From contig GL947595.1 in NCBI GenBank assembly GCA_000218745.1, forward strand, positions 621,038 to 682,431: a DNA stretch of 61,394 nucleotides, in the 5' to 3' direction. A program made the position numbers and the translations under genes. The notes under the pieces are model-generated. The model ran no database searches. It was not told where the DNA came from and worked only from the letters and a program-made list of their open reading frames with translations. Below, in pieces: positions 1-61,394 of the stretch (within the stretch, counting starts at the first letter, position 1; every line of letters starts with the position of its first letter). Source of the DNA: Prochlorococcus marinus bv. HNLC2 (GTDB lineage Bacteria; Cyanobacteriota; Cyanobacteriia; PCC-6307; Cyanobiaceae).

Positions 1-615
1 CCAATATGAACCCGATAATTTAAGTAACTTAAAGTGTCGCAGATGTCTTGTATTTGGAACATGAGGACCTCTGCACATATCAATATACTCTTCGTGCTTA
101 TAGAGATTAATCAGACCTTTATCATCAATTTCTTCAATTATTCTTAATTTAAAAGTCTCATCTCTTTCTTCAAAAGTTTTAATAGCTTCTTTCTTGGAAA
201 CTTGTAAAATTTCCACATCATAATTTGTTTTTATTAATTTATTTATTCTGTCTTCTATTTTTATTAAATCATCAGGAGTAAAACTATATTCTGAAGAAAT
301 ATCGTAATAAAAGCCATCTTCAATAACAGGTCCGATAGCCATTTTTATATTTGGGTAAATTTGTTTAACTGCATGACCTATGAGATGTGCAAAGGAATGT
401 CTAATAATCTCAATGCCTTCTTTATCTTTTGATGTAATTATTACAACTTTGGAATCATTTTTGATGGGTAGTGTTGCATCAAGCAGAATGCCATTTACTT
501 TTCCCGCAATTGTTGCTTTAGCTAATCCTGCTCCAATACTTTGGGCAATTTCTAGAATTGTTACCGAATGATCAAAGACCTTTTGGGTCCCATCAGGCAG
601 CGTGATTACTGGCAT
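1..615 (-). CDS. thrS: Threonyl-tRNA synthetase, N-terminal part (3' end outside window)
   Basis: The frame is open from an ATG at 613-615 to the window edge (205 codons) and begins [14 protein letters not shown]. It attaches threonine to tRNA-Thr in the cytoplasm. The first ~60 residues look like a TGS domain. They are followed by the editing domain, with its HxxxH motif (HSFAH) and the later CxxxH motif (CRGPH), as in bacterial ThrRS. The catalytic core lies beyond position 1. The start is 3 bp downstream of the trpS stop, so both synthetase genes are probably on one transcript. Confidence 0.95.
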
Positions 616-618
616 GAA

Positions 619-1635
619 TTATTTCCCCATTTCAAAGAATCCAAGTTTTGATTTAACTCTCTTAAGAGTTTTTTTTGCTAAATCATCAGCCCTCTCCTTC
701 CCTTCAATGAGAATATTATTCAATTGATGTGGATCATTAATTAAAACTTTATATTTTTCTTGAATAGGTGAAAGGGATTCAATAACTTGTTCTGTAATTA
801 ATTTTTTAAATGTACCCCATCCAGTTTCAGAAAATTCATTTTCACATTGAGAAATTTCCTTTCCAGATAATATTGAATAAATCATCAGAAGATTTCTGGA
901 TTCGGCTCTTTCAGGATTATTAAATTCTATTCCAATATAACTATCACTTTTTGCTCTTTTTATTTTTTTCGTGATTATTTCAGGAGTATCTAACAAATTA
1001 ATACTACTACCTTCATTAGGATCACTTTTACTCATTTTTTTGGAACCATCAATTAAGCTCATTATTTTTGAACCATTCTTCATAATTATTGGCTGAGGAA
1101 TTTTTAATATATTTTTATTCTTACTAAATTTGGCATTAATTCTTTGTTGTGCAATATCTCTTGCAAGTTCTAGATGTTGTTTTTGGTCTTCTCCAACGGG
1201 GACGAAGTCAGCATCATATAAAAGAATATCTGCAGCCATTAGGATTGGATAGTCAAATAATCCAATAGATACATTATTACCTTGTTGTATAGATTTTTCT
1301 TTAAATTGAATCATCCTTTCCATCCAATTTATTGGAGTCATACAATTTAATATCCAACAAAGTTCTGAATGAGCAGAAATCTGACTTTGAACAAAAATTG
1401 AGCATTCTTTGGGGTCTATTCCACAAGCTACATACAAAGCTGCAGTTGAAAGAGTATTTTTAGATAATTCTTTGGGATCATATGCTGTGGTTATTGCATG
1501 TAAATCAACTACACATAGAAATGTCTCATATTGTTCTTGAAGTGTTACCCAATTATTAATTGCTCCAAGCCAATTGCCAATATGTAAATCTCCAGTTGGT
1601 TGAACACCTGATAGAATCCTTTTTTTAGTTTGCAT
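619..1635 (-). CDS. trpS: Tryptophanyl-tRNA synthetase
   Basis: Class I aminoacyl-tRNA synthetase that charges tRNA-Trp. The HIGH-type signature is GDLHIGNW near the N-terminus and the KMSKS signature is KKMSKSDPNEG. The length (338 aa) is normal for bacterial TrpRS. I chose the ATG at 1635 because homologues begin close to KKRILSGVQPTG. An in-frame ATG at 1647 is also possible, but a GGAG lies almost against it. The start overlaps the end of the upstream small gene by 11 bp, which suggests translational coupling. Confidence 0.95.
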   Translation of the reverse strand: MQTKKRILSGVQPTGDLHIGNWLGAINNWVTLQEQYETFLCVVDLHAITTAYDPKELSKNTLSTAALYVACGIDPKECSIFVQSQISAHSELCWILNCMTPINWMERMIQFKEKSIQQGNNVSIGLFDYPILMAADILLYDADFVPVGEDQKQHLELARDIAQQRINAKFSKNKNILKIPQPIIMKNGSKIMSLIDGSKKMSKSDPNEGSSINLLDTPEIITKKIKRAKSDSYIGIEFNNPERAESRNLLMIYSILSGKEISQCENEFSETGWGTFKKLITEQVIESLSPIQEKYKVLINDPHQLNNILIEGKERADDLAKKTLKRVKSKLGFFEMGK

Positions 1636-2047
1636 CTCCACTTTCATTCTCCTTAGGAGTGGATTTAGGGGTTTGATCTCTTACTGGTCTTTCAAAAGGA
1701 TTAGGTAATGAAGCCTTTTCTTCTGATTCAGAGATTTTTAAATTGCTGTTAGAAGAGAATCTTTTATTTTCTGTTACATACTTATTTAGGGTATCTTTTA
1801 GTTCTTCATCTTTAACTAAATCACTTAACGTTCTTACTGCAAAACCTAGAACTGCAACAGTAGATTTTAATTGAAATTTATCTTGAATTACTTTAGCTGC
1901 TTTCATTTCATTATCACTCAGTCTGATTCTAAAGCCACTATTTTCCTTATTCCCCCCAAATCTATTTCTAGAGTTGGATCTATTATTTTCAAAATTGTTT
2001 CTATTACTCCTTTGAAATTGATTTCGTTCAAAACCTGAATTTGACAT
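1625..2047 (-). CDS. Small Asn/Arg-rich conserved cyanobacterial protein
   Basis: 140 aa, soluble, no membrane segment. Residues 1-40 are low complexity, rich in Asn, Arg, Ser and Gly, and resemble a flexible nucleic-acid-binding tail. Residues ~41-95 (IRLSDNEMKAAKVIQDKF onward) look like a compact helical domain. The C-terminus is Pro/Glu/Ser rich. I do not recognise a named family. It precedes and overlaps trpS, so it is probably co-transcribed with the two synthetase genes. The basic tail and neighbours hint at RNA association, but that is inference. Confidence 0.75.
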   Translation of the reverse strand: MSNSGFERNQFQRSNRNNFENNRSNSRNRFGGNKENSGFRIRLSDNEMKAAKVIQDKFQLKSTVAVLGFAVRTLSDLVKDEELKDTLNKYVTENKRFSSNSNLKISESEEKASLPNPFERPVRDQTPKSTPKENESGDAN

Positions 2048-2208
2048 CTTAATAATTATTTAAAAAATTGACATGATTCTTAAATTTAGCATCTGAATAA
2101 GCAAGAAGTCTTGCATTAAGTTAAAAAAGATTTTTTTATTAGTTTAAAGACTTATTAATTTGCTTTTTTTTCATCCAAATTTACACTAAAATATTTTTAG
2201 AATAGTAA

Positions 2209-3546
2209 ATGATTTTGTTTGATATTAGTAAGAAAAACCTAATTAGCAATTTTGCTAGATTTCCAAAAAAAAATATTCTTTTAATTTTATTTTTTCTTGG
2301 ATTTAGTGAGTGGTTTATAAGCGATGTTATTAATTTTTCGGGAGGTTTCTTAGGGTTTGCCCTCCTATTCACAGGTGGATATTTTTATTTAAGGAATGAT
2401 AAACCAACTTTTAAGGAACCAAAGGATTTAAATGGATGGGTGAATTTATGTAATGATGAGTTGAAATATTTTGATGAGCTTGAAGAGAAAAATAACATTA
2501 AACAAAATAATTTTATTAGGAAAAATAAAATTAATAATATTCTTAATAGAAATGAACTACAAAAAATATCAATAATATCTGAGAATAAAATCTTTGATAA
2601 TCAATTTTTTATTGAAAGATATTTATCAAATGATAAATATGAATTAACCTTAATCAATGAATTACCTTCATTAGATTCAAGTGAATTATTACCTGATTCT
2701 TTTTTCAACCAAGATGCGGTTATTTTTAATTTGAGTCTTCCATTAACTGCAAAAGGACTCTTATGGCTAAAAAGAATACCTGATGATATGCCTGCTTGGA
2801 TAGCTGTCTCAGTCTCTGAAAAATCTTCATTTCATTTTGAGTTAGAATCTTTAAAGATTGAATTACCAAATAATTTTTCAAATAATATTATTTCTTTTAA
2901 TAAAGAGAATATTAATTCTGCTAACATTCCATTTTCTTTTAGAAAATTTTCTTTTAATACCAAAAGAAATATTGAAAATACCAAAAAAAGACTTTTAAAA
3001 GATTTGCATTCAAAATGGCAAGCAGAAATAGAATGTATCAGAAGAATTAAGTTAAAGGAAATTCAGAAAAAAAATCAACTTATAGTTGCGGCATCAGTCT
3101 TTGCATCACCAATCCCTTCTATTGATGTATTAAGCATGACAGTATTAAATAGCCTAATGCTTAAGGAAATTAAGGAAATATGGGGCTGCAATTGGTCTCC
3201 TGAAATTTTAGAAAAAGTTTCAAAAGAAATAATTAAAACAGCTATTGCTCAGGGAGTAATAGAATGGAGTGGACAAGCTGTTATTGGGATCTCAAAAATT
3301 CATGGACCACACTGGTTAATTGCAGGATCTCTACAAGCGATTAGTGCTGCCTACTTAACAAGAGTTGTCTCAAGATCTTTGGCAGATTTTATGGCTATTA
3401 GTAAAGGTGTATTAGAGCCTGATTTAGATTTTATAAAAAGTAATAGTAGTAAGATTGTTGAGAATGCATTCCAAAATGAAAAAATTAACTGGAAATCTCT
3501 AATAACGGATATTAATAATCCTTTGAAATTTAAATTTATTCAATAA
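2209..3546 (+). CDS. DUF697 (YcjF-like) membrane-associated protein
   Basis: 445 aa. Two hydrophobic segments lie at the N-terminus (roughly residues 22-58), then a Lys/Asn-rich central part. The C-terminal ~150 residues read as a DUF697 domain (IVAASVFASPIPSIDVLS, then IKTAIAQGVIEWSGQAVIG). DUF697 proteins are often linked to GTPases, but I see no P-loop here, so this is a GTPase-less member. It lies just upstream of, and in the same direction as, the manganese importer genes. Function unknown. Confidence 0.8.
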   Translation: MILFDISKKNLISNFARFPKKNILLILFFLGFSEWFISDVINFSGGFLGFALLFTGGYFYLRNDKPTFKEPKDLNGWVNLCNDELKYFDELEEKNNIKQNNFIRKNKINNILNRNELQKISIISENKIFDNQFFIERYLSNDKYELTLINELPSLDSSELLPDSFFNQDAVIFNLSLPLTAKGLLWLKRIPDDMPAWIAVSVSEKSSFHFELESLKIELPNNFSNNIISFNKENINSANIPFSFRKFSFNTKRNIENTKKRLLKDLHSKWQAEIECIRRIKLKEIQKKNQLIVAASVFASPIPSIDVLSMTVLNSLMLKEIKEIWGCNWSPEILEKVSKEIIKTAIAQGVIEWSGQAVIGISKIHGPHWLIAGSLQAISAAYLTRVVSRSLADFMAISKGVLEPDLDFIKSNSSKIVENAFQNEKINWKSLITDINNPLKFKFIQ

Positions 3547-3570
3547 TTAATTTATTAATACTTACTAATT

Positions 3571-4479
3571 ATGAAAAATAGATTTTTTCACTTTTTAATA
3601 CTTATATTAGTAGCCTTAACAACAACCTCTTGCAAAAACATTAGTGAAGTTGATAAATCTAATAAAAAATTATTATTAGTAAGTTTTACAGTTTTAGAAG
3701 ATATTGTTAAAAATATCGTTGGCGATGAATTTAATGTCAAATCTATTACTAAACCTGGAATGGAAGTTCATGGTTATCAAACGACACCTAGTGATTTGAT
3801 AAAAGGATCTAGAGCGGAGGTTTTTATTGATAACGGTTTTGGATTTGAATTATGGGCTGAAAAATTTGTATCTAATCTTAAGGTTAAAAGGATTACAATC
3901 GCAAATAACTTAAAACCTTTATTTATTGGTGAGGATGCTTATAAAGGCAAACCAAATCCGCATGCATGGATCTCTCCTAAAAGAGGGATAATATATGTTG
4001 ATACTCTCTCAAGAGCACTCTCAGAATTAAAACCTCAGAGCAAAACAGTCTTTAAAAAAAATGCGGAAATATATAAAAATAAATTATTGGAAATAGATGA
4101 AGATTTTTCACTTTTTCTTAATACTTTAAAGAAAAATCAGAAGTATCTAGTAAGTTGTGAAGGTGCATTCACATATTTAACAAATGATTATGGTTTAAAA
4201 GAAGCATATCTTTGGCCAGTTAATGCAGAGAGTCAAATTACACCAAAGAGAATGGCAAAAGTTATTAATTTAGTAAAAACTAATGACATTCCTGCCGTTT
4301 TTTGCGAAAGTACAGTGAGTTCAGAATCTCAATTGGCAGTCGCTAGAGAAACTGGAGCTAAATTTGGAGGTAATTTCTTTGTTGATTCCTTATCTGAAAA
4401 AAATGGCCCTGCAAGCTCCTATATTGATTTATTGAACCATAATTTAAATCTCATCAAACAAGCTTATAGCACAAAATAA
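3571..4479 (+). CDS. mntC: Manganese-type ABC transporter substrate-binding protein
   Basis: Cluster A-I periplasmic metal-binding protein, 302 aa, with a hydrophobic N-terminus ending in TTTSC (Cys21), a plausible but non-ideal lipobox. The expected metal ligands are His67, His131, Glu197 and Asp272. Glu at the third site, rather than His, is the pattern of Synechocystis MntC. Cys196 and Cys245 are 49 residues apart, which matches the disulfide pair known in MntC. I therefore favour manganese over zinc. The ATPase and permease genes follow in the same direction, at gaps of 15 and 22 bp. Confidence 0.88.
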   Translation: MKNRFFHFLILILVALTTTSCKNISEVDKSNKKLLLVSFTVLEDIVKNIVGDEFNVKSITKPGMEVHGYQTTPSDLIKGSRAEVFIDNGFGFELWAEKFVSNLKVKRITIANNLKPLFIGEDAYKGKPNPHAWISPKRGIIYVDTLSRALSELKPQSKTVFKKNAEIYKNKLLEIDEDFSLFLNTLKKNQKYLVSCEGAFTYLTNDYGLKEAYLWPVNAESQITPKRMAKVINLVKTNDIPAVFCESTVSSESQLAVARETGAKFGGNFFVDSLSEKNGPASSYIDLLNHNLNLIKQAYSTK

Positions 4480-4494
4480 AATTGAAAAGAATCT

Positions 4495-5250
4495 ATGGAA
4501 TTTGAAAAATACAGAATTGAAGCTGAAAATATATGTGTTGATTACAATGGAAAAGTTGCTCTTTATGATGCAACTTTGAGATTAAAAGCAGGACAAATTT
4601 GTGGCTTGGTTGGAATGAACGGAGCTGGTAAAACAACATTTTTTAATGCTCTTACTGGATTTGTAAATTTGTCAAAAGGAATAATCAGAATTAATGGTGA
4701 ATCCCTGAAAACTGCACAACAAGATCAGTCAGTTGCATATGTTCCTCAAAATGAGGGAATAGATTCAGACTTTCCTATAAATGTTTGGGATATTGTCATG
4801 ATGGGAAGATACGGGTCAATGAATATACTCAGATCCCCAAGAGAATCAGATATTCAAGCTGTTAAAAATGCTATTGGAAGAGTGGATCTCCTTGAACATA
4901 CTTTTACCCCAATAGGAAACTTATCTGGTGGACAAAGGAAAAGAACTTTTTTAGCAAGGGCTATTGCTCAAAGAGCCTCTATATTGCTACTAGATGAGCC
5001 TTTCTCAGGAGTTGATATTAGAACAGAAAAACTTATTTCAGAACTCTTCTTGGAATTTAAGAAAGAAGGTAAAACAATACTTATTTCTACTCATGACATG
5101 ATTCATATTCGAGAATTTTGCGACTTAGTTCTTCTAATAAATAAAACCGTTGTAGCTTATGGTGATACATCAGAAGTATTTACTCCTGAAAATATTACTA
5201 GTACATTTGGAGGGATGTCACCTGATTTTTTATTTGGTCCTGAATCCTAA
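4495..5250 (+). CDS. mntA: Manganese ABC transporter ATP-binding protein
   Basis: ABC ATPase of 251 aa. It has the Walker A GMNGAGKTT, the signature LSGGQRKR, the Walker B ILLLDEPFSGVD and the switch His in STHD. It powers metal import with the neighbouring binding protein and permease. It starts 15 bp after mntC and ends 22 bp before the permease, so the three form one operon. The name follows the Synechocystis MntCAB convention. Confidence 0.9.
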   Translation: MEFEKYRIEAENICVDYNGKVALYDATLRLKAGQICGLVGMNGAGKTTFFNALTGFVNLSKGIIRINGESLKTAQQDQSVAYVPQNEGIDSDFPINVWDIVMMGRYGSMNILRSPRESDIQAVKNAIGRVDLLEHTFTPIGNLSGGQRKRTFLARAIAQRASILLLDEPFSGVDIRTEKLISELFLEFKKEGKTILISTHDMIHIREFCDLVLLINKTVVAYGDTSEVFTPENITSTFGGMSPDFLFGPES

Positions 5251-5272
5251 TTTTTAAAATATTTTTAATTTA

Positions 5273-6145
5273 ATGGATGGATACTTTTTATCAGTAAATA
5301 TTAATTCTTTTATTAGTGAACCCTTAACTCATGATTTCATGAGAAAGGCAATTTTAATAAGTTCATTAGTTGCTGCTGTTTGCGGTCTACTATCAAGCTT
5401 TTTAACTTTAAAAGGTTGGGCCTTGATGGGGGATGCAGTATCTCATGCTGTAATGCCTGGAGTCGTTGTAGCTTATGCTTTAGGGGTGCCATTCTCTTTG
5501 GGCGCTTTTATTTTTGGAGTTGGATCCGTTGCACTCATTGGATTTATTAAACAAAAATCTAGAGTTAAGGAGGATACAGTCATTGGATTGGTTTTTACAG
5601 GTTTTTTTGCTTTAGGGATTGTTTTAGTATCAAAAATTAAAAGTAATATAGACCTAATGCATATTCTTTTTGGTAGTCCATTGGGTATATCTTTATCTGA
5701 TATTCAGCAGACTATTTTTATATCAATATTAGTAGTTCTTTTATTATCAATATTCAGAAAGGATCTTATGCTGTATTGTTTTGATCCCAGACATGCTAAA
5801 ACTGTTGGAATAAACGTAGGTTTTCTTCATTATTTGTTGCTAACATGCCTATCTTTAGCTGCTGTGGTGGGTCTTCAAACAGTAGGAATTGTTCTTGTTG
5901 TAGCAATGTTAATAACTCCTGGAGCAACAGCATATTTACTAACAGATAAATTTGATAGATTGTCTTTAATATCTGTATTAAGTAGCATAGTCTCTAGTGT
6001 ATTAGGAATTTATCTAAGCTATTGGTTTGATATTGAGACTGGAGGATCAATAGTTTTAGTACAAACTTTTATTTTTCTTTTTGCATTTTTATTCGCTCCA
6101 AGGTATGGAATTTTTAAATTTAAAAAATTATTATCTTCAAAGTAA
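5273..6145 (+). CDS. mntB: Manganese ABC transporter permease
   Basis: 290 aa ABC-3 family permease with about eight hydrophobic segments. Typical family stretches are present, such as LMGDAVSHAVMPGVV and VVAMLITPGATAYLL. It forms the inner-membrane channel for the metal delivered by the upstream lipoprotein. It is the last transporter gene of the operon. The DUF4336 gene starts only 3 bp later. Confidence 0.9.
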   Translation: MDGYFLSVNINSFISEPLTHDFMRKAILISSLVAAVCGLLSSFLTLKGWALMGDAVSHAVMPGVVVAYALGVPFSLGAFIFGVGSVALIGFIKQKSRVKEDTVIGLVFTGFFALGIVLVSKIKSNIDLMHILFGSPLGISLSDIQQTIFISILVVLLLSIFRKDLMLYCFDPRHAKTVGINVGFLHYLLLTCLSLAAVVGLQTVGIVLVVAMLITPGATAYLLTDKFDRLSLISVLSSIVSSVLGIYLSYWFDIETGGSIVLVQTFIFLFAFLFAPRYGIFKFKKLLSSK

Positions 6146-6148
6146 AAA

Positions 6149-7315
6149 ATGGTAGAAGAATTATCTTTAAAGAAATGGAATTGGTGGCCATTATTTCCTT
6201 TGTATCCTTATGGATATAAAAAAACAATTTGTAAGGAAATTGTTTCTGATGAAGTTTGGTCTATTGAACAAATTCAAGGACTTTATTACGTAGCTGTTCC
6301 TATAAGAATGACAGTAATGAGAGTCAAAAATGGCTTGATGTTAATAAATCCTTTACCTCCTACAAAAGAATTAATTAATGAGCTTCATAAATTGATATCC
6401 CGCTTCGGGGATATAAAGACAATTATTTTACCTACAGCCTCAGGCTTAGAGCACAAAATTGGATTGCCAGCTTTATCAAGAATTTTTAAAGATGCAGAAA
6501 TTTGGCTCTGTCCTGGACAATGGAGTTTTCCCATAAATCTTCCTTTAGACTTTTTAGGCATACCATCCAAAAGAACAAAGATTCTTTTTGAAGATGGTAT
6601 TCCATATCAAGATGAATGTTTTTGGTTATCTCTTGGGCCTATAAATTTGGGATTAGGTAGATTTCAAGAAGTCAGTTGTTTTCATAAATCTACAGGTATC
6701 CTTCATGTAACAGATGCAATTGTGGCAATAGATAAAAATCCTCCTGATATATTTGATTATGACCCAACTCCTCTTCTCTTTCATGCAAGAGATAGAGGTG
6801 ATGAAATATTAGAGGATACTATTGAGTCAAGAAGAAAAGGATGGGCAAGACTAGTATTATTTGCATCTTTTTTAAGACCTGGAAAACTACAAATTCCATC
6901 CTTAAGACACATTATCAAATACTCATTTAGAAAAGGTTTTAGAAATAAAAAATTTCATTATGGAATATATCCTTTTTTGTGGGAAAAAGATTGGGAGAAA
7001 TCTTTAATTGGAATTATGGGATCGGATTCTCCAAAAATACAAATTGCTCCCGTTCTTAAAAAGCTTATTTTTCCAAGATCTGATAAAGTTTTATGTAAGT
7101 GGTTAAATGATGTCAAGAATATTGAAGGACTTAAATATTTTGTATCTGCTCACTATTCTTCGCCTGTAGAGTTTTCAAAAAATGATTGTGAAAATCTCAT
7201 AAATCAAATAAATTCTAAAGAATGGAAGCTTTCTAATGATGATGATAAATTTCTTTCAAATTTTTACAAAAAACTTTATGAATTAGGAGTAATTCCAGAA
7301 AATATAAATATTTAA
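6149..7315 (+). CDS. DUF4336 protein (metallo-beta-lactamase-like fold)
   Basis: 388 aa, soluble. It matches the DUF4336 family common in cyanobacteria and plants: an N-terminal SIEQIQGLYYVAVPIRMTV-type segment, then TIILPTASGLEHKIGLPAL and a later FHKSTGILHVTDAIVAI strand. The fold is metallo-beta-lactamase-like, but I do not see a full HxHxDH site, so catalysis is uncertain. It starts 3 bp after the Mn permease and may be co-transcribed with it. It converges on the DUF760 gene. Confidence 0.8.
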   Translation: MVEELSLKKWNWWPLFPLYPYGYKKTICKEIVSDEVWSIEQIQGLYYVAVPIRMTVMRVKNGLMLINPLPPTKELINELHKLISRFGDIKTIILPTASGLEHKIGLPALSRIFKDAEIWLCPGQWSFPINLPLDFLGIPSKRTKILFEDGIPYQDECFWLSLGPINLGLGRFQEVSCFHKSTGILHVTDAIVAIDKNPPDIFDYDPTPLLFHARDRGDEILEDTIESRRKGWARLVLFASFLRPGKLQIPSLRHIIKYSFRKGFRNKKFHYGIYPFLWEKDWEKSLIGIMGSDSPKIQIAPVLKKLIFPRSDKVLCKWLNDVKNIEGLKYFVSAHYSSPVEFSKNDCENLINQINSKEWKLSNDDDKFLSNFYKKLYELGVIPENINI

Positions 7316-7327
7316 CTATTCAAAATT

Positions 7328-7666
7328 TTAATCTAGATCGACTGACATATTTTCATCATTTAATAAGTTTTGTTCAAGTTCTTTCCTTTGTTCCATTTGC
7401 CTCAAAAAATAACCAGTCATCATTGCTGATGATAGTAAATTTGCAATATTATCTTTGGAGCAAGTTATTTTTACATCAAATTGTTCAGAAGGAAGCATTC
7501 CTAATAAACCTTGAACATTATGTCTAATAATCTCTTGTATGTCCTCGCTTGCCGATTTCGCTATCCTCTGTAAAACCTCTGGGGATTGTTTCTGGAGATA
7601 TTGAATAAGATCATTACCTTCATTAGGATCATTATTTTCAGTGGTCAGGAATTCAGGATTAAACAT
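7328..7666 (-). CDS. DUF760 family protein
   Basis: 112 aa acidic soluble protein of the DUF760 family found in cyanobacteria and plastids. Recognisable parts are LIQYLQKQSPEVLQRIAKSA and NVQGLLGMLPSEQFDVKI. A clear Shine-Dalgarno (AGGAGG) lies about 8 bases upstream of the ATG, which supports this start. The function of the family is not established. It lies downstream of lepB on the same strand. Confidence 0.85.
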   Translation of the reverse strand: MFNPEFLTTENNDPNEGNDLIQYLQKQSPEVLQRIAKSASEDIQEIIRHNVQGLLGMLPSEQFDVKITCSKDNIANLLSSAMMTGYFLRQMEQRKELEQNLLNDENMSVDLD

Positions 7667-7720
7667 CTATTTTCCTCCTACTATGTAAAACTACAATAGC
7701 ATGACGCAAGTTATTATTTT

Positions 7721-8290
7721 TCAACCTGGAAAATATATTGGTCCCATATGATTTAAAGGCCAATAACGAAAAATAGCCCTTCCAATTACTTTCTCATATG
7801 GAAGTGCACCCCAGATATGTGAATCCAAACTATTATTCCTGTTATCACCCATTACCCATAAAGTCTGCTCAGGTACAATGATTGGTCCTATTGAATAATT
7901 AATATTTCTATCGGCAGGATATTTATTCTGTTCTAAATCATTAATAAATAGTCTTCCTTCTCTAACTTCTATTTTATCACCAGGAATTCCTATTACTCTT
8001 TTGATTAGAGCAGTATTAGATTCATATCCGATGTCTAAAAGTTGATCTGGGGCATTGAAAACTATAATCTGATCTTTAAATTTTGAAAAATTATTTTTTT
8101 TATTTATCTTCGGGGTTAATTTTTCTATCAATATTTTGTCTTGAATTTGAAGTGTTGGAAGCATAGATCCTGAGGGGATCCATCTAGGCTCAATAACTTG
8201 CCAACGTATCATTAAAGCAATTAAAACCCAAATAATAAGGTTTTTCAAATCCCTTACTATAGAAGTAAATTTCTTTGGTGAATTTGCCAT
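7721..8290 (-). CDS. lepB: Signal peptidase I
   Basis: 189 aa membrane serine protease that removes signal peptides from exported proteins. One N-terminal membrane segment (residues ~17-30) precedes the catalytic Ser42 in PSGSMLPTL. The general base is Lys97 in ALIKRVIGIPGDK. The conserved MGDNRNNSLDSHIWG box follows near residue 147. The short form is typical for picocyanobacteria. It is divergent from menD across a 53 bp AT-rich spacer that must hold both promoters. Confidence 0.95.
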   Translation of the reverse strand: MANSPKKFTSIVRDLKNLIIWVLIALMIRWQVIEPRWIPSGSMLPTLQIQDKILIEKLTPKINKKNNFSKFKDQIIVFNAPDQLLDIGYESNTALIKRVIGIPGDKIEVREGRLFINDLEQNKYPADRNINYSIGPIIVPEQTLWVMGDNRNNSLDSHIWGALPYEKVIGRAIFRYWPLNHMGPIYFPG

Positions 8291-8343
8291 GATTAAATTT
8301 TTTATTCAATTATGATGATAAAAATAGAAAGTTTATATACATT

Positions 8344-10110
8344 ATGAGATTATCTATTGGATATAAAAACTATCTTAGAAGTTTACAACTTTTATATTAT
8401 TTATCAGAGTGTGGTGTTGAAAATGTCATTATCTCGCCAGGAAGCAGGTCTGCTCCTTTAGCTATAGCAGCTGGAGAACTTGCTAAAAAAGGAATTTTTC
8501 AAATATACAACTCTATAGATGAGAGATCAGCAGGATTCCACGCTCTTGGAATTTCTATTGCCTCTGATAAACCAACGGTCGTTTTAACAACTTCAGGAAC
8601 AGCCGTAGCAAATTTACTTCCTTCCGCAGTAGAAGCGGATAAATCATCGATTAGTGTAATTTATATTTCTGCTGATAGACCACTAAGACTAAAGAATTGT
8701 GGCGCAAATCAAACGGTTGATCAAGAAGAATTTTTAAGTCCAGTTTGTCGACTAACTGAAAGTACTTGTCTAGAGGGCTTTCATTTAACAACTGAGACTG
8801 AATTAAAGAATTTAAGACAAAAAATAGGAGAGATTTGCTTATTTAACTCTGGACCTATTCATTTAAATATTTCTATTGAGAAGCCCTTGATTATAGAGAT
8901 AAATGAGAGAAAAAAAATTATTAATCAGTTCACAGAAAAGTACTTAAATAAAAAAATTAATAGAACCCAAAAAACTACTAATGATGAAAGATTTTTTGAT
9001 TTAAAAAAAATGAAATATATTGACCCATCAAAAAATGGTATTATCATCGTCGGTCCTTACAGAGGATTAAATCAGAATTTAGTTAAATTCAATAATTCAT
9101 TAAAAAAAATTCAAAATTTAACAGGTTGGCCAGTATTTGCAGACCCATTGTCGGGTGTAAATTTAGATTTAAAAGGTCTTATAGATAATTGGGAATTAAT
9201 CATTAGAAATAAAAAATTTAAAATACATTGTGAACAGTTATTGAGATTAGGACCAATGCCCTCCTCTAATTCACTAGAAAAATTTTTAGAAGAATTTTCT
9301 GGAGATCAATTTCTTATCAAAGAAAATGATTCGAGAAGACTTGATCCTTTAAGAAAATCATTTGAGTATGAATATGGATTAACTCATTTTGTAGATCAAT
9401 TTTTAATTAGCAAAAATTCTTTAAGTTTATCTAAAAGAAATCTAACTCAATTAGCTAAAGAATTTTTGTTGGAGGGTGAAAGGATAAATAATATATTTAA
9501 AAAACAATTTTCTAACAACGAAAATATTACTGAGTGTGCATTAGCATATTTTATTCCAAAAATTTGGCCTGAAAAATATCCAATTATGTTATCTGCAAGC
9601 AGTCCTATTAGAGATTGGCTTACATTCTCAGGTGTTAATGCATTGTCTAGAAGATGTTTTAGTTTCAGAGGGGCATCAGGTATTGATGGAACATTATCAA
9701 TGGCTTTAGGAATATCAAGGATTTTGCATCCTCTTTTATTGGTTACAGGAGATTTGTCTTTTCTGCATGATTTTAACGGATGGCTTATTGAAAACTCTGA
9801 GAAACTCAATTTAACAATATTACTAATAGATAATAATGGTGGAAATATATTTAATAGACTTTATCAAAATCATTTAAAAGATGATGAAATTAAAAAGCTA
9901 TTTGTGATGCCAAAAAGTGTTGATTTTAAAAAACTTGCAGAGGCTAATAAAGTAATTTTTAAAGATGTTTCAAACTTAACTGAACTTAAAGAATTGCTTG
10001 AATGGAGTCTTCTTAAATCTAAAACAGTTATTCTTAGGTTAAAGGTAAATCATATTTCTGAAATTGATGAAAGAAAGAATTTATTAAACAAAATTTATCA
10101 AGACTCATAA
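8344..10110 (+). CDS. menD: SEPHCHC synthase (phylloquinone pathway)
   Basis: 588 aa thiamine-diphosphate enzyme. It joins 2-oxoglutarate-derived succinic semialdehyde to isochorismate, an early committed step in phylloquinone (photosystem I A1 cofactor) synthesis. The N-terminal part has the catalytic-Glu region ([13 protein letters not shown]) and [13 protein letters not shown]. The C-terminal ThDP/Mg motif spans [12 protein letters not shown] to NNGGNIF. menB follows 28 bp after its stop, so the two are a functional pair. Confidence 0.95.
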
Positions 10111-10138
10111 TTCTTTGTATATTAAAAAAAAAGATAAT

Positions 10139-10996
10139 ATGAAAATTCTTCCTGGACAAAGCGATGTCAATTGGCATGAAGTTAAATCATATGAAGATAT
10201 TCTATTTCACTCAAGCCAGGATGGAATTGCCAGAATAGCTATAAATAGGCCTGAAAAAAGAAATGCTTTTCGCCCAAAAACAATTGATGAACTCTTAGAT
10301 GCATTTAATTTTGTGAGGTTGGAGGAACGTATGGGCGTTGTTCTTTTGACAGGTGCTGGTCCTGATAAAAATGGAGTTTTTTCATTCTGTTCGGGGGGGG
10401 ATCAAAGTATTAGAGGAAAAAATGGCTATGTTGATAAAAATGGAAATCAAAAATTAAATGTTCTTGAACTTCAAAGATTAATAAGAAGTCTTCCAAAAGT
10501 TGTGATAGCTTTGGTCCCAGGATTTGCTATTGGCGGAGGTCAAGTTTTAAATTTAATTTGTGACTTAAGTATCGCTTCTGATAATGCAATTTTTGGACAA
10601 ACAGGTCCAAAGGTAGGTAGTTTTGATGGAGGATTTGGGTCAAGTTATCTTGCGCGCGTGGTGGGCCAAAAAAAAGCAAGAGAAATTTGGTTCTTATGTA
10701 GAAAATATAATGCTCAAGATGCCTTAAATATGGGATTGATAAACGCCATAACAAAAATTGAAAACTTGGAAGCTGAAGGAGTTAGTTGGGCAAGGGAAAT
10801 TTTATCTAATAGTCCAACTGCTATTAGAATATTGAAAGCTTCATTTAATGCTGAAAATGATGGAATGGCTGGAATTCAAGAATTATCTGGTTATGCAACA
10901 CAGCTATTTTATGGATCTTCAGAAGCACAAGAAGGTAGAGATGCTTTTCTTGAAAAACGAAAACCCGATTTTAGTGATTATGGATGGACACCTTGA
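10139..10996 (+). CDS. menB: 1,4-dihydroxy-2-naphthoyl-CoA synthase
   Basis: Crotonase-fold enzyme (285 aa from this start) that closes the naphthoate ring in phylloquinone synthesis. Oxyanion-hole and substrate loops are visible: [21 protein letters not shown] and [17 protein letters not shown] start it at the ATG at 10139 ([15 protein letters not shown]). The in-frame TTG at 10115 would add only an eight-residue Lys-rich extension. It is in line with menD upstream and glgA downstream. Confidence 0.95.
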
Positions 10997-11036
10997 TCGT
11001 TTATTATCTTTCAATAAAGTAATTTTTTAATAATTG

Positions 11037-12488
11037 ATGCGAATTCTTCTTGCTGCTGCTGAATGTGCCCCAATGATTAAGGTCGGAGGCATGGGAGATG
11101 TAGTTGGTTCTTTACCTCCGTCCCTTATAAAGCTTGGACATGATGTGAGAGTCATAATACCTGGATACGGAAAATTATGGAGTACTTTAGATGTTTCAAA
11201 AGAGTCTATCTTTAAGGCTAATACTATGGGAGCTGATTTTGAGATATATGAATCAACCCACCCTATTCATAATTATAAAATTTACTTAGTTGCTCATCCA
11301 GCTTTCAATTCAGAAAGGATATATGGAGGGGATGATGAGGATTGGCGTTTCACTTTCTTTGCTAGTGCAACTTCAGAATTTGCGTGGAATTGTTGGAAGC
11401 CGCAAGTTCTTCATTGCCATGATTGGCATACAGGAATGATCCCTGTTTGGATGCATCAAGACCCTGAGATTAGTACTGTTTTTACTATCCATAATTTAAA
11501 ATATCAAGGTCCTTGGAGATGGAAGCTCGAAAAAATGACTTGGTGCCCTTGGTATATGCATGGTGACCATACTATGGCAGCAGCAATGTTATATGCCGAT
11601 AGAGTTAATGCTGTTTCTCCTACATACTCAGATGAGATAAAAACGAATGAGTATGGAGAAAGTTTAGAAGGATTATTGAATTATATCTCTGGAAAATTAA
11701 GAGGTATTCTTAATGGAATTGATCTTGATGAATGGAATCCTGCTATTGATAAGGCTTTACCTCATAAATTCGATTTTAATAATTTAGATATAAGAAAAAA
11801 AAATAAAAGTGTTTTACAAGAGGCGATGGGACTTGAAATTGATGAAAATAAATATTTGTTAGGTATGGTTGGAAGATTAGTTGACCAGAAAGGTGTTGAT
11901 TTATTGTTGCAGGTAGCAAGGCGATTATTGGCTTATACTGATTCTCAAATAACTGTTTTAGGGACAGGGGATAGATCTTTTGAATCAGGTTTATGGCAAT
12001 TGGCAGTAGAATATCCAGGTAGATTTGCGGTTTTCTTGACCTATGATGATGCTTTATCAAGACTTATTTACGGAGGTTCAGACGCCTTTTTGATGCCAAG
12101 TAGATTTGAACCTTGTGGTATTAGTCAATTATTAGCTATGCGTTATGGATCAATCCCTATTGTTAGAAGAGTAGGGGGACTTGTTGATACTGTCATTCCT
12201 TATGATCCCGAGCAAGAGGAGGGGACTGGTTTCTGCTTTGATAGATTTGAAGCAATTGATTTTTATACCGCATTGGTAAGATCTTGGGAAGCATTTAGGC
12301 ATAAAGATAGCTGGCAAAAACTTCAGAAAAGGGCTATGAGAAAGGAATTTAGTTGGGAAAGATCTGCAAAAGAATATGAGATTATGTATAAAGATGTTTG
12401 TGGAATTAAGGAACCTTCCCCAGATATTATTGAAATTGAAAAATTTTCTTACGGCCAGTCTGCGGACCCATCTTTAAAAAAAATGTAA
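11037..12488 (+). CDS. glgA: Glycogen synthase
   Basis: 483 aa GT5 glycosyltransferase that extends glycogen from ADP-glucose. The N-terminal ADP-binding loop is [13 protein letters not shown]. The C-terminal nucleotide-sugar region includes [19 protein letters not shown]. The ATG at 11037 follows directly on an in-frame TTG at 11034, and starting at [12 protein letters not shown] fits the family. It lies 40 bp after menB and 11 bp before murF. Confidence 0.95.
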
Positions 12489-12499
12489 AAATTATTTAA

Positions 12500-13873
12500 A
12501 TGTTTTTTTCCTCTGATGAAGTTAATCAAATTCTGGGCCTAATAAATTGGAATAACTTAGATAAAGATCAACTTAATTTTAAAGGAGTGAGTATTGATAG
12601 TAGAACTTTATTATCTGAAGATTTATTTGTGGCCATTGAAGGAAATAATTTCGATGGACATAATTTCTTGGAGGAAGTTTTTAATAAAAATATTAAAGCT
12701 GTAGTGATTTCTAAGAGGTATATAAATCTAGTGCCAAATAATTGTGCCTATTGGGCGGTAACAGATACTCTTGGGGCTTTTCATAAATTGGTTCTTTTAA
12801 GGAGAAGAAAGTTAAATATCCCTGTAATTGCTATAACTGGTTCCGTTGGGAAAACAACTACAAAAGAAATAATGAGAGAGATATTAAAAAGCTACGGGAA
12901 AATAAAAGTTTCTGAAAAGAATTTTAATAATGAGATTGGAGTTGGATTGACAATAAATTCATGCCAAGAGGAAGATAAAGTTCTAGTTTTAGAGATGGGT
13001 ATGAGAGGGAAAGGGCAAATTGAGATTTTATCAAAATGCTCCGAGCCAACTCTCGCAGTTATTACAAATATTGGTTCTTCTCATATAGGCCTTTTAGGAT
13101 CTAAAGATGAAATTTCTAAAGCAAAACTTGAAATTACAAAGTATTTGAATCCTAATGGCACGCTTATAATCCCATATGAATGTAATTATTTAGAATCAAA
13201 TCTTAAAAACTTTTGGAGCGGCAAGGTAATAAGAGTGAAATTATTTACTAGTGCTCAAGAGAATTTAATAACCAATATGCCTAATGGAATAATTATTGGG
13301 ATTTATGATGTCTCTACAAATACTATTAAAATAGAAGATAAATGTTTTGAAATAAATTTAAGAGGTAAACATAATGCTTCTAATTTTCTTTTAGCATATG
13401 CTGCCTCAAAAGAATTAAAAATTAATTATGAAAAATACACTAAATTTAATTTCAAAAGAATAGAAGGAAGGAATAATATTATTCATACTAAAAAAATAAC
13501 TTTATTTGATGAAACTTATAATGCTTCCCCTGAATCAATTAAGGCATGTATTGATGTATTAGTTCAATATCCTGGAAAACATTATATGGTTTTGGGTAGT
13601 ATGAGAGAATTAGGTGCATATACTCTAAAATTGCACTGTGAAATAATTGACTATATTAAAAAAAAAGGAATAGATGGGCTTGTTATTTTATGTGAATTTG
13701 ATTTGGAGGTTCAAATCAAGAATAATTGTACTCTGTCAGAAAAGATAAAGTTCTTAAATGATATCGATGAAGTAAGCAAACTCATTAATTCTTGGATAGA
13801 TATGGGGGATTGTTTATTAATAAAAGGTAGTAGATCTTGGGAATTAGAGAGATTAATTCCGCTTATAAATTAG
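12500..13873 (+). CDS. murF: UDP-MurNAc-tripeptide--D-alanyl-D-alanine ligase
   Basis: 457 aa Mur ligase that adds D-Ala-D-Ala to complete the cytoplasmic peptidoglycan precursor. The ATP-binding loop [12 protein letters not shown] lies near residue 115. The central ligase domain includes [11 protein letters not shown] and [13 protein letters not shown], and the C-terminal domain has [13 protein letters not shown]. Its last 11 bp overlap, tail to tail, the end of glmU, another cell-wall gene on the opposite strand. Confidence 0.95.
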
Positions 13874-15221
13874 ATTTTTTCCAGTTTTTAATATTTACCT
13901 GTTTTACTCTTGAAATTGCAAGAGAATTATTTTCTACTTTTTTATTAAGAATTGATCCTGCACCAATAGTTACTGAATCTCCAATTTTTATTGGAGAAAT
14001 TAAAACACTATTAGAGCCTATTAAGCAATTTTCTCCAATGATAGATTTATGTTTTTTAAGACCATCGAAATTTGCAGTAATTGTTCCAGCTCCAATATTT
14101 GTAAATTTGCCTACACTACAATCTCCAACATAGCTTAGATGATTTACTTTAACTGATTCAGATAAATAGCTATTTTTTGTTTCAACAAAATTACCTATCT
14201 TACAATTTTTAGATATCTTGCTTTCTGGTCTTATATGGCTATATGGACCAATACGCACGTTTTCCATGATTTCAGAATTATAGATTGATGAGTTCGAAAT
14301 AATGCTATTTTCTTTAATAAAACTAGATTCAATAAATGTATTTGGTCCAATAATACAATTATTCTCAATTTTTGTTTTTCCTCTAATGTGAGTATTACAT
14401 TCAATAACAACATCTTTACCAATTTCACAATCTTCACTAATTGTTGTGCTGCTGGGATTTATAAAAGTAACACCATTAAGCATATGTATCTTTGTTAATT
14501 TTTTCTGAATTATTTCTTCGCACTCCGAGAGTTGAATGCGATTATTAATTCCTTTTATTTCATCAGAATTAATAATCTTATATGAGACTGATTTATTTAA
14601 TAAAAATATCGCATCAGTTATGTAATATTCTTTTTGGCTATTATTATTAGTCAGTTTAGTTAGCGTATTTTTTAGACTTTTATAATCGAAGCAGTAGATA
14701 CCAGAATTAATAACCTTGTTTGTTCTCTGGTCATTATTACAATCTTTTTCTTCAATGATTTTGTCGATTTGATCATTTTTTAAAAATACTCTGCCATAAC
14801 CAAAAGGATTTTCCAAAGTTGTAGTAATAATTGATGCGTCAGCTTGTTTTTTGTCGTGAAACTTTATCAAACCCTTTAAAGTTTTACTCTCTATTAAAGG
14901 CACATCTCCATTAAGAACAAGTAATTTACCCTTGAAAGTTTTTAATTCTTTTGATAAAACTTGTATCGCATGGCCTGTGCCAATTTGAGGATCTTGTAAA
15001 ACAAAGTTTATTTTGTTTGCAAACTTATAATTTTCAAAAGATTTCTGAATAACATCATTTTTATGACCAACAATAATAAAAACTTTATCAGGATTTAATT
15101 CAAAGCAAGTATCTAATACTCTTGAAAGAATAGATTTACCATTTAGCTTATGTAAAACTTTTGGCAAAGTACTTCTCATCCTAGTTCCTTTGCCTGCGGC
15201 TAATATTGCAACAGCTAGCAT
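13863..15221 (-). CDS. glmU: Bifunctional GlcNAc-1-P uridyltransferase / GlcN-1-P acetyltransferase
   Basis: 452 aa cytoplasmic enzyme making UDP-GlcNAc for peptidoglycan and lipopolysaccharide. The N-terminal nucleotidyltransferase starts [18 protein letters not shown] and has DVPL and EEKD motifs. From about residue 250 there is a left-handed beta-helix of hexapeptide repeats (for example [16 protein letters not shown]), the acetyltransferase. Length is normal. The start lies 24 bp downstream of the MnmC-like gene on the same strand. Confidence 0.95.
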
Positions 15222-15244
15222 AAAATTATTTTGTTTATATAAAT

Positions 15245-16151
15245 TTAACTGTTAAAGGGAGCTTTCGTCATATGCCATTTCTTTCTCCATACTTCTGTGG
15301 GTAAAAGATTTGATTCTAATTGTTCATCTTTTCTATTTTTAAGTATTTCTCTAGAGGTGCAATCAAAACTTGGATCTCTATAAGGAATTGATGCTTTTGT
15401 TTCAAGATGTTCAAGTTCCATTATCGATAATTCTTTAAGAAAAGAGTTTTTTTTATATTCATCAAAATATGGATTTAATATAGCAATTGTTCCATTACTC
15501 CAGTTTGCTGAGCTTTCAATTTTAGGTTTGATCTTATAAATTGTTAGCCCAAGATCTATTAATGTTTTTCTAACTGCCGCAGATGATGAATAAGTGATTA
15601 AATATCCTCTATGATTTAAAGATTGTTTGATTTTTGATAGAAATTCTTCTGTCCAAATTTCAGGACACTTTTGAGGGGAGAATCCATCTAAAAAGATTAG
15701 ATCAAATTTTATATGTTTTGGAATATGACAAATTTTTTTTCTTGCATCCCCCCAAATTATTTTGCAATTAAATTCTTTATCTATGTAATTCCCTTTTTTA
15801 TATAATGATTCAAAGATTTCTATTACTTTTTGATCCCATAAATTTTTAAAAAAATTACTATTAATTGAAAAATTTAATGGTCTTTTATCTATCTCTAAGG
15901 CAAACCAATCCAACTTTGTAGATTGGCTAATGAGTTCTTTAAATAAAAAGGCAGAATTATATCCAAGGCCAAAACAGATATCTAGCACTTTTATTGATTT
16001 ATTTTTGAAACGTTCAAGTTTTGATGGTTTAATAAATTTATTTTTTGTTTCTTTAAGCGCACCAATATTACTATGAAAGTTTTCTTTATAGATTAAACTC
16101 CTAAGTGAAAGAGTTCCATCATTAGTTATTAGTTCCTCTAGATCCTTCCAA
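15245..16151 (-). CDS. MnmC-like SAM methyltransferase (tRNA wobble-U modification family), frameshifted near 5' end as read
   Basis: A SAM-binding motif ([14 protein letters not shown]) and [18 protein letters not shown] match the DUF752/MnmC methyltransferase family that acts on tRNA uridine-34 side chains. The first standard in-frame start is a GTG at 15988, inside the SAM motif, so it cannot be the true one. The same frame stays open upstream and encodes family-like residues ([18 protein letters not shown]). A TTG at 16149-16151 would give an [13 protein letters not shown] start if one G of the pair at 16144-16145 were extra. The corrected length is 301 aa. It lies 14 bp after aroA. Confidence 0.75.
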
Positions 16152-16165
16152 AGATTTTAAAAATA

Positions 16166-17473
16166 CTAAAGTAATAATTCTAAATCATTCCAGAAGTTAG
16201 GGTATGAAACATTGGATGCATCAGCTCTATTTATAGTAGAGGATCCTTTCGCCATTATTGAAGCAATAGCAAGACTCATTGAGACTCTATGATCAGTCTC
16301 ACTATCAACTTCTGCGGATACAAATTTGGAATCTCCTTTAATAATAAGACCATCTTCTTTCTCTTCAATATTGGCTCCAAATTTTCTAAGTTGCCTCGCC
16401 ATAACTTTTAATCTATCAGTCTCCTTTACTCTTAACTCCGCCGCATCTTTTATATATGAAATACCCTGACAAAAACATGCAGCAACTGTCAAGATTGGAA
16501 TCTCATCTATTAATTTGGGAAGAATATCTCCTTCAATTATAAATGAATTTAAATGGGAAGCTGTTTTTACATTAATATCACCTATGGGTTCTCCTGCTAT
16601 TAGCCTTTTTTCTTTGATTTCGTAATTACACCCCATTGAATCCATTACATCTAATATTCCAGTTCTTGTTGGATTTAACCCAACATTCTTAATCTTAATA
16701 TTCGAATTAGGAATGATAGAACCTGCTATCATCCAAAATGCTGCAGAACTTATGTCTCCAGGAATTAATATTTCTTGACCAGCTAAATCTCTACCAGGAT
16801 TAATAACAATATTCCTCCCTAATTCCCCTCTGATTTCAATTTTTGCTCCAAAAGCTTTTAGCATTCTTTCAGTATGGTCTCGAGAGGAAGCTGGTTCAAT
16901 TACAGAGGTTGATCCAGAAGCGGTTAAACCTGCAAGTAAGATAGCTGACTTAACTTGTGCACTTGCTACTGGAGTACCAATTACACCTCCCTTTAATTTT
17001 TCTCCCATAATTGAAATTGGTGCTTTATTCCCATTCTCCCTCCCAAATATTTTTCCGCCCATCAACCTTAAGGGCTTGCACACTCTCCCCATTGGTCTCT
17101 CTGATAGGGAATTATCTCCTTTTAAGATGAAATTTTTGCCTTTTTTCCCTGCTAATAGACCTATAAGAAGTCGCATTGTTGTTCCGGAGTTTCCACAATC
17201 AAGTATTTCTTTAGGTTCACTAAATCCATCAAGTCCTACGCCCTTAATCTCAAATGATTCATCTTTAACTATTTTAGGTATTTTCACACCAAGATTTCTC
17301 AAGCAATTTGCTGTTGATAAAGGATCTTCAGAATATAAAAATCCCTTTATGTAAGAGGCACCTTCTGCAATACTCGCCAAAATCAGAGATCTATGAGAAA
17401 TTGATTTATCTCCAGGAACTTTTATTTCCCCTTGTAAGTTGCCCCCACCTTTTACTATTCGGGATTTATTCAT
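16166..17473 (-). CDS. aroA: 5-enolpyruvylshikimate-3-phosphate synthase
   Basis: 435 aa shikimate-pathway enzyme joining PEP to shikimate-3-phosphate. Visible signatures are [35 protein letters not shown] and the C-terminal [14 protein letters not shown]. It is full length and soluble. First gene of a minus-strand run aroA, mnmC-like, glmU. A 176 bp spacer separates it from the divergent comB. Confidence 0.96.
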
Positions 17474-17618
17474 ATTTAAAAAGACTTGAGATAAATAAAA
17501 ATGCTAATAGCGTACAAATTATTTTTTAATAATATCAAGTTATTTCTTTTATATATTTTTTAAGTCCTTAAATTAAATAATCTTAAAATAATATCTTAAA
17601 AATTAAATTTTAATTTTC

Positions 17619-17624
17619 TATAAT
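17619..17624 (+). promoter_or_regulatory. Candidate -10 box for comB
   Basis: A perfect TATAAT lies 25 bp upstream of the comB GTG, inside the AT-rich aroA/comB spacer. I see no convincing -35. With such AT-rich DNA chance matches are common, so this is tentative. Confidence 0.35.
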
Positions 17625-17649
17625 AGTAATATTTTGAATTTAGTATTTA

Positions 17650-18384
17650 GTGACTATTAACTTAACTTATTATCATGTGGCCTCTGATGTCCCTGATAAG
17701 AATTTTGATATTGCTGTCGTAATAGATGTTCTAAGAGCGACTACAACAATTTCATGGGCATTAGTTAATGGGGCTGATTCTATACAAGTTTTTTCTGATT
17801 TGGATTTACTAAAAGCAAAAGCAAATCATTGGGACGCTAATAAAAGAGTAATGATTGCTGAAAGAGGGGGGAAAAAAATTGATGGCTTTGATTTAGGTAA
17901 TTCTCCTTTAACTGTTACAAAGAAAATGGTTCAAGGTAAGAGGCTTTTTATGAGCACTACAAATGGCACTAAAGCCATGCAGAGAGTTCAAAATGTGAAA
18001 AATTTATTTGCAATGGCTTTAACAAACAGAAAGGCGGTCGCTGAAAGAATTATTTCTATGAATGAAAAAGAGGTTCTTATTCTTGGAAGTGGATGGGAAG
18101 GTTCTTATTCTCTAGAAGATTCATTAGCCGCAGGAGCGTTAGCATCATATTTAAATGAGAATCAAAATACTGAAGTTAATTTAGTTAATGATGAATTAAA
18201 TGCAGCATTAGCTCTATGGCATTTTTGGAAAGAAGATATATTAGGATGTTTAAAGACAGCAACTCATGGCAAAAGATTGACAAACATTGGTAATTATGAA
18301 GATGATTTTAAATGTTGTGCTCAACTTGACTATCTAAACATCGTACCTTCGCAATATGAGCAAGGTGTTATTAGAGCCTCGTAA
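17650..18384 (+). CDS. comB: 2-phosphosulfolactate phosphatase family protein (ComB)
   Basis: 244 aa, soluble, GTG start. Family motifs include VVIDVLRATTTISWAL, MIAERGGKKIDGFDLGNSP and MSTTNGTKAMQ. ComB removes phosphate from 2-phosphosulfolactate in archaeal coenzyme M synthesis. Cyanobacteria lack that cofactor, so here the substrate is more likely another sulfolactate-type or phosphorylated acid; this is inference. The nitrilase-type gene follows 28 bp downstream. Confidence 0.85.
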   Translation: MTINLTYYHVASDVPDKNFDIAVVIDVLRATTTISWALVNGADSIQVFSDLDLLKAKANHWDANKRVMIAERGGKKIDGFDLGNSPLTVTKKMVQGKRLFMSTTNGTKAMQRVQNVKNLFAMALTNRKAVAERIISMNEKEVLILGSGWEGSYSLEDSLAAGALASYLNENQNTEVNLVNDELNAALALWHFWKEDILGCLKTATHGKRLTNIGNYEDDFKCCAQLDYLNIVPSQYEQGVIRAS

Positions 18385-18412
18385 TTGTTAATTATTTTTC
18401 GGAGTTAAAAAC

Positions 18413-19240
18413 TTGACTGATTTCTTAGTAGCTGCATTACAAATAACAAGTACTTCAAATATTGAGTCAAATTTTGCTGTAGCAGAGGAACAAATTGAAT
18501 TGGCAACCAGAAGAGGTGCAGAATTAATTGGTTTGCCTGAGAATTTTGCATTCCTTGGGGATGATAATGAGAAAGTTCAGCTAGCTTCAGAATTATCTAT
18601 AAAGTGTACAAATTTTCTTAAAACAATGTCCCAAAGATATCAAGTTTATCTTTTGGGTGGGGGATATCCAGTTCCCGCTGGAGATGAGACGCATATCTTA
18701 AATAGATCTGCGCTTTTTGGTAAAGATGGCTTAATACTTGGTTTGTACGATAAGATTCACCTTTTTGATGTTGATCTGCCGGACGGTAATTTATATAAGG
18801 AATCTTCAACAATTTTATCAGGCTCAGAAAAGCCACCGATTATAGATATTCCAGGTTTATGTAAGGTGGGTTTATCTATTTGTTACGATGTAAGGTTCCC
18901 AGAACTTTACAGGTATTTATCTGAAAATGGAGCAGAACTTCTTATGATTCCTGCTGCGTTTACAGCATTTACGGGGAAAGATCATTGGCAAATTTTATTG
19001 CAGGCAAGAGCGATAGAGAATACAGCATATGTTGTTGCCCCGGCGCAAACAGGTATTCACTATGGAAGAAGGCAAAGTCATGGACATGCAATGGTTATTG
19101 ATCCTTGGGGAACTGTATTGTCAGATGCAGGAAAGACTGAGGGAGCAGCAATAGCACCTGCTGATAAATCTAGAGTAAAAAAAATTAGGGAACAGATGCC
19201 TAGTCTTAAGCATAGAAAAGTAAGTTTGTTTGCAAATTAA
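18413..19240 (+). CDS. Carbon-nitrogen hydrolase, Nit1-type (deaminated-glutathione amidase-like)
   Basis: 275 aa, TTG start. The catalytic triad regions of the nitrilase superfamily are all present: Glu in LIGLPENFAFLGD, Lys in YDKIHLFDVDLPDG and Cys in GLSICYDVRFPELY. Subfamily features (AAFTAFTGKDHWQ, GRRQSHGHAMVIDPWG) point to Nit1, which repairs deaminated glutathione in other bacteria. It lies 2 bp before the amidase gene. Confidence 0.88.
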   Translation: MTDFLVAALQITSTSNIESNFAVAEEQIELATRRGAELIGLPENFAFLGDDNEKVQLASELSIKCTNFLKTMSQRYQVYLLGGGYPVPAGDETHILNRSALFGKDGLILGLYDKIHLFDVDLPDGNLYKESSTILSGSEKPPIIDIPGLCKVGLSICYDVRFPELYRYLSENGAELLMIPAAFTAFTGKDHWQILLQARAIENTAYVVAPAQTGIHYGRRQSHGHAMVIDPWGTVLSDAGKTEGAAIAPADKSRVKKIREQMPSLKHRKVSLFAN

Positions 19241-19242
19241 TA

Positions 19243-20328
19243 ATGAGAAAAAATAACTTTATAAAGCTTTTTAAACTTGCTTCTTTATTATTTGTTTTTA
19301 ATGTTTTTAATTTGCCTGTAAAGTCATCAAGCGCTTTGGCGGCATGGGCCCTTAAATCTGATGGAGTCTTAGAATTAAAAACTAAATCTGATGCAAAGTT
19401 AAAAGCATATTTTCAAAAAGCTAATAAATCATATGGAGATAGGTTCTGGATCGATTTTAAAGGAGAATTATCTAACCCCAGAACAATAAAAGGTAATGGC
19501 CCTATTAAAGAGATTAGATTAGGGAAACCAGTGCAGGGATTGACACGTCTGGTCATTGAATTCGAATCAAATAAAAAAATAAATCCTCATAATTGGAAAT
19601 TAATTGGAATTGATAAAAATAATTGGAGAATTAAATTAGCCGCCTTTCCTAAGAATGATTTTCAAACAATAAGTGAAGGAAACTTCTCAAGCTCGAACAA
19701 TTTAAAAAAAAGATCTGATTATTTCGTTAATTTAAAAAATAATATTGCACTTGCAAATTTACCTAATGTAAAAAAAAATAAATTTTATGTTGTTATAGAT
19801 CCTGGGCATGGAGGTCCCGATTCAGGGGCTATCGGTATTGGGGGCTTAAGAGAAACTGATGTGGTACTAGATGTTTCAAAAATTGTAACTAATATTCTCA
19901 ACAAGAAGGGTGTAAAAGTAAAAATGACAAGGACAAATGAAATTGATTTAGATTTGGGACCCAGAGTCTCAATGGCTAATAATACAAAAGCTGATATTTT
20001 TGTCAGTATTCATGCCAATGCTTCTGTAGGGAAAAAAAGAAATATCAATGGATTGGAAACATTCTATTATTCAGGATGGAAAGGAAGATTATTGGCAGAA
20101 AAAATCCAAAAACAGATCATTAAAGTCTCGCCTGGAAGTCCTGATAGAGGTGTTAGAAGAGGAAGCTATTTTGTAATAAAACAAACTAATATGCCTGCTG
20201 TTCTTGTTGAGATAGGTTTTGTTACTGGAAAATTAGATGGCAGCAGATTAAGTAAGGATATGCACAGAGAAAGAGTCGCTTATGCTATTGCAAGAGGAAT
20301 TCTTGAATATCTTGAGAGAATAGGTTGA
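19243..20328 (+). CDS. amiC: N-acetylmuramoyl-L-alanine amidase (AMIN + amidase_3)
   Basis: 361 aa exported cell-wall hydrolase. Residues 1-33 form a signal peptide (Lys-rich, hydrophobic, ending near SSALAA). An AMIN-like beta domain follows (roughly 35-130), then a linker, then a zinc amidase domain from about residue 180. Zinc-site motifs are VIDPGHGGPDSGA, the Glu in GGLRETDV and His in SIHANAS. The catalytic Glu is in LVEIGFVTG. It cleaves the amide between MurNAc and peptide, probably at cell separation. Its TGA overlaps the TTG start of murI. Confidence 0.9.
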   Translation: MRKNNFIKLFKLASLLFVFNVFNLPVKSSSALAAWALKSDGVLELKTKSDAKLKAYFQKANKSYGDRFWIDFKGELSNPRTIKGNGPIKEIRLGKPVQGLTRLVIEFESNKKINPHNWKLIGIDKNNWRIKLAAFPKNDFQTISEGNFSSSNNLKKRSDYFVNLKNNIALANLPNVKKNKFYVVIDPGHGGPDSGAIGIGGLRETDVVLDVSKIVTNILNKKGVKVKMTRTNEIDLDLGPRVSMANNTKADIFVSIHANASVGKKRNINGLETFYYSGWKGRLLAEKIQKQIIKVSPGSPDRGVRRGSYFVIKQTNMPAVLVEIGFVTGKLDGSRLSKDMHRERVAYAIARGILEYLERIG

Positions 20329-21119
20329 AACTTAAATTAGGGATATTTGATAGTGGCATTGGGGGATTTACAATCCTTAAATCTCTCCTTGAGCATAGAT
20401 CTGACGTTCAAGTTTTGTATCTTGCAGATAATAAGAGAAATCCTTATGGAGGAAAAAAAGACGAAGAAATAAAAGAAATTGCATATGAAATATCAAATTG
20501 GTTTAAAGATAAAGATTTAGATGCTCTTTTGATAGCATGCAACACTACTAATGCATGTGCATTAAATATATTACAGAAAAATTTAAAAATACCTTGTTTT
20601 GATTTAATAAATTCTGTTTCAGAAAATATTACAGTGGATAAAGTTGGAATTCTTGCAACAACAGCCACAATAAGATCATTAAGTTATAAAGATTGTATTG
20701 AGGCTAATAACAAAAATATTACTGTTTTCCAGCAAGCATGCCCAGAGTTCGTTTCTGAAATTGAAAAAGTTCCAGTTAATCCCGAAAGAATTAACTCTCT
20801 CTCTGAAATTTATCTAAAACCGTTATTGAATGAAAAAATACAAGCAATCATATTGGGCTGCAGTCATTATCCTTTAATTTACAAAACCTTAAGAAGAAAA
20901 ATTCCTGAAGAAATTATAATAATTGACCCAGCAAATTCATTGATAAATAAATTTAATAACTCTTTTGTTCAATCGCAACTAAATTTTCATAAAGATTTTT
21001 GTTTTAAAGATATTGAATTTTTTGCTACTGCGGAAATTGACCAATTTTCTTTGAAAGTGACAAATTGGTTAGGAATTAATAAAAAAATAAGCTTAGTTAA
21101 CCTACAAACTGATGCTTGA
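20325..21119 (+). CDS. murI: Glutamate racemase
   Basis: 264 aa enzyme making D-glutamate for peptidoglycan. The catalytic Cys pair is visible in ACNTTNACAL and LGCSHYPLI, with the N-terminal FDSGIGGFTIL. The start is TTG in a TTGA overlap with the amidase stop, so translation is probably coupled. The C-terminus is short but complete. Confidence 0.94.
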   Translation: MKLKLGIFDSGIGGFTILKSLLEHRSDVQVLYLADNKRNPYGGKKDEEIKEIAYEISNWFKDKDLDALLIACNTTNACALNILQKNLKIPCFDLINSVSENITVDKVGILATTATIRSLSYKDCIEANNKNITVFQQACPEFVSEIEKVPVNPERINSLSEIYLKPLLNEKIQAIILGCSHYPLIYKTLRRKIPEEIIIIDPANSLINKFNNSFVQSQLNFHKDFCFKDIEFFATAEIDQFSLKVTNWLGINKKISLVNLQTDA

Positions 21120-21136
21120 CTCCTTTAGTATGTAAT

Positions 21137-21141
21137 GGAGG
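21137..21141 (+). promoter_or_regulatory. Strong Shine-Dalgarno (GGAGG) of the prenyl diphosphate synthase
   Basis: GGAGG lies 6 bases before the ATG at 21148. Most genes in this window have weak or no such site, so this one fixes the start and suggests efficient translation. Confidence 0.7.
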
Positions 21142-21147
21142 TTAAAC

Positions 21148-22119
21148 ATGACTACAGTAACAGAGCTATTACAACCCGTTGAAAAAGATCTTGAAGATCT
21201 TATTCTCGAATTAAAAAATTTAATCGGTGCTGGACATCCTATTCTTCAAGCTGCCGCAGAACATCTTTTTTCCGCAGGTGGAAAAAGAATTAGACCAGGA
21301 ATAGTTTTATTAATATCAAAAGCCATATCTCATGAATCCTCACTATCCGTTAAACATAAAAGACTTGCTGAAATAACTGAGATGATACACACTGCATCTC
21401 TTGTTCATGATGATGTGGTAGATGAGGCATCTATTAGAAGAGGTGTAGAAACTGTTCACAGTAGATTTAATACAAGAGTTGCCGTGCTTGCAGGAGATTT
21501 TTTGTTTGCGCAAGCCAGTTGGCACTTGGCAAATCTTGATGATGTAAATGTTGTTAAGCTACTTAGTAGAGTAATTATGGACTTAGCTGAGGGTGAAATA
21601 AAACAAAATTTAAATCGATATGATTCTGGTCAAACGTTTTCAAAATATATAAACAAAAGTTACTGTAAAACTGCTTCATTGATAGCAAATAGTGCAAAAG
21701 CAGCAGGAGTTTTAAGTGAATTAAATGAAAAGAACTTAAATATGCTTTATGAATTTGGTAAAAATATTGGCCTAGCTTTTCAAGTTGTAGATGATATCCT
21801 TGATTTTACAGGTAACGATAAGCAATTAGGAAAGCCAGCAGTTAGTGATTTAGCAAGTGGCTATTTAACTGCACCAGTTTTATATGCTTTAGAAGAAAAT
21901 GAAAAATTATCGCTATTAATTAATAGAGAATTATCTGAAAAAGATGATCTTAATAATGCTTTGGAAATTATTATGAGTTCTAATGCTATAAAAAGATCTA
22001 GAAAATTAGCAGAGAATTTTGCAACACTCTCCAAAGAAGCACTGGTATGGCTGCCTGAATCAGAGTCAAAAAGAGCTTTGATGGCTTTACCAGAGTTCGT
22101 CTTAAGCAGACTTTATTAA
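21148..22119 (+). CDS. sds: Long-chain trans-prenyl diphosphate synthase (solanesyl-type)
   Basis: 323 aa all-helical synthase. The first Asp-rich motif is VHDDVVDEASIRRG and the second is VVDDILDFTG. GGKRIRPG and LAGDFLFAQASW are typical of the long-chain class that makes the C45 side chain of plastoquinone. Chain length cannot be read with certainty from the sequence. Confidence 0.9.
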   Translation: MTTVTELLQPVEKDLEDLILELKNLIGAGHPILQAAAEHLFSAGGKRIRPGIVLLISKAISHESSLSVKHKRLAEITEMIHTASLVHDDVVDEASIRRGVETVHSRFNTRVAVLAGDFLFAQASWHLANLDDVNVVKLLSRVIMDLAEGEIKQNLNRYDSGQTFSKYINKSYCKTASLIANSAKAAGVLSELNEKNLNMLYEFGKNIGLAFQVVDDILDFTGNDKQLGKPAVSDLASGYLTAPVLYALEENEKLSLLINRELSEKDDLNNALEIIMSSNAIKRSRKLAENFATLSKEALVWLPESESKRALMALPEFVLSRLY

Positions 22120-22202
22120 TGTTAAAAATTATTTAGTTGCTAAATAGCATTAATTTCTTTTGGAAAAAGTTCATTTTTTTGCTTCAATTTAGAAAATAGT
22201 TC

Positions 22203-24192
22203 ATGAAAATGGAATTAAACAAAAAAAATTCAATAAATAATATTCTTGAGGAAAATAGATCATTTCCTCCTTCTAAAGAATTCTCTAATTCCGCAATTAT
22301 AAAAAGTAAAAAAGATTTATCTGATCTAAGAGAAAAAGCCAGGAAAAATCCAATTGAATTTTGGGACTCTTATGCTAAAACTGAAATTGATTGGTTCCGA
22401 CCTTATGAAACAGTATTAGATGGAAATAAGGCACCCTTTTTTAAATGGTTTCCTGAAGGACAGTTAAACATTACCTATAATTGTTTAGATCGTCATATAA
22501 AAAATGGTTTAGGTGATAAGAATGCTCTTATTTGGGAGGGTGAACCAGGAGATAGTAAAACATTTAGTTATAAAGATCTTCTGAAGGAAGTTTGTAAAGC
22601 ATCAAATGCACTTAAGTCGTTAGGGAGTTAAAAAAGGGGAGCTTGTTTGTATTTATATGCCCATGATCCCTGAAGCAATGATCGCAATGTTAGCTTGCGC
22701 AAGAATTGGTGCTCCTCATTCTGTAGTTTTTGGAGGGTTCTCTTCTGAGTCTTTAAAAGATAGATTAATTGATGGAAATGCAAAATTTATTATTACTGCG
22801 GATGGTGGATTTAGAAAAGATAAAGTGATTGAATTAAAAAAAGCCGTAGATTCAGCAATTGATTCGGGAGCAGGTGATGTAGTGAATAAAGTTATTGTCA
22901 TAAAGAGGACTAATAAAGAAATTTTGATGAAAGTAAATAGAGATTATTGGTGGCATGAATTATTAGAGAATCAAGATGACTGGTGTGAGCCTGAAATTAT
23001 GAATAGTGAGGATAGATTATTTGTCCTATACACATCAGGTTCAACTGGAAAACCTAAAGGAGTTGTGCATACAATAGCTGGTTATAATTTATGGACGCAT
23101 TTAACATTTAAATGGATATTTGACGTAAAATCTGATGATATTTATTGGTGTACAGCTGATGTTGGATGGATTACTGGTCACTCATACATAGTTTATGGAC
23201 CATTATCAAATGGTTCAACAACACTTATGTATGAAGGGGTACCTCGGCCTTCAAATTTAGGGGCTTTTTGGCAGATTATTCAAAAATATAAAGTTTCAAT
23301 CTTTTATACAGCACCAACAGCGATAAGATCTTTTATGAAATCTGGTAGAGAAATTCCAGATAAATATGATCTATCAAGTTTACGTCTCTTAGGGACTGTT
23401 GGTGAGCCTATAAATCCTGAGGCGTGGATTTGGTATAGAGATGTAATTGGCAAAAATGAATGTCCAATTGTTGATACTTGGTGGCAAACTGAAACTGGTG
23501 GAGTAATGATTAGTCCTCTTCCTGGAGCAGTAGATACTAAACCGGGTTCTGCTACTTTGCCTCTCCCTGGTATAGAGGTGGAAATTGTCAATAAAGAAGG
23601 TGAGAGAGTAGAAATCAATGAGGGAGGATATTTGATTATTAGAAAGCCATGGCCTGGAATGATGAGAACTATTCATGGGAATTCTCAAAGGTTTTTAGAG
23701 AGTTATTGGGATTTTATACCCCATAAAGAAGAACCGTTTGTTTATTTTGCCGGAGATGGAGCAAGAATTGATAATGACGGATATGTCTGGATAATGGGTA
23801 GAGTTGATGATGTAATAAGCGTTTCTGGACATAGGTTAGGGACAATGGAGATTGAATCTGCACTGGTAAGTCATGAATCAGTTGCGGAAGCCGCTGTTGT
23901 TGGTAAAAAAGATGAACTAAAAGGTGAGGCTATAGTTGCTTTTGTTTCACTTGAGAAAAATTTTAAAAATTCTGATCAATTAGTAGATGAAATAAAGCTT
24001 CATGTTGTAAGTGAAATAGGAGTAATAGCTAAACCCGAGAAAATAATAATAACTGATTCACTCCCAAAGACTAGAAGTGGGAAAATCATGAGAAGAATTC
24101 TTCGTTCACTTGCATCAGGTGAAAAAGTAAGTGGTGATATTAGTACCCTAGAGGATAGTTCTGTTCTTGAAAAATTAAAAGAAGATTCCTAA
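22203..24192 (+). CDS. acs: Acetyl-CoA synthetase, single-base frameshift as read
   Basis: AMP-forming synthetase converting acetate to acetyl-CoA. The first 142 codons end early at 22629-22631. The rest continues one frame over from before the ATG at 22657. Dropping one G of the GGG at 22623-22625 restores [18 protein letters not shown] and a 662 aa protein of normal length. Motifs include [22 protein letters not shown] and the regulatory acetylation-site region [12 protein letters not shown] sequencing error is more likely than a true pseudogene because the remainder is well conserved. Confidence 0.9.
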
Positions 24193-24911
24193 GAAAAACT
24201 ATCAATCAAATCGCATATTTTTATAATTGTTTTTCTTTTTAGAGAATCATCGGCCCATTTTCCTAGATATTCCTCTCTGAGGCCAGCACTAGCTATCAAA
24301 GTATGATTACCTTGTAATAGAACACCCTTAGAATTATCTTTATTTCGAATTCTTAAACAAGACAGAAGAGATTCTGTTTGATCCAATTTATCAGATTCGA
24401 ATTTAATTAAAAGATTATTATTTTGAATATATGTCTTCTCAATGATTGTAAGAGTTTTATTGGGACTAGGACTAAATTCACTTTCAAACTCTAAACTTTT
24501 GGAAATATTTTTTAGAAATGGAATTGATTTGTTTGCACCAAAATTATTAAAGCTTATTGAAATAAACTTTTCACAATTTCTTCCTCCATCGGGAGAAATT
24601 AAATGCAGTTTGCATCCAAGACTATGACCAATTCTTATAGTAGGAATATTTTTATTAATTCTTGTGAAAAGGCTATTTTTGCAACTTCTAAAATCTTTCC
24701 ATGCTTTTTTAGATAATTCTTGATGATCAAATTGAGGAAGATATTTATAAGCATGAACTGCATGATTATTTTTAATTAGATTTTGTATAAATCTCTTATA
24801 TGTAATATCAGGTTTCGTAGCTAGGTAACTACCTCCAATAAATTCAACTATTGATTTAGGATTTGATGGCCAATAACAATAACAATTAAATTGTTTTTTC
24901 AAAAAAGGCAT
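24189..24911 (-). CDS. DUF1350 protein (alpha/beta-hydrolase-like)
   Basis: 240 aa, soluble. It matches the DUF1350 family of cyanobacteria and plants. The nucleophile elbow reads [11 protein letters not shown], with an N-terminal [25 protein letters not shown] suggests an alpha/beta-hydrolase, but no substrate is known. The 3' end overlaps the acs stop by 4 bp, tail to tail. It is divergent from the exonuclease gene. Confidence 0.8.
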
Positions 24912-25070
24912 TAAATTAAATTAAGTTAAATTCAAAAATTGATGAGAGAAAAATCAATATGATTATTAAAAATTTCAAATATTAAAGTAAATATTCTTTA
25001 TTTAATAAATATTAATTTAAGGGAAAATATTATTAAATGCGTCAATATATATAAAGTTATTATTTTTAGA

Positions 25071-25826
25071 GTGGAATCTTTTAAAAAAAATTTAGGCCAA
25101 TTGAATTTACAAGATAACCTTAATAACTCTTACAAAAATAATCAAATAATAGATTCTATCCTAATTATTGATACTGAGACTACAGGTTTAGATGAAAAGA
25201 AGGACGAAGTAATTGAAGTGGGATGTATTCTTTTTAACGTCCCATCAAAATCTGTCCTATCTCAACTTTCTTTTCTATTGCCTGTAAAAAATAATCAAGC
25301 TGAATTTATAAATAAAATTTCTGCAGAAATTTCTAATATTCCACAACCGTGGAATGATTCTTTGAATCTTTTTTTGAAACTAGTTAATTATGCAGATTTT
25401 ATTGTTGCCCATAATGTTGAGTTTGATAAAAAATGGTTTAATGATAAGAATTTACCATCACTTAATAAAAATTGGATTTGTAGTTTGGACGATATAGATT
25501 GGTCATTTATAAGATCCTTAAAAAGCAGACCCTCAGTTACAGATCTTTCAATAGCTTTCAACATACCTGTTTGGAATCTTCACAGAGCTTTAACTGATTG
25601 TTACTATTTATCAGAGGTATTTAAAAGATGTGAAAATCTTCAAGAAATATTATTTAATGCCTCGCAACCCAGATATCTTTATAAAGCGATAGTTAGCTAT
25701 GAAGATAGAACTTTAGCTAAAAATGCTGGATTTAGATGGAATAGTCCTGTACAAGGAGCTTGGACGCGAAAATTATCTGAAATTGAAGCTACTAACTTAG
25801 ATTTTAAAGTTGAGATTTTAGGTTGA
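25071..25826 (+). CDS. DEDDh 3'-5' exonuclease (DnaQ-like)
   Basis: 251 aa, GTG start. The exonuclease motifs are ExoI IIDTETTGL, ExoII VAHNVEFDKKWF and ExoIII HRALTDCYYLSEVF (His before Asp, so DEDDh). The first ~30 residues are Asn/Gln rich and the C-terminal ~60 form an extra domain containing NAGFRWNSPVQGAWTRK. It resembles the proofreading subunit of DNA polymerase III but could be a stand-alone DNA or RNA exonuclease. Confidence 0.85.
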   Translation: MESFKKNLGQLNLQDNLNNSYKNNQIIDSILIIDTETTGLDEKKDEVIEVGCILFNVPSKSVLSQLSFLLPVKNNQAEFINKISAEISNIPQPWNDSLNLFLKLVNYADFIVAHNVEFDKKWFNDKNLPSLNKNWICSLDDIDWSFIRSLKSRPSVTDLSIAFNIPVWNLHRALTDCYYLSEVFKRCENLQEILFNASQPRYLYKAIVSYEDRTLAKNAGFRWNSPVQGAWTRKLSEIEATNLDFKVEILG

Positions 25827-25841
25827 TTTATTACACTAAAT

Positions 25842-26273
25842 TTAATGGTTATTACATGGCATCCAAAGATTACCCATCTTGTGGACCCCTTTACAATTAA
25901 GGACTTTAGCCATTTCTTCAGCTTCCTTTTTATCCTTAAAAAGCATCATATTTTTATTCGATTTATTATCAATCTTTTTTTCTAAGAAAACTTTATCCTC
26001 ATGGTTATGATGATTATGAGATTTAGGGGAATACTCCCAAACACCCATTGTCGTTATGCCAGATGAAATTATCCCCATACCAACTATTGATAAATTTATA
26101 ATTCCCATAGCTACGGCTCCAAATGAAAAAACACCCATAGGAACAATACCTATACTTACAACACCCATAGGAACAATACCGATAGAAATAATTCCTAAAG
26201 GAGCTATACCAAAAGCAAATTTTTTTGGGCTTGTACCGCAATGAGAAGATTTTTGATTTGTATTTATTTCCAA
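25842..26273 (-). CDS. Glycine-decad repeat protein with C-terminal DUF3721-like domain
   Basis: 143 aa. Residues 22-81 are six head-to-tail 10-residue units, consensus GIVPMGVVSI, with Gly at nearly every fifth position. The stretch is hydrophobic enough to lie in a membrane or form a compact beta structure. A His-rich linker (HNHHNHED) follows. The last ~35 residues (EAEEMAKVLNCKGVHKMG, then WMPC) resemble DUF3721, a small Cys-containing domain of marine picocyanobacteria. The His linker and two Cys could bind metal; that is inference. It is divergent from hisS. Confidence 0.75.
   Translation of the reverse strand: MEINTNQKSSHCGTSPKKFAFGIAPLGIISIGIVPMGVVSIGIVPMGVFSFGAVAMGIINLSIVGMGIISSGITTMGVWEYSPKSHNHHNHEDKVFLEKKIDNKSNKNMMLFKDKKEAEEMAKVLNCKGVHKMGNLWMPCNNH
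26031..26210 (-). repeat. Six 30-bp coding tandem repeats
   Basis: This 180 bp block encodes the six 10-residue Gly units. The two central copies are nearly identical at DNA level (the plus strand shows acacccataggaacaatacc twice, 33 to 30 bp apart by eye). Outer copies have diverged. Such repeats can expand or contract, so copy number may vary between strains. Confidence 0.75.
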
Positions 26274-26369
26274 GAATTGATTAAATGTTAAATTATGATT
26301 ATTACATAAAGAGTAGATTTAAATTGATATTTTTACTCTATTGAAAATTTAAATTAATCTTCTATTGCT

Positions 26370-27650
26370 TTGAATAATTTAAGAAATCTCAGAGGAACAG
26401 CTGACCTCATGCCTGATCAATTGATAAAATGGCAGAATGTTGAGAGTATTTTAAGAGAACAACTTCAAAGATCATCAGTTAAGGAAATAAGAACACCAAT
26501 AATTGAAATGACAGAGTTATTTGAAAGAGGAATAGGAGAAACTACAGATGTTGTTTCAAAAGAAATGTATACATTTCTTGATAGAGGTGAAAGATCTTGC
26601 ACTTTAAGGCCCGAAGGTACTGCATCCGTTGTTAGAGCAATAATTAATAATGGTTTATCTAATAATTCATATCAGAAGTTATGGTATATGGGGCCAATGT
26701 TTAGGTATGAAAGGCCTCAAGCTGGCAGGCAAAGACAATTTCACCAATTAGGAGTTGAATACATAGGAAGTAATTCTCCTAGAAGTGATGTAGAGCTAAT
26801 TAGTTTAGCGTGGGATATTCTTCAGAAATTAGGAATTAAAAATTTAAATCTAGAAATTAATAGTCTTGGTGATATTGAAGATAGAGAGAATTATCAAAAT
26901 TCATTTATAGAATGGCTTGAAAGTAATTATAAATTGTTGGATATAGATTCTCAAAAAAGAGTTAAAAAAAATCCCCTTAGGATTTTAGATACAAAAAATA
27001 GCGAAACTCAGAATCTTCTTAAAAACGCTCCTGTTCTTATTGATTTTCTTTCTCAGAAAAGTCTTGATAGATATGCGCTTATCAAAGAAAATTTAGATTT
27101 TTTAAAAATTCCTTTTATTGAAAATGTTAAATTAGTTAGAGGATTGGATTATTACACTCATACAGCTTTTGAAATAACAAGTGGCGAACTCGGTTCGCAG
27201 GCTACAGTTTGTGGTGGTGGAAGATACGATAACCTGATAAAACAAATTGGAGGAAACGATTCTCCTGCTATTGGATTTGCTATAGGTTTAGAAAGATTAA
27301 TGCTTCTAGTAGGGAAAAATTTTGAAATTAAAAGGGATATTGATGTTTACATTATTAATAAAGGAATGAGAGCCGAAGCTATGGCTCATAAATTATCTAG
27401 CAAATTAAGAAAATATGATGTCATTACTGAAATGGATGTAAGCGGATCTTCAATCTCTAAACAATTAAAAAAAGCTAATAAATGTAAAACTAAAAGTATA
27501 ATTGTTATTGGAGAAGAAGAAGCTATGAAGAATCAATTTAAAATCAGGCTATTTTCTAATAATAAAGATAAAGAAAAGATAATAAATTTAGATGATGATG
27601 ATGGTTTAGAGAAATGGCTTAAAAATATTATTCCAGACTATTCAGCTTAA
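26370..27650 (+). CDS. hisS: Histidyl-tRNA synthetase
   Basis: 426 aa class II synthetase, TTG start (MNNLRNLRGTADLMPDQ). Motif 2 has MFRYERPQAGRQRQFHQLG and the histidine loops are LRPEGTASVVRA, RGLDYYTHTAFEI and CGGGRYDNLI. The C-terminal anticodon-binding domain follows from about residue 325. A small membrane-anchored protein gene starts 2 bp after its stop. Confidence 0.96.
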   Translation: MNNLRNLRGTADLMPDQLIKWQNVESILREQLQRSSVKEIRTPIIEMTELFERGIGETTDVVSKEMYTFLDRGERSCTLRPEGTASVVRAIINNGLSNNSYQKLWYMGPMFRYERPQAGRQRQFHQLGVEYIGSNSPRSDVELISLAWDILQKLGIKNLNLEINSLGDIEDRENYQNSFIEWLESNYKLLDIDSQKRVKKNPLRILDTKNSETQNLLKNAPVLIDFLSQKSLDRYALIKENLDFLKIPFIENVKLVRGLDYYTHTAFEITSGELGSQATVCGGGRYDNLIKQIGGNDSPAIGFAIGLERLMLLVGKNFEIKRDIDVYIINKGMRAEAMAHKLSSKLRKYDVITEMDVSGSSISKQLKKANKCKTKSIIVIGEEEAMKNQFKIRLFSNNKDKEKIINLDDDDGLEKWLKNIIPDYSA

Positions 27651-27652
27651 AA

Positions 27653-27904
27653 ATGAGATTAACATTACTACTACTAATAACTTTTATTACGTTACTTTGG
27701 GCCTTTAAAGATTCTAAGATTTTCAAGAAACCAGAAAGGATTTTTAAATTAAATAAAAAAAATTTTTATACTTGGATGAATTTTTCTAAAAAGGAAAGAT
27801 ATGAATTATCGAAAAAAGACTCTGTTTTTTATTTGAATCAAAGAAAAAATCTTTTAAAGCAAATAAGAAATGAATATAAGAATATTTCTGGTTCAGAAAA
27901 ATAG
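27653..27904 (+). CDS. Small membrane-anchored hypothetical protein
   Basis: 83 aa. Residues 1-17 are a hydrophobic segment (LTLLLLITFITLLWAF), and the rest is strongly basic (many Lys/Arg). It is probably a single-pass protein with a cytoplasmic basic tail. Family not recognised. It sits 2 bp after hisS on the same strand. Confidence 0.6.
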   Translation: MRLTLLLLITFITLLWAFKDSKIFKKPERIFKLNKKNFYTWMNFSKKERYELSKKDSVFYLNQRKNLLKQIRNEYKNISGSEK

Positions 27905-27924
27905 TTTAGATTAAATATTTAAGA

Positions 27925-28224
27925 ATGAATTTATATTGGACATCAGTAAGGCCTATTAATGGATTGAGACACTTTGTCTGTGTAAATGAGTTATTAGATA
28001 AGGGTGATTTAAAGCTACTTTTAGTCTCCGTAATAGATATTGAAGTTAATTTAATAGTTTCAAAAAATGAATTAGAGAATTCAGGCTCCTGGAATATTGG
28101 ATGGTTGGAGTTAAATAAATCTGAATCAATTACACAAGATTATATTGCTTTTAAGGGTAGTAAAAATTTTTCTGAACCTACAAAACTTTTACTGAATGAT
28201 TCATCAAAATTTAAACTTTCTTAA
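27925..28224 (+). CDS. Conserved hypothetical protein
   Basis: 99 aa soluble protein starting MNLYWTSVRPINGLRHFVCVNE. No membrane segment and no motif I can assign; the alternating hydrophobic pattern in the middle suggests a beta-rich fold. It is 20 bp downstream of the preceding small gene and may share its transcript. Confidence 0.65.
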   Translation: MNLYWTSVRPINGLRHFVCVNELLDKGDLKLLLVSVIDIEVNLIVSKNELENSGSWNIGWLELNKSESITQDYIAFKGSKNFSEPTKLLLNDSSKFKLS

Positions 28225-28347
28225 ATTTATTTAATAATTTTTTTTAGCAACCTTAAATGATAATTATTTTATTTTAAAAGACACTTCCAAATTTACTTAA
28301 TTAACGTTATCAAGGAATATCAATTACTTAAATTAAATGTTTGGGAT

Positions 28348-28560
28348 TTGTGGACTACTTCAAGCTCTATGGCAGAGAGGCTTGGAATACATGAAAATAC
28401 CCTTTCTTCTTTAAGAGAAAAAGGTATTCTTAAACCAGGTATTCACTGGAAAAGTGATCCCTATGGTCAGATTAAGCCATGGAATCCAGTTCCCATTTAT
28501 AATATAAAACTTTGCGAAAAATTTATAAAAGGTAAAGTGTTTGATATTTATGCAGCTTGA
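28348..28560 (+). CDS. Small helix-turn-helix-like protein
   Basis: 70 aa from a TTG start. The segment SSSMAERLGIHENTLSSLRE has the spacing of a helix-turn-helix such as those of excisionase or MerR-like proteins. The downstream IHWKSDPYGQIKPWNPVPIY resembles the wing found after such helices. The frame stays open about 20 codons further upstream without ATG, so the start is uncertain. It could bind DNA near the small genes or pcbA; target unknown. Confidence 0.55.
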   Translation: MWTTSSSMAERLGIHENTLSSLREKGILKPGIHWKSDPYGQIKPWNPVPIYNIKLCEKFIKGKVFDIYAA

Positions 28561-28585
28561 GAATTAAATAGTTTATAATTCAGAT

Positions 28586-28762
28586 TTATTGGATAAGATT
28601 TTCATCTTTACATTCATTAAGCATATTCTCGAGGATGGGGTATAAGCTAATCATATTTATATATTGAGGGGATTTCCTATAGCCTTCAGCCGCTTTTTTA
28701 TAGTGGGTTTCAGATTTCATTTCTAATGAAATTTTTTGAGGGGGATTAGGTAAAATTGTCAT
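28586..28762 (-). CDS. Small hypothetical protein, 58 aa
   Basis: An ATG at 28760-28762 opens a 58-residue frame starting MTILPNPPQKISLEMKSETH and ending NECKDENLIQ. It is soluble and Lys/Glu/Tyr rich, with a codon pattern like its neighbours. It fills most of the space between the HTH-like gene and pcbA and reads away from pcbA. I do not recognise the family, but the composition looks like a real protein. Confidence 0.5.
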   Translation of the reverse strand: MTILPNPPQKISLEMKSETHYKKAAEGYRKSPQYINMISLYPILENMLNECKDENLIQ

Positions 28763-29085
28763 AGAACTTACAGCCTTACTCTCTTTTTAGTAATTGTTTA
28801 TAGAGTAAGCAATATCTTCAGAGTTTTTTTTCATAAAAAATAAGTAATGTCAGCATAAAAAGATTTAAAAAGAATTTTTTATTTTAATCAACTTAAATTT
28901 AAGCGCTTACAAATTTGAGAACAAAGTAACGCCAATGGATTATGCAAGAATTTTATTTAATATTAATGATCTTTAAATATTGTAAAATAATCTCTTGCAT
29001 TACTAACCTTTACAATTTTGTTATTAATGCAGATGTTTGGTGAAAATTAAAGTATTCTCAAAACGTTTAAGCAATCAATTCCTAA
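28763..29085. other. Gene-free pcbA upstream region
   Basis: 323 bp with no credible ORF. A TAAAAT at 28983-28988 could be the -10 of pcbA, which would leave a leader of about 90 nt. No convincing -35 or riboswitch-like structure is visible. Being ahead of a probably highly expressed antenna gene, it is the most likely promoter and 5' UTR region of the window. Confidence 0.5.
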
Positions 29086-30144
29086 ATGCAAACCTATGGT
29101 AATCCAGATGTCACCTACGGATGGTGGGCTGGTAATTCAGGTGTAGCTAATCGCTCAGGAAAATTCATCGCTGCTCACGTGGCGCATGCAGGACTAATAG
29201 TTTTCTGGGCAGGAGCTTTCACCCTATTTGAACTTTCACGATTTGATCCAAGTGTTCCTATGGGGAACCAACCTCTTATCGTTCTTCCTCACTTAGCCAC
29301 TCTTGGTATCGGCTTTGATGCTAATGGTGTAGCAATGGGAGATACAAAACCAGTTATTGCTGTTGCAATCGTACACCTTGTTTCTTCAATGGTGCTTGCT
29401 GCAGGTGGACTTCTCCACTCACTTCTTCTACCAGGTAATTTAGAAGAATCTGAAGTTGGAAGAGCAAGAAAATTTAACATTGAATGGGACAACCCAGACA
29501 AATTAACTTTCATTCTCGGTCATCACTTAATCATTCTTGGATTTGCTGTTATAGCATTCGTGGAATGGGCAAGGGTTCATGGAATTTATGATCCTGCTAT
29601 TGGATCTGTAAGACAAGTAGAGTATGAATTAAATTTAGCTAAAATATGGAATCACCAGACAGATTTCCTAACTATTGACAGTTTGGAAGAAGTTATGGGA
29701 GGACATGCTTTCTTGGCATTCGTTGAAATTACAGGTGGTGCTTGGCATATCGCTACTAAGCAAGTTGGAGAATTTACTAAATTCAAAGGTAAGGGTCTCC
29801 TTTCAGCTGAGGCAGTTTTATCTTGGTCATTAGCAGGTATCGGCTGGATGGCAATTGTAGCTGCTTTCTGGAGCGCTTCTAATACCACTGTTTATCCAAC
29901 AGAATTTTTTGGTGAACCTCTTGAACTGAAATTTAGTATTTCACCTTACTGGGTAGATACAGCTACCTTGCCAGATGGTGAATATACTTCTAGAGCTTGG
30001 CTTGCTAATGTTCATTATTACTTTGGGTTCTTCTTTATTCAGGGTCATCTATGGCATGCATTAAGAGCACTAGGCTTCGACTTTAAGAGAGTTACAAATG
30101 CTATCAGTAATATTGATAGTGCTACAGTTACTCTTAAGGACTAA
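29086..30144 (+). CDS. pcbA: Divinyl chlorophyll a/b-binding antenna protein Pcb
   Basis: 352 aa, six hydrophobic membrane segments, family of CP43/IsiA without the large lumenal loop. It begins [20 protein letters not shown]. Membrane segments carry His residues that would bind chlorophyll ([53 protein letters not shown]). In Prochlorococcus this protein is the main light-harvesting antenna around the photosystems, in place of phycobilisomes. Codon use is more GC-rich at third positions than its neighbours, in keeping with high expression. Confidence 0.95.
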
Positions 30145-30164
30145 TCCTAACTGTTAGATAATTT

Positions 30165-30193
30165 AAAGGCCTCAATTTATTGAGGCCTTTTTT
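30165..30193 (+). terminator. Rho-independent terminator after pcbA
   Basis: A perfect 11-bp inverted repeat (AAAGGCCTCAA / TTGAGGCCTTT) with a 4-base loop runs straight into a T run at 30188-30193. It begins 20 bp after the pcbA stop. It is the clearest terminator in the window. Confidence 0.92.
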
Positions 30194-30243
30194 ATTTGTC
30201 TTAAATTCTTTAAAATAATTTTTAGAAATCAAATTTTTTATAT

Positions 30244-31614
30244 TTGGAATATTTTCAATTAGACAGTAATAATATCTTTCAAAACTCACTCTTTGTAAGT
30301 TGTGGGGGATTATTTATTATAAGTTCAATATTGGTTTTTGGTAGAAAATTAAATTTTGCAATTAAATTAGAAAGGATTGGTTTCCCCATAGCTGTTATTT
30401 GTGGAATCTTAGGAATATTAATTGGCCCATATGGTTTATTAAATCTTTTATCTAAAGAAACAACTGATATTTGGGAAGCCTCTTTAACTCCTTTATTGTC
30501 TTTGGTTTTTGCGACTTTAATGTTAGGAAGACCAGTTCCAACTTTAAAGGGATTGATAAAACCTATATTAAATCAATTTTTACTCGCCCTATCTTTAGGA
30601 TTTGGGCAATTTTTTGTTGGAGGACTTGTAGTTAAATATTTTTTATCACAATCAATAGAAGTCAATCCTTTGATGAGTTGTTTAATAGAGGTTGGTTTTG
30701 AAGGTGGACATGGAGCAGCATCTATAATTGGCAATAGCTTCGTTAAGATGGGTTTCCCAGAAGGGTTAGACTTAGGTCTCGCAATGGCTACTATGGGTCT
30801 TCTTTCTTCCTCTTTAATTGGGAGTATATTTATTTTTATTGGCAATATTTTAAATCTTACTAATCAACAAAATATCTCTGAAAAAATGTACTCAAATGAG
30901 ATTATTTATAAATTTAAATTAATTAGTGATCTTAAGATTTTAATAACTAATCTTGGATTAGCTGGTCTGGCGATAATAATAGGACTTTTATTAAATCAAA
31001 TATTAAGGTACATTTCTCTTTTCTTAGGTCCTTTTTCAAAAGAAATAATATATTCTCTGCCTGTTTTCCCATTGATATTAATAGGGTCTTTGTTGGTAAG
31101 GTACCTTTTAGAAAAAACTGAAAAAACAACTTTTATTTCGCAAATCTTACAAAGGGAAATGGGAATATTATCAACTGATCTTTTGATTTTTGCTGCAATG
31201 GCAAGTTTGAATCTTTCAACTGTTTTAGGAAATTGGTTCCCAATATTGTTATTGACTCTTGTTGGCCTTATTTGGAATATTTTATGCATTATTTTTTACG
31301 CATATTTTGTATTTGATGAATATTGGTTTGAAAAAGGTTTAGTTGAATTTGGAAATTCAACGGGCGTAGTGGCGTCTGGACTTTTACTTTTAAGGCTTGC
31401 TGATCCTAATAATATTTCTAAAACTCTCCCAATATTTACATCAAAACAACTTTTTGCTCAATTATTACTCTCAGGTGGGTTCTTTACGGTATTATCTCCA
31501 ATTTTATTATCAAGAATTGGATTGGATTACTGGATAGAAATATGTGCATCATTAGCTTTTATAATATCTTTTATTGCATTTTTTATAAACAATAAAATAT
31601 CAATTTTTAAATAA
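30244..31614 (+). CDS. gltS: Sodium/glutamate symporter GltS
   Basis: 456 aa, TTG start, 11-12 hydrophobic segments. Family features include IGFPIAVICGILGILIGPYG, VGFEGGHGAASIIGNSF and the second-half FGNSTGVVASGLLLLRLADP. It would import glutamate (or a related dicarboxylic amino acid) with Na+ across the inner membrane. Substrate cannot be confirmed from sequence. Confidence 0.88.
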   Translation: MEYFQLDSNNIFQNSLFVSCGGLFIISSILVFGRKLNFAIKLERIGFPIAVICGILGILIGPYGLLNLLSKETTDIWEASLTPLLSLVFATLMLGRPVPTLKGLIKPILNQFLLALSLGFGQFFVGGLVVKYFLSQSIEVNPLMSCLIEVGFEGGHGAASIIGNSFVKMGFPEGLDLGLAMATMGLLSSSLIGSIFIFIGNILNLTNQQNISEKMYSNEIIYKFKLISDLKILITNLGLAGLAIIIGLLLNQILRYISLFLGPFSKEIIYSLPVFPLILIGSLLVRYLLEKTEKTTFISQILQREMGILSTDLLIFAAMASLNLSTVLGNWFPILLLTLVGLIWNILCIIFYAYFVFDEYWFEKGLVEFGNSTGVVASGLLLLRLADPNNISKTLPIFTSKQLFAQLLLSGGFFTVLSPILLSRIGLDYWIEICASLAFIISFIAFFINNKISIFK

Positions 31615-31653
31615 TTAATTTGATGTAGGATAAATTAAATTTATAAAAATCAT

Positions 31654-31911
31654 ATGCAAAAGAAAACGTATGATATTCCACCACAAGAAAGTAAAGAAAA
31701 ATGGTTTAGAAGCCATTTGCTAGGAAGAGAAGTAGAGTTGTGCGAACTTTATAGTTTGCATCCTAATGATTTGGATCTTTTAATGGCAGAGACTGCAGAG
31801 ATAAGAAGTGATATTGATGGTAAAGAAAAGAATATTGGTAAATATAGAACTGCAGGTTATTTTTTAGAGCTAGCAAGAATAATTGAGAAAAGGCAATTAT
31901 CAGATATTTAA
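31654..31911 (+). CDS. Conserved hypothetical protein
   Basis: 85 aa soluble, charged protein starting MQKKTYDIPPQESKEKWFRS. It appears helical, with no recognised motif. Its last 12 bp overlap the end of the GST gene on the opposite strand. Confidence 0.65.
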   Translation: MQKKTYDIPPQESKEKWFRSHLLGREVELCELYSLHPNDLDLLMAETAEIRSDIDGKEKNIGKYRTAGYFLELARIIEKRQLSDI

Positions 31912-32571
31912 TGGAAAATAAGATACTTTTGACGATTGGTTCCATATTTCATATTTATTCATAACATCTTTGTAATTATTATTTGTTTCGAAATAATTAA
32001 GCCACCTAATCATTGAATCATCAAAATGATTATCAATTTTTTGATGCTCACATGCAATTTTAAATTGTCTTACAAATGGCCAAATGCACCAATCTGCGAT
32101 AGTTTCATTTTCTCCTACTAACCAGAAATTTCTTTTAGGATTATCTTTAAGTAAAAAATTCCAGTTTTTAATTATATTTTGAGCTTCATAAAAGTGATAT
32201 TCTTTATCTTTTTCATCAAATCTTGAAGCATATTTAAATCTATCAAGATGAAATTTGAATTCTTGATCATTTTCTCTAATAATATTTAAGATTTCCTCTT
32301 TTAGGTTATTGGGAAAATATTTTTTTAGATCTGATTTTTTAGAATTTGATAATGTCCATAAAATAATATCTAAGCTTTCTTCAATAATTTCTCCATTCTT
32401 AAGAATTAGAAGTGGCACTGTTTTATTTTGTGAGTTTTTGATCAAATCAACAGGTTTATTTTTTAAATCAACTTCTCTTAGTTCTACTTTTACTAATGAT
32501 TCTCTTAATGCCCATCTTGCTCGAATGGCATAAGGACATCTTCTGAAGGAATATAAAATATGTTTGTTCAT
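31900..32571 (-). CDS. Glutathione S-transferase family protein
   Basis: 223 aa. The N-terminal thioredoxin-like domain has a CPYA active-site motif (RRCPYAIRARWALRES), close to glutaredoxin-2-type GSTs. The cis-Pro region is NKTVPLLILKNGEIIEES. A helical C-terminal domain follows from ~residue 80. It could reduce or conjugate with glutathione. Overlaps the 85 aa gene by 12 bp, tail to tail. Confidence 0.85.
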   Translation of the reverse strand: MNKHILYSFRRCPYAIRARWALRESLVKVELREVDLKNKPVDLIKNSQNKTVPLLILKNGEIIEESLDIILWTLSNSKKSDLKKYFPNNLKEEILNIIRENDQEFKFHLDRFKYASRFDEKDKEYHFYEAQNIIKNWNFLLKDNPKRNFWLVGENETIADWCIWPFVRQFKIACEHQKIDNHFDDSMIRWLNYFETNNNYKDVMNKYEIWNQSSKVSYFPLNI

Positions 32572-32646
32572 TTTATGAAAACTATATATTTTTTAGAGAA
32601 TTTTAGTATTATTGAACTAGTAATTAATTTTAATCTTAAATCGCAA

Positions 32647-33183
32647 ATGTCGGGATATGTTTATTTAATAAGAGTCGGGGATCTTTACAGAATAGGTAAA
32701 ACCGACAATCTCGATAAGAAAATAAAAAAATTAAAACCAGATGAATTACTTTCTTCAATACTTACCAAAGAGCCAGAAACTCTTGAAGCAAGATTATTAA
32801 GGAAGTATAAATATCAAAGAATTCCTGAAACTGGTTATTTAAAACTTTCAAAAAGTCAAATATCAGAATGTAAGAGACAATTTGAATTAAAGGGAAATCT
32901 CCCTCATACACTTGATGCTGAAGTTTCAATTACGCTCTTTGCCTCTTTTATTTTTTTTGTATTATCTCTTTTGGTTCTTAATTTTTTAAATATTGGTTTA
33001 TTTAAATCTCTTGCTTATGCCTTTATTTCTGGATCTTTACCAATGATAATATTATTTTTTACAGGAAGTTTTGGAGGTTATTTTGCTGAAGATCTTTCTA
33101 TATTTTCATTAATAACAAATAGATTAAAAGCATTACTTATTGCGATTGCTATGCTTTGCATATCATATTTAATTTTAAGCTAA
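32647..33183 (+). CDS. GIY-YIG-like (Mug113/T5orf172) domain with C-terminal membrane helices
   Basis: 178 aa from the ATG at 32647. The same frame reaches upstream to 32560, but that part overlaps the GST start and has no GIY-YIG features. The N-terminus GYVYLIRVGDLYRIGKT matches the GIY-YIG nuclease-like T5orf172 domain, followed by a helical EARLLRKYKYQRI segment. Residues ~100-178 contain three hydrophobic segments. A membrane-anchored GIY-YIG-like protein is unusual; whether it is a nuclease is unknown. Confidence 0.7.
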   Translation: MSGYVYLIRVGDLYRIGKTDNLDKKIKKLKPDELLSSILTKEPETLEARLLRKYKYQRIPETGYLKLSKSQISECKRQFELKGNLPHTLDAEVSITLFASFIFFVLSLLVLNFLNIGLFKSLAYAFISGSLPMIILFFTGSFGGYFAEDLSIFSLITNRLKALLIAIAMLCISYLILS

Positions 33184-33184
33184 T

Positions 33185-33892
33185 TTAAATTTCTAAGTTA
33201 CAGTTTATAGATAATTCAAATGGAACTGATTGTTTAGGAAGTTTTAAAATCGTTGAGCATAATTCAGCGATATCCTCAGGTTGAGTCATTTCATCTTTTC
33301 TAATTGATTCAACTTTACTCGCCATTTTTGTATTAACCCAACTTGGACAAATAGCCGTCACTCTTATATTTTTATCCCATCCTTTATTCCTCATCGTTTG
33401 GCAGAGACTCATTAAAGCAAACTTTGAGGATGAGTAAGCAGGTAAGTCTCCTTTAGATCTTTTACCGCTCATTGATACTAAAGTGATAATCCTTCCATTA
33501 TTTGATAGACAAAGATTTTTCCAAGATAATCTGCATAATTCCCATACCGAAAGGAAATTTACTTTCATTGTTTTATAGATTTCATCTTTTTCTTTTTTGT
33601 TATATAAAAATGGGACTCTTGAAAAAATGCCTGCACAATTGATTAAGGTATCAAAACTACCAAATTGATTAATAGTATTTGATATCCAATCTTGAGGAGA
33701 ATTATCATCTAAAGCATCATAATAATTAATTAAAATTTGATTTTTTGGCCAAAATTCTGGATCGATTATTGTACCTTTTAAAGCTTCTATATTTCTTACA
33801 CCCAAACTTACTCTATTCCCTTCTGAAAGAAGTTTGTTTGCAATTTTTAAACCTATTCCGCTATTTGCCCCACTAATTAAGATTGTCCTCAT
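33185..33892 (-). CDS. Short-chain dehydrogenase/reductase
   Basis: 235 aa classical SDR. The cofactor loop is SGANSGIGLKIA, the NAG-type motif is INCAGIF and the catalytic YxxxK is YSSSKFA. Substrate unknown. The start lies 46 bp downstream of the lycopene cyclase on the same strand. Confidence 0.88.
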   Translation of the reverse strand: MRTILISGANSGIGLKIANKLLSEGNRVSLGVRNIEALKGTIIDPEFWPKNQILINYYDALDDNSPQDWISNTINQFGSFDTLINCAGIFSRVPFLYNKKEKDEIYKTMKVNFLSVWELCRLSWKNLCLSNNGRIITLVSMSGKRSKGDLPAYSSSKFALMSLCQTMRNKGWDKNIRVTAICPSWVNTKMASKVESIRKDEMTQPEDIAELCSTILKLPKQSVPFELSINCNLEI

Positions 33893-33938
33893 CTATTAAA
33901 TATTTGGAAAGATAATTTTTAAAAGCATCCTTAATTCT

Positions 33939-35179
33939 TTACCTCGCATTATCATTAAGCCCCTTTTTAACACTCCATGGAGCTTTGAGAAACATTATCC
34001 ACATTGCATTAACTATTTCTTTTAAAGATAAAGTATCAGTTAAAAAACCATACCATTGGTTTTTAGGTAATTGAAAGAAGCCTTCAAAAAATTCTCTTAA
34101 TAATTTTTCGTCAAATCGCATTAGCTTTTCTAACCCAAATTGATAAAGTGATTTTTTTCTAATAAGCTCAGTTGGCCAAAGACTTTCCCATCCTTTTTTA
34201 GCTATTAGCATGGTAGGTAGATTTTTGTCTTTCATTGCATCAGATATTGCTTTAGCGACTAATGGCGCTCTTCTTAATACATTTCCAATTAAGTAGCCTG
34301 ATGCAGGATGAACCATAGATGCTGCTCCACCATATCCAAGAATAGGTTGCTTGAAATCTGGAATTGGCATATTCATAGGCAGGAATAAACCAAGTTCTTC
34401 ATGCTGCTTACTAGTTATTTCTATATCTCTGTGAGCTAATCTCTTTTCTAATCTCCCTTTCAAATCATCCATAGTTAAAGGATTAACAAGACCAAGCTGC
34501 GTTTCTTCTAAGAAATATTTACCATCGCCCATATCCATTGCATATAAAAATGTAGGAGGTTCTTTTTTCTGGGTTTCACTTAAATGATCACTTCTATAAT
34601 CCATTAAAACAAATTGATCTTTTTCTAAGGGGGGTTTACTAAAGTTTCCTACAATTCCGTAGCATGTTTGGACTGCGACTTCTTCTGAATTATTCATTTT
34701 AAGAAATATTGGATCATATCCAGTTGCATCAATTACTAATCTTGCAGAATAACTTTCCCATCTTCAGTAGTAACAGTGCTTTTATGTTTCTCAAAATCTA
34801 TTTTATTTGCAAAACCTTGATGCCATTGTATTAGATTATTATTACATTCATTAAGCCAATGAGAGTGTAGCTTTTTTTTATCAAAAAGACCGTAATCTAA
34901 TAAATGTTCTGTAGGCTTGTTCTCAAAATCATGAGCTTTTGTGGAACCATTTCCAAAAAAACTTACTGTATTTTTCCATCTATACTCCAATAAATTATCT
35001 AGACCTAATTGATCTACTTCGTTACCCCAAATACCATAGGTATTAGGCCAGGGTTCGTTTGGCCCGTTAGGAGAAAGTACATCAACTTTGAGCTTCTCTT
35101 TACCTAACGCTGAAGCAATTGCCATTCCAGCTGGACCAGCCCCTAAAACAAGTACATCTGGGAATCCTTTGTCAGTCAT
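33939..35179 (-). CDS. crtL: Lycopene cyclase (CrtL family, beta or epsilon), frameshifted as read
   Basis: FAD-dependent cyclase that makes the end rings of carotenoids such as beta- or alpha-carotene. The dinucleotide-binding start is VLVLGAGPAGMAIASALG, followed by PWPNTYGIWGNEVDQLGL. Later motifs are YGGAASMVHPASGYLIG and a helical C-terminus. The frame is interrupted near 34749-34754. Adding one T to the coding strand (GTTAT to GTTTAT) restores GKVYSARLVIDATGYDP and a 413 aa protein. Sequence alone does not settle beta versus epsilon. From my memory of gene order in strain MED4, near pcbA, I lean to epsilon (crtL-e). Confidence 0.85.
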
Positions 35180-35392
35180 TTAGATGAGAAATTCAAGGTA
35201 GTTGTAAAATACTAAATTAAATCTAATGGCCTTAGTAAATAAGACTATATTTAAGGATTTTATACTAATAAAAAAATCTAAATATATGTGCTCACAGTCT
35301 GTTTGTTTTAACAATAATTTATATCATTACAAATATTGAATAACCTTTTATATAATTTTGAACTATAAATTATTAATTTATTTTGTTATTTA

Positions 35393-36418
35393 ATGATTAA
35401 AGATTCCTTGATGTTTAATGATAATGGAAAAAATATTCTTATCACAGGTGCCTCCTCTGGGATAGGATTTTATGCTCTTGTTAATTTACTCAAAAAAGAA
35501 AATCATTTGTTTATCCCTGTAAGATCATTCTCAAGAGGTCAGGATTTGAAATTAAAACTTAGAAATTTTTTTAACGATGAGTACTTAAATAAATTTTTAA
35601 ATCTCATATATGATACTGATTTTTCAGATTTAAATAATATTAACAAAATAAGAGAATTTATTATTGAAAAAAAAAAGACAATAGATGTTTTAATTCTTAA
35701 TGCGGGTATGCAATACACAGGTGGATTATATCCTAAGGTTTCTAAGCAAGGAATAGAATTAACTTTTGCAATAAATCATTTAGCTCATTTTTATTTAACA
35801 AATATATTAATTCCTTTAATAAATAGTTCATTGGAATCAAGAATTATTATTACTTCCTCAGATGTTCATAATCCAAAAAGTTCGGGAGGTAATATAGGAC
35901 AAAAAGCTGGGCTAAATGAGTTAATTAATTTTAAAGATGAAATACAAGTACCTTTTAAAAACTTTAGTGCTGATAAATCTTATAAAAACAGTAAATTATG
36001 TAATATACTTTTCGCAAAAGAATTATCAAAAAGATTAAGCTTTAAGAAAAAGAATATCTCAGTTTTATCTTGGGCTCCAGGTCTTGTCATACCAGATAAT
36101 GAATTAGGATTCTTCCGTTATAGTCAACCATTTAATAAGTTAGGTTATTTTATTTTTTCTAATTCGGCTAAAAACATATTGGGTATATCAGAGGATATAA
36201 ATAATGCTGGAAATATTTTGGGTGATTTAGCCTTAGATAAAAAGTATAATGATTCTTTATATACCCATTTAAGTAATAAATTAATTTCTTTTAAAAAACA
36301 CAAACTAATTGAGTGCGGAACTAGTATGGAATCTAATAATACTGAATTGTCCAAAAAACTTTGGAAATTAAGTGAAGAATTATGTACTTCATTTAGACTG
36401 AGATTGTTCGATTTGTAA
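35393..36418 (+). CDS. Protochlorophyllide reductase-like SDR
   Basis: 341 aa SDR. The NADP loop is ITGASSGIGFYAL, the NAG motif is LILNAGMQYTGG and the catalytic motif is YKNSKL. Length and the NHLAHFYLTNILIPLI stretch resemble light-dependent protochlorophyllide oxidoreductase and retinol-dehydrogenase-like SDRs. It lacks obvious POR-specific Cys residues in the central loop, so I regard it as a paralogue of uncertain substrate. Its 3' end overlaps mscS by 30 bp, tail to tail. Confidence 0.75.
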   Translation: MIKDSLMFNDNGKNILITGASSGIGFYALVNLLKKENHLFIPVRSFSRGQDLKLKLRNFFNDEYLNKFLNLIYDTDFSDLNNINKIREFIIEKKKTIDVLILNAGMQYTGGLYPKVSKQGIELTFAINHLAHFYLTNILIPLINSSLESRIIITSSDVHNPKSSGGNIGQKAGLNELINFKDEIQVPFKNFSADKSYKNSKLCNILFAKELSKRLSFKKKNISVLSWAPGLVIPDNELGFFRYSQPFNKLGYFIFSNSAKNILGISEDINNAGNILGDLALDKKYNDSLYTHLSNKLISFKKHKLIECGTSMESNNTELSKKLWKLSEELCTSFRLRLFDL

Positions 36419-37420
36419 TGTTTGAGTTGGGAATGCAAAATCAATATTATTAATTTTAAATTCTTCCATAATTCTCAAATTTATATATTGTTGTGCCTCC
36501 ATAGCAGCAATGTAGTCATTTGTAGGAATATAGTAAACGAGTTCAAAATTAAGACTAAAATCTCCAAAATCTGTAAAATGACATCGATCAAAAGATGCAT
36601 TTTTAGTATTTTCAACAATAGTTTGAATTATTAAGGGTATTTTTTTCATGGTTTCAGGTTTTGTTTCATATATAACTCCTAACTTATGTACAAGTCTTCT
36701 TTTTTCCATTTGTGCATAATTAGAGATTATTCCATTTGTTAATGAGCTATTACTAATTACAATAATCTCACCGTTTATACTTCTTATCCTTGAAGACCTA
36801 ACTCCTACTCTCTCTACCTTTCCAAGAATTTCACCTGCTTTGATAAATTCTCCCTTCTGAAATGGTTTATCTAGAAGGATTGTTATGTATTCAAAGAATT
36901 CTTGCACTGGATCTTTCAAAGCTAGTCCTGCTCCAATTCCCCCTGCACTAAGTAATGCCCATATTGCAGTCATTTGAACTCCAATATTCTGTAAATAAAA
37001 AATTGATCCTAAAGTCCATGTGAATGCTTTTATAAGTGGAGTTAATGAAGAGACCATAGAGATGATCGAGGCATCAGTAAGCTTTCTTGTCGATTCTAGA
37101 AGTGAACGTATTAAAATTTTATTAATTAATTTTATGAGAATTATCACAATCAGTAATTTATCAATATTTAATAAAACCGATATAAAAGTAATTTGATTTT
37201 CAAAATAATAATCAATTGTAAAATAAATAGTAAGAAGAAATCCAATTGGTTTGATAACATTAGTTATTGAATCAAATAAAAAATCATCAAAATTTGTTTT
37301 TGTTCTTTTTGAGATTCTTTTAAAAAATAACTTTGTTATTTTTTCAATTAAGATTGAAGCTAATGAGCCAATCAAGAATATAAGAAAGCCGTAAAGAATA
37401 TTTTCTGGAAATATTTTCAT
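36389..37420 (-). CDS. Small-conductance mechanosensitive channel (MscS family)
   Basis: 343 aa. Four or five hydrophobic segments fill the N-terminal half. The pore-lining helix is Gly/Ala rich (IWALLSAGGIGAGLALKDPV), followed by the beta domain FILGKVERVGVRSS-type segment. It releases solutes after sudden osmotic drop. Ends in an overlap with the POR-like gene. Confidence 0.88.
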   Translation of the reverse strand: MKIFPENILYGFLIFLIGSLASILIEKITKLFFKRISKRTKTNFDDFLFDSITNVIKPIGFLLTIYFTIDYYFENQITFISVLLNIDKLLIVIILIKLINKILIRSLLESTRKLTDASIISMVSSLTPLIKAFTWTLGSIFYLQNIGVQMTAIWALLSAGGIGAGLALKDPVQEFFEYITILLDKPFQKGEFIKAGEILGKVERVGVRSSRIRSINGEIIVISNSSLTNGIISNYAQMEKRRLVHKLGVIYETKPETMKKIPLIIQTIVENTKNASFDRCHFTDFGDFSLNFELVYYIPTNDYIAAMEAQQYINLRIMEEFKINNIDFAFPTQTLQIEQSQSK

Positions 37421-37471
37421 ATAAAAAAAATTGTTATTTAAATTTTAAAATATCTCTAATTAACAAACCAG

Positions 37472-38035
37472 TTATTTATATTTTTTATTTTTAATTAAAT
37501 TACTTATTAATTTGAATTCTTTTCTTGAGGATGTTTCACATAATTCAAAAATAATTGATTCAGTGGTAGTTATCGTAGCTCCTTTCGATCTCATCCTATC
37601 TAAAGAAATATTATGGTCATTTATATTTCTACTTCCAATGGCATCAGCGATTACAAAAACTTGATAACCTTCTTGCAGAAAATCTAAAACACTTTGCTGT
37701 ATACATATATGGGATTCAAAACCACAAATTATTAGATTTTTAATATTTTTTGTAGGAAGTGAATGGATTATATTATTTTCAAAAGCAATACTAAATCTCA
37801 TCTTTTCAATCTTTATAAATTCTTTATTAGGGGAAAGATTTTTCAAGGTTTGTCCTAACTTTATGGGATTTTGTTCTGATAAAAAAATATTTTCTCTCAA
37901 TATTTCATAAGATCTCAATAATAATTCAATATTACTTACTATGATTTCGTGATTTTTAATTGGATTTATTATCTTCTGTTGCACATCAATTAAAATTAAA
38001 GCGAATTCTTCTTTATTGTTGTTGGATGTTTTCAC
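37472..38035 (-). CDS. Isochorismatase-family hydrolase
   Basis: 187 aa cysteine hydrolase. The catalytic Asp is in LILIDVQQKI, and the nucleophilic Cys in GFESHICIQQSVLDFLQEG. The YcaC-like arrangement suggests an amidase/hydrolase of unknown substrate rather than a true isochorismatase. It is divergent from fur. Confidence 0.85.
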   Translation of the reverse strand: MKTSNNNKEEFALILIDVQQKIINPIKNHEIIVSNIELLLRSYEILRENIFLSEQNPIKLGQTLKNLSPNKEFIKIEKMRFSIAFENNIIHSLPTKNIKNLIICGFESHICIQQSVLDFLQEGYQVFVIADAIGSRNINDHNISLDRMRSKGATITTTESIIFELCETSSRKEFKLISNLIKNKKYK

Positions 38036-38109
38036 TATTATTTCTAGATAAATAATTTAGTTGAGATATAAAAGAATTTTTTTAATGATTTGTAGTTAAA
38101 ATTTTTTAA

Positions 38110-38125
38110 TATAATAACTTGTTAT
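38110..38125 (+). promoter_or_regulatory. Candidate fur promoter with overlapping inverted repeat
   Basis: A TATAAT at 38110-38115 overlaps the interrupted palindrome ATAACTTGTTAT at 38114-38125. Together they lie ~45-60 bp before the fur start. An operator over the -10 would fit autoregulation, but the repeat does not match the classical Fur box closely. Confidence 0.3.
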
Positions 38126-38170
38126 AGTCTCATCTAGAGTTATTATTGAGAAAGTTTAATTAATAATAAA

Positions 38171-38623
38171 TTGACTGTAAACTCTAAATATTTGGTTATT
38201 AGAAATCCATTAGGATCAGGTTTACATCAAGAAGGTAAGAGATTAACAAAGCAAAGATTAAAAGTCTTGAATTTATTTGAAAATATTGGTCCTGGTAATC
38301 ATCTTAGCGCCGAAGAGGTTCATGGGAAATTGATAGCCTCAAACTCAAAAGTATCATTGGCAACAATTTACAGAACACTTAGATTACTTGTAGAAATGGG
38401 ACTTTTAAATGAAAGAGAGTTACGTGAAGGAGGCCATAGATATGAATTATTAAGTAATGATTTTCCTGATCATCATCATTTGATATGTATACGTTGTGGA
38501 AGAACAGAAGAATTTGAAAGCCATAAAGTTATTGAGGAGGGAGCTATTGCTGCCAAATCTCTTGGTTTTAAGTTAATTGAATCATCTTTAAATGTTAAAG
38601 CAATATGTCCAAATTGCCTTTAA
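38171..38623 (+). CDS. fur: Fur-family metal-responsive repressor
   Basis: 150 aa, TTG start. The winged helix spans LTKQRLKVLNLFENIGPGNH to SLATIYRTLRLLVEMGLL. The metal-binding part has DHHHLICIRCGRTEEFE and a C-terminal CPNC pair. It is probably Fur (iron), but Zur cannot be excluded from sequence. Its end is 4 bp from the end of arsS, tail to tail. Confidence 0.88.
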   Translation: MTVNSKYLVIRNPLGSGLHQEGKRLTKQRLKVLNLFENIGPGNHLSAEEVHGKLIASNSKVSLATIYRTLRLLVEMGLLNERELREGGHRYELLSNDFPDHHHLICIRCGRTEEFESHKVIEEGAIAAKSLGFKLIESSLNVKAICPNCL

Positions 38624-38627
38624 TAAA

Positions 38628-39560
38628 TCAACTCAAGCTTCCTCCGCAACTTGATCCAGAACCTGCAGTACATGCGAAGCAATGATTATTTGCAGCAATA
38701 TCATAATCAAATGGTGATGAATAATTTACAAGGTCAAACAATGTCTTTGGCCCCTTTCCACTCTTTAATTTTATTTGTTGATTAAAGTCGCAATCATAAA
38801 TACTACCTTGCCAATCAACACTTAATGTTTTTTTGCACATTAGATTTTTTAAATTATTATGATTGAAATTATTTCTTAGTAAGTCATAATAATTTTCTAA
38901 TTGATTTGTTCTTCTAAGAAAATCAGCATATCTATTAATAGGCATATTAGTAATTGTAAATAGCTTATTAAAAGTTATTTTGTATTTATCGTAAAGAATT
39001 TTTTTATAGTCATTTTCTAATTTATCTTGTGGAGGAGGAAGAATAGGATTTATAGGATTGTATACTAAATTTAATTGCAGTTCATTTTTCTTCTTCCCAT
39101 ATCCAAGTTGGTTTAATATTTTTATAGCATTAATACTTTTATCAAAAACTCCAAAACCTCTTTGCTTCTCAACATTATCTTTTTCGTAGCATGGTAGTGA
39201 AGCTGTTATCGTAATATTATTTTTTGCAAGAAAGTAAGGTAAATCTTCGTATCCTTTTTCAAAAAAAATAGTTAAATTGCACCTGTCAATTATATCTACT
39301 TTCTCATCCCTTAAGCTTAAAATTAAATTTTTAAATTGAGGATGAAGTTCCGGAGCTCCTCCAGTAATATCAAGGGTTTTAATTTTAAATTTAGATATAA
39401 TTTTAGGGATTAATTTAATGATTTCATCAGACATCATTTCAGTTCTATATGGGCTAGAATTTACATGGCAATGTTTACAAGCTTGGTTACATTTATATCC
39501 AATATTAATCTGTAAAATATCTATATTTTCTTTTCTTATATGAGGAAAATTTGATTTCAT
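38628..39560 (-). CDS. arsS: Arsenosugar biosynthesis radical SAM protein ArsS
   Basis: 310 aa from the ATG at 39560 (in-frame upstream codons to 39608 are open but not family-like). The radical-SAM cluster motif is CNQACKHCHVN, followed by LDITGGAPELHP. The C-terminal DUF3641-type region ends in CFACTAGSGSSCGGSLS with several Cys. ArsS transfers the 5'-deoxyadenosyl group to dimethylated arsenic, an arsenosugar step. An arsM partner is not in this window. stpA is 76 bp upstream on the same strand. Confidence 0.9.
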   Translation of the reverse strand: MKSNFPHIRKENIDILQINIGYKCNQACKHCHVNSSPYRTEMMSDEIIKLIPKIISKFKIKTLDITGGAPELHPQFKNLILSLRDEKVDIIDRCNLTIFFEKGYEDLPYFLAKNNITITASLPCYEKDNVEKQRGFGVFDKSINAIKILNQLGYGKKKNELQLNLVYNPINPILPPPQDKLENDYKKILYDKYKITFNKLFTITNMPINRYADFLRRTNQLENYYDLLRNNFNHNNLKNLMCKKTLSVDWQGSIYDCDFNQQIKLKSGKGPKTLFDLVNYSSPFDYDIAANNHCFACTAGSGSSCGGSLS

Positions 39561-39636
39561 GAATTTTCTATATATCTTAAAAATGTCAACAAAAAACAAA
39601 TAAGTCAATTTATTTTTATTTTTTATTCTTTATTCT

Positions 39637-40847
39637 TTATTCTATAAGATATCTTTGATTTGCAATTTCCATAAACCATTTAATATACTCTTTAGGACCA
39701 TTTTGAAAAATAAAATCTAATTTAAGATAATCTTCTTTATCAGTTATTCCTTCTAGGCCAGTTTTTTTTGTTGAGGGTCTAAAGACTTCACCCGAACTAC
39801 TATCAACAAAAATGATTAAATTTTTATTATTATATTCTTTACCTAGAGATTGTATTAATTCTAAAAATGATCTATCGCTACCCCCTCTAGAATAAAATTT
39901 TTCTTCACTATTTTTTTGTGAAGTAATAGTATCTCCAATACCAATTATTAAAGGCATATCTTTTTTTTGTATATACTTTTTGCAAAAAGCTACTTTATCC
40001 TTCAAGTTTTTGGTGAATCTCTAAAATTAAAATTTTGTCCAAAAGGTTTTGTACCCGTTTTATTGCCAATAAAATTGTTTAGTAAAACAAGTACCCCAGA
40101 ATCTTTAACAGCACCTTTTAAGAGAAATTGAATGTCAGTTGTACCTATATCATTTTGAGTTGAATATTTTATTATTTCCTTCTCGTTAATTTTGCCTAAA
40201 TTTGGTGATATATGTAAAAAGAAGGAATTTGAAAGATTCTCATACTCACAAATATTTATAATTTCATTCATCATATTATGTAACTCTTTTTGAATAATTA
40301 CTCTTTTCTCCCAATTATTACCAACTATTTCAAAAAGACTATTAAAATTTATTGTTGGTGAGAATTTGGTTTTACAAATTGAAATTGAGGCATGATAATC
40401 AATTGTTTTTTGTTCCATATAAGGGAAAAGTCTTTTTATAATATTTTCAAATCTTGGTTTAATTAATAAAGGAACTTTTGATAAAAAATCTAATTCTTTT
40501 TGCGAAATACCTTCAAAACTTATATTGCCTTTATTATCTTGAAATTCGACACCGCATGCAGCTAAACCTTGAAGATAAAGACCTTTCTTTTTTGGCTCAA
40601 TTGTACTATTTAAACTTCTTTCTATTATTCTGTTAACACCTCTTTCTCCCTCGTGTTCTCCACATGTAAGAACACAAAATTCATTTTTGAATAGTTTTGC
40701 AGCCAATATATAATCTTTGTTTAACTTTCTCGTCATAGGATCTTTTACAAGTGGGATGCATACTCCATCTAAGTCTTGTATTAATAGAATATTTTCATTC
40801 TCCAATATCTTTTTATTTAAAAATAATTTACTAGTTTTGATTCTCAT
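39637..40847 (-). CDS. stpA: Glucosylglycerol-3-phosphatase family protein (StpA), frameshifted as read
   Basis: HAD-like phosphatase that removes phosphate from glucosylglycerol-phosphate in salt-tolerant cyanobacteria. The nucleophile motif is LIQDLDGVC (Asp25, Asp27). The first 281 residues end SPKT* at 40002. The remaining 122 continue in another frame from a TTG at 40005. Adding one A to the A run restores SPKNLKDKVAFC and a 403 aa protein, the normal family size. The C-terminal half has IIGIGDTITSQ and GGSDRSFLELIQ. No glucosylglycerol-phosphate synthase gene is here, so the substrate may differ. Confidence 0.8.
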
Positions 40848-41000
40848 TAATATTTTCCATTAATTATCTTCAATGAATTTATTATCTAAAGATATATATA
40901 GTTATTTATAGATTATAACAATTTACATAATTAAGAATTGAATTAATATTAAAAGAGTAATGATATTAAAAATAAATATCCCTAAAAATATTGGAATGTT

Positions 41001-42506
41001 ATGAAAAATACTTTTTTTAATAAAAAAATAAATGAAGAAAATTTTAAATCTTTTATTAAAAATATTGATGAATTTAAAGTTGGTTTTTATAGTGTTGGAC
41101 TTTATCCTGCATCCTTAGCTTATAACTGTGCAATGCATTCTTATAAAAAAAATATACTTCTTGCCCCTAGGCCTGGTAGAGATTTATTAGGAGCCTTTTC
41201 TAAAGAAGTTTTATCAAATATGGATACTAAAATTATTAAGAAGATTTTAGAAATGGGTTCTAATTCCGATGCAGAAGATAGTAAATTTTATAATCTTAAA
41301 GATTTAATTTTAAATTGTAATATTGTTATTCTTTCATCGAATAGTAATCATATTGTAAAAGATATCAATACCGCCATCAATTTAAAAAAAAATCTTAATA
41401 GGGAAAATGTTGTCTTAACATGTCTAGTTGGATCATTTTGTTTAGATGAAGATGATAAATTCCCATTTATCATTTGTGAAAAATTTCCTGAATTAGCTTT
41501 CTTTACTGGCTTTCATCGCCATGGTGCATTACGAAATAATAGGGATAGTTTTAGTGCAAATTTTTGCCATCCTGATTCTCTCACAGCTTTATTAGGAACA
41601 AAAATATTAAATCAATTATCCCCAAAAATAAATGTTTCTCCAGGTGTTCATAATATTGAATGTCAGTATATAAAAGCGATAAAAAATGTCTCTTCTATTT
41701 TTGCAGGTTTTGTTAATAGTTATCATTCTGACAAGCCAGGTATGTTGCCAACAATAAATTCAGTTTTACTAAGTCAATGTTTTGACCAAGCAGCAAAAGT
41801 TTCTTTCTTAATAAGAAAAAAACATCTGATAAATGATAATTTACTCTCATTACAAGAGTTGGGTTATGGATCTGAAAAAATTAAGGGAGAAAATATTTCT
41901 AATAAAACTATTAGTGAACAAAGTGACTATACATTTTCTCAATTAAATGCTGTTATAGCTGATGTACTTGGTAGTATGACATTACCAATAGAGGGAAAAC
42001 CAACTAGAAATTTTCAAGCTGGACAAGTTTTATCAGATATGTTTTTAAAATTTAAAAGATGTCCAAAAAATGTTTCTGAATATCTTGAGTACTGTAAAAA
42101 AAATAATTTAAGTGAAGGTGGACTTGAGGGTTTGAAATCTTTAAAATTTTGGCCAAATATTTATAATAAATACTTCATAGATAATAATCATTCTTCAATG
42201 ATAAATTTAATTTATTTATGTTTTTATGGTTCTGATATTGAAAAAAAAGATATTTTCCAGTTGTTAACTAATTCTAAAGAACTAATTGATTACTCTCAGG
42301 AATCAGTAAAGACATATGGAGGGTTAGAGATAAGAAATAATTTATTAGGAATAAATATATTAAAAGATTTTGATAAACTTTATACTCTTTTATTTACAAA
42401 AGAGGTTGAAAATGAACATATAAATATATGCAATAATAGTTATTCAATAGAAGAGCCCACACATATAAAAGTTATAAAAATAGTTAATAAATATTTTGCT
42501 AATTAA
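41001..42506 (+). CDS. Glycerol-3-phosphate dehydrogenase-like protein (GpsA superfamily)
   Basis: 501 aa. The N-terminal region is Rossmann-like but with a degenerate loop (VGFYSVGLYPASLA). Features of NAD-dependent glycerol-3-phosphate dehydrogenase can be traced: LSSNSNHIVKDI, the catalytic-Lys segment AIKNVSSIFAGF (Lys228) and a PTRN (Arg336) where the enzyme has its phosphate-binding Arg-Asn. It has ~130 extra C-terminal residues. It is divergent from stpA across 153 bp. This assignment is my own motif reading and moderately uncertain. Confidence 0.6.
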   Translation: MKNTFFNKKINEENFKSFIKNIDEFKVGFYSVGLYPASLAYNCAMHSYKKNILLAPRPGRDLLGAFSKEVLSNMDTKIIKKILEMGSNSDAEDSKFYNLKDLILNCNIVILSSNSNHIVKDINTAINLKKNLNRENVVLTCLVGSFCLDEDDKFPFIICEKFPELAFFTGFHRHGALRNNRDSFSANFCHPDSLTALLGTKILNQLSPKINVSPGVHNIECQYIKAIKNVSSIFAGFVNSYHSDKPGMLPTINSVLLSQCFDQAAKVSFLIRKKHLINDNLLSLQELGYGSEKIKGENISNKTISEQSDYTFSQLNAVIADVLGSMTLPIEGKPTRNFQAGQVLSDMFLKFKRCPKNVSEYLEYCKKNNLSEGGLEGLKSLKFWPNIYNKYFIDNNHSSMINLIYLCFYGSDIEKKDIFQLLTNSKELIDYSQESVKTYGGLEIRNNLLGINILKDFDKLYTLLFTKEVENEHINICNNSYSIEEPTHIKVIKIVNKYFAN

Positions 42507-42603
42507 ATTATTTTTATAATTTAGATATTTAATAATTCTTATCTTATGTATATTTACTAAATAACCTATTAAGGGTTAGAATTTATGAAGATTAAAAGTT
42601 TAT

Positions 42604-43257
42604 TTGAATAAAGAAACATCACATCGTTCTCCTGAATTAAAAAAACTCGGTTGGAATCAAGAAGATATTACTAGATACGAGGAGTTATGGGACTATAGTC
42701 AAAGATGGGGTTTAATAAATTTAGAAAAAGAAGATAGACAATTTCTTAGAAAAGCTGAAAAGTTGCTTCCAAAAATTCAACCTAAAAAAATTTCAAACAA
42801 AAAATCGATTCAGGAAAAATCATATTATTTGTGGCTAAATTTTTATTTTGAGAAAATAAATAACTTTAGAACCTCTATTCTTCAGACCTCAATACAAAGT
42901 GTATGGGAAATTATGTTAGAGGAAGAATTAAAATTGCTTGATAAATATACACCTGTTATGGGACTTCCGGATTCAATAAAAGCGAAGGAATTAGCATCAA
43001 TAAGAAAAAACTTAATTAAGTCATCATTTGATATGTTTGAGGCAAATAATAGTGATAACTTATTTGATTTTGAAATTGTTACCAATCCAGAAGAGCAAAA
43101 AATTAGTAAAACATGGAAATCTATAATCGATAATACTCCTGATGAAAATAAAAATTTCCCTTTAATTCCAGAAAAATTTATTGAAAAATTCAGAGTGAAA
43201 GTCAAACAAAATATTGAAGAGTTTATGGTAAATAATTATCCCTCACTTAAAAAATAA
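42604..43257 (+). CDS. Conserved hypothetical protein, helical
   Basis: 217 aa, TTG start, soluble, rich in Lys/Glu/Trp and probably all helical. Starts MNKETSHRSPELKKLGWNQED. No catalytic motif seen. It lies between the GpsA-like gene (97 bp) and metY (78 bp), same direction as both. Confidence 0.65.
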   Translation: MNKETSHRSPELKKLGWNQEDITRYEELWDYSQRWGLINLEKEDRQFLRKAEKLLPKIQPKKISNKKSIQEKSYYLWLNFYFEKINNFRTSILQTSIQSVWEIMLEEELKLLDKYTPVMGLPDSIKAKELASIRKNLIKSSFDMFEANNSDNLFDFEIVTNPEEQKISKTWKSIIDNTPDENKNFPLIPEKFIEKFRVKVKQNIEEFMVNNYPSLKK

Positions 43258-43281
43258 TATATAAAGATTTAGCCATATTGA

Positions 43282-44664
<1,383 letters not shown>

Positions 44665-44678
44665 ATTTATTTGCATAA

Positions 44679-45575
44679 GTGGCTTTAATATTACCTAGTA
44701 ATTATCACAAAATAAGAGATGTTGAGAAGAATCATATTTCTTGGATTGAACCTGAGTTAGCAGAAAGACAAGATATTCGTCCTTTAAGAATTGGTATCCT
44801 AAATATTATGCCTCTTGGTAAGCAATATGAATTTAATTTATTACATCCATTAGGATTATCTCCTTTGCAGATTGAACCAATATGGATACGCTTAAAAACT
44901 CATTCTTATAAAACATGGGATATTCATCATTTAGATAATCTTTATATGACCTGGGAAGAAGCAAATAAAATTCAACCTTTAGACGGGATAATAATTACAG
45001 GAGCTCCCGTAGAGCATATTGACTTTGAAGATGTAACCTATTGGAACGAATTGGTTAAGATAATAAAAGATGCTAGAGAAATATGCGCTAGTACTTTAGG
45101 TTTATGCTGGGCAGGCTTTGCTTTGGCTTATCTTGCAGGAGTAAATAAAAAAGTATTTGATAAGAAATTATTTGGAGTATATCCCTTAAAAAGCTTGGTC
45201 CCTGGGCACCCTCTAATGGGAACTCAAGATGATGAGTTTATATGTCCTCAAAGTAGATTTGCAGGTTTACCAGATCTAGAAATGGAAAAAGCTCAAAATG
45301 AAGGAAAATTAAACTTGCTTGCTTATGGTGAAAAAGTTGGATATACAATTTTTGAGACAACTGATCAAAAACAACTAATGCATTTAGGACATCCCGAGTA
45401 TACAGTTCATAGAATAATTAGTGAAATAAATAGAGATAAAGAAAAAGGAGATGTTCCACCTCCCGAGAATTTTGATATAAGGTTTTCTAAGACTTCATGG
45501 AGATCGCATAGAAATCTTTTATTTCAACAATGGTTATGGTATTGCTATCAAAAGGTAAGTTTAAAAAATGATTAA
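44679..45575 (+). CDS. metA: Homoserine O-acyltransferase (MetA family, probably acetyl-CoA type)
   Basis: 298 aa, GTG start. The catalytic Cys is in LGLCWAGFALAYLAG and the later His/Glu pair is in HLGHPEYTVHR. In this family the residue after GAP-x decides the acyl donor: Gly goes with succinyl-CoA and Glu with acetyl-CoA. Here the segment is GAPVEHIDFEDV, with Glu112, so O-acetylhomoserine is the predicted product. That is the substrate of the neighbouring metY. Confidence 0.93.
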   Translation: MALILPSNYHKIRDVEKNHISWIEPELAERQDIRPLRIGILNIMPLGKQYEFNLLHPLGLSPLQIEPIWIRLKTHSYKTWDIHHLDNLYMTWEEANKIQPLDGIIITGAPVEHIDFEDVTYWNELVKIIKDAREICASTLGLCWAGFALAYLAGVNKKVFDKKLFGVYPLKSLVPGHPLMGTQDDEFICPQSRFAGLPDLEMEKAQNEGKLNLLAYGEKVGYTIFETTDQKQLMHLGHPEYTVHRIISEINRDKEKGDVPPPENFDIRFSKTSWRSHRNLLFQQWLWYCYQKVSLKND

Positions 45576-45576
45576 T

Positions 45577-47145
45577 TTAATGAGCAGTTTCTATCCCACC
45601 AAGTCTTTCAAATAAATTTAAACTCTCTTCATTTAAACCTATAACTTCAACCTTTGAACCTCCATTCTTAAATTTTCTAATAATTTGCTCTAATGCTATA
45701 ACCCCACTCTGATCCCAAATATGTGCTGCGTTCATATCTATAGTAATTTCTTTAGGATGTTCATAAATATCAAAGCCTTGAAGGAAATACATTTTGCTCA
45801 CAAAGAAAAGCTGGCCCTTTACATAGTAAGTAATTTTATTTTTATCTAACCTTATTTTTGAGACATTAATTACTTTAGCGACTTTTCTACTAAACAAAAT
45901 AGCAGCTAAAGCAACTCCTGCTACAACTCCTAAAGCTAGATTATGAGGCTTTGTAAGCATAGTTACTGCAAAAGTAGTAATCATAACGGCAGTATCACTT
46001 CTTGGGATTTTTGAAATATTTTTTAGACCATTTATATCTGCAGTACTTATAGAAATCGTTATCATTACAGCTACTAAGGCCGCCATAGGTATTGAACCTA
46101 TCCATGATTTAAACGCTAATATCATTATTAATAATGATAATCCAGAGGTAAGTGTTGATAATCTTGACTTCCCACCATTTTCAGTATTCATAACAGATTG
46201 TCCAACTAATGCGCAACCAGCCATCCCGCCAAATAGTGAAGCCACTATATTTGCGATACCTTGACCTCTAGCCTCTTTATTCTTATTTGAATTGCTGTCT
46301 GTTGCATCATCTAAAATATCTTGAGTTAAGAAAGTTTCCATTAAGCCGACTAAAGAAATCGCCAAAGATGTTGGAAGAATAATGCCTAATGTAGATAGAT
46401 TAAATGGGACTTTCCCGTTTTCTAAAGTGCCGAAAGGTAAAGTTATAGATGGGAAACCATCAGGTAATTTTCCTAGGTCACTCACAGTGGGTATATCTAG
46501 ATTAAATAATAAGCTAATAAGAGTTATCAATATAATTGCTATTAGTTGTGATGGTATTACTTTAGTTAATTTTGGGAATCCATAAATGATAATTAATCCT
46601 AAAATGACAAGAATCCAAACGATAGGGATCTGTCCATCAATAGGAAATTGTGAAAGGCTTTCGCCATATTTGGAACTAGATTCTTTTACTCCTATTCCTA
46701 GTTGGGGAAGTTGAGCTTGAAATATTAATAAAGCTAGCGCATTAACAAAACCACTTAAAACTCCAGATGGAACGAATCTCATCTGATAGGCCAATCTAAG
46801 ATATCCCCAAATTATTTGAAAAACACCAGTTAATAAACCTGCTGCTAGTAAGTAAGAAAGTCCCAAACCAGGAGCTTGAGATTCTCCATATGTCACAAGA
46901 CCAGTCATTAATAAAGCAGTAGAGCCAGTAGCTGAAGTAATCATGCCTCTTCTCCCACCAACAATCGCTATTGTTATTGACAAGCAAAATGCTCCAAATA
47001 ATCCAACTTTTGGATCAACACCTGCTATTCCAGAAAAAGCAATTGCTTCTGGAATCATTGCAAAAGCAACAACTATGCCCGATAGAATATTTGATTTAGG
47101 ATCATCAAACCAATTTTTGCTTAAATAGGTTTTTAAATTAGTCAT
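45577..47145 (-). CDS. SulP-family anion transporter with STAS domain
   Basis: 522 aa. About 11 membrane segments occupy residues 20-415, starting [25 protein letters not shown], and the C-terminal ~100 residues form a cytoplasmic STAS domain ([19 protein letters not shown]). Members carry sulfate or bicarbonate (BicA). Its place beside sulfur-amino-acid genes favours sulfate weakly; bicarbonate is an equally serious option. Converges on metA with a 1 bp gap. Confidence 0.88.
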
Positions 47146-47175
47146 ATAAAATTTTGTCTATATTAAAAAGCTACT

Positions 47176-48456
47176 TCATAAAGGTGGCAAAATGTTTGAA
47201 GGATCATAAATCCTTTTCAAATCTTTTAATTCATCCAATTTACTACCGAAGGCAAGTTTAAGTTCATCTTGATGAGAATTTAAATGATTATGTAATTGTG
47301 CTAAATGAATATAAGGGAAAAATCTTCTTAGTTTATTCCATGCTTCATTCATCCAATTAATTACAAGCTTTTTATCATGATTATTATTCTTTTCCCAAGA
47401 TGCAAATATCCAAGGCTTCCAGCAAGCCTCTCTATGTATAAAATAACTTGAATATTTATTTTCAAACATGGATTGATCTCCTAGTTGTTGAATTGCTACA
47501 TAACAAGCTTTATTAGGTTTCGCAGCATTAATTTCTATTAATTCCTCTACAAATTCTGATTCATACCCTTTTAAACTTTTTCCAAGAAGACTTATTACCT
47601 CAGAATGTAAATTTGCATTTAATTCAAATATATTTAATTCCTTTGGAAAAAAATTTATTTGATTTAAATTTCTATAAATTTTATTTTTTAATGATGGAAA
47701 TCTTTGGAAGATTGAGATATACTTTTGAGCTAAATCTTTTTCTTCTTCTGTCTTTAATTCTCCAACTATATAAACATATATATTATCTGAAAAGATGAAT
47801 TGAAAACTAAAATTCTTAGGAAAAGTTTCTGATATTGCAATTAATTCCTTTAATTCTTCTTCTTCAACAAATCCATCAAAGACTTGAATAGGAAAATTTT
47901 CAAATGTTTGAATAGCAACTTCTGTAATTATTGAAAAAAATGGAGCAGCTCCTTTAATACCCTCCCAAATAGGGATTTCCTTTTTATTTAAGTTATCTAT
48001 ATCTAAAGAAAAGAAGTCACCATTGCCAAAAAAGCCTTTTACATTTAATAAATTATCAATAGCTAATCCATATCTTTTAGAAAGTGGACTTATACCTCCT
48101 GTAAGAATATAACCAATACCAGGAAGTTTAGATAAACCAATTGGAAACATCCTATTAAATTTCTCTAAATAATTTAGTAAATCCCCCATTAAAACTCCAC
48201 CACCAATTGTTGCAACTCCTGTATTCTTGTCATAAGAGATTTGTTTATAGTTCTTCCTTAAGTCAACTGTTATTTGATTATTTTTTGCACAACTAGAAGT
48301 TGTACCTCCACTACAAATGCATAAATATTCATCTTTGAAAAGATTTTTATTAAATTCTATAATTTTATTTTTGTTGATTTTATAAATTAAATCTTTAATG
48401 TCAGCATCATTAGAATTTTGATTAAGAGCTTTAAATGATTTTTTATTTTCTATCAC
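47176..48456 (-). CDS. FAD-linked oxidoreductase (FAD_binding_4)
   Basis: 426 aa. The PCMH-type FAD domain includes VATIGGGVLMGDLLNYLEKF and GIGYILTGGISPLSKRYGLAID. The C-terminus has a berberine-bridge-like ending (IYDPSNILPPL). No signal peptide. It probably oxidises a small alcohol or sugar-like substrate; no clue to which. It is divergent from cbiX across 54 bp. Confidence 0.82.
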   Translation of the reverse strand: MIENKKSFKALNQNSNDADIKDLIYKINKNKIIEFNKNLFKDEYLCICSGGTTSSCAKNNQITVDLRKNYKQISYDKNTGVATIGGGVLMGDLLNYLEKFNRMFPIGLSKLPGIGYILTGGISPLSKRYGLAIDNLLNVKGFFGNGDFFSLDIDNLNKKEIPIWEGIKGAAPFFSIITEVAIQTFENFPIQVFDGFVEEEELKELIAISETFPKNFSFQFIFSDNIYVYIVGELKTEEEKDLAQKYISIFQRFPSLKNKIYRNLNQINFFPKELNIFELNANLHSEVISLLGKSLKGYESEFVEELIEINAAKPNKACYVAIQQLGDQSMFENKYSSYFIHREACWKPWIFASWEKNNNHDKKLVINWMNEAWNKLRRFFPYIHLAQLHNHLNSHQDELKLAFGSKLDELKDLKRIYDPSNILPPL

Positions 48457-48510
48457 TATTACACTATTAACTGAGATTATTATTAATATAATATTAGAAA
48501 GTTTAATAAT

Positions 48511-49623
48511 TTGGATATTAAGAATTCAAAATTAAATAAAGAAATTGGCATATTAATTTGTGGTCATGGAAGCAGGAATAAACTTGCAATTAAAGAATTT
48601 AAAATATTAGCTCAGTGCATACAAGAGAGGTTCTCCTCTCTTAAAGTTGAATATGGATTTTTAGAATTTGCAAAACCTTCGTTGACTGATGGACTTGAAA
48701 AGTTAAAACAAAATTCTGTAAAAAAAGTAATAGCAATTCCAGCCATGTTATTTGCTGCAGGACATGTAAAAAATGATATACCTACCGTGCTTATGAATTT
48801 TGCAAGAAATAATGGTATAGAAATAAGTTATGGAAGAGAGCTAGGCATTAATAATTTAATGATAAGTGCAGCTTGTGAGAGGGTTAAAGATGTATTTAAA
48901 AACAATGAGAAACTTAAACCTTCAGAATCAGTATTAGTAGTAGTCGGCAGAGGATCTTCGGATCCTGATGCTAATGCGAATGTAGCTAAAATCACAAGAA
49001 TGATAGTAGAGGGGTTAGGAATGGGTTGGGGTGAAACTGTTTTTTCTGGGGTCACATTTCCATTAGTAGAACCAGGATTAAATCATATTGTTAAACTAGG
49101 TTATAAAAATATAGTTCTTTTCCCATATTTTCTTTTTACTGGAGTCTTAGTAAGTCGAGTCAGAAGACAAAGAGATATAGTTGCTATGAATAATCCTAAT
49201 ATTAAATTTTTTGATGCTAAATATTTATCTTCTCATCCTCAGGTAATAGATACTTTTGTAGAAAGAATTGATGAGATATTTCGCGATGACAATAATAATT
49301 ACTCTATGAATTGCTCACTTTGCAAGTATAGATCTAATCTATTTGGTTTTGAAAAAGATGTTGGTCTTCTCCAAGAAAGCCACCATGATGATGTTGAAGG
49401 TATAGGGGTTAGCTGTGATTTATGTGAAGCTGAATGTAGTGGAGCATGTGAGATTGAAATATTAACTAATAGTAGAAATAGCGCTGATCATGATAATGAA
49501 ATTCATAAAGACATTGCTCTTTCCAATGAAAATCATCACCACCATCATCATGAATCATATCCCAACTCTCAACATCCTTTAGGACCCCTAACTCTTCAAG
49601 CGGCAAATAATCGAGAATCTTAA
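48511..49623 (+). CDS. cbiX: Sirohydrochlorin cobaltochelatase CbiX, with Cys/His-rich tail
   Basis: 370 aa, TTG start. Two chelatase halves are visible: ILICGHGSRNKLAIKEF with the catalytic His, AAGHVKNDIPTVL with the second His, and VVVGRGSSDPDANANVAKI. It inserts cobalt (or iron) into sirohydrochlorin for cobamide or siroheme. Residues ~265-350 add a Cys cluster (MNCSLCKYR, CDLCEAECSGAC) and a run of six His, possibly an Fe-S and metal-storage tail. Confidence 0.9.
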   Translation: MDIKNSKLNKEIGILICGHGSRNKLAIKEFKILAQCIQERFSSLKVEYGFLEFAKPSLTDGLEKLKQNSVKKVIAIPAMLFAAGHVKNDIPTVLMNFARNNGIEISYGRELGINNLMISAACERVKDVFKNNEKLKPSESVLVVVGRGSSDPDANANVAKITRMIVEGLGMGWGETVFSGVTFPLVEPGLNHIVKLGYKNIVLFPYFLFTGVLVSRVRRQRDIVAMNNPNIKFFDAKYLSSHPQVIDTFVERIDEIFRDDNNNYSMNCSLCKYRSNLFGFEKDVGLLQESHHDDVEGIGVSCDLCEAECSGACEIEILTNSRNSADHDNEIHKDIALSNENHHHHHHESYPNSQHPLGPLTLQAANNRES

Positions 49624-49669
49624 GAAAAACAGTTGAAATTTGCAGAATCAAGTGTCTCTTTCTTAGGTT

Positions 49670-49683
49670 AGTCTAATTAGACT
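49670..49683. promoter_or_regulatory. 14-bp perfect palindrome
   Basis: AGTCTAATTAGACT is its own reverse complement. It lies 47 bp after cbiX. It is too short and not followed by a T run to be a good terminator, so a protein-binding site is possible. Confidence 0.45.
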
Positions 49684-49734
49684 TAGTGGTTATAAGCAAT
49701 ACTTATAGGAAAAAACACTTAGTTTTCCTCAGTC

Positions 49735-49777
49735 TTTTTCCACAGTTTTTTTCGGTTTTTCCACGTCCATATCCACA
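49735..49777 (+). promoter_or_regulatory. Cluster of three DnaA-box-like motifs
   Basis: TTTTTCCACA (49735-49744), TTTTTCCACG (49756-49765) and ATATCCACA (49769-49777) all lie on the same strand. They are 21 and 12 bp apart, about two turns and one turn of the helix. They resemble the cyanobacterial DnaA box TTTTCCACA. No dnaA or dnaN is nearby, so this would be a secondary DnaA-binding cluster rather than the origin. Confidence 0.45.
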
Positions 49778-49992
49778 TTGAATTAGTTATTAAGGGAATT
49801 TATATATGATACTTTCACTTCCTGACTAAACTTGACTTTTAAAAAATTTAGTATCTAAATTATTAATTTCTTGAGAATCTATATAAAATCATTGATTTTA
49901 AATGAGTCTCATTTAAGAAATTATTTTTAATCTCTTTTGACACTTTTAAAAAAATATTAGATTATTTATTTTGTGATTAGCAAATTTTTTAA

Positions 49993-50238
49993 ATGGATTT
50001 AAAAACTTATCAACTTAATAAAAATAATTCTTATAATACTAGCTCTCAAATTTCTATTTCATTAGAAACAGAGCTTTCAGAAAGTCTTTATAAAAATATG
50101 AAAGATTTTGTTCTTGAAAATCCTAAGTGGGATCAATATCAGCTTATAAATTCTGCCATAGCATCATTCCTTGTTCAAAATGGATGTAGTGATAATCAAG
50201 TAACAGAAATTTATTTAAATCAACTTTTTAATCCCTAA
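49993..50238 (+). CDS. DUF2811 small protein
   Basis: 81 aa. After a polar N-terminus it reads ISISLETELSESLYKNMKDF, NPKWDQYQLINSAIASFLVQ and VTEIYLNQLF, matching the DUF2811 family of cyanobacteria. Function unknown. Its last 24 bp overlap the GMC oxidoreductase gene, tail to tail. Confidence 0.8.
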   Translation: MDLKTYQLNKNNSYNTSSQISISLETELSESLYKNMKDFVLENPKWDQYQLINSAIASFLVQNGCSDNQVTEIYLNQLFNP

Positions 50239-51897
50239 ACAAGCTCTTCTGCTTAAAGCCATCATAGTCAGAGTTGGACTTTGCCATGAAGAAGTTGGCC
50301 AGCAAGCGCCATCTATAACAAATACATTTTTACATCTCCAAAGTCTATTCCACTTATCCAATACACTTTGCTCCTCATTCAATCCCATTGGGGCTCCTCC
50401 TACTTCATGTATGTAATAACCTGGTGGGGGCGCATTCTCTGAAAAAGCTACAGACTTTTTATCCAATAATTTTAAAAATGGAATATTTATAATTTCTTGG
50501 ATATTTTTAATTGTTCCACCAGAAGCTTCAATTGCTTTTTCCATGGAAGAAGCCATATGTTTACACATGTTTAATTCGTTATTACTCCATTCAAATTCAA
50601 TCTTAGGAATAGGTATATCCCATAGGTCACCTTTGGTAGAGAGTTCAACTTTATTAGAAACTCTAGGCAGTACTTCACCATGTGATATCAAAAAGCCAAT
50701 TGTTTCATTAGGTGATTTTTGTAAGAATTTTGGGATTCCTAATCTATCTATTGCACCCCAGATTCCATATCCTCTTAAAAAGTTTACTTTGAATTCATTT
50801 GGAAGTTCTGATCCAAATGGTATAAAAAAGCTTCCTGCCCCTGAAAGGGTTGAAGAATTATTTTTTTGATGCGAAAAATTATCTGAATTTGGAATTGAAA
50901 AAAATCTGCTTATTGATACATGATCCATTAAATATTTTCCTAATTTTCCTGAACCATCTATAAAACCAGAGCTTTTATAGCTTTTTTCAGAATTAAGAAG
51001 AATCCTTAATGTTGAAATAGTTGATGCACACAAAAAAATTAAATCACAATCTAACTCTTTTTTTATTCCATTATTCGTATTAACAATTAAAACTTTTGTA
51101 GCACGTTCAGTTTCTTTATTAGTTTCAAAGGATTCTACTAAATGATTTGAAAGTATTTGAACATTACCAGTTTCAATTGCTTTTTTTAGCGAACTACCAA
51201 TACTTGAAGATTTTGGCCAATCCTTTTCTTTTACAGAAGAGTTTCTATCAAATCCTCTTGATTGAATAAATGGATAATTCAACTTTGATTTAATTTGATC
51301 ACCAAAATATTTTTCACTATTTGTTAGAGATATTTCCCCTATGTAGTTTCCATCTGGAACTTGTTTTATATTATCTTTTTTGCCATATATTCCATTGAAA
51401 TTTTCTATATAGTCATAATGCATAGATAGATCGTCATATGTGATAGGCCAATTAGGACCAAAACCATCATCTAAAGAGGAATTAAAATCAGAAGGGGCTA
51501 ATCTTAAAGTTATTCCTCCCCACGTAAGAGATCTGCCCCCAAGTTGTTTCCCCTGGGTCCAAAGAAATGGTTTGTTTTTTGGATTAATATAAGGATATAA
51601 TTTTTCATTAGCATAAAGGTTAGGATTATTTTTCCAATAACCAGGGTGTTGTATTTGATTATTATGCTTTTTTGAGATTAAAGAAGAAATTCTATTAAGG
51701 GTATCTTTTGGTTCGCTGCTTTGAGCTTCTTGCCTTGTTATTTGGGGTCCCGCTTCAATTATTAAAACTTTAATACCTTGCTGAGCCAAAGTTAGTGCTG
51801 CCATGCCCCCTGTAGACCCTGAGCCCACAACTATTGCTTCAAATGGGAATAAATCCAAAACTATATTTTGATTCTTTATATTTTTACAATATAGCAT
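50215..51897 (-). CDS. GMC-family FAD oxidoreductase (first copy)
   Basis: 560 aa. The FAD-binding start is EAIVVGSGSTGGMAALTLAQ and the GMC C-terminal signature is FVIDGACWPTSSWQSPTLTM. The middle has GGRSLTWGGITLRLAPSDF. It oxidises an alcohol or sugar of unknown identity. No signal peptide. A second GMC gene lies at 56545-58113. Divergent from the pentapeptide gene. Confidence 0.88.
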   Translation of the reverse strand: MLYCKNIKNQNIVLDLFPFEAIVVGSGSTGGMAALTLAQQGIKVLIIEAGPQITRQEAQSSEPKDTLNRISSLISKKHNNQIQHPGYWKNNPNLYANEKLYPYINPKNKPFLWTQGKQLGGRSLTWGGITLRLAPSDFNSSLDDGFGPNWPITYDDLSMHYDYIENFNGIYGKKDNIKQVPDGNYIGEISLTNSEKYFGDQIKSKLNYPFIQSRGFDRNSSVKEKDWPKSSSIGSSLKKAIETGNVQILSNHLVESFETNKETERATKVLIVNTNNGIKKELDCDLIFLCASTISTLRILLNSEKSYKSSGFIDGSGKLGKYLMDHVSISRFFSIPNSDNFSHQKNNSSTLSGAGSFFIPFGSELPNEFKVNFLRGYGIWGAIDRLGIPKFLQKSPNETIGFLISHGEVLPRVSNKVELSTKGDLWDIPIPKIEFEWSNNELNMCKHMASSMEKAIEASGGTIKNIQEIINIPFLKLLDKKSVAFSENAPPPGYYIHEVGGAPMGLNEEQSVLDKWNRLWRCKNVFVIDGACWPTSSWQSPTLTMMALSRRACLGIKKLI

Positions 51898-51967
51898 TCA
51901 AAGAAATAGATCTTTCAAGAAATGTTCTTCAGAAGTTAAAATTAAAGTATCTCTATACAAGTTAAAA

Positions 51968-52435
51968 ATGAGGTTGATTGTATTTATTTTTTTAACCTTT
52001 ATTCTAATTTTCCCAAAAATTTCTTTCGCTTCTCTTGATTATGGAAAGCAGTCTTTATTGGGCTTTGATTTTTCGGGCTCAGATTTGCAAGGTGCTACCT
52101 TTTATTTAACTGATTTACAAGATGCGAACTTATCAGATTGCGATTTGCAAGGTGCAAGTCTATATGGAGCAAAACTAAAAGATACTAATTTAAGTAATTC
52201 AAATCTAAAAGAAGTTACTTTAGATTCTGCGAATCTTGATGGAACTGATTTAACTAACACTAATTTAGAAGATTCATTTGCATTTAGTACGCAATTTAAA
52301 AATGTAAAAATTAGTGGTGCTGATTTTACTAATGTATTTTTGCCTAATGATGTTTTAAGAGATTTTTGTAATATTGCAGAAGGTACTAATCCATTCACGA
52401 ATAGAAAAACTCGAGACTCTTTAGAGTGTGACTGA
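51968..52435 (+). CDS. Exported pentapeptide-repeat protein
   Basis: 155 aa. Residues 1-22 form a signal peptide (hydrophobic, ending near SFA). From ~residue 35 to 120 A(D/N)LxX-type pentapeptides run in tandem (SDLQG, TDLQD, ANLSD, CDLQG and so on), predicting a right-handed quadrilateral beta helix. It is probably a lumenal or periplasmic protein. Two Cys near the C-terminus may form a disulfide. Confidence 0.85.
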   Translation: MRLIVFIFLTFILIFPKISFASLDYGKQSLLGFDFSGSDLQGATFYLTDLQDANLSDCDLQGASLYGAKLKDTNLSNSNLKEVTLDSANLDGTDLTNTNLEDSFAFSTQFKNVKISGADFTNVFLPNDVLRDFCNIAEGTNPFTNRKTRDSLECD

Positions 52436-52446
52436 TTTAAATGTGT

Positions 52447-52839
52447 TTAAATAATTATTTTTTTTCTTATAAGTTTTTGTTTGTACAATGATTTTCCAAT
52501 AGGCCAACCAAGGGTATTTAAATGTCTTAGGTATGAATTTTTATATTTGAAGTATTTGTTATTTAAAAGTGATACCCCTAATTGCTTCAGGGTTTCTATC
52601 AAAATATTTAATTCCATTAAAGAACCACTTTTTTGGTCGAGTAATATAAATTTCTCTTGAATTAATTTGTTATTCAAAATATTTTTGTTTTCTGCGAAGC
52701 CAATCTCTACTAGATTAAGCCTATCTGAATAGAGCGTGTAAACTATTCCATTTACTGATTTTTTGGGTTTTGAAATGTCATACTCGAATAATTTCTTATT
52801 TAGAAATTTTAATTCCTTTTTTATTAATTTATTAATCAT
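52447..52839 (-). CDS. Basic hypothetical protein, possibly GIY-YIG/T5orf172-like
   Basis: 130 aa, strongly basic. Residues ~30-50 (VNGIVYTLYSDRLNLVEIGF) faintly resemble the first strands of T5orf172 GIY-YIG domains. The C-terminal YLRHLNTLGWPIGKSLYKQK is conserved-looking and basic. It overlaps the preceding gene by 8 bp, which suggests coupled translation. Assignment weak. Confidence 0.6.
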   Translation of the reverse strand: MINKLIKKELKFLNKKLFEYDISKPKKSVNGIVYTLYSDRLNLVEIGFAENKNILNNKLIQEKFILLDQKSGSLMELNILIETLKQLGVSLLNNKYFKYKNSYLRHLNTLGWPIGKSLYKQKLIRKKIII

Positions 52840-53335
52840 TAATTACTCCTTTTTTTTCTGATTCATATTTATCTACAAGATTAATAATCTCTGCTAGAGC
52901 AATTCTTTTTTTGCAAACTGAGTCATATCTATCTATAGCGACTGCTGGTAAAGAGCCTTTACTTTTCATTTCTCTTAGCCCTGTCTCCAAGCATTGAAAT
53001 GCAACACTTGAAAGATCTCTACCTTCAGCAGCAGCCCATACTTTTAAAAGATAATTTAAATTAGATGGCACAGATATCTGCAATTTATTTGAAGTTGATG
53101 TATTTAAAGCGATATTATCTAGGCTCAACTCTTTAGATGAAATATTATCTCTAACTTTCTTTTTTAGATTTTTTACCTTGATGAAAACATCTTCTTTATT
53201 TTGAATTCCGCTTTCAACTTCATAAAATTCTTTTTCTGAATTAATCAATGCTTCTAAAGCCCACTTCGCATCATCTTCCTGCAAAGAGGTATTTTTAAGC
53301 CATTCCTCTCGGAAATAAGTCCAGTCTTTTGACAT
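52832..53335 (-). CDS. Ribbon-helix-helix-like protein
   Basis: 167 aa. The first ~80 residues are acidic and helical. Residues ~90-130 (LQISVPSNLNYLLKVWAAAE, then SSVAFQCLETGLREM) have the strand-helix-helix layout of CopG/Arc proteins. The C-terminus is charged. It precedes and overlaps a small basic gene. The pair looks like an antitoxin-toxin layout but could be any nucleic-acid-binding pair. Confidence 0.6.
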   Translation of the reverse strand: MSKDWTYFREEWLKNTSLQEDDAKWALEALINSEKEFYEVESGIQNKEDVFIKVKNLKKKVRDNISSKELSLDNIALNTSTSNKLQISVPSNLNYLLKVWAAAEGRDLSSVAFQCLETGLREMKSKGSLPAVAIDRYDSVCKKRIALAEIINLVDKYESEKKGVIND

Positions 53336-53491
53336 AATAAATATCTATACTTTTATCCTATATATATCTAAATAGATTGTCTACAAATTCTATTTAGATT
53401 GTAATAAGAATCTTTATATAAATATTAAATTTTTATTGACCTTTAAAGAATCTGAATTTTTTATTTTTGAGGTTTACTTCTTAAGAAAAAT

Positions 53492-53965
53492 ATGGTTAGT
53501 ATGTTTTTAAATATTTTTGTCTTTCAATTGAATTCGTTATATCAAAGAATCTGTTCTATTTTTTTATATACTATTCCGCTAAAGGCTTCGATACCTTATG
53601 GGTACTATCTTTTCTATAAATATTCTTTTTTAAAATTTTTAGCTTATTTAACTTTCCCAGTGATATTAATTGAAAATTCTTTACCTTTTGGAGGATTACT
53701 ATTATTTTTAATAATATTTGCGGGAGTTGTAAGAAATCCTAAAATACCCTATTTCATAAGATTTAATGGTTGCCAAGCTTTATTATTGGAAATTGCTTTA
53801 ATAATATTTTCATATGTATTAAGAATAATTCAGTTTAATGAACTTGGCCTATTTCTATTTATTTCAACAGTTGCAATATTTATATTTTCATTTGTTCAAT
53901 GTCTTTATGGAATAGAACCTGAAATACCCTTCATAAGTAAATCTGCAAGGATGCAAATTAACTAA
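53492..53965 (+). CDS. Tic20 family membrane protein
   Basis: 157 aa with four hydrophobic segments. The family stretch GVVRNPKIPYFIRFNGCQALLLEI is diagnostic of Tic20/Ycf60. In plastids Tic20 takes part in protein import; the cyanobacterial role is unclear. It is divergent from the RHH-like gene. Confidence 0.85.
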   Translation: MVSMFLNIFVFQLNSLYQRICSIFLYTIPLKASIPYGYYLFYKYSFLKFLAYLTFPVILIENSLPFGGLLLFLIIFAGVVRNPKIPYFIRFNGCQALLLEIALIIFSYVLRIIQFNELGLFLFISTVAIFIFSFVQCLYGIEPEIPFISKSARMQIN

Positions 53966-53987
53966 ATTTTGAAAAATAATTAAAGTT

Positions 53988-54587
53988 TCATAATTTAGAT
54001 CTTTTTAATTTATTTCTTGAACTACATAAAACAATATAGAAAGTTAATACACTGATAGAACCTGATGGGCCAATAAAAATATGCCAAAATTGATTATCAG
54101 TTAAGGATAGTTTTATTCCAAAAAAAGTTGTTAAAAATATTCCAAAAATAGGGTAAGCAATAAAAAGCCAATTCTTAAACTTTTTTTGCCAATTAATAAT
54201 TAAGATAATACTCACTAAGACCTGAAATCCTAATGCTATTGGTTTACCTATTAACCAATAAGAAATTATTGCTAAAAAACAAATAATTAAGTTTATGTAA
54301 GTTTGATTTTTATTTTTTATTACTGATATTGATAATAATGTAAGACCTAATGATAGAAATGAATAAAATAACCAATTAAATATTGATGAATGATTTATAT
54401 ATATCCATTCAGTTTGTGTATGATCAAACATTTCAAAAAGTGATGCAATTCCTAAAGAAAAAAAACCAAATGGAATCAAAGATGAATTATTTATATGTTT
54501 AAATCTATTTAGAGAAATAAAACCTATAAATATTGGTAAAATTACCGCTTGTAAATGAGCTATCAATATAAAAGAGTAAAAAAACAA
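53988..54587 (-). CDS. Multi-spanning membrane protein, unknown
   Basis: 199 aa with about six hydrophobic segments and little loop sequence. FEMFDHTQTEWIYINHSS is the most polar stretch and may face a lumen. I do not recognise the family. It converges on the Tic20 gene (22 bp gap) and is divergent from the nitroreductase. Confidence 0.7.
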   Translation of the reverse strand: MFFYSFILIAHLQAVILPIFIGFISLNRFKHINNSSLIPFGFFSLGIASLFEMFDHTQTEWIYINHSSIFNWLFYSFLSLGLTLLSISVIKNKNQTYINLIICFLAIISYWLIGKPIALGFQVLVSIILIINWQKKFKNWLFIAYPIFGIFLTTFFGIKLSLTDNQFWHIFIGPSGSISVLTFYIVLCSSRNKLKRSKL

Positions 54588-54781
54588 TGTAGGAGTTTAT
54601 TTTTATTAAATATTTTAAATATAAATTATTCATTTTTTAAATATGTAATTCAATATTTATTAATTAAGCAAAATTTAATTTTAGCTATGTTTCTATGCAA
54701 ATAAATATTTTACTAAGCTAATAAATTATTAAATAAAGACTTTTGTTAATATTGAAAAAGTCTTGCTTATGGATTTTATTA

Positions 54782-55331
54782 ATGGATACAAAAAAGGCAA
54801 TTTTTAAAAGGAGAACAATCCACTTATTCGATAAAAAAAAAGTTAGTGAAACAATAATAGAAAATGCTATTGAGGCTGCTAACCAAGCTCCTTGTCATAG
54901 ACTTACATTCCCTTGGAGATTTTATTCAGTGGGCTCTAAAAAAAGAATCCAAATTTTAGAATTAGCATTAGATATTAAATTTCAAAATAAAAAAATTGAT
55001 GATAAATCAAAAAATCTTTTTTCTAAAAAGTATCTTGATCCATCGCATCTTTTATTAGCTAGCCAAGTTTTAAGCGAAGATCAATTGATTAAGAAAGAAG
55101 ATTATGCTGCATGTTCATGTGCTATCCAGAATTTATCACTATCATTAACGACATCTGGGGTTTTTACAAAGTGGTCTACAGGAGCCATTACTAGGAATCC
55201 AAAAATTTATAATATTGCAGGAATTAGATTCTAGCAAAGAGGAGCTAATTGGTTTTATTTGGATTGGTTATGGAAAAGAATTACCTGAAATATCTAGGCC
55301 CTTAATTAGTAATATTTATAAAAAAATTTAA
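54782..55331 (+). CDS. Nitroreductase-family protein, frameshifted as read
   Basis: FMN-dependent oxidoreductase fold. MDTKKAIFKRRTIHLFDKKK is the FMN-binding start, and NQAPCHRLTFPWRFY the second loop. The frame ends at 55232-55234. Dropping one G of the pair at 55220-55221 restores YNIAELDSSKEELIGFIWIG and then GYGKELPEI, giving 182 aa. I use the ATG at 54782, not the upstream TTG at 54743. Substrate unknown. Confidence 0.8.
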
Positions 55332-55388
55332 ATTAAATGGCTTTTTATAAAAAAATTTTTAATTTTCAATCTCAATTCAATATTTGAT

Positions 55389-55547
55389 ATGACCAACAAA
55401 GAACCTAATAATGAAAACTTTATGATTGGTCCAGTATTTGAAAGTGTAATAGTTGGACAATGCAATGAAATGAAAAAATTATTAGGTTGTAAAAATAGCT
55501 ATATTAGGGAATTCCTTTATAAATTAGCCGATAAATATTTTATGTAA
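55389..55547 (+). CDS. Small hypothetical protein, 52 aa
   Basis: ATG at 55389, 52 residues, starting MTNKEPNNENFMIGPVFESV and ending LADKYFM. One central Cys and another at CKN; no membrane segment. Soluble and possibly helical in the second half. It lies between the nitroreductase and Ycf34 genes on the same strand. Confidence 0.55.
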   Translation: MTNKEPNNENFMIGPVFESVIVGQCNEMKKLLGCKNSYIREFLYKLADKYFM

Positions 55548-55619
55548 TATAGTAGTATCAACCATACATTAAATAGAAACAACTATTTAATTGCTTTTTC
55601 AACCTTTTTAAAATTTAAA

Positions 55620-55871
55620 ATGTGCATTTGTATTAATTGTAAATGGGTTGATAGATGTAAAACATATCATGATGTAGAGGAAAATCATGAAGTTTCTCAT
55701 CTTACTAGCTCTCCTGACATAACAGCAAAAAATCCTTTTATACATGTAAGTCTGGTGGAAGAATCTAAAGGTGAATTTACTATTGAATGGGATGTAAGGT
55801 CATGTTCTAGTTATTATGAAGAATTAGGAAGATGGTCAAAGCTTAGACCGGGACTTGAAATACCTGCTTAA
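55620..55871 (+). CDS. ycf34: Ycf34 family protein
   Basis: 83 aa. The N-terminus MCICINCKWVDRCKTYH has Cys2, Cys4, Cys7 and Cys13, the conserved set of Ycf34. Another Cys is in DVRSCSSY. In Synechocystis Ycf34 carries an Fe-S cluster and affects photosynthetic electron transport. Complete length. Confidence 0.92.
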   Translation: MCICINCKWVDRCKTYHDVEENHEVSHLTSSPDITAKNPFIHVSLVEESKGEFTIEWDVRSCSSYYEELGRWSKLRPGLEIPA

Positions 55872-56006
55872 ATTAAAATTAATAACTTCCTGTATATTTT
55901 TAACTTTTTTAAAATTATTTGATATTTAATAACGAACAAATCAAACTTATTAGTGTATATATCATTTTCAATAGAGTAAAAATACCTATTATAATAAATA
56001 AAAAAA

Positions 56007-56240
56007 TTGAATTTCATTCTCAGTCCATTGAAAGTTTTTTTATTAACCGCTTATAAGCCTATTGAACATTTGCTTGAATCTCTTGAGGAGATTATGAAAA
56101 TGGAGAAGATTTTGGATGCTAGTAGTGAAAAATGGGACAAGCAAAATGATAAGATTCCTTTATGGTTTTATCAAATGATAATCTCGATGGGGGTATCAGT
56201 TTGTATAGGTTTTATATTGATTTTGGCAGGCAGTCTTTAA
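56007..56240 (+). CDS. Small single-pass membrane protein, unknown
   Basis: 77 aa from a TTG. A charged amphipathic N-terminal half (HLLESLEEIMKMEKILDA) is followed by a C-terminal membrane segment (FYQMIISMGVSVCIGFILIL). A TTG at 56028 or the ATG at 56094 could also be the start. Family not recognised. Confidence 0.55.
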   Translation: MNFILSPLKVFLLTAYKPIEHLLESLEEIMKMEKILDASSEKWDKQNDKIPLWFYQMIISMGVSVCIGFILILAGSL

Positions 56241-56544
56241 TTTATTAAATAAAACTTCTACTTGATTGAACTTATAGTTAATAACATTTAAGAGAAATTT
56301 AGATCTATAAATTCCTAAATTAATTTATCTAAATATATTACTTTTGAGTAAATTTTTTATTCAACAATGATACAAAAGATCCACTTGTTTAAAATATTTT
56401 TTGTTAGCTTAATCAAAATTTAAAAAATAAAATGTTTGAAGCAATTATTTATTTATTACAAGGTAAAAATGAGGAGAACGAAAGATATAAGCAATAAATT
56501 ATTTACCTCCAAAATAAATCAATAATATTTATATTGTTTAATAA
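56241..56544. other. Gene-poor spacer with a 21-codon ORF
   Basis: 304 bp of AT-rich DNA. The only coding candidate is a 21-aa frame at 56432-56497 (plus strand). I see no tRNA, terminator or repeat. Confidence 0.5.
56432..56497 (+). CDS. Possible 21-aa miniprotein
   Basis: ATG-started frame MFEAIIYLLQGKNEENERYK plus one residue: a short hydrophobic stretch, then a charged tail. Too short to judge by composition; listed only because small membrane peptides are common in these genomes. Confidence 0.2.
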   Translation: MFEAIIYLLQGKNEENERYKQ

Positions 56545-58113
56545 CTAGGGCCGACATACAAGTGGTTTTGTAATGTTTTTCTGTGTTAGATAGTCTGCAA
56601 GCTTTATAGAAAGTGCAATTACTGTAAGACCATGGCCTATACTCGGACAACTGGGGAAAATACTTGCATCAGAAATATATAAATTATCGATATCATGACT
56701 CTTTCCGTTCTTATCAACGACGGAACTTTTAGGATCAGTTCCCATCTTGCATGTACCGCATGCATATCCAACTATGCTCAAAGGAGCTAATCCTCTTGGA
56801 TGAGCGGGTGTCCTTGTAATCGAAATTGAAAGAGGATTTTTTTCCATATTATTTAAGGTATCCAACCATCTATAAACAAGTCGATCATGAGCTTCTAAAT
56901 TGTTATGTATATAATTGATTTTTATTTTATCGTTAATAATAGTTACTTCATTCTCTTGATCAGGTAAAACCTCAGTCATTGCCCACCATGATATTGATCT
57001 TTTTGCTAATCTCTTCAACCCAAAATCAGGAATTACTTTAGTAATTAATGAAAGTACAGGAGGTGATTCTGCAAAAAAAGCATCTCTTAATACCCCACCA
57101 CCAGTTTGAATATGACCTAAGGGGAAACTAACATTTTTGTCACCAAAGTAGTAATCATTAATGCCTAAAGCTCTTCCAAAATATCCACTTAGTGAGATAT
57201 TTGCTCTTTGCAAAATACAAGTCATTTGCAAATTCATTAAATTCTTACCAACTTGATTAGAACTATTGCTTAATCCCCTAGGATGAAGTGATGACTTTGA
57301 ATTCAACAAAATAATAGGAGTATTTATTGCTCCAGCAGAGAGAATTACTGTATCTGCAGAGAAAAACCAGGTATCTCCATTAATGTCAGCTTCTACTCCC
57401 TTAATAGATTTACCTGTTGCATTTACATCTAATTTTGAAACTTTAGCATTTGTTCTGATTCTTAAAAATTCTTGATTTGCATCATAAATACCGTATAGTT
57501 GAGCATCCCCTTTTTGAAACATAGAGCAATTTTCAAAATTTATATCTTGTGAGGTGTCTGGCCAACTAATGGGCAAATAGTATGGGTTACATCCTTCTTC
57601 TTCTAAAACATTTTGAATCTCTTTAAATATTGGTTCTATTGGTTTTGGTGGGTTTTCATATTCTAATGATCGATTTGGTTCGGTTTTATCTATACCATGT
57701 TTCCCTTTTACTTTATACATTTTTTCTGCAAGTTCGTAATAGGGTTCTATTTCTTCATAAGAAATTGGCCACGAAGGAGAGATACCTTCTTGAAGAGGAA
57801 GTTCATTAAAATCTTCCATTCTCATTCTCTGTAATACTGACCCCCAAATTTTGGTGTTACCTCCTAATGCATATACAGTTTGAGGAGGGAAAGGATCTCC
57901 ATCTGGTCCAAGCCAATTTTCTCCCTTTGGATGATACCTAGTTTTTTTAAATAAATCTGTCCCAGAAATATTTGTTTCTTCAGGAGGAAGTTGACCTCCC
58001 CTCTCTAATAGAAGTACCCATTTTCCTTTTCTTGATAACTGGTGCGCCAAAGTTGCACCGCTTGCACCACCACCAATTACTATAAAATCATAATGATGAT
58101 CATCTATTAACAT
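56545..58113 (-). CDS. GMC-family FAD oxidoreductase (second copy)
   Basis: 522 aa from the ATG at 58113. The frame is open to 58185, but that part overlaps ctaE by 26 bp and precedes the FAD motif FIVIGGGASGATLAHQLSRK. The C-terminal signature is YISDASIFPSCPSIGHGLTV. It differs clearly from the copy at 50215. It follows ctaE by 46 bp on the same strand and may be read through from the oxidase operon. Confidence 0.88.
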   Translation of the reverse strand: MLIDDHHYDFIVIGGGASGATLAHQLSRKGKWVLLLERGGQLPPEETNISGTDLFKKTRYHPKGENWLGPDGDPFPPQTVYALGGNTKIWGSVLQRMRMEDFNELPLQEGISPSWPISYEEIEPYYELAEKMYKVKGKHGIDKTEPNRSLEYENPPKPIEPIFKEIQNVLEEEGCNPYYLPISWPDTSQDINFENCSMFQKGDAQLYGIYDANQEFLRIRTNAKVSKLDVNATGKSIKGVEADINGDTWFFSADTVILSAGAINTPIILLNSKSSLHPRGLSNSSNQVGKNLMNLQMTCILQRANISLSGYFGRALGINDYYFGDKNVSFPLGHIQTGGGVLRDAFFAESPPVLSLITKVIPDFGLKRLAKRSISWWAMTEVLPDQENEVTIINDKIKINYIHNNLEAHDRLVYRWLDTLNNMEKNPLSISITRTPAHPRGLAPLSIVGYACGTCKMGTDPKSSVVDKNGKSHDIDNLYISDASIFPSCPSIGHGLTVIALSIKLADYLTQKNITKPLVCRP

Positions 58114-58159
58114 AAAAAGAAAATAATTATGTCGGAACTGATTTATTATTTTACTAAAT

Positions 58160-58756
58160 TTATTGCCACAAATAAATAAGACCAAATAAAATTATCCATA
58201 TTACATCAACAAAATGCCAAAATAAGCCAACGGATTCAACACCCATTTCTCCACCTTTATAATTGTTAGGTAAAAAAGATCTGTATAACATTAGTCCCAT
58301 TAGCAGAATACCTGTAATAACATGAAGTCCATGAAACCCTGTAAGTAAATAAAACATTCCCCCAAAGACACCACTTTGTAAGCTAAAACTAAGTTCAGAC
58401 CACTCAACATATTGGCCATAAACAAAATAACTACCCATGAGCATTGTTATAAACCAGATAGATCTAAAACCCCATAAATTTTTTTTATGAAGTGATTTCT
58501 CAGCAAAATAAATAACGAAACTTGATGACACTAAGATGATGGTATTTATTAATGGTTCCTTTACAGCTATACCCTGAACACCTTCTGGGTACCATACTGG
58601 CGCAGTAACTTTGAGAATTCCGTAACCAACAAAAAAAGCAAAGAAAATTATACTTTCTGAGCATAGAAATATAATAAATCCTGTCATATTATGACCATCA
58701 TGTTTTACATGTCCAGGATCATGATTTAGTGTTAAATTTTTATTTTCTGAAAGCAT
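58160..58756 (-). CDS. ctaE: Cytochrome c oxidase subunit III
   Basis: 198 aa with five hydrophobic segments. Typical features are FIIFLCSESIIFFAFFVGYG and FHGLHVITGILLMG, ending FWHFVDVIWIILFGLIYLW. Third subunit of the aa3-type terminal oxidase that reduces O2 in respiration. It starts 2 bp after ctaD. Confidence 0.95.
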   Translation of the reverse strand: MLSENKNLTLNHDPGHVKHDGHNMTGFIIFLCSESIIFFAFFVGYGILKVTAPVWYPEGVQGIAVKEPLINTIILVSSSFVIYFAEKSLHKKNLWGFRSIWFITMLMGSYFVYGQYVEWSELSFSLQSGVFGGMFYLLTGFHGLHVITGILLMGLMLYRSFLPNNYKGGEMGVESVGLFWHFVDVIWIILFGLIYLWQ

Positions 58757-58758
58757 AT

Positions 58759-60451
58759 TTAATGTTTTTTGAAAGATTTATCTATATAAAATTGTTCATC
58801 CTGAACAAATGGTTTGTCTAATCCATAGCAGTAAGGTTCGTTTAAAACAGTTGGAATGTCATCTTCAAAATTTTCATGAGGTGGTGGAGATGGTAAAAGC
58901 CACTCTAGTCCAATAGCTTTCCAAGGATTTGGTGGCGCTGGCTTCCCTCTTACCCAAGAGCTTACCATATTTAAAATAAAAGGTATTGAAGCCACTCCAA
59001 GAATAAATGCTCCAATACTAGCGATTACATTCCAGATGGCAAATTCAGGGTCATAAGAGGCCACTCTTCTTGGCATTCCCAGTAATCCAGCCCAATGAAG
59101 AGGCAACCAATTTAAAGTGGCGCCTACAAATGTAAGTGCAAAATGGAGTTTTCCAAGCCCCTCATAAAACATTCTGCCGGTAAATTTTGGGAACCAATGA
59201 TAAATACCTGCAAATATACCAAAAGCAATTGTATTGAAAATTATGTAATGAAAATGAGCAACTACGAAATATGTATTGCCAACATGAATATCTACAGGAA
59301 CGGTTGCTAGCATTACTCCAGTAATTCCCCCAAAAATAAAATTAAATAATCCTCCTAAACAAAAAAGCATTGGTGTACTTAATCTAAGATTCCCTCCCCA
59401 TAAAGTTGCTATCCATGCAAATACTTTTACACCAGTAGGTACAGCTATAAGCATTGTAGTAAACATAAATAGGTTTCTCATCCACATAGGTGTACCTGTA
59501 TAAAACATATGGTGTACCCATACCACTAAAGAAAGTATCGTTATTCCAAATGAAGCAACAGCAACAAATTTATATCCAAAAAGTGGCTTTCTTGCATAAA
59601 CAGGAAAAAGTTCTGAAAAAATACCAAAAACTGGAAGCACCATTACATAAACAGCAGGATGTGAATAGAACCAAAAGAAGTGTTGAAATAAGAACAGGAT
59701 CTCCACCTCCTTCAATCCTAAAAAAACTTGTTCCAAATGATAAATCAAAGAAAAGCATAATGGCACCACCTGTTAATGCTGGTAATCCTAGTAATTGAAG
59801 TAATTGAGCGGCTAAAACAGTCCAGATAAAAATTGGCATTTTAAAGAAACCCATACCTGGGGCTCTCATTCTTATGATTGTTGTGACAAAGTTAACGGCT
59901 CCCATTATGGAAGAAATTCCTGATAATGAAATTGCCGTAATCCAAAGCATCTCTCCGTTTATCATCTTCCCGAGTGGATTTTGAATGCTAATTGGAGGAT
60001 ATGACCACCATCCTGAAGAAGCAGGTCCACCTGGTACAAAGAAACTTAAAAGTAAAATTATTGAGAAAACTGGTACAAGCCAAAATGCTAAAGCATTAAG
60101 TTTTGGGAAAGCCATATCAGGTGCCCCAATCATTGGAGGAACAAGTAGGTTAGTCAAACCACTTAACATGGGGAAGAGGAACAAAAATAACATTACTGTT
60201 CCATGCATCGTATAAAGGCCGTTATAGACAGTTGGATCAAATAAATCTGATGGAGGTGTTATTAATTCTCCTCTGACTAACATTCCTAAAAGGCCACCAA
60301 GTAGTAAAAAAAATAATGCAGTAACTATATATTGAATCCCAATAACTTTGGCATCCGTGTTAAAACTAAAAAATCTTTTCCAATCATTTGGTCCTTTTGG
60401 ATAAGGATTTTTAGATCTAACTAGTCTTTGATCGTAATTAATAATTGTCAT
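58759..60451 (-). CDS. ctaD: Cytochrome c oxidase subunit I, frameshifted as read
   Basis: Heme-copper oxidase catalytic subunit. The N-terminal frame (from 60451) runs through MHGTVMLFLFLFPMLSGL and breaks after GGGDPVL. The C-terminal frame continues with FQHFFWFYSHPAVYVMVLP and HHMFYTGTP, with the copper-B His residues, and the heme ligand HFHY. Removing one base near 59687-59694 joins them as GGDPVLFQHFFWF, 563 aa. An oxidase without this gene would be dead, so an error in the sequence is likely. Confidence 0.92.
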
Positions 60452-60459
60452 TGTTTTAA

Positions 60460-61394
60460 CTATCCATCATGAGGTCTATCCTCTAAACCTACATCTTGAA
60501 CTTTCGGAGCAGGAGCAGGCTCAACAGTCGCCCAACCCCTATTACCATTTTTTAGCCTTTTATCGTATAAACGGCCTGCAGGATTTAATCCATTTTGAAG
60601 TTCTTTTTTTACAGTTTCATTTATCCATTTATTAAATACATCCTCTGATTCAACAATTACATTAGTTTGATTTTGTGAAAAATATGCTCCACTAAACATA
60701 GCATCTCTTAATCTAAAGACTCCTTTTCTTGTTGGTGTAAGAGAATATGTAATAACGCTTCCAGGGATAATATCTTGTTTTAATCTAAATGCTGGTATGT
60801 AAAAGCTATGTATCACATCATCCGTAATTAACCTAAAGTTTGTTCTCTTATTAATAGGGAGATGCAATTCAGAACTATGAATGCCGTTAGGATATATAAA
60901 TTCCCAGTTCCATTGTCTAGAAATTACATCAATTGGTCCAAAATCAAAAGGCTTTTTCTCTTCAACAAAAGGAGCTTCTTGACCAAAGTTATATTTTGTT
61001 TTTGATCCTAAATTCTCAAGTTTATAATTTACTTTAGTAGCATAAGTAGCAATTGCTAAAACTAAAATCAAAGGAATTATTGTCCAAATAACTTCCAATT
61101 TGACGTTTCCCTCAAGAGGCTGACCATTACTTTCATCATATTTGGGGGCTCTATTAAATATTAAAATCCAAGCCATAGTTCCAGTACACCCTAAAAATAT
61201 AAAAGTTCCAATAGTTGTCTCGAATGCAAAAAGATTATCAACATAATTTGCAGCTTCTGAAGCTTGAATTGGCAACCAACTATAAGACCAATAGCCCATT
61301 AACAAACTTATTAAACTATTAATCCCAACAGCAGAAATTATTATGAAAATTGTTAGATATTTTTTATTATTAAATTTCTTTATTTTAGTATTCA
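60460..61394 (-). CDS. ctaC: Cytochrome c oxidase subunit II (start codon at window edge)
   Basis: Two N-terminal membrane segments and a C-terminal cupredoxin-like domain, here with degenerate CuA ligands (MFSGAYFSQNQTNVIVES). The internal TTG at 61305 is not the true start: the frame stays open to the window edge with a further hydrophobic segment (YLTIFIIISAVGINSLISLL). The last bases, TG at 61394-61393, then NTKIKKF, suggest a start codon whose first base is just outside. First gene of ctaC-ctaD-ctaE. Confidence 0.9.
   Translation of the reverse strand, partial: NTKIKKFNNKKYLTIFIIISAVGINSLISLLMGYWSYSWLPIQASEAANYVDNLFAFETTIGTFIFLGCTGTMAWILIFNRAPKYDESNGQPLEGNVKLEVIWTIIPLILVLAIATYATKVNYKLENLGSKTKYNFGQEAPFVEEKKPFDFGPIDVISRQWNWEFIYPNGIHSSELHLPINKRTNFRLITDDVIHSFYIPAFRLKQDIIPGSVITYSLTPTRKGVFRLRDAMFSGAYFSQNQTNVIVESEDVFNKWINETVKKELQNGLNPAGRLYDKRLKNGNRGWATVEPAPAPKVQDVGLEDRPHDG

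Follow-up and report, generated by a model that had tools for sequence, protein, structure and literature searches.

The protein described here has its closest counterparts in two domain families and one class of repeat proteins. The GLTT repeat (Pfam PF01744) was described in nematodes and has no known function; it shares with our protein five-residue units with a Gly at a fixed place, but our protein has no LTT (XGLTT being the definition of the repeat) and its alternate pentads end in Met (Met or His in relatives). DUF3721 (PF12518) carries WMPC as its family motif. The domain of our protein contains WMPC and spans positions 1-32 of the 33 positions of the profile, but it is found at the end of a Gly-decad protein, whereas many other members are short, secreted-looking and mostly His-tailed. 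Pentapeptide repeat proteins (PF00805, PF01469), in which the consensus A-D/N-L-X-X forms a right-handed quadrilateral beta-helix (Rfr) and some of which work through surface mimicry or serve as rigid spacers, have the same five-residue period, but our protein gives no match to them at the curated level. No paper on DUF3721 or the GLTT repeat was found in the open-licence literature searched, which is a subset of what is in print and in which the word GLTT occurs, as far as the accessible text goes, only in a phosphonate review where its use appears to be unrelated. The other systems that invite comparison are those of cyanobacterial zinc metabolism, which, in the accessible parts of the reports, include uncharacterised small genes or new zinc proteins: in Synechococcus WH8102, whose zinc is also treated in PMC3865332, uncharacterised small genes of the Zur regulon lie beside the znu genes (PMC9337993), and ZepA is a newly found zinc protein of Anabaena (PMC10957091). 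The accessible parts of PMC9337993 and PMC10957091 do not name the protein considered here.

The gene for this protein lies in the window, i.e., the whole 61,394-nucleotide stretch of Prochlorococcus marinus bv. HNLC2 DNA that was analysed (Table 1). The sequence-only reading of this DNA had claimed Gly-containing decads followed by HNHHNHED and a Cys-containing DUF3721-like end, and the translated ORF is indeed built in this way: it matches GLTT with E=5.6e-16 (58.3 bits, curated cut-off 21) and DUF3721 with E=2.8e-15 (56.2 bits, curated cut-off 27). Since both scores are above the curated cut-offs, the architecture is not due to chance. Each part of the protein is found at a single place in the genome by genome search, and the position of the TTG start is shared with the window gene in the six relatives compared. 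In the segment N-terminal of the repeats, H11, C12, G13 and P16 are invariant in the alignment of 41 sequences. An NCBIfam search with the window protein gave no match, and a PHROGs search gave two weak matches only (E 0.057 and 1.7). The ORF thus encodes a real, conserved and uncharacterised protein of unusual design, which is carried by most Prochlorococcus genomes searched and whose function is so far unassigned.

Table 1. Coordinates of the gene, its parts, its neighbours and the porin-like genes found near relatives (positions in the window unless a locus is given).
Feature	Position	Strand	Basis and remarks
RNase_T-type exonuclease gene, convergent neighbour	25071..25826	+	Pfam PF00929
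Gly-decad / His linker / DUF3721 gene	25842..26273	-	ORF and Pfam; 143 aa, TTG start at 26273
DUF3721 (PF12518), residues 112-143, with C127, H131, WMPC 137-140 and H143	25845..25940	-	Pfam and AlphaFold
His stretch HNHHNHED, residues 86-93	25995..26018	-	Sequence; linker count over 80 loci
Gly-decad repeat block, residues 22-81, 12 pentads	26031..26210	-	Sequence and Pfam GLTT
HCGTSPKK segment, residues 11-18, N-terminal of the repeats	26220..26243	-	Alignment of 41 sequences
hisS, divergent neighbour	26370..27650	+	Pfam PF13393
Porin-like gene with His/Met-rich start	L060:3332-4531; L065:3481-4635; L066:3468-4622		Divergent to DUF3721 and Gly-decad gene pair

The repeat block divides into 12 pentads, or six decads (GIAPL GIISI GIVPM GVVSI GIVPM GVFSF GAVAM GIINL SIVGM GIISS GITTM GVWEY). 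The five-residue Gly rhythm noted earlier holds, with Gly as the first residue of 11 of the 12 pentads and Ser at the start of the ninth. The units alternate: Met ends pentads 3, 5, 7, 9 and 11, whereas in many of the intervening pentads the fourth residue is Ser and the last is hydrophobic. At the DNA level, the only tandem repeat is a weak one of 15 bases at 26130-26185 (3.7 copies, 70% matches). A scan of named genomes found 395 relatives, of which the best 80 were used (79 titled Prochlorococcus and one, L134, Synechococcaceae). In 77 of these 80 loci the distance from GIAPLG to MG(I/V)W, measured by pattern, is 58 residues, and the remaining three, read directly, have the same repeats. 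Variation of the copy number of a DNA repeat between strains, which had been predicted from the letters, was not seen and is rejected for the 80 loci, where the repeat block is constant and the codon changes are mostly synonymous. The count is fixed in these strains and shifts slightly only between genera: most family proteins compared have 12 units, G256 (L048) has one pentad fewer, and the g4, g5 and g7 proteins compared have two extra pentads.

Compared with the window in 75 loci, 34.8% of the repeat codons are identical, 53.8% are changed synonymously and 11.5% non-synonymously, versus 38.8%, 20.8% and 40.4%, respectively, for the DUF3721 codons, i.e., the repeats are far better kept as protein than DUF3721, despite the diverged repeat DNA. 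A block of constant length with mostly synonymous codon changes points to an old protein repeat under purifying selection and not to an unstable DNA array. In those full-length family proteins compared that reach it, the first residue of the ninth unit (the eighth in G256) is Ser or Cys, and the conservation of this start implies that the units have individual identity. In L116 and L152, the frame stops inside DUF3721 and the C-terminal end is lost, with the repeats unchanged; these two, L013 and G071:C2:81111-81530 have an early frame end or an internal stop in the gene, which perhaps are assembly errors or signs of decaying copies.

Within the genus, 107 of 121 genomes match the protein at E<=0.001: 90 have a best E of 6.1e-31 or better and 17 match more weakly, nearly all through the DUF3721 part only, which leaves 14 without a match. 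Among the more complete genomes of the genus, 41 of 42 match and 39 match strongly, two of the latter (G104 and G105) only through a second-paralogue type with 56-57% identity. In the phylum, 87 of 339 genomes match, of which 46 are from the same family (14 of the genus and 32 of other genera, with G390 weak only) and 41 are others; 30 of these 41 have E of 1.6e-9 or better, with matches confined to the region that precedes DUF3721. The 20 misses listed for this search, which had 232 further misses, include no genome of the same family. DUF3721 itself is present in 13 of 194 phylum genomes, all 13 of them from the window's family, and in 55 of 61 family genomes (a sample of about one per genus), being absent from four of the 34 more complete ones. 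Taken together, the distributions of the domain and of the repeats indicate a fusion that is seen only in the window's family and is common, but not universal, there. The wider form, seen in other cyanobacteria, is a Gly-decad protein that lacks DUF3721 and in most cases ends in a His-rich tail. A phage or viral origin was considered and rejected: no relative was confirmed among 19 pattern stretches checked in viral contigs, and a phage collection of 50,697 records gave no match.

In all 80 named loci (the best 80 of 395), the gene is flanked by the exonuclease gene on one side and hisS on the other, each with a match no more than 1.2 kb away. Searches of these loci with the E. coli fur, znuA, znuB and copA proteins gave no match up to about 8 kb on each side of the gene, with shorter flanks in 18 of the loci. 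No Zur-box-like palindromes above chance were found upstream of the window gene or of the relatives' operons; the matches near them have at least three mismatches to the consensus, which is not above the chance level in such AT-rich loci. A site with two mismatches to the same consensus is present 48 bases upstream of a znuC-like gene in L060.

Of the 32 family genomes outside the window's genus, 24 have a Fur-family gene no more than 5 kb away from the Gly-decad gene, versus 0.37 expected, a count that stands for a few events and not for 24 independent ones, the genomes being related. An ABC-3 metal permease is found within this distance in six of the 32 versus 0.29 expected, both expected values being calculated from gene numbers and genome sizes. 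In all 17 g4, g5 and g9 genomes, the best-scoring Fur paralogue is positioned tail-to-tail with the gene. In seven genomes (g2, g3, g8, two of three g10 and one of four g7), a different, lower-scoring Fur paralogue is nearby, and six of these seven also have the ABC-3 permease within 5 kb. That two different Fur paralogues are involved makes chance inheritance of one arrangement unlikely. The eight genomes without a Fur gene within 5 kb belong to g6, g7, g10, g11 and g12. DUF3721 is also encoded on its own, in proteins that often have signal or lipobox-like starts, as judged by eye, and mostly His tails. In all six g4 genomes, a DUF3721 match lies 0.3-0.8 kb from the ABC-3 permease by coordinates, and in the family locus L227:740-4031 (minus strand) a His-rich, secreted-looking DUF3721 protein is encoded directly downstream of an ABC ATPase and an ABC-3 permease; next on this strand come genes for a HupE_UreJ protein and then for a small c-type cytochrome.

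A panel of E. coli metal genes matched six of 12 family loci versus one of eight control stretches, the latter coming from two genomes. Outside the family, six of 34 loci, representing four genera, were matched versus one of 32 control stretches (40 random stretches were drawn as controls and 20 of them retrieved, two per genome). Of these results, only the family one is strong; the outside-family part is weak. The 34 outside loci include L185 and L186, and L085 was dropped as no repeat was found in it. The tandem repeats with Gly at every fifth residue in L186 (at about 9951) and L185 (at about 9581), of the GVVAS and GIAEV type, come from other cyanobacteria and are unrelated to those of the window protein. 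Beside some outside-family relatives, there are genes for a P-type ATPase, a multicopper oxidase, DUF411, CopC/CopD, a CopY-like regulator and CusA. Among the neighbours of relatives, the identities of ABC-3, FUR, CopC, CopD, DUF411 and the Penicillinase_R/CopY-like regulator are confirmed by Pfam/NCBIfam. The metal-type neighbours are mostly of copper type outside the family and of zinc type, Fur type or iron-porin-like inside it.

Potential metal ligands recur in the proteins themselves. At least three His residues in 12 are present in 66 of the 75 linkers that could be read by pattern in the 80 named loci (the best 80 of 395). In the other family loci, a His cluster is present in 15 of 26 linker rows, or, as seven rows repeat a genome, in 12 of 19 distinct proteins, a count that does not include L044 and L057, whose linkers are outside the reading of the pattern. 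All seven cluster-less proteins are of the second-paralogue type; for six of them an adjacent stand-alone DUF3721 protein was read, and all six of these proteins have a His-rich tail. In 28 distinct proteins from outside the family, which provide 179 units, the fifth residue of alternate pentads is Met in 72% of cases and His in 18%, with His in the first decads and Met in the later ones, and a tail with at least three His in 12 residues is found in 25 of 31 distinct outside-family proteins counted by genome (the pattern alone gave 25 of 29, missing L079, L176 and L187).

We put at about one half the probability that this is a cell-envelope protein that binds a metal, Zn or Cu, or hands it on. 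Several lines of evidence point this way: the Fur and ABC-3 neighbours in the family, DUF3721 proteins beside metal permeases, the porin-like neighbour, the metal-type genes beside some outside-family relatives, the His tails and the exchange between Met and His. The possible metal role raised in the sequence-only reading thereby gains support, as a possibility, from the His/Cys/Met pattern and the gene context of relatives. The exonuclease/hisS context in which no metal gene was found, the lack of a Zur box above chance, the weak panel result outside the family, the eight of 32 genomes without a Fur neighbour and the seven of 19 proteins without a His cluster weaken this reading, and a conserved neighbourhood is not a function. 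If the protein does act on a metal, the uncharged Gly-decad block would form a compact domain within the membrane or on it, in which the Met or His residues, ten positions apart, would line up as soft ligands for a metal. On the outer side, Zn or Cu would be collected by the His stretch together with the Cys and His residues of DUF3721, to be buffered or handed onward. DUF3721 was probably joined, in the Prochlorococcus/Synechococcus family, to an older protein consisting of Gly-decads and a His tail. It is also conceivable, though unlikely, that the Gly-decad block represents a novel type of repeat scaffold for metals, i.e., a compact, uncharged stack, membrane-embedded or membrane-bound, that, through Met/His at ten-residue spacing, would relay Cu or Zn along the envelope or across it, DUF3721 and the His stretch serving as a loading dock, and that it is among the genes that the most abundant phototrophs have in common.

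An AlphaFold model with 41 sequences has a mean pLDDT of 53, with the repeats at about 45 and without secondary structure; modelled alone, the repeats have a mean pLDDT of 41 and one uncertain helix. With such low values for the repeats in both models, neither a solenoid nor a two-helix anchor appears with confidence. DUF3721 is predicted better, with block means of 82-87 over residues 111-140, a helix at 115-124 and a hairpin of strands at 130-133 and 136-139. Searches for solved relatives by sequence gave none with the family profile and four chance-level hits with the outside-family profile (best E 0.23). When the 12 best Foldseek PDB chains for the whole model were rechecked, one row was obtained, a designed mini-protein aligned on the C-terminal part with a low Z (Z 3.1, rmsd 13, 57 aligned).

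The protein could instead be a structural or scaffold protein whose repeats form a two- or three-pass membrane anchor and whose C-terminal domain interacts with another protein; the metal neighbourhood would then be inherited gene order of no functional significance. Residues 22-78 (57 measured) contain no charged residue and have a GRAVY of 1.77, 19-residue hydropathy averages exceed 1.6 when centred anywhere between about residues 27 and 63, and metal context was not found around the gene in the 80 named loci, all of which fits an anchor. However, the hydropathy of the repeat block oscillates most strongly with periods of 2.5 residues (1.22) and 5 residues (0.86), whereas the value at 3.6 residues is low (0.285), which is unlike helices; together with the absence of charge, this suggests a strand-like repeat rather than helices. 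The Met/His exchange, the His tails and the two different Fur neighbours would also need another reason, and we regard the anchor as rather unlikely.

Quite improbable, in our view, is a short beta-solenoid of the pentapeptide type serving surface mimicry or acting as a rigid spacer, with no metal role. The strict five-residue period and the Gly at a fixed place speak for it, and the likeness to pentapeptide repeats proposed earlier has sub-threshold support: ten of 12 relatives outside the family have sub-threshold Pentapeptide_2 matches (best E 0.0026), as exemplified by relative L074, which reaches 16.4 bits with PF01469, under the cut-off of 26.4. For the window protein itself, neither PF00805 nor PF01469 is among the listed Pfam hits, from which most hits above E 0.1 were filtered out. 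Neither AlphaFold model contains a solenoid, though at low confidence, and the His tails and metal-gene neighbours would be left unexplained. Slightly less probable again is a membrane metal sensor that controls the activity of the neighbouring Fur or Zur and moves no metal, since, although a Fur-family regulator is the closest and most frequent metal-type neighbour (24/32), the tail-to-tail genes in g4, g5 and g9 do not form one operon and the gene persists in the 80 named loci, where no match to Fur was found close to it.

If handling of zinc or copper by an envelope protein is true, it would fill a gap in how Prochlorococcus cells manage metals at very low supply. The relatives are linked through gene order with regulators of the Fur/Zur type and with metal permeases, and a role that can be tested is thereby proposed for DUF3721 and for the GLTT-type repeats of cyanobacteria.

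A further arrangement is seen where a stand-alone DUF3721 gene precedes a second-paralogue Gly-decad gene: in L060, L065 and L066, the DUF3721 gene is divergent to the porin-like gene listed in Table 1. The L060 porin-like protein, the one copy compared with it, scores 95.4 bits with the NCBIfam SomB iron-uptake-porin model, just below the cut-off of 100, and two porin-like copies have no Pfam hit. Some family genomes also carry extra copies in the form of short Gly-decad proteins that have neither DUF3721 nor a His tail (L066:5628-5882 and L084:4962-5219).
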